34,336 nucleotides of DNA, taken from an uncultured Eubacteriales bacterium (GTDB lineage: Bacteria; Bacillota; Clostridia; Oscillospirales; Acutalibacteraceae). The position numbers and the translations under genes were made by a program. Positions 1 through 34,336 of the stretch are shown here, piece by piece; positions within the stretch are counted from its first letter, which is position 1, and every line of letters begins with the position of its first letter. The notes below the pieces were generated by a model. The model did not search any database. It worked only from the letters and a program-made list of their open reading frames with translations, and was not told where the DNA came from. The stretch is from positions 1-34,336 of the forward strand of contig ONAL01000016.1 of NCBI GenBank assembly GCA_900315785.1, in the 5' to 3' direction.

Positions 1-27
1 TTGGTCTTTTCGTTTTGCTTTTTTACG

Positions 28-64
28 AAAAAACACACCTGCTTTCGCAAGTGTGTCTTTTTTT
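28..64. terminator. Bidirectional intrinsic terminator after gatB
   Basis: A 10-bp stem with one C-A mismatch (33-42 paired with 47-56, loop TTTC) is flanked by a run of T on the plus side (58-64) and a run of A on the other (28-33). It can therefore end transcription from either direction. On the minus strand it lies about 75 bp past the gatB stop and would end the aspS-gatCAB operon. Confidence 0.8.
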
Positions 65-133
65 GATTTGCACCCTTTGGCTTATCTTAATGATATTGGC
101 GTGAACCTGTCTGTTTTTTCTTTTACATAATTA

Positions 134-1546
134 TTATCCGATAAGCTCGATAAGCTTAGCCTTGACAGCCTGAGCGTCTGCCTTGCCTCGGCTCTGCTTC
201 ATAACGTTGCCGAGAAGTGACATAAGCGCCTTTTCCTTGCCGCCCTTATAGTCCGCAACAGCGTTGGGATTAGCGTCAATCGCGTTTTTGCACATTGTCT
301 CAAGCGCGGAATCATCAACACCGCCGAGGTCGCTCTCGTCGATAAACTCGGTGCAGGGCTTGCCTGTGTCGAGCATCTTCTCAAGAGTTTTCTTGGCAAG
401 GTTGTTCTGAATCTTCTTATCCTCGAGCATTTTTACAAGCTCGTTCAACTGCTTGGGAGATACGGCTACCTCAAAGCTCTCCTTATCCTTCTCGGTTTCA
501 ACGCGACGGAAGATAGAGCCGATGATGAAGTTCGAGACGGTCTTGGGGTTCTTGATACCCTCGATAGCCTCGTCGAAGTACTCGCTGACCTTGCGGTACT
601 TTGTGAGGAGCGAAGCGTCCTTTTCGGGGATATCATAGTCGTCGACATATCTCTGCTTCTTAACCTCGGGAAGCTCGGGGAGAGTTTTTCTGATTTCCTC
701 TACCTCTTCCCTGCTTGTGAGGATTGTCACAAGGTCGGGGTCACGGAAATAGCGGTAATCGTTTGCGTCCTCCTTGCCTCTCATTGACGAGGTTGTGTTT
801 GTAGCGTCGTCGTAACGGAGAGTTTCCTGAACGACTGTACCGCCGTTCTCGATAACGTCAACCTGACGCTCATATTCATACTCCATAGCCTTTACAATGT
901 TGTTGATGGAGTTCATATTCTTGATTTCGGTACGGGTGCCGAGCTTGTCGCTGCCCTCGGGACGAACCGAGATGTTTACGTCACAGCGCATTGAACCCTC
1001 CTGCATACGGCAGTCGGAAACGCCGATATAGCGCATAATGAGCTGGAGCTTCTCGACATATTCCCTTGCCTCGTCGGCAGAACGGAAATCGGGCTCGGTG
1101 ACAATCTCGATAAGCGGAACGCCGCCGCGGTTATAATCGACATATGTGTCGCCGTGAGCGTGGATAAGCTTGCCCGCGTCCTCCTCGATATGGATACGGA
1201 GAATACGGATTTTTCTGCCGTTTGAGAGCTGAACATATCCGTGCTCGCAGAGCGGCTTGTCGTACTCTGAAATCTGATAAGCCTTGGGAAGGTCGGGATA
1301 GCAGTAGTTCTTTCTGTCCATCTTTGCGACCTCGGCGATTTCACAGTTAGTCGCAAGACCCGCCATTATTGCGTAACGTACAACCTGACGGTTGAGCTTG
1401 GGAAGTGTGCCCGGAAGTCCGATACAGACAGGACAGCAGTGAGTGTTGGGCTCGCCGCCGAACTGAGTTGTACAGGAACAGAAAATCTTTGTGTTGGTGG
1501 AAAGCTCCACATGGGTTTCGAAACCCGCTACTAATTCGTATTTCAC
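134..1546 (-). CDS. gatB: Asp-tRNA(Asn)/Glu-tRNA(Gln) amidotransferase subunit B
   Basis: GatB binds the mischarged tRNA and phosphorylates the tRNA-linked Glu/Asp side chain so that ammonia from GatA can amidate it, in the cytoplasmic GatCAB complex. The protein (about 470 aa, normal length) has the N-terminal ETHVEL motif, a Cys cluster (CSC then CCPVC, a likely zinc site), TRTEIKNMNS in the kinase core, and a C-terminal YqeY-like tail domain ending in VKAKLIELIG. I chose the GTG at 1546 because its GTGA overlaps the gatA stop by 4 nt and it gives the family's usual MKYELV start; an in-frame GTG at 1561 would add five residues. It is the last gene of the operon and is probably translationally coupled to gatA. 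Confidence 0.96.
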   Translation of the reverse strand: MKYELVAGFETHVELSTNTKIFCSCTTQFGGEPNTHCCPVCIGLPGTLPKLNRQVVRYAIMAGLATNCEIAEVAKMDRKNYCYPDLPKAYQISEYDKPLCEHGYVQLSNGRKIRILRIHIEEDAGKLIHAHGDTYVDYNRGGVPLIEIVTEPDFRSADEAREYVEKLQLIMRYIGVSDCRMQEGSMRCDVNISVRPEGSDKLGTRTEIKNMNSINNIVKAMEYEYERQVDVIENGGTVVQETLRYDDATNTTSSMRGKEDANDYRYFRDPDLVTILTSREEVEEIRKTLPELPEVKKQRYVDDYDIPEKDASLLTKYRKVSEYFDEAIEGIKNPKTVSNFIIGSIFRRVETEKDKESFEVAVSPKQLNELVKMLEDKKIQNNLAKKTLEKMLDTGKPCTEFIDESDLGGVDDSALETMCKNAIDANPNAVADYKGGKEKALMSLLGNVMKQSRGKADAQAVKAKLIELIG

Positions 1547-3000
1547 AGCTTTACACCCCACTTTGTCTCTTTGAAGTTCTCGGGAACCGCCTTCTCATAC
1601 GCGTTGGCAGCGTTGAGAATAACAGATTCGCTGAATTTGTTGCCGATAAGCTGCATACCGATAGGCATACCCTTTGCGTTGAAGCCGCAGGGAACGGAAA
1701 CGGCGGGAAGTCCCGCAATATTTACGGGAACTGTGCAGATATCGGTGAGGTAGGTTTCGACAGGGTCGGAAACCGCGTGACCCATCTCAAACGCCGTCAT
1801 GGGAACAGTCGGAGCGAGAATAAAGTCGCAGTTCTTGAACGCGTCGTCGAACGCCTTTACTATTGTACCGCGAAGGTTCTGAGCCTTCTTGTAATAAGCG
1901 TCATAATAACCCGCAGAGAGCACATAGGTGCCGAGAAGGATTCTTCTCTTGACCTCTTCGCCGAAGCCTTCGCTTCTTGTGCGGCACATCATATCGTGAG
2001 TACCGTTATAGTGCTCAGCCTTGAAGCCGTAGCGGATACCGTCGTAACGACCGAGGTTTGAGCTAGCCTCGGCACAGGCGATGATATAGTATACGGGAAG
2101 CGCAAACTTGATTGCGGGCATATCGAAGTATACAACCTCAGCGCCCAGACTCTCATAAACCTTCAGAGCTGAAAGCAAAGCTTCCTTTACGTCGTCGCGA
2201 ACACCGTCGAGGTATTCACGCGCAACTCCAACCTTCATACCTTTGATATCGTTATTGATTGTATCAAAGGTCGGGTTACCCTGTCTGCCCTGGGATGTGG
2301 AATCCTTGGGGTCGTAATCCGAGATTGCGTCAAACACAATAGACGCGTCCTCGACAGTCTTGGTGATTGGTCCAATCTGGTCAAGGGACGAAGCGTACGC
2401 GATAAGTCCGTAACGCGATACCGCGCCGTAGGTGGGCTTTAAGCCGACGATACCGCAGAAGGACGCGGGCTGACGGATGGAGCCGCCGGTGTCGGAGCCC
2501 AAGCCGTAGGCAGCGATATTGCCGCCGACAGCGGAAGCTCCGCCGCCCGAGGAACCGCCCGCGCAGTGCTTTGTGTTCACGGGGTTTGTGGCTCCGCCGA
2601 AGTATGAGGTCTCGCAAGAGGAACCCATGGCAAACTCGTCCATATTGGTTTTGCCGAGTAATACGGCGCCTTCGCCCTCGAGCTTATCCCATACAGTAGC
2701 GTTATAAATAGGCTTGTAGCCTGTCAAAATCTTTGAACAGCAGGTGGTTTCGATTCCCTTGGTGGACAGGTTATCTTTAAGGGTCATCGGCACACCCTCT
2801 AAAAGTCCGATTTTTTCGCCCGAAGCTATCTTCGCGTCAACCTTTTCCGCCTGAGCGAGAGCCGCGTCGGCGGTGACGTTTACATATGCGCTGAGCTCGG
2901 AATTTGACTTATCAATTTCTGTTAAATACTTCTCGGTGAGCTCCTTACAGGAAATCTGCTTGGATTCAAGAAGGTCGTGGATTTTTCTGATTTCTGACAT
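1543..3000 (-). CDS. gatA: Asp-tRNA(Asn)/Glu-tRNA(Gln) amidotransferase subunit A (glutaminase)
   Basis: GatA hydrolyses glutamine (or asparagine) and supplies ammonia to GatB. The 485-aa protein is an amidase-signature enzyme of normal length. The Ser-cisSer-Lys triad is visible: Lys75 in MTLKDN, Ser150 in the GGSSGGG segment and Ser174 in SDTGGSIRQPA. The spacing (75/150/174) matches the 79/154/178 of the Staphylococcus enzyme. It starts at an ATG 10 nt after the gatC stop, with a GGAGGT ribosome site, and its stop overlaps the gatB start. Nothing appears missing. Confidence 0.97.
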   Translation of the reverse strand: MSEIRKIHDLLESKQISCKELTEKYLTEIDKSNSELSAYVNVTADAALAQAEKVDAKIASGEKIGLLEGVPMTLKDNLSTKGIETTCCSKILTGYKPIYNATVWDKLEGEGAVLLGKTNMDEFAMGSSCETSYFGGATNPVNTKHCAGGSSGGGASAVGGNIAAYGLGSDTGGSIRQPASFCGIVGLKPTYGAVSRYGLIAYASSLDQIGPITKTVEDASIVFDAISDYDPKDSTSQGRQGNPTFDTINNDIKGMKVGVAREYLDGVRDDVKEALLSALKVYESLGAEVVYFDMPAIKFALPVYYIIACAEASSNLGRYDGIRYGFKAEHYNGTHDMMCRTRSEGFGEEVKRRILLGTYVLSAGYYDAYYKKAQNLRGTIVKAFDDAFKNCDFILAPTVPMTAFEMGHAVSDPVETYLTDICTVPVNIAGLPAVSVPCGFNAKGMPIGMQLIGNKFSESVILNAANAYEKAVPENFKETKWGVKL

Positions 3001-3010
3001 AGCGACCTCC

Positions 3011-3289
3011 TTACGCGTGATTTCTCACTAAGAAATGATCCTCAGCCTGCTCGGGAGCGTTCTTGAGGATTTCCTCGCTCGGAAGCGAGGGCACAACAAC
3101 GTCCTCACGGAAAACATTGGAGAGGTTGTTGATGTTATCAAACTCCTCGCCCGAGTCGGGAGCGTTGTTGATTGTATCGGCAAACTCAACGATTTCCTGC
3201 ATCTGCTTGGTGAGGTCGTCGAGCTGTTCCTCAGCTACAAACAGCTTTGAGAGTATCGCGATGTTTTCTATATCTTCTCTGGTTACCAT
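3011..3289 (-). CDS. gatC: Asp-tRNA(Asn)/Glu-tRNA(Gln) amidotransferase subunit C
   Basis: GatC is the small belt subunit that wraps around GatA and stabilises the GatA-GatB interface. The 92-aa product has the family pattern: an N-terminal IENIAILSKLFV helix, then EEQLDDLTKQMQEIVEF, then an extended acidic segment ending in FREDVVVPSLPSEEIL. Length and sequence are ordinary. It lies 33 nt after aspS and 10 nt before gatA, so the order aspS-gatC-gatA-gatB reads as one operon that makes, then amidates, Asp-tRNA. Confidence 0.95.
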   Translation of the reverse strand: MVTREDIENIAILSKLFVAEEQLDDLTKQMQEIVEFADTINNAPDSGEEFDNINNLSNVFREDVVVPSLPSEEILKNAPEQAEDHFLVRNHA

Positions 3290-3322
3290 AAAAATCGCCT
3301 TTCCAATCTACCTTGGTAGAGA

Positions 3323-5068
3323 TTATCTTAATTTGATGTGAACCTCACGAAGCTGCTGCTCGCTTACCTCGCCGGGTGAGCCGAGGAGCAGATCCTGAGC
3401 GTTGGAATTCATCGGGAACGGAATAACCTCGCGGATATTCTCTTCCTCTGTGAGGAGCATTAACATTCTGTCCACACCGGGAGCCATACCTGCGTGAGGC
3501 GGTGCGCCGTACTGGAACGCTGTATAGAGCGACTTGAACTTCTCTCTGAGCTCGTCCTCGGAATAACCCGCAATCTCGAACGCCTTAATCATAATATCGA
3601 GGTCATGGTTACGAACAGCGCCCGAGGAAAGCTCCACGCCGTTGCATACGATGTCGTACTGGTACGCGAGGATTTCCGTGGGCTCCTTGTTGAGGAGCGC
3701 GTCCATACCGCCCTGAGGCATTGAGAAGGGGTTGTGAGTGAAGATAGTCTTGCCGTCCTCGTCGATTTCGTACATCGGGAAGTCAACGATAAAGCAAAGC
3801 TCAAAGCGTGAAGTGTCGATGAGGTTGAGTCTGTTGGCTACCTCTGTTCTGATCTGACCCGCAAGCTTGGGAGCTACGGAATAGCTGTCAGCGATAAAGT
3901 AGATTACGTCGCCTGCCTTGGAGCCGTTACGCTCGATGAGCTCTTCCCTGTCGCCGGGCTTTAAGAACTTGTCGATAGGACCGTCAAAGGTGAGGTCCTC
4001 GTTAACCTTTACATAGCCGAGACCCTTCATACCGATGGAGAGCGCGAACTCTTCCATACGCTTGAACCACTTTTTGCTCTGGGAAGCGGCGTTCGGAACG
4101 TTGATGGAACGCACGCACTTCTTTCTGAACGGAACAAAATCAGTCTCAACGAACATATCGCTGATTTCCTTAATCTCGAGAGGGTTGCGAAGGTCGGGCT
4201 TGTCGGTGCCGTACTTGAGCATAGCTTCCTCAAACGGAATACGTCTGAACGGTGCGGGGCTGACCTTCTTGTCGGTGAACTCGGAGAATGTGGAATAGAG
4301 AACTTCCTCGGCAACCTTGAAAACGTCCTCCTGAGTAGCAAACGCCATTTCGAAGTCGAGCTGATAGAACTCGCCCGGGCTGCGGTCGGCTCTCGCGTCC
4401 TCATCACGGAAGCAGGGCGCCATCTGGAAGTATTTATCAAAGCCCGAAACCATAAGCAGCTGCTTGAAAATCTGGGGAGCCTGCGGCAGAGCGTAGAACT
4501 TACCCTTGTGCTTACGGCTGGGGACGAGGTAATCTCTCGCGCCCTCGGGAGATGAATTTGAAAGAATAGGAGTATTTATCTCGACAAAACCCATTTCGTT
4601 CATCTTGCTTCTCATAAAGCTTACAACCTTGGAACGAAGCAGGATATTGTTGTGAACCTTGGGGTTACGAAGGTCGAGGAAACGATATCTGAGACGAACG
4701 TCCTCGTTTGTATTCTTGGAGGTAGCAACCTCAAAGGGAAGCTCGTTCTTGCACTTGCCGAGGACTGTGATGTCGTCGGTGTGAACCTCAACGTAGCCTG
4801 TAGCGATTTTGGGGTTGATTGTGTCCTCGTCACGCTTTACGACCTTGCCGCCGAGAGTAACGGTACACTCGCGGTTGACGTTCTTTAAGAGGTTGTCGTC
4901 GTGTACAACAACCTGAAGCACGCCGTACTGGTCACGGATATCGAGGAACATAACGCCGCCGTGGTCACGGATATTCTCGACCCAGCCCGCAACTCTGACT
5001 TCCTCGCCGATGTTTTCTTCTCTTAACTGTCCGCAGTTTACTGTGCGGTAAATGTTCTTAAACTCCAT
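3323..5068 (-). CDS. aspS: Aspartyl-tRNA synthetase, probably non-discriminating
   Basis: This class IIb synthetase charges tRNA with aspartate. The 581-aa protein has an N-terminal OB fold (residues 1-105), class II motif 2 at FRDEDARADRSPGEF (220-234), an inserted GAD domain, and motif 3 GVDRMLML near the C-terminus, which is the bacterial type. His36 in RDHGG sits where non-discriminating AspRS enzymes carry His and E. coli carries Leu. Together with the adjacent gatCAB, this suggests the enzyme also charges tRNA(Asn), giving Asn-tRNA by the indirect route. I chose the ATG at 5068, with AAAGGA upstream; the reading frame stays open to 5191, but that part contains the promoter. Confidence 0.96.
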   Translation of the reverse strand: MEFKNIYRTVNCGQLREENIGEEVRVAGWVENIRDHGGVMFLDIRDQYGVLQVVVHDDNLLKNVNRECTVTLGGKVVKRDEDTINPKIATGYVEVHTDDITVLGKCKNELPFEVATSKNTNEDVRLRYRFLDLRNPKVHNNILLRSKVVSFMRSKMNEMGFVEINTPILSNSSPEGARDYLVPSRKHKGKFYALPQAPQIFKQLLMVSGFDKYFQMAPCFRDEDARADRSPGEFYQLDFEMAFATQEDVFKVAEEVLYSTFSEFTDKKVSPAPFRRIPFEEAMLKYGTDKPDLRNPLEIKEISDMFVETDFVPFRKKCVRSINVPNAASQSKKWFKRMEEFALSIGMKGLGYVKVNEDLTFDGPIDKFLKPGDREELIERNGSKAGDVIYFIADSYSVAPKLAGQIRTEVANRLNLIDTSRFELCFIVDFPMYEIDEDGKTIFTHNPFSMPQGGMDALLNKEPTEILAYQYDIVCNGVELSSGAVRNHDLDIMIKAFEIAGYSEDELREKFKSLYTAFQYGAPPHAGMAPGVDRMLMLLTEEENIREVIPFPMNSNAQDLLLGSPGEVSEQQLREVHIKLR

Positions 5069-5141
5069 ATATATTATCCTTTCAGAGAATGATTGCAGGG
5101 AAAAAAGCAAAAATTCCCGCATTTTCGCATTATCACTCGAT

Positions 5142-5170
5142 ATTATAGCACAAATATATGCCTCAATCAA
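5142..5170 (-). promoter_or_regulatory. SigA-type promoter of aspS-gatCAB
   Basis: Read on the minus strand: -35 TTGATT (5165-5170), a 17-bp spacer, and -10 TATAAT (5142-5147) preceded by an extended TGC. Transcription would start near 5135, leaving a leader of roughly 65 nt before the aspS ATG. No T-box-like leader fits in this length. Confidence 0.8.
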
Positions 5171-5262
5171 GTACTTTTTATCGTTTCGCACATAGAAATC
5201 GCAAAGCGCAGCCCTTGCCTAATACGGTACTATATGATAAAATTAACGACGGAGGAATATTT

Positions 5263-6345
5263 ATGGATAACACACGCACAGTCCTTTCCCCCGAAAGGAA
5301 AAGAATTGAATATCTTGACACGCTGAGAATTGTCGCGACGTTCTTTGTCGTGATGATACACACGGTTTTTCAAAACCTCACCACAGCGCCTGTCGCAAGC
5401 TATGACTGGATTATTCTGAACATTTACGACAGCCTGTCGAGGTGGGCGGTGCCGATTTTCGTAATGATAAGCGGCGCGCTGTTTCTGAGCAGCAGCAAGT
5501 CCGCTAAGGAAATCTACCGAAAGAACCTTGTCAGGATTCTGACGGCTTATATTTTCTGGGCGATTGTGTATGCTTTATTAATCTGGTTAAGAACACAAAA
5601 CCTCAGCGCGACAATTGACCGACTTGTTGTCGGACGTTATCATATGTGGTTTCTGCCAATGCTCGGCGGACTTTACCTTGTGACGCCGATTCTCAGAAAA
5701 ATTGCCGAGGACAGGAATCTGACAAAGCTGTTTCTCATTCTCGGGCTGGTTTTTGCAGGAATTATTCCCGAAATAATGATGATTCTTTCAACGTTTCCGA
5801 ACCCGATAACAGGCAGACTTTTCAAGTACATCAAGGCGCTGAATACAAACTTCTACCTCTTCATACCTATGGGCTACACCTGCTATTATCTGCTGGGTCA
5901 CGTCCTGAACAAAAAAGAAATCTCCAAAACGCTTGAGCACGTTATATACGCGCTCGGTATTATCGGGCTTGCCGTAACCGTTTACGGCACCTATCAGCAC
6001 TCAATGATTTCGAAAAGCCTTTACACGGGATATTACGTATTCACGACGTTCAATGTAGCGGCGTTTACCGCGGCGGTTTTTTTGTTCTTTAAAAACCACT
6101 TTAACGATAAATCCTCGGGCGGCAAGGCTTCAAGCTTCAAAAGAGCTCTTGCCAAGTACAGCTTCGGAGTGTATCTGGTTCACGTCGCGATTATCGAGCT
6201 GCTCAACTACAGCTTAGGAATAAACGTACTGACGTTTAACCCTGTTTTCGCGGCTCCCGTTATCTGTATTTCGGTTACAATCGTATCGTTTATTATTTCG
6301 GCAGTTATAAATCACATTCCGTTTTTAAACAAACACATAGTTTGA
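5263..6345 (+). CDS. Acyltransferase family 3 membrane protein
   Basis: A 360-aa polytopic membrane protein with about ten hydrophobic segments. The N-terminal motif [19 protein letters not shown], with its conserved Arg and His, is the hallmark of acyltransferase-3 family O-acyltransferases, which move acetyl or succinyl groups onto cell-surface sugars or exported molecules. [18 protein letters not shown] is the second typical block. The substrate cannot be read from the sequence. The ATG at 5263 follows GGAGG (5251-5255) at good spacing; a longer frame from 5158 has no ribosome site and overlaps the divergent aspS promoter. The nfo gene follows 10 bp later, so the two are probably co-transcribed, with no obvious functional link. 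Confidence 0.88.
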
Positions 6346-6355
6346 GGTGAATAAT

Positions 6356-7180
6356 ATGTTAAATATAGGCTGTCACCTTTCGGTGTCAAAGGGCTTTCTC
6401 GCAATGGGAAAGCAGGCTATAGCCATAGGCGGCAACACTTTCCAGTTCTTCACAAGAAATCCGCGCGGCGGCAAGGCTAAGGACATAGACAAGGCTGACG
6501 CGGACGCTCTGCTGGAGCTTATGAAGGAAAACAATTTCGCAAAAATTCTCGCGCACGCTCCCTACACTCTTAACCCCTGTTCAAAGGACGAAAAGACGAG
6601 GGAGTTTGCCTTTCAGACTATGGAGGACGACCTCAGACGAATGGAGTATCTCCCCCACAATCTCTACAACTTTCACCCCGGCTCACATGTCGGTCAGGGA
6701 GTTGACAAGGGAATTGAACTGATTTCCGAGGTTTTGAACTCTGTGCTCTTTGAGGATATGACAACGACCGTTCTGCTCGAGACTATGGCAGGCAAAGGCA
6801 GCGAGGTCGGAAGCCGCTTTGAGGAGCTGAGAGCTATTATCGACCGTGTTGAGCTCAGTGATAAGATGGGAGTTTGTCTCGACACCTGTCACGTTTTCGA
6901 CGGCGGTTACGATATTAAGGAAAATCTCGACGGCGTACTTGAAGAATTTGACAGAGTTATCGGTCTTGACAGACTCAAAGCTATTCACATAAACGACAGC
7001 AAGAACCCCCTGGGCAGTCACAAGGACAGACACGAGAAAATCGGCGAGGGCTTCATCGGACTTGACGCGTTCGAGAGGATTGTTACTCATCCCATTCTCA
7101 GGTCTCTCCCCTTTTACCTCGAAACTCCCAACGAGCTCGACGGTTATCAGAAGGAAATTGAGTTGCTGAAAAAGTTCTAA
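6356..7180 (+). CDS. nfo: Endonuclease IV (AP endonuclease)
   Basis: This enzyme cleaves the DNA backbone 5' to abasic sites in base excision repair, using a trinuclear zinc centre in a TIM barrel. The 274-aa protein is of normal length and shows the metal-ligand blocks in order: [60 protein letters not shown], and the terminal YLETPNE. The ATG at 6356 is preceded by GAGGTG at 6-nt spacing; the in-frame GTG at 6347 overlaps that ribosome site and is less likely. The gene follows the acyltransferase by 10 bp. Confidence 0.96.
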
Positions 7181-7237
7181 TCACACACTTACTCTTTTCG
7201 GATATTATGTAATGTAGACGAAAGGAGGAAAGACAAT

Positions 7238-7354
7238 ATGTGTAACAACAACTTTTTTGGCAACGGTAACTGCTGCTGGATTATTATCCTCATTCTCATC
7301 ATCTGCTCCTGCTGCGGTAACAACGGCAACGACGGCTGCGGCTGCGGCTGCTGA
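7238..7354 (+). CDS. Small Cys/Gly/Asn-rich membrane peptide (chorion class HCB-like)
   Basis: A 38-aa ORF behind a strong AAAGGAGG site (7221-7228). The product has an Asn/Gly-rich start, a Cys-Cys-Trp boundary, a hydrophobic run of about eight Ile/Leu residues, a CSCC cluster and a tail of alternating Gly and Cys; 8 of 38 residues are Cys. Comparable peptides in Ruminococcus-type genomes are often labelled 'chorion class high-cysteine HCB protein 13', an automatic name with no demonstrated function. The layout also recalls the tiny YjcZ-type spore membrane proteins of Bacillus. It may be transcribed with nfo (57 bp upstream, no terminator between) and is followed by a strong terminator. Membrane location is inferred. 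Confidence 0.75.
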   Translation: MCNNNFFGNGNCCWIIILILIICSCCGNNGNDGCGCGC

Positions 7355-7370
7355 TCGCATCTAAAAGCAA

Positions 7371-7404
7371 GAGGCTGACCCCTGGGTCAGCCTCAAATTT
7401 TTTG
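7371..7404. terminator. Intrinsic terminator between convergent genes
   Basis: A perfect 10-bp stem, GAGGCTGACC paired with GGTCAGCCTC (7371-7380 and 7385-7394, loop CCTG), is followed on the plus strand by AAATTTTTTT. It ends the nfo/small-peptide transcript. On the minus strand the following TTGCTTTTAG is a weaker T tract that could also serve the permease operon. Confidence 0.85.
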
Positions 7405-7409
7405 TAAGT

Positions 7410-8294
7410 TTATCCCTTAACGGCACCCGAAACAACACCCTCAATGATGTATTTCTGGCACGCAAAGTAGAAGATAACAATAGGCAGAATACTGAGCACA
7501 ACGAGCGCCATAATCGCGCCGTGGTCAGTCTGACCGTAGCTTCCGTTCAGGTACTGCATATGAATCGGAATGGTCTTGTAGAGCTTTCCGTCAAGTACGA
7601 GGTACGGGAGCAGATAGTCGTTCCAAATCCACATTGTCTCGAGAATCGCAACCGAAATGAATGTGGGCTTCATTATGGGAAGCACAACGCTGAAGAAGGT
7701 TCTTATGGGACCTGCGCCGTCAACGTCGGCGGCCTCTTCAATTTCAATCGGTATCGACTTTACAAAGCCCGAGAACATAAATATGGCAAGTCCGGCGCCG
7801 AAGCCCAGATATACCAGAAGAATGCCCCAAGGGGTTGTAAGCTTGAGCTTGTTAGCTGTATCGGAGAGGGTAAACATAACCATCTGGAACGGTACAACCA
7901 TTGAGAAAATGCAGAAGAAGTAAACTATCTTACAGAAAATAGTATTTGAACGCTGGATATACCAAGCCGCCATAGATGTGCAAACAAGGATAATCGCAAC
8001 GCCGAAGATTGTGATAAACAAACTCCAGATTGCCGACTCCCAGAAAGGATAGTTACCGAAGGTCATACCCTTGATATAATTCTGGAAGCCGTGGAAGGTT
8101 TCACTGTTCGGAAGCGCAAAGAGGTTCATTGCGATTCCGCCTTTCGTCTTAAACGAGTTTACAAGAACGATAATTACAGGCATTACGTAAAAGACGGAGA
8201 TGACGATAAAGAGTATCGTCAGGATTTTCATTCCGAGAGTCTGTTTCTTCTTGAACTTAGGCTCCTTATCGGAAACGACCTTAACCTTTGACAT
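7410..8294 (-). CDS. Sugar ABC transporter permease, MalG type
   Basis: One of two membrane subunits of a carbohydrate-type (CUT1) ABC importer. The 294-aa protein has six hydrophobic segments and the cytoplasmic EAA loop EEAADVDGAGPIRTFFSVVLP that docks onto the ATPase. The short Lys-rich N-terminus and C-terminal VSGAVKG are typical of MalG/LacG-type permeases. Its ATG overlaps the stop of the upstream permease by one base (TAATG), so the two are translationally coupled. No ATP-binding subunit is encoded nearby; CUT1 importers of Firmicutes commonly share one MsmX/UgpC-like ATPase encoded elsewhere. The substrate is unknown, probably an oligosaccharide. Confidence 0.92.
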   Translation of the reverse strand: MSKVKVVSDKEPKFKKKQTLGMKILTILFIVISVFYVMPVIIVLVNSFKTKGGIAMNLFALPNSETFHGFQNYIKGMTFGNYPFWESAIWSLFITIFGVAIILVCTSMAAWYIQRSNTIFCKIVYFFCIFSMVVPFQMVMFTLSDTANKLKLTTPWGILLVYLGFGAGLAIFMFSGFVKSIPIEIEEAADVDGAGPIRTFFSVVLPIMKPTFISVAILETMWIWNDYLLPYLVLDGKLYKTIPIHMQYLNGSYGQTDHGAIMALVVLSILPIVIFYFACQKYIIEGVVSGAVKG

Positions 8295-9160
8295 TACGCC
8301 TGCACCTCTTTTCTTCTTGTAAAGTAGAGCTGTGCGAGTGAAATAGCTACAACGATAAGGAAGAATATTACACCCTCAGCCTGTCCTACACCTTTCGCGC
8401 TGACGCCTTCGCCGTAGAACGTCTTGTAGATGTTGAGCGCCATCATTCTCGTTGTCCAGACGCCGTCCTTGAGCGGTGCGCCGCCCGTGAGAGCGAGGTT
8501 CTGGTCGAAAAGCTTGAACGAGTTTGTAAGCGTTAAGAACGAGCAAATAGTAATAGACGGCATCATCATAGGAAGCGTAACCTTGGTCAGAAGCTGCCCC
8601 TTGTTGGCTCCGTCAATCTTCGCGGCCTCATAGAGGTCGTGAGGTACGTTCTGGAAGCCCGCGATGTAGATAATCATCATATAGCCCGCCTGCTGCCAGC
8701 ACATCAGAATTACAAGTCCCCAGAAGCCGAGGTCGGAATTTGTAACCAGAGAAGGCATATCGAGATTGCGGAGAAGTCCGTCAAAAATCTGATGCCAGAT
8801 GTAACCGAGGATAATTCCGCCGATGAGGTTCGGCATAAAGAACACTGTTCTGAAAGCATTGGAGCCGCGGATATTGAGGGTAAGCGCGTAAGCAATGAAA
8901 AACGCCATAACGTTAATCAGAATTACGCTGACAATTACAAATCCGAGCGTAAACCAGAACGAGTTAAGGAAGCTCTCGTCCTTAAACGCCTTGAGGTAGT
9001 TGCTGATACCGACAAATTTTGCTTTGTTTACTATCTGAAATTTAAAGAACGAAAGGTAAATACCCCTTATGAACGGATAGATAAACCCGATAACAAAGGC
9101 GGCAAAGGTAGGAAGCAGAAAAATTAAAGCATAGAGCTTTCTTTGTGGTTTTTTAAACAT
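8294..9160 (-). CDS. Sugar ABC transporter permease, MalF type
   Basis: The partner permease of the same importer: 288 aa, six predicted membrane segments, with the EAA-loop motif YEAAKIDGANKGQLLTKVTLP. It lacks the extra N-terminal segments of E. coli MalF, as is usual in Firmicutes UgpA/LacF/MsmF proteins. It begins 83 nt after the binding-protein gene, across a hairpin at 9187-9208, and its stop overlaps the next permease start by one base. The arrangement implies the permeases are made at lower level than the binding protein. Confidence 0.92.
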   Translation of the reverse strand: MFKKPQRKLYALIFLLPTFAAFVIGFIYPFIRGIYLSFFKFQIVNKAKFVGISNYLKAFKDESFLNSFWFTLGFVIVSVILINVMAFFIAYALTLNIRGSNAFRTVFFMPNLIGGIILGYIWHQIFDGLLRNLDMPSLVTNSDLGFWGLVILMCWQQAGYMMIIYIAGFQNVPHDLYEAAKIDGANKGQLLTKVTLPMMMPSITICSFLTLTNSFKLFDQNLALTGGAPLKDGVWTTRMMALNIYKTFYGEGVSAKGVGQAEGVIFFLIVVAISLAQLYFTRRKEVQA

Positions 9161-9180
9161 AACCTATTGCCTTTCATTTA

Positions 9181-9208
9181 AAAAATGGGGGGCTAAATAT
9201 AGCCCCCC
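9181..9208 (-). terminator. Intercistronic hairpin between binding protein and permease genes
   Basis: A 9-bp GC-rich stem, GGGGGGCTA with TAGCCCCCC (9187-9195 and 9200-9208, loop 9196-9199), is followed on the minus strand by ATTTTTTAAATG. Lying just after the binding-protein stop, it looks like a partial terminator and 3'-end stabiliser, a known means of making more binding protein than permease. Confidence 0.7.
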
Positions 9209-9243
9209 TAGTGAGGTTTAATTATCGTAAAAGTCAGAGAGAA

Positions 9244-10596
9244 TTATTCCTCAGCTGTCTTAGCCTTCTCTGTAGCCCAGTTGTCTACGAATGCCTTCTT
9301 AACAGCATCCCAATCGCCTGTGCCTGCAGCGTACTGTGTAAGAGCAGCGCCAACGCCGTCCTTCCAATCCTCGGAAGGCATTGTTGTGAAGTTCCAGCTT
9401 ACAGGAGTTTTGCCTGCTTCTGTGAGCTCTTTGTCGATCTTAACGAATACGTTTGTGCTCTCTTTTGCAGCCTTGAAGGGGATTACGAAGCCCATCTTGT
9501 CAGCCATAGCAGCTGTACCCTCGTCAGAGGTTACACACCAGTTGATGAACTCAGCTGTAGCAGCCTTGTCGTCGTCGGAAGCTTCGTCGTTGATGCACCA
9601 GTAGTTCTCTGTACCTGTGCAGAGACCCTGCTTAGCCTCGTCGCCTACGCCGATGTAAATCGGGAGCATGCCGAGGTCGTCGTCCTTAAGTCCGCCCTCT
9701 GTAACAGCGCCGTACTCCCAAGAACCGTTCTGGAAGAATACTGCGTCGCCGTTGATGAACTCTGTCTCAGCCTCTGCGCCTGTCTTGGAAGCAAGCTCAG
9801 TAGCCTTGCAGGTAGAATCTGTGATATAGAGATCCCAGATATTCTTGTAGTTGTCAAGGTATGTGCCGTCGAGCTTATCCTTGTCGCCTACGTTGCTGTC
9901 TTTGTACTCGAAGTAGATGGGAAGGTTAGCAAGGTGAGTCTTGAATCTCCAGTCAGAGGAGGAATCCATACCTGCGGATGTGAACGCACCCTTAACACCG
10001 AGCTTATCCTTGTTCTTCTGGATTTCGTCAGCTACAGTCTTGAGCTTGTCAAAGCTGTTGATGTCGTCGATAGACTTAACAGATGCGAAATCGGAATCAC
10101 AATACTTCTGGAGTAATGTCTTGTTGTAGATGATACCATAGGACTCGATTACATAAGCGATACCCTTAACAGCGTCGCCGTCCTTGAGAGCGAAGTCCTG
10201 AGATGTGAGCTGGCTGTAGATGTCTGTGTCCTTGAGGTCCATGCAGAAATCTGTCCACTTTGCGAGGCCAACGGGACCGTTAACCTGGAAGAGTGTGGGA
10301 GCCTCGTCCTTAGCAAGCTCAGATGTAAGAGTCTGCTCGTAAGTACCCTCAGCAGCAGTTACAACAGTAACCTTTGTGCCTGTAGCCTTTGTGTAAGTCT
10401 TAGCAAGATTCTGCCAAGCTTCGTCCTGCTCGGGCTTGAAGTTGAGGTAATAAACAGAGCCCTTGGAAGCGTCGCCCTTCTTGGAACCGCTGGAGGAAGA
10501 GCCGCCCTTGTCGTCGCCGCAGCTAGCAAAAGCGCCTACTGTCATAAGAGACGCAAGACCGATAGCGGCGATTCTTTTGATTGTTGAACTTTTCAT
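9244..10596 (-). CDS. Sugar ABC transporter substrate-binding lipoprotein
   Basis: A 450-aa extracytoplasmic solute-binding protein of the MalE/UgpB family (family 1), tethered to the membrane by an N-terminal lipid. The signal peptide is short (KR at 7-8, then hydrophobic) with a lipobox ending in FASC at Cys26, followed by a Gly/Ser/Lys linker. The mature part has the usual pattern: YYLNFKPEQDEAWQNLAKTY near the start, VNGPVGLAKW and AYVIESYGIIYNKTLL in lobe 1, and EFINGDAVFFQNGSWEYGA for ligand binding. The ATG at 10596 follows AAGGTGG; the frame extends to 10686 without a ribosome site. Codon use is strongly biased, so high expression is likely. It heads the operon with the two permeases. 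Confidence 0.93.
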   Translation of the reverse strand: MKSSTIKRIAAIGLASLMTVGAFASCGDDKGGSSSSGSKKGDASKGSVYYLNFKPEQDEAWQNLAKTYTKATGTKVTVVTAAEGTYEQTLTSELAKDEAPTLFQVNGPVGLAKWTDFCMDLKDTDIYSQLTSQDFALKDGDAVKGIAYVIESYGIIYNKTLLQKYCDSDFASVKSIDDINSFDKLKTVADEIQKNKDKLGVKGAFTSAGMDSSSDWRFKTHLANLPIYFEYKDSNVGDKDKLDGTYLDNYKNIWDLYITDSTCKATELASKTGAEAETEFINGDAVFFQNGSWEYGAVTEGGLKDDDLGMLPIYIGVGDEAKQGLCTGTENYWCINDEASDDDKAATAEFINWCVTSDEGTAAMADKMGFVIPFKAAKESTNVFVKIDKELTEAGKTPVSWNFTTMPSEDWKDGVGAALTQYAAGTGDWDAVKKAFVDNWATEKAKTAEE

Positions 10597-10721
10597 AAAA
10601 ATCCACCTTTTCAGAAAATTTTTTGACTCGAAAAAGGCGTCGAGCCTTCGCCGTGAGTCGTGGCATCGGAAGCGCGAAAGACGCACTTACCGACTGTCAT
10701 CAAAACATCCTCATCGGTAGT

Positions 10722-10750
10722 ATAATATCACAAAAAAAATGGGTTTGCAA
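10722..10750 (-). promoter_or_regulatory. SigA-type promoter of the ABC importer operon
   Basis: Minus strand: -35 TTGCAA (10745-10750), a 17-bp spacer, -10 TATTAT (10722-10727). The start site would be near 10715, giving a leader of about 120 nt before the binding-protein ATG. The leader (10597-10715) holds short GC-rich inverted segments but no riboswitch I recognise. Confidence 0.65.
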
Positions 10751-10882
10751 GAGGTTTTTGGTACATTTTTTAAACCTTATTTATCTAAATTATTCGACAT
10801 TTTTCAAGCCCAGTATTTATGGGGCTTTCGGGATTTGATTTTACAAAATCAGACGTTTTACAGTTTTGTAACCTATTTTGTG

Positions 10883-10911
10883 TGGCAAAAAACGAGCCTT
10901 TGTGATACAAT
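10883..10911 (+). promoter_or_regulatory. Possible promoter of the YesL-like gene
   Basis: Plus strand: an extended -10, TGATACAAT (-10 hexamer 10906-10911), with a weak -35 TGGCAA (10883-10888) at 17-bp spacing, 28 bp before the ATG at 10939. The 342-bp divergent region 10597-10938 holds this, the importer promoter and an AT-rich stretch. I see no gene in it. Confidence 0.45.
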
Positions 10912-10938
10912 AATTTCAGCAAAAACAAGGAGTTATTT

Positions 10939-11772
10939 ATGAAGAAAAAAGGAACTGCTTTCAAAAACTTTTTCAGATACTTTCCGAAGCTCCTCGCGGC
11001 AGGGCTGATGTTCTCCGTTCCGCTCGCGGCTTTTACGGGGCTTTTTATTCTGATTGGATATCTGACAGGCTTTAACAACATCATAGTATGGGGGCTTTCG
11101 ATTATTCCGTCGGCTCCGCTTCTTGCGGGACTGGTAATGTTTGTTCGCAAGATAGCGGTTGAAAACGAAGACGCAGAGCTCTTCCCCACCTTTATTAAAT
11201 CAGTTAAGGAAAACCTCGGATATTTTCTGATTCACGGCGTTGCGATTTATCTGATTACGGCATGCACGTTCTTTTCGGTGCTCTACTACGGCTCAATGGC
11301 AGGCGAGAACATCACCTACGGTTCAATTCTGTCGATTTACCTCGTGTTTACCGCAATCCTTGTGACTGCTATGTTCTACGCTCCGCTGATGACCGTCACG
11401 TATGAGCTCTCAATAAAGGACATTTATAAGAACAGCTTTCTGCTGGTTTTCGGAAAAATCCTGAGAAACCTCGGAGCGCTGGTTCTGATTATCCTTGTAT
11501 CTCTGCTCGCGTTCTTCGGTGTTATGTACACAAACGGCATTCTGCTCTGGATTACCGTCGGATTAATTGTTATAATCTATCCTCTGCTCTTCGTTTACAT
11601 ATCGGTTTCGGTTGTATCAAAGGGTATGCAGGAAAGCGTTGGTTCGTTTGTGAATCCCGTCAAGGTTGTTGAGGACGACAGCGACGCGGTTCAACAGGCA
11701 ATTAAGAGCTCTAACGGCGACAGCGATTATGTTTTCGTCAACGGCAAAATGGTTAAGGTTGATAAAAAGTAA
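10939..11772 (+). CDS. YesL/DUF624-like membrane protein
   Basis: A 277-aa integral membrane protein with about six hydrophobic segments: roughly 17-41, 48-68, 96-118, 127-150, 173-196 and 200-224. The pattern of an F..FIKSVKENLGYF loop, later a DIYKNSFLLVFGKILRNL block and a terminal hydrophobic pair fits the DUF624/YesL family. Those proteins are habitually encoded beside family-1 sugar binding proteins and their permeases. The divergent sugar importer at 7410-10596 supports this assignment. The biochemical role of the family is not established. The C-terminal 50 residues are hydrophilic and acidic, ending in YVFVNGKMVKVDKK. The ATG follows AAGGAG at 6-nt spacing, and a strong terminator follows the stop. 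Confidence 0.7.
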   Translation: MKKKGTAFKNFFRYFPKLLAAGLMFSVPLAAFTGLFILIGYLTGFNNIIVWGLSIIPSAPLLAGLVMFVRKIAVENEDAELFPTFIKSVKENLGYFLIHGVAIYLITACTFFSVLYYGSMAGENITYGSILSIYLVFTAILVTAMFYAPLMTVTYELSIKDIYKNSFLLVFGKILRNLGALVLIILVSLLAFFGVMYTNGILLWITVGLIVIIYPLLFVYISVSVVSKGMQESVGSFVNPVKVVEDDSDAVQQAIKSSNGDSDYVFVNGKMVKVDKK

Positions 11773-11783
11773 TGCAGACAGCG

Positions 11784-11814
11784 AAAGCTCCGACCAATCG
11801 GTCGGAGCTTTTTT
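11784..11814 (+). terminator. Intrinsic terminator after the YesL-like gene
   Basis: A perfect 12-bp stem, AAAGCTCCGACC with GGTCGGAGCTTT (11784-11795 and 11800-11811, loop AATC), runs into TTTTTTC on the plus strand. It lies between converging genes; the minus-strand T tail is only three bases, so it mainly serves the plus-strand gene. Confidence 0.88.
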
Positions 11815-11819
11815 CTTTA

Positions 11820-12299
11820 TCAGAATAATCTCACCAGCGTCATAGAGGCGTTTACCTCTCCCTCGTCATCGCGAAGCATAATAGGTATGCCGCTTGTATT
11901 CACAAGGGTAATGACATCTCCCATCTGAGCGGATACGATAACCTGACCGTAGGGCACATGGTAAATTCCGCCCTCAACGGGCTGTGAGTTCTTGTAGAGT
12001 TCTATATCGACATCGTTGCCGCCCGTATAGACATAGAAGGTAACGAGATACACACCTGTTTTGTTTATGACAACATTTTCGGTTCCCGCGATATGAGTTA
12101 TACCGCCCGAGAGAGGACCGTTAGCCGAGAAGGTAAAGGCGTCGAGGTTGTCGACCGTCTGAGCAGTTGTGTCATAAATATAGGCGTATTCGCCGAAGTT
12201 GTTAACACAACCGCCGCAAGTAACAGCACAGGGGTTAAAGCCGCATTTGCACTTGCCGCAGCAGCCGCAGGAGCAGCTTGTAGTTTCTGTATTAAACAT
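11820..12299 (-). CDS. Cys-rich C1q/BclA C-terminal-like protein
   Basis: A 159-aa protein in two parts. Residues 9-31 hold nine Cys in a Gly/Lys-rich stretch (SCSCGCC, KCKC, then C24, C28, C31). Residues from about 45 to the end look like a C1q/TNF-like jelly roll of the type at the C-terminus of BclA spore-surface glycoproteins, with the blocks FSANGPLSGGITH, VVINKTGVYLVTFYVY and a final STMTLV-like strand (ASMTLVRLF). There is no signal peptide and no collagen-like Gly-X-Y segment. The Cys cluster could form disulphide crosslinks or bind metal. A spore-surface role is inferred from the fold and the nearby SASP gene. The ATG at 12299 follows AAAGGGA; the leader carries a 6-bp hairpin (12322-12336). 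Confidence 0.65.
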   Translation of the reverse strand: MFNTETTSCSCGCCGKCKCGFNPCAVTCGGCVNNFGEYAYIYDTTAQTVDNLDAFTFSANGPLSGGITHIAGTENVVINKTGVYLVTFYVYTGGNDVDIELYKNSQPVEGGIYHVPYGQVIVSAQMGDVITLVNTSGIPIMLRDDEGEVNASMTLVRLF

Positions 12300-12368
12300 A
12301 GAATATTCCCTTTCTTTGTTTGCCGTATGATACGGCTTAGTACATTCTATGCTTGTACACAATTTTGG

Positions 12369-12555
12369 TTAACTGCTTCGATAATCTCTCTCGATATCCT
12401 CGCTCCAGTACGCTTCAAGAGGAGCGCGGTTTCTGACCTTGCCGACCGCCTTGGCGACAGTCTCGTACACAACAGAGGTTCCGCATTTGTCGGCGTGATA
12501 ATTAACCGCTCTCTCGGAGCTCAGAGTATTTGTCCTTCTTAAAAAGCTTAAGCAT
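12369..12555 (-). pseudogene. Frame-disrupted small ORF (about 61 residues if restored)
   Basis: An ATG at 12555 overlaps the end of the GNAT gene and opens MLKLFKKDKYSELRESG, then meets a TAA at 12502-12504. From the same place the +1-shifted frame runs on with gene-like codons (VNYHADKCGTSVVYETVAKA, then VGKVRNRAPLEAYWSEDIER) to a TAA at 12369-12371. Skipping one base near 12505-12511 would join the two into one protein of about 61 residues. It could be a real frameshift mutation, a sequencing error or a programmed +1 frameshift. I do not recognise the family. Confidence 0.45.
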
Positions 12556-13111
12556 CTTTGAAATAATCCTCTCTGAGAATCGCGTAGCGCGACACGTCGC
12601 AGATGCCCTGCATATTCTTTCCCGACTGTCGGGACGTGCCCTCATAGCTGAGACCGCATTTCTTCATAACGTCGCCCGAATGAGGATTGTTCGGGTCATG
12701 CTCCGCGCAAATCCGATTAACGCCGACCTCTTCAAAGAGAAACTTAATCACGCGCGAAAACGCTTCAGACATAATTCCCTTGTGCCAGTAGTTATATCCG
12801 ATACAGTAGCCGATTTCGACTCCCTCAATATCCTCATTAAGCTTTACCGTGCCGATTGAGCCGATTGGCTCGCCGCTCTGCTTCCAGACGATTTTCCAGT
12901 CATAAAAGTCGGGCTTTTTCTGGCTTTCAAGCAAATACTTATGATAGGAGTTTTTCAGTTCTTCTGCGCTCTTGTACGGCGGCCACGTCAGAAAATGCGT
13001 CACGCGCTCATCGTTCGCCCAATTTCTGAACATAGGCTCGTAATCGTCCTCAAGCGTTTTGCGCAAAACAAGCCGCTCTGTTTCAAGTGTAACCGTGCCT
13101 AAATGATTCAT
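12548..13111 (-). CDS. GNAT acetyltransferase, RimJ/RimL type
   Basis: A 187-aa acetyl-CoA-dependent N-acetyltransferase (Acetyltransf_3 group). It opens with the family's LETERLVLRKTLEDDYEPMF, continues with GEPIGSIGTVKLNED, IEGVEIGYCIGYNYWHKGIM (the acetyl-CoA-binding beta4/alpha3 region) and ends with NPHSGDVMKKCGLSYEGTSR. The usual R/QxxGxG/A loop is represented by YWHKGIM. The substrate could be a protein N-terminus, an antibiotic or another small molecule and cannot be assigned. Its ATG overlaps the stop of the deaminase-like gene by 4 nt (ATGA), so the two are translated together. Confidence 0.88.
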   Translation of the reverse strand: MNHLGTVTLETERLVLRKTLEDDYEPMFRNWANDERVTHFLTWPPYKSAEELKNSYHKYLLESQKKPDFYDWKIVWKQSGEPIGSIGTVKLNEDIEGVEIGYCIGYNYWHKGIMSEAFSRVIKFLFEEVGVNRICAEHDPNNPHSGDVMKKCGLSYEGTSRQSGKNMQGICDVSRYAILREDYFKDA

Positions 13112-13542
13112 ACCTTCGTCTCCCTTTCATATCTTTCCTGTCCCCACCAAAGCGGCGTGAGCTCCTTAAGCGTAATGGTTTCTCTCGTTTCGTAGTTTAC
13201 CATTATTTCCATATCCGCGTTTTTTTCGCTCAGCTGCATAAAAAACTCACGGCAGGCTCCGCAAGGCATACCGCTGCTGCCTGAATACGGCGGCTTGTTG
13301 CGAAACGCGATTAACCGCTTTACAACTGTCTGATTGCTGTTTGTCAGCATATTGACAGCGGCAACGCGCTCCGCGCAGAGATTCATAACTCCGCTGCAGC
13401 TCTCTATACAAAAGCCAGCAAAAATCTCTCCGTTCTCTGCTTCAAGAGCACAAACGACGTTATAAGCATATATAAACGGTGATATATCCTCAGGGTGATA
13501 ATACTCCTTTGCCGTTTCGTAAAGTTTCTCCCAAATATCCAT
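13108..13542 (-). CDS. Cytidine deaminase-like zinc enzyme
   Basis: A 144-aa member of the cytidine/blasticidin-S deaminase superfamily. The zinc and catalytic motifs are present: Cys56-Ala-Glu58 in LCAERVA and Cys94/Cys97 in MPCGACREF. These form the three-Cys zinc site of tetrameric CDAs, with Glu58 as the proton shuttle. The N-terminal half is less like housekeeping Cdd (no clear PYS-F-VGAA motif), and the C-terminus, TLKELTPLWWGQERY, resembles the ELLP end of blasticidin-S deaminase and related Clostridia proteins. It may therefore act on cytidine or a modified nucleoside. The ATG follows GGAGG at good spacing; a GNAT gene overlaps downstream. Confidence 0.82.
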   Translation of the reverse strand: MDIWEKLYETAKEYYHPEDISPFIYAYNVVCALEAENGEIFAGFCIESCSGVMNLCAERVAAVNMLTNSNQTVVKRLIAFRNKPPYSGSSGMPCGACREFFMQLSEKNADMEIMVNYETRETITLKELTPLWWGQERYERETKV

Positions 13543-13628
13543 CTTTTCCTCCGAAACTCAAATCATTTTCTTAATACTAACACGAAATCTGATGAAAATC
13601 AAATTTAAAATTATACAATATTTGCTAT

Positions 13629-13660
13629 ATATAAAACCCGAAAAACTTCACACAATACTA
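13629..13660 (+). promoter_or_regulatory. Possible forespore (SigG-like) promoter of the SASP gene
   Basis: AATACTA (13654-13660) differs by one base from the SigG -10 consensus CATACTA and lies about 60 bp before the SASP ATG. The matching -35 (ATATAA-like, around 13629-13636) is weak. The call rests mainly on the expectation that SASP genes are forespore-expressed. Confidence 0.3.
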
Positions 13661-13720
13661 TCGCAACACAAAAGTTGCTTAAACGATAAATCACGAAATT
13701 AAGAAAAGGAGAAAACAACT

Positions 13721-13912
13721 ATGTCTAAGAACAATATTGCTGTTCCCGAGGCTAAGGAAGCTCTCGAGCGTTTCAAGATGGAAGCCGCTAACGAAGTAGG
13801 CGTAAATCTCAAGCAGGGCTACAACGGCGATCTCACATCTCGTCAGGCAGGTTCTGTCGGCGGTCAGATGGTAAAAAAGATGATCGAAAGCTATGAAAAG
13901 GGCTTAAAGTAA
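13721..13912 (+). CDS. Alpha/beta-type small acid-soluble spore protein
   Basis: SASPs coat spore DNA, hold it in an A-like form and protect it from UV; at germination they are cut by the GPR protease and serve as amino-acid stores. The 63-aa product shows both family blocks: EALERFKMEAANEVGVNL, which contains the GPR-site region, and the DNA-binding LTSRQAGSVGGQMVKKMIE. It is typical in length and lacks Cys and Trp. The ATG follows AAGGAG. Its presence is direct evidence that the organism is, or descends from, a spore former. It stands alone with its own terminator. Confidence 0.95.
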   Translation: MSKNNIAVPEAKEALERFKMEAANEVGVNLKQGYNGDLTSRQAGSVGGQMVKKMIESYEKGLK

Positions 13913-13924
13913 TTAAGCTTTGAG

Positions 13925-13980
13925 CAAAAAAGAGAAGCTGTCGCAAGGCAAAAGCTTTACGACAGCTTCTTTATTTTTTA
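13925..13980. terminator. Bidirectional intrinsic terminator
   Basis: A perfect 11-bp stem, AGAAGCTGTCG with CGACAGCTTCT (13933-13943 and 13960-13970, 16-nt loop), is followed by TTATTTTTTA on the plus strand and CTTTTTTGC on the minus strand. It separates the converging SASP and acidic-repeat protein genes. Confidence 0.85.
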
Positions 13981-13981
13981 C

Positions 13982-14833
13982 TTAGTGTCTGGGCTTATAT
14001 CTGCCTGAGGGCTCTTCCTTCTTGGGAAGCACGATATCAGCCGTGTCGAACTTGCTTCGACGTTTTACGCTGTGCTTCTCCTGCTTTGCAGCCTCGGGAG
14101 AAACGGGACGCTTTGCAGCGGGAGCTGCACTTTCAGGTCTGGGCTTCTTGTAGGGGTTGCCGCCTTTCGCGACTGCACCGCTCTTGAGAGCCTTTCTCTT
14201 CTTGACGCTGAGGTAAATCATAAATCCGATTAATCCGACAGCAACTGCTTCCATAGCGATTCCCAGGATAAGCATCCACTCGCCGTTGTTAGCGCCGCTT
14301 GCGTCGTTGTTGCGGATAAACGCAAAATCATCATCGCCGCTCTGGGAAGCGTTCTTGAGCTGAGCAGCAATCTTAGCCCAGTCGCCCTCGTTGAGGGTAT
14401 CCTTGGAAACGTCGTCCTTTTCTGCGTTATAAACCGCTGCGGTCGAAGCTTTCTCGGAGGAGGTGTTATTCTCACGCTCCTCGTAGTTGCCGTAATCAGC
14501 GTCGTCGCCGCTGTTCCAGTCATAGTTGTCATCATCGTTGTACTGGGGCTGAGTATCTTCAGACTGCTGACCCTGAGTGTAATCGCTGTCATCCTGAGAC
14601 TGCGTATCCTGAGTCTGAGGCTGAGTGTCCTCGGTAACAGGGGCTGTATCCTCAGTCTCAGGCTGAGTGTCCTCGGACTCGTAGGTGACATCTTCGCTTG
14701 TATCAGGTTCTACATACTCGGACTCGGGAACTGACTCTCCCTCACCCTCAACAGCGGAAACACTGAATGTCCACATAGTTGAAAACGCGATAAGCATTGC
14801 GAAAAATACCGCTAAAAATCTTTTCTTTTTCAT
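13982..14833 (-). CDS. Secreted acidic-repeat protein with C-terminal membrane anchor
   Basis: A 283-aa protein of unknown function. It has an N-terminal signal peptide (KKKR, hydrophobic core, likely cleavage after SVSA near residue 27), then an acidic low-complexity region (30-125). In that region the unit EDTQP or a variant recurs (EDTQPET, EDTAPVT, EDTQPQTQ, EDTQPQY). A less acidic segment (130-185) follows, then a transmembrane helix (about 187-210) and a basic cytoplasmic tail rich in Lys, Arg, Pro and Ala. The result is a type I surface protein with a long negatively charged exterior. It lies 53 nt after the PrsA-like gene, with GGAAGGGTG before its ATG, so it is probably in the same transcript. 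Confidence 0.7.
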   Translation of the reverse strand: MKKKRFLAVFFAMLIAFSTMWTFSVSAVEGEGESVPESEYVEPDTSEDVTYESEDTQPETEDTAPVTEDTQPQTQDTQSQDDSDYTQGQQSEDTQPQYNDDDNYDWNSGDDADYGNYEERENNTSSEKASTAAVYNAEKDDVSKDTLNEGDWAKIAAQLKNASQSGDDDFAFIRNNDASGANNGEWMLILGIAMEAVAVGLIGFMIYLSVKKRKALKSGAVAKGGNPYKKPRPESAAPAAKRPVSPEAAKQEKHSVKRRSKFDTADIVLPKKEEPSGRYKPRH

Positions 14834-14886
14834 AATCTACACCCTTCCATCCAAAATATCGTCAAAGTGCGGGTTACTGAAACAAA

Positions 14887-16098
14887 TTACTCAGCTTTGG
14901 AGCTTGAGCTTGAAGAACTTGACGATGTATCGGGCTTAGTGAAGAACATATTGGGGTCGTAGCTGTCGATAGCTCCGCTGTTCTTCTCGAACTTCTTGTC
15001 GTCGGAAAGCTTCTTAGCCTGATCCTTCAAGAATTTCTTGAAGTCATCGCTCTTCATATTCTGAAGAACAGAAGTGCGCTTGTCACCCTTTACATAATTC
15101 TTTACTTCGTCCTTGAGGTCGTTTTTGACAATGAGGTAAGCCGAGGGGCTGTCGCCGTCTTTACCGACTGTAATTACGGAAGCCTTGCCGTTCTCGAGCT
15201 TCTTTAATGCCTTAAAGATATCCTCGTTATTCTTCTCGAGGTTCTCCTTTGTATCTACGGAGTTGCTTGTTACGCTGGACTCCTCAACGCCGTAAGCCTT
15301 CTGAATCTTCTTGCTTGCGTCGTCAAAGCTTAATTCACCTGAGGCAATCTTTGAAGCATAGTCCTCAAGAGCTGCTGTAATTTTCTTGATTTTCTTATCC
15401 GAATAAGCCTTGGAAGAAGAATTTCCGTCGGAGTCTGTCTCGGATGAGTAGAGGTTTACGGGAATGCTGCTGTAGCCGAGGTAGTTCTCTGTGAAGAACT
15501 TTTCGAGGTCACTGTCTGAAACCTCTTCGGAGCCGCCCTTACCATAGATAGCGTCAAAGAGCTTAGATGTCTTTACAGCATAGATTGAGCTGCCTACGGG
15601 GCTGATGTAGAGCTGCTTGAAGCTGTCAAAGGAAATACCGTAGTCCTCGAGCTGATCCTTGAGGGGGTTGTAATACTGAGCGGAATATGCTGCGTAGGGA
15701 CCCATCTCCCAAGCACTCTTGCAGGATTCCTCAGCTGTCTCGAGCTCGGACTTTGCGATGTCAACCTTCTTCTCATCAATGAGCTTGTCAACAACAACGA
15801 GTTCCTTTGCGGCTTCGTCAGCCTTGTCCTTGATCCAATCACGGGCAACAGCCTTTTCGCCGTCGTCGTCCGTAATCTTGAGGTCCATAAAGCTTTCGCT
15901 TTCCTTATAATCCTTTACCTTCTCGGCGTAACCCTGAGCAGTTGTATAAGCGCTGTAGAGCGAGTAGATATAAACGCCGATGTCGTAGGTCTTGTCGCCG
16001 TACTTGTAGCTTGACTGTTTTGTGAGGCTACAGCTTGCAGCTGAAACGACAAGGATAGCCGCAATTACAACGGCTATAGCTTTCTTAAAAAGGTTCAT
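14887..16098 (-). CDS. PrsA/SurA-like lipoprotein with degenerate parvulin region
   Basis: A 403-aa membrane-anchored extracellular protein. The signal peptide ends in the lipobox AASC (Cys23). Residues 35-190 are helical and charged, like the N-terminal chaperone part of PrsA/SurA. Residues about 215-335 retain the outline of a parvulin prolyl isomerase (ALEDYASKIASGELSFDDASKKI, ALKKLENGKASVITVGKDG, AYLIVKNDL), but I cannot find the canonical ASHILV strand or the second catalytic-type His. It is therefore probably a foldase-like chaperone without isomerase activity. The C-terminus is a Ser-rich tail. Its place after mfd matches the common Clostridia order, but it has its own promoter at 16151-16179. 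Confidence 0.7.
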   Translation of the reverse strand: MNLFKKAIAVVIAAILVVSAASCSLTKQSSYKYGDKTYDIGVYIYSLYSAYTTAQGYAEKVKDYKESESFMDLKITDDDGEKAVARDWIKDKADEAAKELVVVDKLIDEKKVDIAKSELETAEESCKSAWEMGPYAAYSAQYYNPLKDQLEDYGISFDSFKQLYISPVGSSIYAVKTSKLFDAIYGKGGSEEVSDSDLEKFFTENYLGYSSIPVNLYSSETDSDGNSSSKAYSDKKIKKITAALEDYASKIASGELSFDDASKKIQKAYGVEESSVTSNSVDTKENLEKNNEDIFKALKKLENGKASVITVGKDGDSPSAYLIVKNDLKDEVKNYVKGDKRTSVLQNMKSDDFKKFLKDQAKKLSDDKKFEKNSGAIDSYDPNMFFTKPDTSSSSSSSSSKAE

Positions 16099-16150
16099 TA
16101 TTCATTACCGTCCTATCTTTATGCGTACTGACGCATTTTTTAACTCTATA

Positions 16151-16179
16151 ATTATACACGAAACTTTGTCAATTGTAAA
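16151..16179 (-). promoter_or_regulatory. SigA-type promoter of the PrsA-like gene
   Basis: Minus strand: -35 TTTACA (16174-16179), 17-bp spacer, -10 TATAAT (16151-16156), in the 112-bp gap after mfd. The leader (about 45 nt) carries a 6-bp hairpin (16121-16136, loop CAGT on this strand) just before the ribosome site AGGACGG. Confidence 0.7.
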
Positions 16180-16210
16180 TGATTTTCGATAAAATAATTA
16201 AAAAATAATA

Positions 16211-19200
16211 TTAAAAGCTGAAAATCGCCTTTAAAGCGTCAATAACTTCCATATTTTTCGGGAAACGTACAGCTATATACGGCTTGTTTCCCGCGTTAAG
16301 CAGCGCCTGACCCCTGAGCTTCTGCAAAAGCCTGCCGCAGCCCTCGCTCTTAATGCTGTTGATATAGAGCAGAAGCGAGGTTTCGTTCTGGCGGATTTCA
16401 TAAACTCCGAGCGAGAACGCGATGTTTCTGATAAGGGCAATATCTATGAGGCCCTCAACGGCGTTCGGAATCTCTCCGAAACGGTCCCGAAGCTCGTCGC
16501 GCACATCGGCGCAGTCCTCGAGGTTTCGGATATCGGCGATTCGTCGGTAAACGTCGAGCCGCTGCGAAAGGTTATATATATAAGTTTCGGGGATATGCGC
16601 CTCAATATTCACATCGATGAGACATTCTATCTCCTTGGACGCGTTATCCTCGCCCTTCTCCTCGCTGACGGCTTCGGCAAGGAGCTTGAGATACATATCA
16701 TATCCGACGTTCTCCATATGACCGTGCTGCTGAGCTCCGAGAAGATTTCCCGCACCGCGAAGCTCCATATCGCGCATTGCGATTTTGAAGCCCGAGCCGA
16801 ACTCGGTGTACTCGCGGATTGCGTTCAGACGCTTAACGGAAATCTCGGAAAGCACCTTTCTCGGCGGATATGTGAAGTACGCGTACGCCTTTCGGCTGGA
16901 GCGTCCCACTCTGCCGCGAAGCTGGTGAAGCTGGGACAGACCCATTCTGTCGGCGTTTTCTATAATAAGCGTGTTCGCGTTGGGAAGGTCTACGCCTGTT
17001 TCGATGATTGTGGTACAGACAAGGACGTTAATCTCCTGCTCGAGCATATCGCGCCAAATCTGAGACAGCTCGTTCTTGTCCATTTTGCCGTGAGCTACGG
17101 CGATTTTCGCGTCGGGGACAGCTTCACGGATTGCCGCCGCCTTGAGCTCGATATTCTCCGTTCGGTTGAAAAGGTAGAACACCTGTCCTCCCCTGCGGAT
17201 TTCTCGGCGGATTGCCTCGTTGATTACGGCGTTATCGTGCTCCAGCACATAGGTCTGGACAGGATATCTGTCCTGGGGAGCTTCCTCAATAACGGACATA
17301 TCGCGGATTCCGCTCATCGCCATATTCAGCGTACGCGGAATCGGCGTCGCCGAAAGCGTGAGAACATCGATATTATTTCTGAGCTCCTTGAAGCGTTCCT
17401 TCTGCTTAACGCCGAAGCGCTGTTCCTCGTCGATAATCGCGAGACCGAGGTCGCGGAATACAACATCTTTCTGAACAAGACGATGTGTGCCGACAACCAT
17501 ATCTATTTCGCCTGTTTTGAGCTTTTCAATGATTTCGCGCTGCTGCTTGGGACTTCTGAAACGCGACAAAAGCTCAATTGTGACAGGATAACCCTCAAAG
17601 CGTCGGAGCACCGTCTGATAATGCTGCCACGCGAGAATTGTTGTGGGACAGAGCAGCGCGCACTGCTTGGAATCGCTTACGCATCGGAAAGCCGCACGCA
17701 GAGCGACCTCGGTTTTACCAAAGCCCACATCGCCGCAGAGAAGTCTGTCCATAGGCTGAATCCGCGTCATATCGCGCTTGATTTCCTCGGCACATTTGAG
17801 CTGATCGGGGGTTTCCTCGTACTCGAATTTCAGTTCAAAATCACGCTGCCACTCGGTATCACCCGAAAAAGCGTAGCCCTTTGACTGCATTCTCTCGGAA
17901 TAAAGCTTTATAAGCTCCTTGGCGATATCCTTTACAGAGGATTTTACACGCGACTTCGCCTTCTGCCACTCTGTGCCGCCGAGACGGTTGAGCTTGACGT
18001 GCGTATCCTCCTTCGGTCCCAGATACTTCGCGACCAAATCGAGCTGTGTTACGGGAACGTAGAGCACGTCGCCCTTCGCGTATTCAATACGGATATAGTC
18101 CTTGGTGATACCGTGGACGTTCATCTTCTGAATTCCGCCGAATATACCGATTCCGTGCGTGCTGTGGACTACGTAATCGCCCTTGACGAGCTCGGAAAGG
18201 CTGTAAATCTCCTGACCGTTCTTTTTCTTGCTTCTCAGTCTGCGCTTGGAAAAGCTGCCCGACTGAGCAAGTCCCTGACTTATGAGTACGAACCTTTCGG
18301 TTGTAAACTCAAAGCCTGAGGAAAGCGCTCCCGAGGTTACATAAAGACCGCTTTCGGTTAGCTCCTCGGCGTCGTCAATGAGCTGGGCAGGATAGTTTTC
18401 CCTGCGGAGATTATCGGCAGTATTGCGTGCTCCCTTTTCGGTTCCAGCCAGAATTACGACAGTATAATCCTGTTCAAGATAACTGTCAAGGTCGTCGGTC
18501 AGATACTTGACCGAGCCGTTCCAGAGACCGAGCTGCTTTGCTGTAAATGACACAAGCTCGCTGAGCGGAAAGTCGTAGGTAGAGGTCGCGAACACGTCCA
18601 TAAACAGGCAGGCGAAACGGCGTAAATATTCCATAGAAGAATTAAAATCCAGCGAATAGGTTTCAAAACCGCGGCAAAGTATGCCTTCTCTGAAATAGTC
18701 TGTAAGGCTGTCCTTGTACTGGAAGTCGATTGCCTTTGCGCGCTCGCGGATAATGTTGTACTCGGAGAAGAAAACCAGACCGTCGCGGTCGAGGTAATCG
18801 AAGAGCGTAGCTCTGTCGGGATAAACCTCTCCGATAAACTTGTCAATTGAGGTAATGCTCAGACCGTCGCGGATTCGCTGGGCTTCGCCGAAAAGGATTT
18901 CCCTTGCCTTTTCGCTGCTGCCGCCCTTTAATCTGAGCGCTTTTTTCATAATTCTGTCGGCGACATCGTCCTTATTCTCAATCAGGATTTCCGCCGACGG
19001 AGTAAGAATTACACGGTCGAGCTTCTCTGTTCTGCGCTGTGATGCCAAATCAAAGTAGTTGATATCCGTGATTTCGTCACCCCAGAACTCAACTCTGACG
19101 GGACTTTCGCTGTCGGGCATAAAGAAGTCGAGAATTCCGCCTCTGAGCGAAAACTGACCCATACCGTCTACCTGGTCAAAGCGCTGATAGCCGAGCAGAG

Positions 19201-19663
19201 TCAGTGCTTTTATACAATCCTCTGTGGAAATCTCCTTGCCGACCGTGAGCTCGAGCACGGCTCTGCTGAGCATTTTCGGCGGTACGGTGAACTGCGCGGC
19301 GCCGTCAAGGCACGCGACGACAACGTCATACTCTCCCCTGAGCATTTTATAGAGGACATTAAGCCTCTGGTGCTCAAAATCACGCGACTTGCCGCTGATT
19401 TCACGGAAAATGAAATCCCTTGCGGGATAGTACAGCGCGCGAAGTCCCATTGAGCAGAGGTCATTTGTCAGAGTCTGCGCCTTCTGCTCGTCGGGTGATA
19501 CGACAAAAGCTCTGACATTACGTGAACGGCAGAGCGAATTTATAATTATGCTTTTGTGAATTTCCATAAGCCCCGCAGCGCAGACCGAGGTATGCGGTCT
19601 GAGGGCTTTGTCGATAGCGCTGAGGGCTTTGCTGCCTTTCAGTGCCTTTGATAAAAATTTCAT
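16211..19663 (-). CDS. mfd: Transcription-repair coupling factor
   Basis: Mfd pushes RNA polymerase off DNA lesions using ATP and recruits UvrA. The 1150-aa protein has the full domain order: a UvrB-homology N-terminus (FSLRGGILDFFMPDSESPVR), then the RNA-polymerase-interacting RID at about 490-560 (KGDYVVHSTHGIGIFGGI). The RecG-type helicase follows: Walker A LLCGDVGFGKTEVALRAAF, the DEEQ motif in AIIDEEQRFGVKQKE, motif III LSATPIPRTLNMAMSGIRD, and motif VI QLHQLRGRVGRSSRKAYAYF. The C-terminal TRCF (D7) domain is present. Its length is normal. The ATG lies 1 nt after the pth stop, in the glmU-prs-pth-mfd order known from Bacillus and Clostridia. Confidence 0.97.
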   Translation of the reverse strand: MKFLSKALKGSKALSAIDKALRPHTSVCAAGLMEIHKSIIINSLCRSRNVRAFVVSPDEQKAQTLTNDLCSMGLRALYYPARDFIFREISGKSRDFEHQRLNVLYKMLRGEYDVVVACLDGAAQFTVPPKMLSRAVLELTVGKEISTEDCIKALTLLGYQRFDQVDGMGQFSLRGGILDFFMPDSESPVRVEFWGDEITDINYFDLASQRRTEKLDRVILTPSAEILIENKDDVADRIMKKALRLKGGSSEKAREILFGEAQRIRDGLSITSIDKFIGEVYPDRATLFDYLDRDGLVFFSEYNIIRERAKAIDFQYKDSLTDYFREGILCRGFETYSLDFNSSMEYLRRFACLFMDVFATSTYDFPLSELVSFTAKQLGLWNGSVKYLTDDLDSYLEQDYTVVILAGTEKGARNTADNLRRENYPAQLIDDAEELTESGLYVTSGALSSGFEFTTERFVLISQGLAQSGSFSKRRLRSKKKNGQEIYSLSELVKGDYVVHSTHGIGIFGGIQKMNVHGITKDYIRIEYAKGDVLYVPVTQLDLVAKYLGPKEDTHVKLNRLGGTEWQKAKSRVKSSVKDIAKELIKLYSERMQSKGYAFSGDTEWQRDFELKFEYEETPDQLKCAEEIKRDMTRIQPMDRLLCGDVGFGKTEVALRAAFRCVSDSKQCALLCPTTILAWQHYQTVLRRFEGYPVTIELLSRFRSPKQQREIIEKLKTGEIDMVVGTHRLVQKDVVFRDLGLAIIDEEQRFGVKQKERFKELRNNIDVLTLSATPIPRTLNMAMSGIRDMSVIEEAPQDRYPVQTYVLEHDNAVINEAIRREIRRGGQVFYLFNRTENIELKAAAIREAVPDAKIAVAHGKMDKNELSQIWRDMLEQEINVLVCTTIIETGVDLPNANTLIIENADRMGLSQLHQLRGRVGRSSRKAYAYFTYPPRKVLSEISVKRLNAIREYTEFGSGFKIAMRDMELRGAGNLLGAQQHGHMENVGYDMYLKLLAEAVSEEKGEDNASKEIECLIDVNIEAHIPETYIYNLSQRLDVYRRIADIRNLEDCADVRDELRDRFGEIPNAVEGLIDIALIRNIAFSLGVYEIRQNETSLLLYINSIKSEGCGRLLQKLRGQALLNAGNKPYIAVRFPKNMEVIDALKAIFSF

Positions 19664-19664
19664 A

Positions 19665-20261
19665 TCAGTTAAAGAGATTCATTGCTCTGTCGGGCTTTCC
19701 GTCGAGGATAAGACCGACAGCCTCCAGACAGTTTTTGTGGACATTCTCAAGCGCCTTCAACTCATCCTTTGAGAACTTCGAAAGCACCCAAGCGGCGAGG
19801 TCGTAGTCGGGATTAGGCTTATGACCGATACCGATTTTGATTCTCGGGAATTTGTCGGAGCCGCTGAGATAGATAATATTCTTCATACCGTTCTGACCGC
19901 CGTCGCTGCCCTTGAGACGGATTCGCATTTTACCCACGTCGAGGTTGATATCATCAAGCAATACTACCACATTTTCGGCGGGGATTTTGTAGAAATTCAT
20001 CGCCTCAGTGACAGCCTGACCGCTGAGATTCATATAGGTTGTGGGCTTCATAAGCAGAACGCGGTGGTCGCCGATTTTGCCCTCGCCCACAAAGGACTTG
20101 AACTTGATACGGTTAACCCTTACACTGAGCTCGTCTGCGATATAGTCGAGAGCCATATAACCCGCGTTGTGACGCGTGTTCTCGTACTTTCTGTCGGGGT
20201 TTCCGAGACCAACAATCAGATACTCTATGGAGTTATTGGAAAACTTCTTCTTACCAAACAT
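19665..20261 (-). CDS. pth: Peptidyl-tRNA hydrolase
   Basis: Pth releases tRNA from peptidyl-tRNAs that drop off the ribosome; its Bacillus orthologue is spoVC. The 198-aa protein carries the catalytic His31 in NTRHNAGY, the KPTTYMNLSG block, the LDDINLDVGKMRIRLKGSDG segment with its conserved Asp, and GGQNGMKNII. About ten extra residues (MFGKKKFSNN) precede the usual start of the fold, as in other Clostridia sequences. GGTGA lies before the ATG. It is one base upstream of mfd and follows prs across a small hairpin. Confidence 0.96.
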   Translation of the reverse strand: MFGKKKFSNNSIEYLIVGLGNPDRKYENTRHNAGYMALDYIADELSVRVNRIKFKSFVGEGKIGDHRVLLMKPTTYMNLSGQAVTEAMNFYKIPAENVVVLLDDINLDVGKMRIRLKGSDGGQNGMKNIIYLSGSDKFPRIKIGIGHKPNPDYDLAAWVLSKFSKDELKALENVHKNCLEAVGLILDGKPDRAMNLFN

Positions 20262-20282
20262 AAAATCACCAAATAACAGTAC

Positions 20283-20305
20283 AAAGGGGTACGTTGCCGT
20301 ACCCC
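20283..20305 (-). terminator. Weak intercistronic hairpin between prs and pth
   Basis: An 8-bp GC-rich stem, GGGGTACG with CGTACCCC (20286-20293 and 20298-20305, tetraloop), lies 20 nt after the prs stop. On the minus strand it is followed only by TTTGT, so it probably attenuates or trims rather than fully terminates. Confidence 0.45.
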
Positions 20306-20324
20306 CTTAAGCTTAATTATTTAA

Positions 20325-21284
20325 TCAGTCAAAAGCTGCCGTGAAGGGCTTGTCGTTGTAGATACGAGCGATAGCCTCAGCAAATACGGGAGCTGTGGGG
20401 AGAACTGTGAACTTGTCAATCTTCTTCTCCTCTGTGAGCGGAACTGTGTCGAGTAATACGAGCTCCTTGATGACGGAGTTCTGGATTCTCTCGATAGCGG
20501 GACCCGAAAGTACCGCGTGAGTTGCGCACGCGTAAACCTCTGTCGCGCCGCCGATTTCAACAATCGCTCTTGCGCCGTTGCAGAGTGTTCCCGCTGTGTC
20601 AATCATATCGTCGAGGATGATAACCTTCTTGCCCTTGACATCACCGATGATGTTCATAACCTCGGAGACGTTAGCCTTGGGACGGCGCTTATCGATGATA
20701 GCGAGCGAGGTTCCGATTTTGCTGGCGAAGTTACGCGCTCTTGTTACGGAACCGAGGTCGGGAGATACTACTACGTACTCGTCAGCGTTATCGCCAACCT
20801 TCTCCTTCATATGGTCGGCAAGAATGCCCGCACCCTTGAGGTGGTCAACAGGGATATTGAAGAAGCCCTGAATCTGGTTAGCGTGAAGATCCATTGTGAG
20901 AAGTCTGTCGGCGCCTGCCGCTGTGATGATATCCGCGCAGAGCTTGGATGAAATCGGATCACGGGGCTTAGCCTTTCGATCCTGACGAGCATAGCCGAAG
21001 TAAGGCATAACGGCTGTGATTCTCGCCGCGGAAGCTCTCTTCATAGCATCAATCATAATCAGCATTTCCATTAAGTTGTCGTTAACGGGTGTGCAGGTTG
21101 ACTGAACGATAAAGCACTCGGAGCCGCGGACGGACTCGTTGATTGTTACGGAAATCTCGCCGTCAGAGAACTTCTGACAGGTGCATTTACCGAGAGGCAG
21201 ACCTAAGCATCCCGCAATACCCTGAGCTACAGGAACATTGGAGCTGCCTGTAAAAATTTTAATGTCTTTGCCGTGAAAATTCAT
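20325..21284 (-). CDS. prs: Ribose-phosphate pyrophosphokinase (PRPP synthetase)
   Basis: The enzyme makes PRPP from ribose 5-phosphate and ATP for nucleotide, His and Trp synthesis. The 319-aa protein is of standard class I length with all blocks: FSDGEISVTINESVRGS, YFGYARQDRK, DLHANQIQGFF (metal-binding His), VVSPDLGSVTRA and the PRPP loop VIILDDMIDTAGT. The ATG at 21284 follows AAGGGAG; the frame stays open another 26 codons upstream with no ribosome site and overlaps the end of the upstream gene. It lies 40 bp after the nucleotidyltransferase gene, as in the classical glmU-prs pair. Confidence 0.97.
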   Translation of the reverse strand: MNFHGKDIKIFTGSSNVPVAQGIAGCLGLPLGKCTCQKFSDGEISVTINESVRGSECFIVQSTCTPVNDNLMEMLIMIDAMKRASAARITAVMPYFGYARQDRKAKPRDPISSKLCADIITAAGADRLLTMDLHANQIQGFFNIPVDHLKGAGILADHMKEKVGDNADEYVVVSPDLGSVTRARNFASKIGTSLAIIDKRRPKANVSEVMNIIGDVKGKKVIILDDMIDTAGTLCNGARAIVEIGGATEVYACATHAVLSGPAIERIQNSVIKELVLLDTVPLTEEKKIDKFTVLPTAPVFAEAIARIYNDKPFTAAFD

Positions 21285-21324
21285 TGTGTAATCTCCCTTT
21301 TTAATAAATTTTACTCTATTGACT

Positions 21325-22074
21325 TTAACAGTTATAACCTTTTTCGATTGCGATCTGCTCAAGCTGTCTGAGCTGTTCGCGGTCGTTCGCTCCGAGAACG
21401 GTGTCGGGGCTCTTTGCGGTGAAGGCGCCGATTTTCTCGTTCTTCTGAAGCAGAAGCTTTAAGGCGTCGGGCAGATAATACTCTCCCGCCTTGTTGTCGG
21501 ATTTGATTTCGTTGAGGACCGAGAGGAGCTTCTCGGTATCAAACCAGAAGCCGCCCGAGTTGACCTCGTTAATCGCGGCAGTCTGCTCATCGGCATCCTT
21601 CTGCTCAACAATCGCGAGCAGCTCGCCGCTCTCTCCCCTGACGATTCTGCCGTAGCCTGTCGGGTCATCGACCTTTGCCGAGATAACCGTCGCGGCATTG
21701 CCCGACTTTTTGTGGAACTCAAAGGAGCTCTCAATCGTCTCGCTGTCCATAAACGGCGCATCGCCGTTCAGGATAACTACGCTTCCGCCGTTACTCTGCA
21801 AAAAGTCCTTTGCCTGCATAACAGCGTGACCCGTTCCCAGGCGCTCAGCCTGATAGACAGTCTCGACGGGAAAGTCGAGGCTCTCGACAAACTCGTCTAT
21901 GTATTCCTTGCCAAATCCCTTGACCACACAGATCTTGTCAACGCCCGCACGTCTGACCGAGTTGATAACCCATCTGAGCATAGGCTGAGACAAAACCTCG
22001 GCAAGAGGCTTCGGCTTATTCATCTTCATTCGTTTGCCCTCGCCGCCTGCGAGGATAACGGCGCATTTGTCCAT
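21325..22074 (-). CDS. GlmU-type uridylyltransferase domain, without the acetyltransferase domain
   Basis: A 249-aa nucleotidyltransferase matching the N-terminal half of GlmU, which makes UDP-GlcNAc from UTP and GlcNAc-1-phosphate for peptidoglycan. Visible motifs are LAGGEGKRMKMNKPKPL (nucleotide loop), AERLGTGHAV, LNGDAPF (metal Asp), TGYGRIVRGESGELLAIVEQ and NSGGFWFD, then AGEYYLPD. GlmU is normally about 455 aa with a left-handed beta-helix acetyltransferase domain; here the ORF ends cleanly after the first domain and prs follows. The acetylation must come from another protein, or the substrate differs. The ATG at 22074 follows GGAG; a GTG at 22092 is an alternative start without a better site. 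Confidence 0.85.
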   Translation of the reverse strand: MDKCAVILAGGEGKRMKMNKPKPLAEVLSQPMLRWVINSVRRAGVDKICVVKGFGKEYIDEFVESLDFPVETVYQAERLGTGHAVMQAKDFLQSNGGSVVILNGDAPFMDSETIESSFEFHKKSGNAATVISAKVDDPTGYGRIVRGESGELLAIVEQKDADEQTAAINEVNSGGFWFDTEKLLSVLNEIKSDNKAGEYYLPDALKLLLQKNEKIGAFTAKSPDTVLGANDREQLRQLEQIAIEKGYNC

Positions 22075-22108
22075 AAATCGCACTCCGTTCACATAAATAC
22101 GTATATTA

Positions 22109-22136
22109 ATTATCTCACAACTCGTGGATTTTTCAA
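22109..22136 (-). promoter_or_regulatory. Promoter of the glmU-prs-pth-mfd cluster
   Basis: Minus strand: -35 TTGAAA (22131-22136), 16-bp spacer, extended -10 TGAGATAAT (hexamer 22109-22114), about 35 bp before the start codon. Confidence 0.65.
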
Positions 22137-22229
22137 GCCTAAAATGTAATTTTTTTTATATTTATTTGTTTTATACATAATATTTGGAAAAATTCGTCAA
22201 CATTTATTGCAATTTTTTTCAAATTCTTA

Positions 22230-22258
22230 TTCCATTTTGTTTTTTTATTTGATATAAT
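22230..22258 (+). promoter_or_regulatory. Promoter of ppdK
   Basis: Plus strand: a perfect -10 TATAAT (22253-22258) within a T-rich tract, with a weak -35 TTCCAT (22230-22235) at 17 bp. The start would be near 22265, giving a leader of about 80 nt. The divergent gap 22075-22344 is very AT-rich and otherwise shows no gene. Confidence 0.55.
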
Positions 22259-22279
22259 ATACGCAAGACTGTTTAAGTC

Positions 22280-22309
22280 GGTACAGCTGTATAAAAACAG
22301 ACCTGTGCC
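22280..22309 (+). promoter_or_regulatory. Stacked hairpin in the ppdK leader
   Basis: An outer 7-bp stem, GGTACAG with CTGTGCC (one G-T wobble; 22280-22286 and 22303-22309), encloses an inner CTGT/ACAG stem with loop ATAAAA. It is followed by A-rich sequence, not T, so it is not a terminator. It ends about 22 nt before the AGGAGGT ribosome site and could stabilise the mRNA or affect initiation. Confidence 0.35.
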
Positions 22310-22344
22310 AAAAAAACAATTACTATTTTTAGGAGGTAATTCCA

Positions 22345-24972
22345 ATGGCAAATAAGTGGGTTTATTTGTTCTCTGAAGGCGACGCATCAATGCGTGAACT
22401 TCTCGGCGGTAAGGGTGCTAACCTCGCTGAGATGACAAAATTAGGTCTCCCTGTTCCCCAGGGCTTCACAATCTCTACTGAGGCTTGTACTCAGTACTAT
22501 GAGGACGGTCGTCAGATTAACGACGAAATCATGGGTCAGATTATGGAGTACATCGAGAAGATGGAAGAAATCACAGGCAAGAAGTTCGGTGATAAGGAGA
22601 ATCCGCTTCTCGTTTCCGTACGTTCAGGTGCCCGCGCTTCGATGCCCGGTATGATGGATACTATCCTCAACCTTGGTCTTAACGAGGACGTTGTAGAGTA
22701 TATGGCAGAGGCTTCCGGCAATGCTCGCTGGGCTTATGACTGCTACAGAAGATTTATCCAGATGTTCTCCGACGTTGTTATGGAAGTCGGCAAGAAGTAC
22801 TTCGAAGAGCTCATCGATAAGATGAAGGCTGAGAAGGGTGTTACTCAGGACGTAGAGCTCACAGCTGAGGATCTCAAGGAACTCGCTGAGCAGTTCAAGG
22901 CTGAGTACAAAGAGAAGATCGGCGAGGACTTCCCCTCCGATCCTAAGGTACAGCTTATCGAGGCTGTCAAGGCTGTATTCCGTTCATGGGACAACCCCAG
23001 AGCTAACGTATACCGCCGTGACAACGATATCCCCTATTCATGGGGTACAGCCGTTAACGTTCAGATGATGGCGTTCGGTAACATGGGCGACGATTGCGGT
23101 ACAGGTGTTGCGTTCACACGTGACCCCGCTACAGGTAACAAGGGTCTCTTCGGTGAGTTCCTTACAAACGCTCAGGGTGAGGACGTTGTTGCAGGCGTTC
23201 GTACACCTATGCACATCAGCGAGATGGAGCAGAAGTTCCCCGAGGCTTTCGCTCAGTTCACTGAGGTTTGCAAAACTCTTGAAAACCACTACAGAGATAT
23301 GCAGGATATGGAGTTCACAGTTGAGCACGGTAAGCTCTTCATGCTCCAGACACGTAACGGTAAGAGAACAGCTCAGGCTGCTCTTAAGATCGCTTGCGAC
23401 CTCGTTGACGAGGGTATGAGAAGCAAGGAAGAGGCTGTCGCTATGATCGATCCCCGTAACCTTGACACACTTCTCCATCCCCAGTTCGACGCTGCTGCAG
23501 TTAAGAAGGCTGAGCCCATCGGTAAGGCTTTAGGCGCTGCTCCCGGTGCTGCTTGCGGTAAGATCGTATTCACAGCTGACGACGCTAAGGAGTGGGCTGA
23601 CAGAGGCGAGAAGGTTGTTCTCGTACGTCTTGAGACTTCACCTGAGGATATCGAGGGTATGAAGGCTGCTCAGGGTATCCTCACAGTTCGCGGCGGTATG
23701 ACTTCTCACGCTGCTGTTGTTGCTCGTGGTATGGGTTCCTGCTGCGTATCCGGCTGCTCCGCTATCGTTATGGACGAAGAGAATAAGGTATTCACACTCG
23801 GCGGCAAAGAGTATCACGAGGGCGACGTAATCTCCTTCGACGGTACAACAGGTAACATCTACGACGGTGCTATCCCTACAGTTGACGCTAAGATCGCAGG
23901 CGAGTTCGGCAGAATCATGGCTTGGGCTGACGAGTACAGAACACTTAAGGTTAGAACAAACGCTGATACACCCGCTGACGCTAAGAAGGCTAGAGAGCTT
24001 GGCGCTGAGGGTATCGGTCTTTGCCGTACAGAGCACATGTTCTTCGAGGGCGACAGAATTGACGCTTTCCGTGAGATGATTTGCTCCGATACAGTTGAAG
24101 AGAGAGAAGCTGCTCTCGCAAAGATTCTCCCCGTACAGCAGGGCGACTTTGAGGCTCTTTATGAGGCTCTCGAGGGCAACCCCGTTACTATCCGTTTCTT
24201 AGATCCGCCTCTCCACGAGTTCGTTCCCACAACTGAGGAAGACATCCAGAAGCTCGCTGACGCTCAGGGCAAGACTGTTGAGCAGATCAAGGCTATCATC
24301 GATGGTCTCCACGAGTTCAACCCGATGATGGGTCACCGTGGCTGCCGTCTCGCAGTAACATATCCTGAAATCGCTAAGATGCAGACTGCTGCTGTTATCC
24401 GCGCTGCTATCAACGTTGCTAAGGCTCATCCCGATTGGACAGTAGAGCCCGAGATCATGATTCCTCTCGTAGGCGACATCAAGGAGCTCAAGTACGTTAA
24501 GAAGGTTGTTGTTGAGACAGCTGACAAGGAAATCGCTGCTGCAGGCGCTGACCTCAAGTACGAGGTTGGTACAATGATCGAAATCCCGAGAGCTGCTCTT
24601 ACAGCTGACGAGATTGCTACAGAGGCTGAGTTCTTCTGCTTCGGTACAAACGATCTTACTCAGATGACATTCGGCTTCAGCCGTGACGACGCCGGTAAGT
24701 TCCTCGACGCTTACTATGACGCTAAGATCTTCGAGAACGATCCGTTCGCTAAGCTCGACCAGACAGGTGTTGGCCAGCTTATGGAAATGGCTATCACAAA
24801 GGGTAAGGCTGTTCGTCCCGAGCTCCACTGCGGTATCTGCGGTGAGCACGGCGGCGATCCCTCATCCGTTGAGTTCTGCCACAAGATTGGTCTCGACTAT
24901 GTATCCTGCTCTCCCTTCAGAGTTCCGATTGCTCGTTTAGCTGCTGCTCAGGCTGCTATCGCAAGCAAGTAA
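22345..24972 (+). CDS. ppdK: Pyruvate, phosphate dikinase
   Basis: PPDK interconverts pyruvate + ATP + Pi and PEP + AMP + PPi; in anaerobic Clostridia it usually runs toward pyruvate and ATP in a PPi-linked glycolysis. The 875-aa protein has nearly the same length as the C. symbiosum enzyme. Domains in order: an ATP-grasp N-terminus with GGKGANLAEM and SVRSGARASMPGMMDTILNLG, the swivelling phospho-His domain with His455 in GGMTSHAAVVARGMG, and the PEP/pyruvate TIM barrel with GLCRTEHMF, MIEIPRAAL, FGTNDLTQM and catalytic Cys832 in GICGEHGGDP. The ATG follows AGGAGGT. Codon use is extremely biased, with almost uniform GCT, CGT, AAG and GGT, pointing to very high expression. Confidence 0.98.
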   Translation: MANKWVYLFSEGDASMRELLGGKGANLAEMTKLGLPVPQGFTISTEACTQYYEDGRQINDEIMGQIMEYIEKMEEITGKKFGDKENPLLVSVRSGARASMPGMMDTILNLGLNEDVVEYMAEASGNARWAYDCYRRFIQMFSDVVMEVGKKYFEELIDKMKAEKGVTQDVELTAEDLKELAEQFKAEYKEKIGEDFPSDPKVQLIEAVKAVFRSWDNPRANVYRRDNDIPYSWGTAVNVQMMAFGNMGDDCGTGVAFTRDPATGNKGLFGEFLTNAQGEDVVAGVRTPMHISEMEQKFPEAFAQFTEVCKTLENHYRDMQDMEFTVEHGKLFMLQTRNGKRTAQAALKIACDLVDEGMRSKEEAVAMIDPRNLDTLLHPQFDAAAVKKAEPIGKALGAAPGAACGKIVFTADDAKEWADRGEKVVLVRLETSPEDIEGMKAAQGILTVRGGMTSHAAVVARGMGSCCVSGCSAIVMDEENKVFTLGGKEYHEGDVISFDGTTGNIYDGAIPTVDAKIAGEFGRIMAWADEYRTLKVRTNADTPADAKKARELGAEGIGLCRTEHMFFEGDRIDAFREMICSDTVEEREAALAKILPVQQGDFEALYEALEGNPVTIRFLDPPLHEFVPTTEEDIQKLADAQGKTVEQIKAIIDGLHEFNPMMGHRGCRLAVTYPEIAKMQTAAVIRAAINVAKAHPDWTVEPEIMIPLVGDIKELKYVKKVVVETADKEIAAAGADLKYEVGTMIEIPRAALTADEIATEAEFFCFGTNDLTQMTFGFSRDDAGKFLDAYYDAKIFENDPFAKLDQTGVGQLMEMAITKGKAVRPELHCGICGEHGGDPSSVEFCHKIGLDYVSCSPFRVPIARLAAAQAAIASK

Positions 24973-24983
24973 TAGATACAGCT

Positions 24984-25015
24984 AAAGGCTGCCGCATTTG
25001 CGGCAGCCTTTTTTA
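24984..25015 (+). terminator. Intrinsic terminator after ppdK
   Basis: A perfect 12-bp stem, AAAGGCTGCCGC with GCGGCAGCCTTT (24984-24995 and 25000-25011, loop ATTT), runs into TTTTTTAC, 12 bp after the stop. The phage-derived operon converges on it; its last gene ends only 80 bp away. Confidence 0.9.
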
Positions 25016-25093
25016 CTATATATGAAACTTCTCTACCCCGCCGTTGCTAAACACCGGCGAGAGTGCCTACCGACACTTTGTTGCTGCAATGAA

Positions 25094-25573
25094 CTATGAG
25101 TCAAATTCAACCACTGCCGTCATATTGACGGGAATTATCTTCATAATCTGGCTTTCAATCCAAGCCTTCTTGTCATTTGTGAATATTCCGTTTATAGCAA
25201 CATTAATGCTATACTGCGAAGGGTGCTCGGTAAGCTGATAGCTTGCGACGCCGAAGCTTCTGAGCATTTTGGTGAAACCGCTGACCGTGAAGTCGTTCTC
25301 GTTGATGCTCTTTCTGAGTATGAGCATTTCACGTCTGTCGGCAGTATCAAAATCACTGCCTGACGTAAATCCTATCAGACTTTCACGGTCGTCAAGACCG
25401 AAGCTCTCGGAGCTCGAAATAAAGCACTCTCTGAGCACCTCGTTCGTATTATCTTTGTGTCTCTGCAGCGCTTCTGCATAAGCGGAAAGCTCAGCGAATA
25501 CGTTTGAGCCCTCGTCAAGGTCATAGAGCCCGAGCGGCAAAAGCTTCTCGAGCATTGAATCCAATACCATCAT
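25094..25573 (-). CDS. Baseplate/tail protein, XkdU or gpI-like (DUF2313)
   Basis: A 159-aa protein in the place of XkdU (PBSX) or gpI (P2), which links the baseplate wedge to the tail fibre. The N-terminus, DSMLEKLLPLGLYDLDEGSNVFAELSAYAEALQRHKD, is the usual helical DUF2313-like opening; the C-terminal half (LILRKSINENDFTVSGFTKM, SINVAINGIF) also fits. The ATG at 25573 overlaps the baseplate J stop (ATGA), and the previous codon set ends EDQS. In known phages the tail-fibre gene comes next. Here the operon ends and ppdK's terminator follows, so either the protein is terminal or the fibre is encoded elsewhere. Confidence 0.75.
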   Translation of the reverse strand: MMVLDSMLEKLLPLGLYDLDEGSNVFAELSAYAEALQRHKDNTNEVLRECFISSSESFGLDDRESLIGFTSGSDFDTADRREMLILRKSINENDFTVSGFTKMLRSFGVASYQLTEHPSQYSINVAINGIFTNDKKAWIESQIMKIIPVNMTAVVEFDS

Positions 25574-26637
25574 GACTGATCCTCGCTTATATCAATAATG
25601 TTCGGATGAGCAAAATAGGTTGCGGTGATGTTATAGTTCGAAGCATAAGCGGAACCCCAGCGGAAGCGGTAAACTCCCTCTACCTCGGAAATAACTCTGC
25701 CGACCTGAGAATCGACTATACTTTCACCGACTTCGCGCGTATTTATGAAATCAATAATCGCTTCTTCAACCTGATTCTTGACAGTGTTGAAGCTGTAGCC
25801 GTCCTCAACCTTGACGATAATTCCGATACTGACAGGAGCCGCAACGGCGGCATTTGCCCGAACGTCAAGGTTGATTCCCTTTGCCGCGTCAAGAGCGCGC
25901 TGAACAAGCATAAGTGTGTGCGAGGTAACTTCAAATCCGAAACCGCAGACGTTAACGTCTACTGTTCCTGCTCCTCTGGCTTCGGGAACGACCTTTGCGG
26001 ATCTGACATCCGGAATATTCTCTGCAATCTTCTTGTAATAGGCAGTGTTGCTGCCATCGGTGACGTTTATATATGAATCAAGCACGCGTGCTCTGAGCTC
26101 TTCGTCAGTTTCCTCGTCCTTTCCCTCATTGAATTCGCCGTAGTTAATTACCCTGTCGATACCGACAATCTGAGTAACCATAAGATTAATAGCGTTCGGA
26201 GCGACGTTTCCCGACGCTCCCGCAACCTGAGCCGTGCAGTTTGCCGAAACTCTCACGCCGCCCGCGACAAGAGTTACAGCGTTATTCGTAACAAAGGTAA
26301 TGGGGTTTGAGCCCGAGGTTGAGACGACTGTGCCCGCAGGAATATATATCGGCTCTTCCCTCGCCTCGTTAACCAGAAATGAAACTACGCCCCAAGCCTT
26401 TACGGCAGGACGGCGGCTGAGACCTCTGTCCGCGGCGTGTAAATCAAGGTATTCTCCCGTTGCTGTCTGAGCGAACATCTGGCGCTTTACAAAGTCGAGA
26501 TTGCTCTCTGCCGAAAAGAGCTCGCCCGCAAGAACCTTCATTCTGATATCAATATCCGTGCCGTCGGGCACCTCATAACCCGACAGCTCCTTGAACTTTT
26601 CCTTCATAGTTGTGAGTATTGTTTCGTAACTATCCAT
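25570..26637 (-). CDS. Baseplate J/gp47/XkdT-like protein
   Basis: A 355-aa baseplate wedge component, equivalent to P2 gpJ, Mu gp47 and PBSX XkdT, and to the gp6 role in T4. Typical features: the N-terminal TILTTMKEKFKELSGYEVPDG and DIDIRMKVLAGELF, LHAADRGLSRRPAVKAWG, the repeated extended strands IYIPAGTVVSTSGSNPITF, and GKDEETDEELRARVLDSYIN followed by IAENIPDVRSAKVVPEARGA. Length is normal for the family. The start overlaps the gp25-like gene by 8 nt. In contractile tails, J-type wedges and the gp25 protein surround the hub and nucleate the sheath, yet no sheath gene is present here. Confidence 0.92.
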   Translation of the reverse strand: MDSYETILTTMKEKFKELSGYEVPDGTDIDIRMKVLAGELFSAESNLDFVKRQMFAQTATGEYLDLHAADRGLSRRPAVKAWGVVSFLVNEAREEPIYIPAGTVVSTSGSNPITFVTNNAVTLVAGGVRVSANCTAQVAGASGNVAPNAINLMVTQIVGIDRVINYGEFNEGKDEETDEELRARVLDSYINVTDGSNTAYYKKIAENIPDVRSAKVVPEARGAGTVDVNVCGFGFEVTSHTLMLVQRALDAAKGINLDVRANAAVAAPVSIGIIVKVEDGYSFNTVKNQVEEAIIDFINTREVGESIVDSQVGRVISEVEGVYRFRWGSAYASNYNITATYFAHPNIIDISEDQS

Positions 26638-26974
26638 TGTATTCCACCTCCGTAGTCTGTTCTCTGTAGCCGTCCGAAACCGTTATGTTGAGCTTTGTGA
26701 CGCCGTTATCCGTAAAAATGTCGTTCACCTTAACGTAAACCTCGGTATCCATAAGCGCCTCGTTTATGACGCTTTCAGCCGTTGATTTGCCGTTAGCGCT
26801 GTCGGCGTTTATGCTGTTCGGCTTATGACCGAGCGTCCTGTCATACGCAAAGCTTCCGCGGGTTACGGTGAGCAGTATTTTTATTCTCTGAATTATCTCG
26901 TCAAAGCCCGAAATCATATCGGGATAGCTGTAGTTGAGAATCTGTATATCGCCGTTTTCAATTCTGATATCCAT
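26630..26974 (-). CDS. gp25/XkdS-like baseplate protein (DUF2634 type)
   Basis: A 114-aa protein between the spike and baseplate J genes, the position of XkdS in PBSX and gpW/gp25 in other contractile phages. The segment DEIIQRIKILLTVTRGSFAYDRTLG matches the family's helix-plus-loop core; the strict Glu-Pro-Arg-type motif that anchors the sheath in classical gp25 is not seen, with SFAYDR at that point. The later KSTAESVINEALMDTEVYVKVNDI and LNITVSDG complete the alpha/beta fold. The ATG directly abuts the stop of the spike gene (26975). Confidence 0.75.
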   Translation of the reverse strand: MDIRIENGDIQILNYSYPDMISGFDEIIQRIKILLTVTRGSFAYDRTLGHKPNSINADSANGKSTAESVINEALMDTEVYVKVNDIFTDNGVTKLNITVSDGYREQTTEVEYNG

Positions 26975-27307
26975 CTATATCGCCGTCCCATTCACATACA
27001 CATTGCCGTCGTTTGAGAGCTTTATGGTAGCTCCGCCCTTTGAGAATAGCATAATCTCACCCGGCTTTAAGTTCATATCCGCGGCAATAACTCCGACGCT
27101 GACGCTCTCTCCGCTCGCGTTCAGGACAACCGACCTCTCACCTTCGGGAGATACAGAGGCGATTCCATACGGAGCGGCAAGCGGAAGCTTGTTGAACTCC
27201 GACGACGCGCTAACCTCCATTTTTCCTCTGTCAGAGCCGAGAACGTCGCCTTGCTCGGCGGCGTTTTCAGTTATGGAGTTGCGCGTTATATAATCCATTA
27301 TCCACAT
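26975..27307 (-). CDS. Baseplate spike protein, gpV/gp45-like
   Basis: A 110-aa protein resembling the C-terminal half of P2 gpV and Mu gp45, the trimeric membrane-piercing spike under the hub. The diagnostic run is KLPLAAPYGIASVSPEGERS, then VGVIAADMNLKPGEIMLFSK, and finally GATIKLSNDGNVYVNG, a repeating beta pattern ending in a tip. It is shorter than gp45 and has no visible His-x-His iron site in the tip. The ATG at 27307 is 8 nt after GGAG; a second ATG at 27298 would remove three residues. The hub gene ends 2 nt upstream. Confidence 0.75.
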   Translation of the reverse strand: MWIMDYITRNSITENAAEQGDVLGSDRGKMEVSASSEFNKLPLAAPYGIASVSPEGERSVVLNASGESVSVGVIAADMNLKPGEIMLFSKGGATIKLSNDGNVYVNGTAI

Positions 27308-27309
27308 AA

Positions 27310-28236
27310 TCAGTACTCCTTCCTTAATCTGAGCGTAGTGCGCTCTCCCTCAGGACTTAGGCTGTAATAGACAGCGCTGACTCTGAGGTCTTTTCTTTTT
27401 CCAAGAATAGCGTCGTCAAGCTCCGTCTCCGCTCCGAGGGAGTTGAGCAGACGGCGCGGAGTTGAGATGTAAAGCGAATATGCTGTTCTTTCGGAATTGT
27501 TGACCATACTGTGCGGTATGTCGATGTTTCCGCTGAGACTTGCGTCAAAATATCTGACGCGGTCAATACCGCGCGCCTTAGCTTCGCTGTTCTCAATATC
27601 GAGAAAGTAGCCCTTGCTCGTGGGAAGCTTGACGTATACGTCTGACAGCGGTTTACAGCGTTTTGTATTTTCTTTTACAGAAATATAAGGTATATCACTG
27701 TCTGAGAATCTGAGCTTTCTTACGCTCTCAACTCCGCTGAAGTTTACCGTGCCGTCGCTCTCAACTCTCGGGAAAGTACCGAATGCTTTTTTGCAGAAGC
27801 TCAGGAGCACCTGCCAGCAGGTGGCGCCCTTTGATACAGCAAGACTGCCCTTGTACACTGATCCCGAAGCCTTGAAGTCTTTAATTCCGTGCGGCTTGAG
27901 GTGACGGTAGAAGATAACGCTTGCCGTCGGAAAGTAATAGTTAACGGGATGAGCCTCGTTATCGAGCAAAACCGCAGCCATACTGCGCGCTGTGATTGAA
28001 GTGACGGCGTGCTTTGTATCGAGAATGCTCTGCTGTTCATCAACAACTCCCGTAAAAACGACCTCGCCGCCGTCGAGGAGTGTAACTGCCCTGAGCTCGG
28101 GAAGCTGAGTATCGAGCGGCACAACGAGCTTGAGGTCATCTGCGGGAATGAACTCGTCCCTGTTGAGTGTCATTGAAATAATCTTGGAAAGCGTATGAAT
28201 ATTGCCGCTCGTATCTGCGCATTTTGCAATCAGCAT
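27310..28236 (-). CDS. Baseplate hub protein, XkdQ/gpD-like
   Basis: A 308-aa protein in the place of PBSX XkdQ and P2 gpD (T4 gp27 fold), which forms the trimeric central hub joining tube to spike. Seen: an N-terminal beta domain with LSKIISMTLNRDEFIPADDL and LLDGGEVVFTGVVDEQQS, then HAVTSITARSMAAVLLDNEA, a middle segment with a substrate-fold signature (GATCWQVLLSFCKKAF) and a C-terminal beta region ending VYYSLSPEGERTTLRLRKEY. Its ATG overlaps the LysM gene stop by 7 nt. No lysozyme or peptidase domain is appended. Confidence 0.82.
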   Translation of the reverse strand: MLIAKCADTSGNIHTLSKIISMTLNRDEFIPADDLKLVVPLDTQLPELRAVTLLDGGEVVFTGVVDEQQSILDTKHAVTSITARSMAAVLLDNEAHPVNYYFPTASVIFYRHLKPHGIKDFKASGSVYKGSLAVSKGATCWQVLLSFCKKAFGTFPRVESDGTVNFSGVESVRKLRFSDSDIPYISVKENTKRCKPLSDVYVKLPTSKGYFLDIENSEAKARGIDRVRYFDASLSGNIDIPHSMVNNSERTAYSLYISTPRRLLNSLGAETELDDAILGKRKDLRVSAVYYSLSPEGERTTLRLRKEY

Positions 28237-28748
28237 AAGCGAATCTCAGCTCCTCTCATCACCTCTTCAGGTCGCTTTATCTGCGGGTTGAGCTCCAAAA
28301 GCTTCTCAACCGCAACATCAAATCTATATGAAATATCCCACAAATCCTCACTTGCCGAGGTTGTGTAGAATTTTTTTACAGGGATTCCCCTGTTCTCGGG
28401 ACAATCCTCGACAAACTCAAACCTGTAGGTTATCAGCTCGGGCGTGGGCTCTGCAAGGAAATCGAGCTTTTTAAAATACGCCATTATAGGCTTGGTAAAC
28501 GGAACAGAGAGAACGCCGCTGCCGCTCTGCTCCTTAACGCGGAAGAGCCGCAGAAACTTGTACATACAGTCTGCTCCGATAATACTGCCCTCACCTGTGA
28601 TAACACGAGGGCTTCTGCCGTACTGACTGACGATATCTTTTCCGTTGACAATGCGCTGATATCTGACGTTATTCTCGGTAGTGATTTTCAGGGTTTCGGG
28701 GTTATGCTCAAACTCAAAGCCCTTAAATCTTATCATCGAATTACTCAC
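28230..28748 (-). CDS. Baseplate protein with C-terminal LysM domain, XkdP-like
   Basis: A 172-aa protein in the position of PBSX XkdP. Residues 1-120 (MIRFKGFEFEHNPETLKITT, VITGEGSIIGADCMYKFLRL) match the N-terminal part of XkdP/gp53-like proteins; residues about 125-172 (TSASEDLWDISYRFDVAVEK and LLELNPQIKR) form a LysM domain. LysM in this place connects hub and wedges or binds peptidoglycan. The likely start is the GTG at 28748, whose GTGA overlaps the stop of the 41-aa ORF; an ATG at 28736 is also possible. Confidence 0.82.
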   Translation of the reverse strand: MSNSMIRFKGFEFEHNPETLKITTENNVRYQRIVNGKDIVSQYGRSPRVITGEGSIIGADCMYKFLRLFRVKEQSGSGVLSVPFTKPIMAYFKKLDFLAEPTPELITYRFEFVEDCPENRGIPVKKFYTTSASEDLWDISYRFDVAVEKLLELNPQIKRPEEVMRGAEIRLC

Positions 28749-28870
28749 GACCTCGCCTCCGCTTCCTCGCTGAGTGCTCTGTTAAACCGACGGCTGTCAC
28801 GCTCGAATGTCTCGCTTATATCACGCGCGTTTTCCTCTGAGTGGTTGTTATAATAATCCTCGGTAATCAT
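28745..28870 (-). CDS. 41-residue charged helical peptide in the tape-measure position
   Basis: A short ORF that shares 4 nt with both neighbours (ATGA upstream, GTGA downstream) and has AAAGGAGC before its ATG, so it is very likely translated. The peptide (MITEDYYNNHSEENARDISE, then TFERDSRRFNRALSEEAEARS) is highly charged, with no Cys or Gly, and is predicted to be one helix. In PBSX-type clusters the genes between tube and LysM protein are xkdN (tail chaperone) and xkdO (tape measure, over 1000 aa). This tiny gene is all that lies there. The function is unknown; it may be a vestigial or minimal tape measure, or an adaptor. Confidence 0.7.
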   Translation of the reverse strand: MITEDYYNNHSEENARDISETFERDSRRFNRALSEEAEARS

Positions 28871-29217
28871 AAGAGCTCCTTTCTGCCTGCTGAAATTCTG
28901 ATTTTGTTAAGAACCTTTCCCCTGCTGTCCTTGTCGCTCTGAACTGAGCTAACCGAACAGCCCGAATACCTTATCGGCGCGTCGGGGTTATCAATAAGGA
29001 GAGTAAAACCCGTTTCGTCCTCGGTAAAGAATCCCGAATACGTTTCGAGATAAATCTCATAGCTTGTTTTGCCGTCTACATACGCGTACGGCTCGGAGTT
29101 GTGGAACTCATACAAGCCCTTGCTTTCACTCTTCTGTGACACGCTGAGCTTGACAAGCTTTTCGACGGGCACGCTGTCCTTATATACGCTGACCTCGTAA
29201 TTATTGGGTAAAATCAT
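28867..29217 (-). CDS. Short tail-tube-like protein
   Basis: A 116-aa protein, beta-rich throughout (NNYEVSVYKDSVPVEKLVKL, GKTSYEIYLETYSGFF, TGFTLLIDNPDAPIRYSGCS, KVLNKIRISAGRKEL). The pattern of a two-sheet sandwich with a strand pair near 'RYSGCSVSSVQS' resembles phage tube or tube-initiator proteins (gp19/XkdM, gp54/gp48 type), but I cannot confirm it. It sits where XkdM sits in PBSX. If it is a tube protein it is the only one. Its ATG shares a base with the upstream stop (TGATG), and GAGGTG is 5 nt away. Confidence 0.5.
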   Translation of the reverse strand: MILPNNYEVSVYKDSVPVEKLVKLSVSQKSESKGLYEFHNSEPYAYVDGKTSYEIYLETYSGFFTEDETGFTLLIDNPDAPIRYSGCSVSSVQSDKDSRGKVLNKIRISAGRKELL

Positions 29218-29621
29218 CAGCTCACCTCACAATAACTAAGGGTAAAGACTATATCGCGGTAAAAGGTGGAAAGATTCTTATCGTGATAAACGCGGCTGAT
29301 TTTCCAGTCCGATATATATCCGTCGCCGTTATCGCGGAATGAGTTTACAAGCGCTCTTGCCTTGTCCACCAGCTCTGCTCCCGATAATCCTGTTCCCGCG
29401 AAAAGACGGATTCTCAGCTCGGAATCTACGATTTCGATATTCTCGGAAACAAATGCCACACGCTTCTTTTCCTCAATCGGTTCAACAGCCGCCGCAGCGC
29501 CTACAACGGGTATATTTGCGGCGGCACTTCTGTAACCCTTATAAAATCGGAGCGTACCGAGAGTACCGCTCTGCTTCGCCTGTCTTACAAGGCTGTCGGT
29601 TAATGCGTTAATATCAGTCAT
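29217..29621 (-). CDS. Tail terminator-like protein
   Basis: A 134-aa protein following the connector genes, the usual place of a tail terminator or minor tail protein (gpU, XkdJ-type). The sequence fits an alpha/beta terminator: an N-terminal helix (DINALTDSLVRQAKQSG), a middle beta pair, a helix (SGAELVDKARALVNSFRD), and the terminal STFYRDIVFTLSYCEVS, which resembles the closing strand of such proteins. The ATG at 29621 overlaps the previous gene by 8 nt with a GGGGGA site upstream; the frame is open to 29669 but without a ribosome site. The assignment is by position and outline only. Confidence 0.55.
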   Translation of the reverse strand: MTDINALTDSLVRQAKQSGTLGTLRFYKGYRSAAANIPVVGAAAAVEPIEEKKRVAFVSENIEIVDSELRIRLFAGTGLSGAELVDKARALVNSFRDNGDGYISDWKISRVYHDKNLSTFYRDIVFTLSYCEVS

Positions 29622-29952
29622 AATCGTCCCCCGACTGTGCTGTGAGGGCGGATAAAACCGCCCACACATACACTGTATTTCCTTTGACCTTATACGAACC
29701 GCTGGAACGCGGATAATATGAATTCTCCGATGTTCTGATTGCGGAGCCCTGAGTCAACACAACGTCAGGCGGAAATATCGCATAATACTTGCCGATATTA
29801 GCCTTACCCGTAGGAAGTCTCTTGTTGGTATCCGTCAGACGTCTTTTGCGTTCAAGAGGCTGGATAATGCCCTTGGTTTCGTAGGGAATGCCCGAATTCA
29901 AAACCGTAACATCCTCACCGAACTTGTCGATTATTCTGTCGAGCCTTATCAT
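29614..29952 (-). CDS. Head closure/head-tail joining protein, XkdH-like
   Basis: A 112-aa protein that probably plugs or extends the portal-connector channel. It has the layout of small head-closure proteins (SPP1 gp16, XkdH): an N-terminal segment DRIIDKFGEDVTVLNSG, then a beta-barrel region with ETKGIIQPLERKRR and ANIGKYYAIFPPDVVLTQGS, and a final KVKGNTVYVWAVLSAL strand. It is coupled to the previous connector gene through an ATGA overlap. The assignment is based on order and fold outline. Confidence 0.6.
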   Translation of the reverse strand: MIRLDRIIDKFGEDVTVLNSGIPYETKGIIQPLERKRRLTDTNKRLPTGKANIGKYYAIFPPDVVLTQGSAIRTSENSYYPRSSGSYKVKGNTVYVWAVLSALTAQSGDDYD

Positions 29953-30308
29953 CCTCTCACGCTCCTGAATGTAAAATACGAACCGTCTACAAGGTCGCCG
30001 TTCTGAGCAAGCTCGCTTTTCCAGAGCTGTTCCGCTCTGTTGAGCGCTCCGCTGTCATAGGTTACGCTGAGGTCGCCTGCGCGCACCGTTCTTGTATTAT
30101 CAAAGGTATATACAAGATACCTGTAGTACGCATAAACGCCCGCGAGCGAATCGAGACGCGTGTTCTCGTCGTCGGTCGGCTCTTCCTTTGCACAAAGAGT
30201 TCTCACATAGCGTCCCGCGTCCTCAAGGATAGATGCCCACGAAAGAGCGGCGGAGCGGTCAAGTCCCGAAAGCAATATGAACCTGTCAAGAATAGTATCT
30301 AAGTCCAT
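29949..30308 (-). CDS. Head-tail connector protein
   Basis: A 119-aa, mostly helical protein directly after the capsid gene, matching the position and outline of HK97 gp6/SPP1 gp15-type adaptors, which form a ring under the portal. DLDTILDRFILLSGLDRSAA, LDSLAGVYAYYRYLVYTFDN and LNRAEQLWKSELAQNGDLVD would be the bundle helices. GAGGTGAG precedes the ATG, 11 nt after the capsid stop. Confidence 0.6.
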   Translation of the reverse strand: MDLDTILDRFILLSGLDRSAALSWASILEDAGRYVRTLCAKEEPTDDENTRLDSLAGVYAYYRYLVYTFDNTRTVRAGDLSVTYDSGALNRAEQLWKSELAQNGDLVDGSYFTFRSVRG

Positions 30309-30319
30309 ATTCTCACCTC

Positions 30320-31330
30320 TTAGTAAGAGAGCGCCTTGGAAGCCTCTTTGAAGATTTTTGCAAAGCCCGCAGTGCAGCTGATAGCCGCTCTCTCGAGCTG
30401 ACGGTCAATAAGCTTGTCGTAATCGGTTACGACGTCGCCCGCCTGTACCATTTCGAGCGAGCAATTCTTATCGAGACCGATAATCTGGTCGCCTGTGATT
30501 GCGGGAGTGTGAAGCAGAGTCGCACCGAGCGGAGTAATCATCTTGCCTGTACCGTGGAAGTTAAGACCCGCAATCGCGTCCTTCATCTCGGGAAGCGAGA
30601 GAATCTTCTTCATAGCCGCTGTGGGAGCAAGAATTGTGTTGAGCTCATAGGGAGCAAGCTCGCCCCAAAGCTTGAGAATATCGTTGTATGTAATGCCTTC
30701 GTTGCTGTCGTCAACCGTGATAACCGTGCACGCGTTGTTGTTGCCGTCACCGTTTAAGAGAACGTCAACAGCGTCCTTGAGCTGAGCTCGTCTGATATAC
30801 GCGCCAATCTGATTGAGTGTGACAGTGAAAAGGTCAAGTCTCTGGAAACGGAGCGCTTCATATGACGAAACGAGCATTCTGCCTCTCTTGTGAAGCTTAA
30901 CGAGGTTCTCCTGAGTTTTTACTACAGTCTCGGGAATCTTTGCGCCCTCGGCAACAACCTTGAGTGTCTTGTCGTCCTCGCTGGGAACAGACGCGATTGA
31001 GCGGTAATCCATACCTGAGATATTTGTAACGCTGGCTACGATATCGGGAATGATATCTGCCTGCTCCATACCCTGCTTTACCGCCTGACTTACGTACTCG
31101 GGAAAGAGCGCGGCGGAGTTAGAGGTCTGGAAGAACTTCTCAACGCAGTCGCTGCCTGCGCCCGAAACGTGGATGTCAAATCTTTTGAGCTGACGTTCAA
31201 AGGCGTCGAGACCCTCGTACTGAGTGCCGATATAGTTCTCCGACGGGTCAAGCTTTTCGAGTGTGTCGGTAAGGTTGCCATTTACCTGATACATACCCTT
31301 TTCGATTGTAATGTTTTCAAAATTTGCCAT
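30320..31330 (-). CDS. Major capsid protein (HK97 fold)
   Basis: A 336-aa protein expected to form the icosahedral head shell. Supporting features: the position after protease and cement genes, an N-terminal amphipathic arm, YVSQAVKQGMEQADIIPDIV and ISGMDYRSIASV in the E-loop region, LVKLHKRGRMLVSSYEALRF, the long spine helix around LFTVTLNQIGAYIRRAQLKD, and the P-domain run TILAPTAAMKKILSLPEM with TPLGATLLHTPAITGDQIIG. It resembles PBSX XkdG-type capsids. AGGAGGAG precedes the ATG. An encapsulin is unlikely because portal and terminase are also present. Confidence 0.82.
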   Translation of the reverse strand: MANFENITIEKGMYQVNGNLTDTLEKLDPSENYIGTQYEGLDAFERQLKRFDIHVSGAGSDCVEKFFQTSNSAALFPEYVSQAVKQGMEQADIIPDIVASVTNISGMDYRSIASVPSEDDKTLKVVAEGAKIPETVVKTQENLVKLHKRGRMLVSSYEALRFQRLDLFTVTLNQIGAYIRRAQLKDAVDVLLNGDGNNNACTVITVDDSNEGITYNDILKLWGELAPYELNTILAPTAAMKKILSLPEMKDAIAGLNFHGTGKMITPLGATLLHTPAITGDQIIGLDKNCSLEMVQAGDVVTDYDKLIDRQLERAAISCTAGFAKIFKEASKALSY

Positions 31331-31342
31331 TCTATCTCCTCC

Positions 31343-31672
31343 TTAAAGAATGAATCCGATTTTTTCGTCATCCTTATAGATGATTCTGTATTTTGTAGAG
31401 CCGCCAGGCGCAAGCTTTGTGCTTGTGGTTGTCACAAGACCGCATCTGCCGTAGTTGACATCGCCCTGATAGTCAGCCTCAACATAGCCTGAGGTCTGGA
31501 CTGCTGCGTAACCGTCTCTTACGCCGACGCAAACTCCGATGAGCTCCTGTCCCGCGTTTCCGGGAATAACATGATAGTTATCGTCAAGCTGCACAAAGTC
31601 GCCGACCTTTACGCTGCTGTTAGCTAAGAAGGTTGCGACGTTTTCGTTATAACCGTTGAAATTAATATCCAT
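31343..31672 (-). CDS. Capsid cement/decoration-like protein
   Basis: A 109-aa beta-rich protein between protease and capsid, the place of head-decoration (cement, DUF2190-like) proteins. VKVGDFVQLDDNYHVIPGNA and QELIGVCVGVRDGYAAVQTS form a small barrel pattern typical of this group. The remainder (GLVTTTSTKLAPGG, YRIIYKDDEKIGFIL) is also beta. GGAGG lies before the ATG, and the protease gene ends 10 nt upstream. It presumably binds the outer capsid surface and adds stability. Confidence 0.6.
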   Translation of the reverse strand: MDINFNGYNENVATFLANSSVKVGDFVQLDDNYHVIPGNAGQELIGVCVGVRDGYAAVQTSGYVEADYQGDVNYGRCGLVTTTSTKLAPGGSTKYRIIYKDDEKIGFIL

Positions 31673-31682
31673 AATTTACCTC

Positions 31683-32645
31683 CTAAATTCTGAACTGTGA
31701 GTTGTTGTTTTCTGCCGATGTAATATTCTGAGGCGCGAGCTGGGGAGTACGCGGAAGCTTCTTGCCTGCTCTCGCCTTATAGATTTCTTTAAGCTCGCAA
31801 AGCTCCTCAACACCGAGTGACCTTACCACGCATTTCATTGTGTGGTCTGATACCTCGGGCTGAACAATTGCGCTGTACTTGAGCACATCGCTCTCGAGCC
31901 TTGTTCTGTAGAAGGCTCCGTCAGCCGCCTGCTTCTTGAGACCGCCGAGATACGTCTTCAGATGTTCGCTGTCGGTTTTTGTCAGCGAGACAGCCTCGCC
32001 GTTTTCAATGCTTTTGAGGATTTCCTCCATAGATTTCTCCTTTCCGAAGGACTTGATAACGCCCGCGTCCTTCTGAGCGGGAACTGCCACAAAGCTGAAT
32101 TCATAAGCGTCCGTTGGGTTTACGAGCTCGCCGCAGCAGAGCTTTCCGCTGTAGCGCTCGCCCTTGATGTGAGAGCAAGAGGAAAGCTCGCTTCCGCAGA
32201 TACTGCAAAGAGTTTTGCCGACCGAGCAGCCGACGCTGACCTCACGGACTATACCGCTGTCAATCGCGTCGCGAAGCTCCAGGTTTCCCTCGCTTTTTGG
32301 CATATACGCTCTCGCCTTCAGGCGAAAGTAGTTCTCGCCCAGCGAGTTTTTCTTACCAGATATCTCTTCGACCTCGGTCGAAATAATCCTTGCGCTCTGG
32401 TTCTTTGCCGTGGGATTGTGGTCAAATATTCCTGTTTTACCGACGAAAAGCTCGCCGAGCTTTTTGAGTGAATCCACGGTGAAGCGTTCAAAATCTCTGT
32501 CGACCTCATTGTCACAGAGCACAACCGAGAAAACGTAAACCTCGTCCGCCGAAAGCTGTCTGCGGGCATAGCTGTTGATAAGCTCAAGCTCCTTCTCGCT
32601 GACAGCCGATGTTTCAGCCTTCTGTTCCTTCTTCAATATAATCAC
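31683..32645 (-). CDS. Prohead maturation protease with Cys-rich insert and scaffold-like tail
   Basis: A 320-aa protein. Residues about 35-195 look like a phage head protease: VFSVVLCDNEVDRDFERFTV, DSLKKLGELFVGKTGIFDHN (a likely catalytic His in DHN), ARIIST, and the SVGCSVG strand followed by YEFSFVAVPAQKDAG. Inside sits a Cys-rich piece (Cys147, 150, 157, His159, Cys170, 171), probably a zinc knuckle; similar inserts occur in other Clostridia phage proteases. The C-terminal 120 residues are helical and charged, like a scaffold. The start is uncertain: GTG 32645 has GGAG at 6 nt, TTG 32636 has GGTGAT nearer, and both overlap the portal gene. Confidence 0.72.
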   Translation of the reverse strand: MIILKKEQKAETSAVSEKELELINSYARRQLSADEVYVFSVVLCDNEVDRDFERFTVDSLKKLGELFVGKTGIFDHNPTAKNQSARIISTEVEEISGKKNSLGENYFRLKARAYMPKSEGNLELRDAIDSGIVREVSVGCSVGKTLCSICGSELSSCSHIKGERYSGKLCCGELVNPTDAYEFSFVAVPAQKDAGVIKSFGKEKSMEEILKSIENGEAVSLTKTDSEHLKTYLGGLKKQAADGAFYRTRLESDVLKYSAIVQPEVSDHTMKCVVRSLGVEELCELKEIYKARAGKKLPRTPQLAPQNITSAENNNSQFRI

Positions 32646-33786
32646 CTTCCTCTCCGAGCTCCGCCTCAATTTCAGCGGCTCTCGCGTTGTTCAGACGTGC
32701 CTGAGAAAGCTCGACCTCGTCCTGAAGATTAATGATATTCCACTTGATGTCGACCCCGCCGAGATAACCGTTAAGCGTAAGAAAGGTTCTGCAAATCTTA
32801 GCAATAACGGGATTGAGCAAGGCGCGGTAATACTCAAGCTCGCTTGTCAGAATGTCAGCCTGCTGCATACTCATACGCTCCGAGGTTGACCAGCTAATAC
32901 CGAGCACAAAGGGCGGAATACCGAGCTTTGCGATAATCTGCTCAAGCAGATGACGGACAGGAATATCGCAGTTGAGCACCTGATTGTCGGCTCCGATAAC
33001 CTTGACATTTACATCGCCTACGCTGATGAAGTCACAAACCTCGTCGCTCCTCATTGCTCTGCTCCATTCGTCGGCAATCTGCTGAGCCTGTTTCTTGGTA
33101 ACTGACGGAGCCGAGCTGTCAGGTTTGTAGTTTACGGAGAACCTAACGTTGCCCACTCTCTCCCAGTTCTTTTCAATTGAGTCGAAGATTCTGAGCACGA
33201 TTCTGCTCACGAACGGCAGACTTTTCAGAACTGAAGTGCCCCTGACCGTTCCGGGCTCGGGATTCATAAGTGTGGGCATTATAAGCTCCTGAAACTCCGC
33301 GGGCGTGTTATTGCCGTCGTTGAGACAGACAATCAGATTGAGCGGGCTTCCGTCGCCCTTAATGCTCACGTCCTTGAGGCTCGCGTTATAAAGCGCGTCT
33401 ACCGTGGAATTGTCACTGCTCAGGACGATTTCGCCTACAGCCTCTCCGTAGGTCAGAAGGTCGTTGATATAGGTAATGATAAAGGGGTAAATTCCGTGAT
33501 TACCGCCTGCGCAGAGGACGTTGTCAAGAAAATCCTTGAGCGGCTTTTTGGCGCGTGAATCCTCAGGGATAACCTCAAAGTCGCCGACAAGTCTGACGAT
33601 TCTGTCGAGAGCCGCGTCGATAATCGGAACTGACTGTCTGAGCGATTTATAAAGCTCAATCTCGCTGCGCCTGAGCGGAGAGTAGTTCCTGAGCAAAGGA
33701 AGCTCTCCGCGCGAGATTGAGGACTGTGGAGACGGCAGAACGGGAATTTCCTCCGTCTCTTTTTTATTTCTTTTAAAGAAATTCAT
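32614..33786 (-). CDS. Phage portal protein
   Basis: The 390-aa dodecameric channel through which DNA enters the head and to which the tail docks. Seen: the early RRSEIELYKSLRQSVPIIDA (clip/stem start), KPLKDFLDNVLCAGGNHGIY, the central TYGEAVGEIVLSSDN wing strand, the long stem helix region with RHLLEQIIAKLGIPPFVLGI, then SWSTSERMSMQQADILTSEL and RALLNPVIAKICRTFLTLNG, characteristic of portals. The ATG at 33786 has GGAGG 5 nt away; a TTG at 33798 lies inside the ribosome site. It follows the terminase stop by 23 nt. Confidence 0.85.
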   Translation of the reverse strand: MNFFKRNKKETEEIPVLPSPQSSISRGELPLLRNYSPLRRSEIELYKSLRQSVPIIDAALDRIVRLVGDFEVIPEDSRAKKPLKDFLDNVLCAGGNHGIYPFIITYINDLLTYGEAVGEIVLSSDNSTVDALYNASLKDVSIKGDGSPLNLIVCLNDGNNTPAEFQELIMPTLMNPEPGTVRGTSVLKSLPFVSRIVLRIFDSIEKNWERVGNVRFSVNYKPDSSAPSVTKKQAQQIADEWSRAMRSDEVCDFISVGDVNVKVIGADNQVLNCDIPVRHLLEQIIAKLGIPPFVLGISWSTSERMSMQQADILTSELEYYRALLNPVIAKICRTFLTLNGYLGGVDIKWNIINLQDEVELSQARLNNARAAEIEAELGEEGDYIEEGTEG

Positions 33787-33809
33787 TCTTACCTCCAATC
33801 TAAAGGCTT

Positions 33810-34336
33810 TTAGTGTCTTTTGGCGGCAATTGCGGCTACGCAGTCGCCGCTGTTAAGAATTGTGGAGACAAAGTACCTAATGTCGTCCATAGCGTGGTCG
33901 TTTTCCTTGATTGGTCTGTCCTCGCCCCTCTCGTCCCAACGATAGAGTGAGAACTCGCGGATACTGTCCGAGCAATTGTCGCAGATTTTGACCTCGCCGT
34001 TTTTGAGCGCGTTGACGGTTTTGCGTATACCGTTAACCACGTCGTTATCGGCAGGAGTTACGCTAAGCTCGCCCTTTCGCCTGATTAGCTCAATGAAGGA
34101 CGCCGCCGAAGGGTCAACAACCACAGCTCTTACCTTTCGGTTGCCGATAAGCTCGAGCAGAGCGTTGTAGTGCTCCTCGTCAGTTCTCTGATAACCCTCC
34201 CTGCGGGAATCAAAGTAGCTCTCGTCAATTCTGTACCATATACCTTCCTTAAAACCCCAAAGTCCGAAGGACGCGGGATTAACGGTGCCGTAATCGACTG
34301 AAACTACATAGTCCTCAAGCGGCCCCGAGGGAGCTT
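33810..34336 (-). CDS. Terminase large subunit, C-terminal nuclease part (window-edge partial)
   Basis: The open frame continues past the window edge, so only the last 175 residues are seen. They form the RNase H-like nuclease (Terminase_6C) of the DNA-packaging motor. All three acidic residues are visible: SVDYGTVNPASFGLW (first Asp), VVVDPSAASFIELIRRKG (second) and HAMDDIRYFVST (third). YFDSRREGYQRTDEEHYNAL is also typical of PBSX-type terminases. The ATPase half and any small terminase lie beyond 34336. An intact nuclease site suggests that DNA packaging is retained. Confidence 0.9.
   Translation of the reverse strand, partial: APSGPLEDYVVSVDYGTVNPASFGLWGFKEGIWYRIDESYFDSRREGYQRTDEEHYNALLELIGNRKVRAVVVDPSAASFIELIRRKGELSVTPADNDVVNGIRKTVNALKNGEVKICDNCSDSIREFSLYRWDERGEDRPIKENDHAMDDIRYFVSTILNSGDCVAAIAAKRH

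What the first reader, a model, noticed from the sequence alone, without database searches (positions are those of the whole stretch)
25094..34336. Intact head-plus-baseplate phage operon with no sheath, tape measure or tail fibre
The order portal-protease-cement-capsid-connectors-terminator-like-tube-like-[41 aa]-LysM-hub-spike-gp25-J-XkdU follows PBSX-type myophages. However, the 3-4 kb that normally encodes sheath, tube, chaperones and tape measure is reduced to one 116-aa and one 41-aa ORF, and the cluster stops after the XkdU-like gene. All frames are open, junctions overlap by 1-8 nt or lie within about 25 nt, and the three catalytic Asp of the terminase nuclease are intact. That argues for selection, not decay. 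The inferred product is a DNA-packaging capsid carrying a contractile-type baseplate almost directly on its portal: a domesticated particle, gene-transfer agent or killing device of a form I do not know to be described.
Basis: partly seen in the sequence, partly recalled or inferred. Interest (0 to 1): 0.85.

Follow-up and report, generated by a model that had tools for sequence, protein, structure and literature searches.

The report
Phage-like particle with dismantled tail
A block of phage genes in an uncultured gut Ruminococcus would build a DNA-filled shell with a landing plate but almost no tail, and the same kind of block is kept, usually as a single copy, in hundreds of related species, so it looks like a tamed gene-carrying particle whose tail has been taken apart several times in evolution.

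Summary
At 25094-34334 (minus strand) lies an intact head-neck-baseplate operon without a sheath; the contig end cuts its large terminase. It is not a one-off deletion. The capsid gene is present once in 91 of 100 genomes of the genus, and occurs in 184 of 298 of the family, 63 of 297 of the order and 6 of 243 of the class. Relatives in other families and a few genera of this one carry a sheath exactly between the counterparts of 29217-29669 and 28867-29217. A 93-locus tree needs at least 7 sheath changes: probably repeated loss. The 116-aa gene is the tail tube, the 150-aa gene the tail terminator; sheathless relatives fuse them (18 clear and 8 probable of 113 distinct loci; 0 of 16 sheathed), and a model of one fusion shows both folds. 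Selection is purifying (dN/dS 0.06-0.30). Best reading: a gene-transfer-agent-like particle with a one-ring, non-contractile tail, similar in kind to Faecalibacterium FpGTA (PMC12946183). Packaging and transfer are inferred.

The parts
33810..34334 (-). large terminase, C-terminal nuclease part, cut by the contig end
   Evidence: PF17289 1.4e-6, phrog_10250 6e-28; full-length 412-451 aa in nine relatives
32614..33798 (-). portal
   Evidence: phrog_30703 1.6e-109
31683..32669 (-). head protease/scaffold-position protein
   Evidence: phrog_16951 2.5e-99, no assigned function; role by position
31343..31672 (-). cement-like head protein
   Evidence: phrog_4588 5e-8
30320..31330 (-). major capsid protein
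   Evidence: phrog_3922 4.7e-98, PF25209 2.3e-15
29949..30308 (-). head-tail adaptor (p119), by position
   Evidence: no significant family hit of its own; homologue in L181 hits the phrog_541 adaptor at E 0.047 only
29614..29952 (-). stopper-position protein (p112), by position
   Evidence: no significant family hit; found in 174 of 190 loci
29217..29669 (-). tail terminator (p150)
28867..29217 (-). tail tube (p116)
   Evidence: phrog_27038 1.2e-8; profile match to tubes beside a sheath, prob 98.9, E 1.1e-17; tube fold of the fused homologue
28745..28870 (-). 41-aa remnant of a tape-measure-position protein; only the C-terminal ERDSRRF motif is kept
   Evidence: motif is the C-terminus of 54-195 aa proteins in 7 sheathed loci, some by weak hits
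28230..28748 (-). LysM / XkdP-like baseplate protein
   Evidence: PF01476 6e-4 and PF07157 0.007, both under cut-off; XkdP likeness recalled
27310..28236 (-). baseplate hub
   Evidence: phrog_177 1.7e-14
26975..27307 (-). spike/gp45-like
   Evidence: PF06890 4.4e-4, under cut-off
26630..26974 (-). gp25-like sheath initiator
   Evidence: PF10934 1.4e-6 (under cut-off), phrog_120 3e-6
25570..26637 (-). baseplate J wedge protein
   Evidence: PF04865 9e-45
25094..25573 (-). XkdU / Mu gp48-like wedge protein
   Evidence: PF10076 1e-14
24973..25093 (.). 120-bp gap before the next host gene (PPDK by look) where near relatives have the fibre-like gene

Best explanation
The cluster makes a gene-transfer-agent-like particle descended from a contractile-tailed phage. 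TerS/TerL fill a small capsid with DNA (inferred). The neck (portal, p119, p112, terminator p150) carries probably a single ring of tube (p116), on which the hub, spike and wedge ring of a contractile-type baseplate sit directly. With no sheath there is no contraction stroke; the baseplate acts as a receptor-triggered gate and DNA leaves by head pressure through a minimal tube, as in a short-tailed phage (inferred). The 41-aa protein is what remains of the tape measure: its C-terminal anchor without the length-setting body (inferred). Shown: gene content and order, single copy, purifying selection, wide spread that follows host taxonomy, homologous sheathed relatives, terminator-tube fusions. 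Inferred: particle form, packaging of host DNA, delivery.
For: One copy without internal stop in 91 of 100 congeners (48 of 50 of the best), capsid in 184 of 298 family genomes, 70 of 111 genera, and 83 of 177 genomes of another family. Shared host neighbours in 20 of 49 (downstream) and 29 of 59 (upstream) distinct close loci with enough flank, window left out. dN/dS 0.06-0.30 over the shared genes of 14 close pairs, every gene under 0.6. The 80 best of 324 IMG/VR contigs with this capsid are 2.9-30.8 kb, most 4-15 kb. Sheath in place in families f12, f22, f6 and in f1 genera g29, g79, g92, g94. Terminator-tube fusions only where the sheath is gone: 18 clear and 8 probable of 113, 0 of 16; both folds in the model. 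Terminator-fibre fusion in 7 loci without tube and baseplate. FpGTA particles: 40 nm, no visible tail, 8.4-8.9 kb DNA (PMC12946183).
Against: No particle, packaged DNA or transfer was seen for this genus. No lysis module was found: the holin near the cluster in G033 occurs in only 4 of 50 genomes, G033 included, one of them with a stop. 9 of 100 congeners lack the capsid; 7 of these are under 90% complete. No regulator is known. In the window terminator and tube are separate genes, as in 71 of 113 sheathless-baseplate loci, and in 16 of 113 no tube was recognised, so one ring is inferred from relatives. The fusion model is middling (pLDDT 74.9, pTM 0.51). Homology to FpGTA was not tested by sequence. 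Baseplate genes have clearly higher dN than head genes. The loss of the fibre in this lineage could mean decline. Short IMG/VR contigs may also be fragments.
Confidence: 0.62

Rival explanations
1. A PBSX-like killing particle: it packages host DNA but does not deliver it, and kills relatives through its baseplate.
For: Baseplate genes follow the PBSX order (recalled) and are kept under purifying selection; the FpGTA authors leave the same option open (PMC12946183, section 10).
Against: Contractile killers as known to me need the sheath, which is gone; in 25 of 93 tree rows J, gp25, gp45 and gp48 genes are not in the cluster while the head is kept, so the head seems to be the selected core.
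Confidence: 0.15
2. An ordinary defective prophage in decay, caught at a stage where frames are still open.
For: Tail genes were lost several times; the window has also lost the fibre gene; one listed copy in another family has an internal stop.
Against: One open copy in 91 of 100 congeners and capsid in 70 of 111 genera sampled, dN/dS 0.06-0.30, fusion proteins in place of separate genes.
Confidence: 0.06
3. A satellite or helper-dependent element that borrows sheath and tail from co-resident phages.
For: Head genes with an incomplete tail resemble satellites in outline.
Against: No PF04984 sheath in 20 of 20 genomes of the genus; shared host neighbourhood among close loci; terminator-tube fusion leaves little place for a long borrowed tail.
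Confidence: 0.05
4. Capsids kept for another host use (DNA storage at sporulation, decoy, phage interference), the neighbourhood with spore-like genes being a hint.
For: GerA-, SpmA- or SpmB-like genes (names by look) lie upstream in 29 of 59 distinct close loci.
Against: Other genera of the family have other neighbours (1 of 59), and terminase, portal and neck are all kept.
Confidence: 0.06

Closest known systems
FpGTA of Faecalibacterium (PMC12946183; abstract, sections 9, 10, 26 and passages read)
   Same: Gut Clostridia of the same broad group; TerS, TerL, portal, scaffold and capsid genes, with one gene between portal and capsid if accession numbers run in order (RCH50851.1, RCH50849.1; my inference); near-ubiquitous in its genus; no visible tail
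   Different: There baseplate, fibre and lysis genes form a second operon about 125 kb away in one strain; here head and baseplate are one operon, and no lysis genes were found. Sequence homology not tested (records not held)
PBSX of Bacillus subtilis (recalled; gene order only)
   Same: Portal to XkdU gene order, LysM protein, hub, gp25, J, XkdU; non-infectious and chromosomal
   Different: PBSX has sheath, long tape measure and a full contractile tail; here none found
RcGTA of Rhodobacter (PMC7296036, search listing only; otherwise recalled)
   Different: Longer non-contractile tail; here a contractile-type baseplate and almost no tail length
Mu-like myophages
   Same: gp45-, gp48- and J-type baseplate proteins
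   Different: No sheath; no replication or transposition genes seen in the window

Membership tests
Gene transfer agent | phage structural cluster fixed in a host lineage, single copy, inherited vertically | tested here: met
Gene transfer agent | kept by purifying selection | tested here: met
   14 close pairs of 102 candidates; several pairs cover only part of the cluster, one only head genes
Gene transfer agent | no replication or integration genes with the cluster | tested here: inconclusive
   none among the 18 window proteins outside the cluster given to Pfam; flanks of nine relatives judged by look only; no integrase search was run
Gene transfer agent | particles package random host DNA, in pieces smaller than needed to move the cluster | not testable with these tools
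   needs particles; reported only for other taxa (PMC12946183)
Gene transfer agent | delivers DNA to recipients | not testable with these tools
   needs an experiment
PBSX-type contractile particle | tail sheath gene | tested here: not met
PBSX-type contractile particle | baseplate set hub, gp25, J, XkdU in order | tested here: met
FpGTA | sequence homology of capsid and portal | not tested
   FpGTA records are not in the held collections; the attempt to find a Faecalibacterium genome was inconclusive
FpGTA | baseplate and lysis genes in a second, distant operon | tested here: not met
   baseplate lies in the main operon; no second J gene in G000, G033, G068
Tailocin (head-less contractile bacteriocin) | no head and packaging genes | tested here: not met
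   capsid, portal, terminase present

The most novel reading that the evidence does not exclude
Across the order an ancient domesticated phage has had its contractile tail dismantled several times by the same steps: sheath and tape-measure body deleted, terminator and tube fused so that the tube can only be one ring, then in some lineages the whole tube and baseplate deleted and the fibre fused straight onto the terminator. The sheathless baseplate works as a non-contractile, podovirus-like DNA gate, a particle type that my searches did not find described.
Probability: 0.55. Interest if true: 0.9.

Novelty: new variant of a known kind. Interest (0 to 1): 0.8.

Why it matters
A 2026 study (PMC12946183) found that capsid packaging of host DNA is common in gut Ruminococcaceae and Oscillospiraceae but named a gene cluster only for Faecalibacterium. 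The capsid of the cluster seen here is in 184 of 298 and 83 of 177 sampled genomes of two families, so it is a candidate for the genes behind such events elsewhere, and that can be tested. It also gives a natural series of tail reduction, with gene fusions that report particle geometry, bearing on how short-tailed particles can arise from contractile ones.

Tried and rejected
One-off deletion in this copy: rejected, the form is genus-wide. Sheath elsewhere in the genome: not found. Sheath regained by transfer in g29, g79, g92, g94 instead of repeated loss: the sheath tree does not place these inside the f12 group, but support is weak and branches are long, so not excluded. Baseplate moved elsewhere in lineages without it: no J hit in 33 of 37 genomes, weaker hits (E 1e-13 to 1e-39, against 1e-125 to 1e-155 in 5 of 5 controls) in 4; 12 of the 37 are congeners whose own locus I did not read, two of the four hits among them. 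Lysis module: the holin of G033 is not conserved (4 of 50). VLP virome contigs as proof of packaging: MT835508.1 looks like bacterial chromosome (ribosomal protein genes by look) around a head-type cluster; its link to the DNase-treated VLP study PMC8361208 (passages read; accessions not found in its text) is my inference from sample type and country, and contigs called phage there were chosen in ways I did not check, so this is weak. Finding Faecalibacterium by a phage Mushu transposase gave only a 78% partial hit (G1008) and one 28-base hit (G937), not conclusive. Sequence searches of the PDB with tube profiles gave only weak hits (E 0.1 and 0.45) and none of use for the terminator. Promoter-like sites near chance, terminator-like sites 16 against 9.9 expected; not used. 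Paper searches gave one close paper; absence from print is claimed only for these. One search was an empty script; one search failed on a file and was replaced. Counts first made held duplicate loci (8 pairs among 190) and took the 80 named loci for the genus alone; replace them.

Full report
What is there. The window is the whole contig G000:C35 of a 1.67-Mb, 57-contig genome, 91.5% complete. Its last 9.2 kb, minus strand, hold 16 open, tightly packed genes from the large terminase (cut by the contig end) to an XkdU/gp48-like gene. Family searches confirm terminase, portal, capsid, hub, gp25-like, gp45-like, J and gp48-like proteins, some under Pfam's own cut-offs (gp25-like, gp45-like, LysM). 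There is no sheath in the window or its genome, and none in 19 further near-complete congeners.

How widespread. The capsid is found once, without internal stops, in 91 of 100 genomes of the genus (48 of 50 of the best; two copies are incomplete). In the family it is in 184 of 298 genomes and 70 of 111 genera, in the order in 63 of 297, in a second family (f22) in 83 of 177 (one listed copy has an internal TAG, a few are split or partial), and in the class in 6 of 243, only one of them outside the order. These 80 are the nearest by capsid, not all of the window's genus: at least two belong to other genera of the family. Nine relatives read in full share the order TerL to XkdU; in some of them the tube or the 41-aa gene was too diverged for the first search, or the tube is fused to the terminator. 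Among distinct close loci, the window left out, host neighbours are shared in 20 of 49 downstream (Mfd, Prs, a nucleotidyltransferase, and Pth and PPDK by look) and in 29 of 59 upstream (GerA-, SpmA- or SpmB-like by look); in other genera of the family in 2 of 54 and 1 of 59, in other families in 0 of 8 and 0 of 16. So it was inherited in place among close kin and sits elsewhere in other genera.

Selection. In 14 close pairs (of 102 candidates; some cover part of the cluster, one member is a virome contig) dN/dS over the shared genes is 0.058-0.296, and every gene stays under 0.6, including the 41-aa gene and the tube where present. Window against its nearest relative L071 gives 0.165 but with saturated dS. 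L054 is identical to the window and adds nothing.

The missing tail. In loci of families f12, f22 and f6 and a virome contig an extra gene lies between the 150-aa and 116-aa genes; it is a sheath (L180: PF17482 4e-13, PF04984 3e-10, phrog_279 5e-45; L189 weaker). Further small genes, one zinc-finger-like by look, lie between the 116-aa gene and LysM in several of these, at the place of tape-measure chaperones (recalled). The sheath profile hits 21 of 297 order genomes and 9 of 298 family genomes; not all of these are shown to be beside the capsid, and two hits are weak. Of 182 distinct loci, 16 have the sheath in place, 113 have a baseplate without sheath, 29 lack J, gp25, gp45 and gp48 (two of these, L196 and L197, are fragmentary), and 24 are cut too early to tell. 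On a tree of TerL, portal, protease and capsid (93 loci) the sheath label needs at least 7 changes, whatever the root (7 also on 170 loci). Sheathed loci lie near the base, under a root that I chose, and again inside the window's family. Loss is the likelier direction because position and neighbours of the sheath are the same in the loci read; the sheath tree neither shows nor excludes transfer. Sheathed clusters span 11.7-13.2 kb (14 loci), sheathless ones 9.3-11.3 kb (102 loci, some duplicates).

Further reduction. In 25 of the 93 rows of the tree J, gp25, gp45 and gp48 genes were not detected; some of these keep LysM, hub or tube. Seven loci with none of these fuse the terminator directly to the fibre-like protein. 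No J gene occurs anywhere in 33 of 37 genomes of such lineages, against 5 of 5 controls with it.

Working model. Terminase and a small capsid package DNA; a neck and probably one tube ring carry a contractile-type baseplate that cannot contract; the baseplate opens on contact and DNA leaves under head pressure. Shown: gene content, conservation, selection, fusions, predicted folds of homologues. Inferred: particle shape, DNA content, delivery. Not found: lysis genes, a regulator, proof of homology to FpGTA.

Known kin. The Faecalibacterium FpGTA (PMC12946183; abstract, sections 9, 10 and 26 and passages read) gives 40-nm particles without visible tails and 8.4-8.9 kb of host DNA; its authors saw similar packaging in other Ruminococcaceae and Oscillospiraceae, including 4.6-kb pieces in Ruminococcus callidus, searched several MAGs and named a cluster only in Faecalibacterium. 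The cluster here is the same kind of element in other genera with a different, integrated tail module. Whether it is the same lineage is open, and whether R. callidus carries it was not tested.

Noticed in passing
L034:7799-8954 (G033): Holin (phrog_263 1.6e-26) and endolysin (phrog_291 1.2e-41) pair about 6 kb upstream of the cluster, with an XRE-type regulator by look nearby; the holin is in only 4 of 50 genomes of the genus.
   Followed up: partly
L047 / upstream of the cluster in G062: Short ORFs on both strands repeat STHTPLARCN / VTPRKRCVSRN, so the DNA holds a dense array of a short repeated unit; looks like a CRISPR array (not tested).
   Followed up: no
L050 (MT835508.1): A 46.7-kb record deposited as a bacteriophage looks like bacterial chromosome with ribosomal protein genes around a head-type cluster.
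   Followed up: partly
L196 (G278:C72): A second, diverged capsid copy in a genome that also has the usual cluster; no other cluster gene was detected beside it.
   Followed up: no
G768:C20:6139-7209: Only capsid relative found outside the order in the class search (E 7e-52).
   Followed up: no
window 11820-12362: ORF with a BclA C-terminal-like domain (PF18573 2.9e-8, under cut-off), possible spore-surface protein.
   Followed up: no
upstream of the cluster in G016, G020, G068: GerA-type germination and SpmA/SpmB-like spore genes (by look) next to the cluster; a link of particle production to sporulation is untested.
   Followed up: partly
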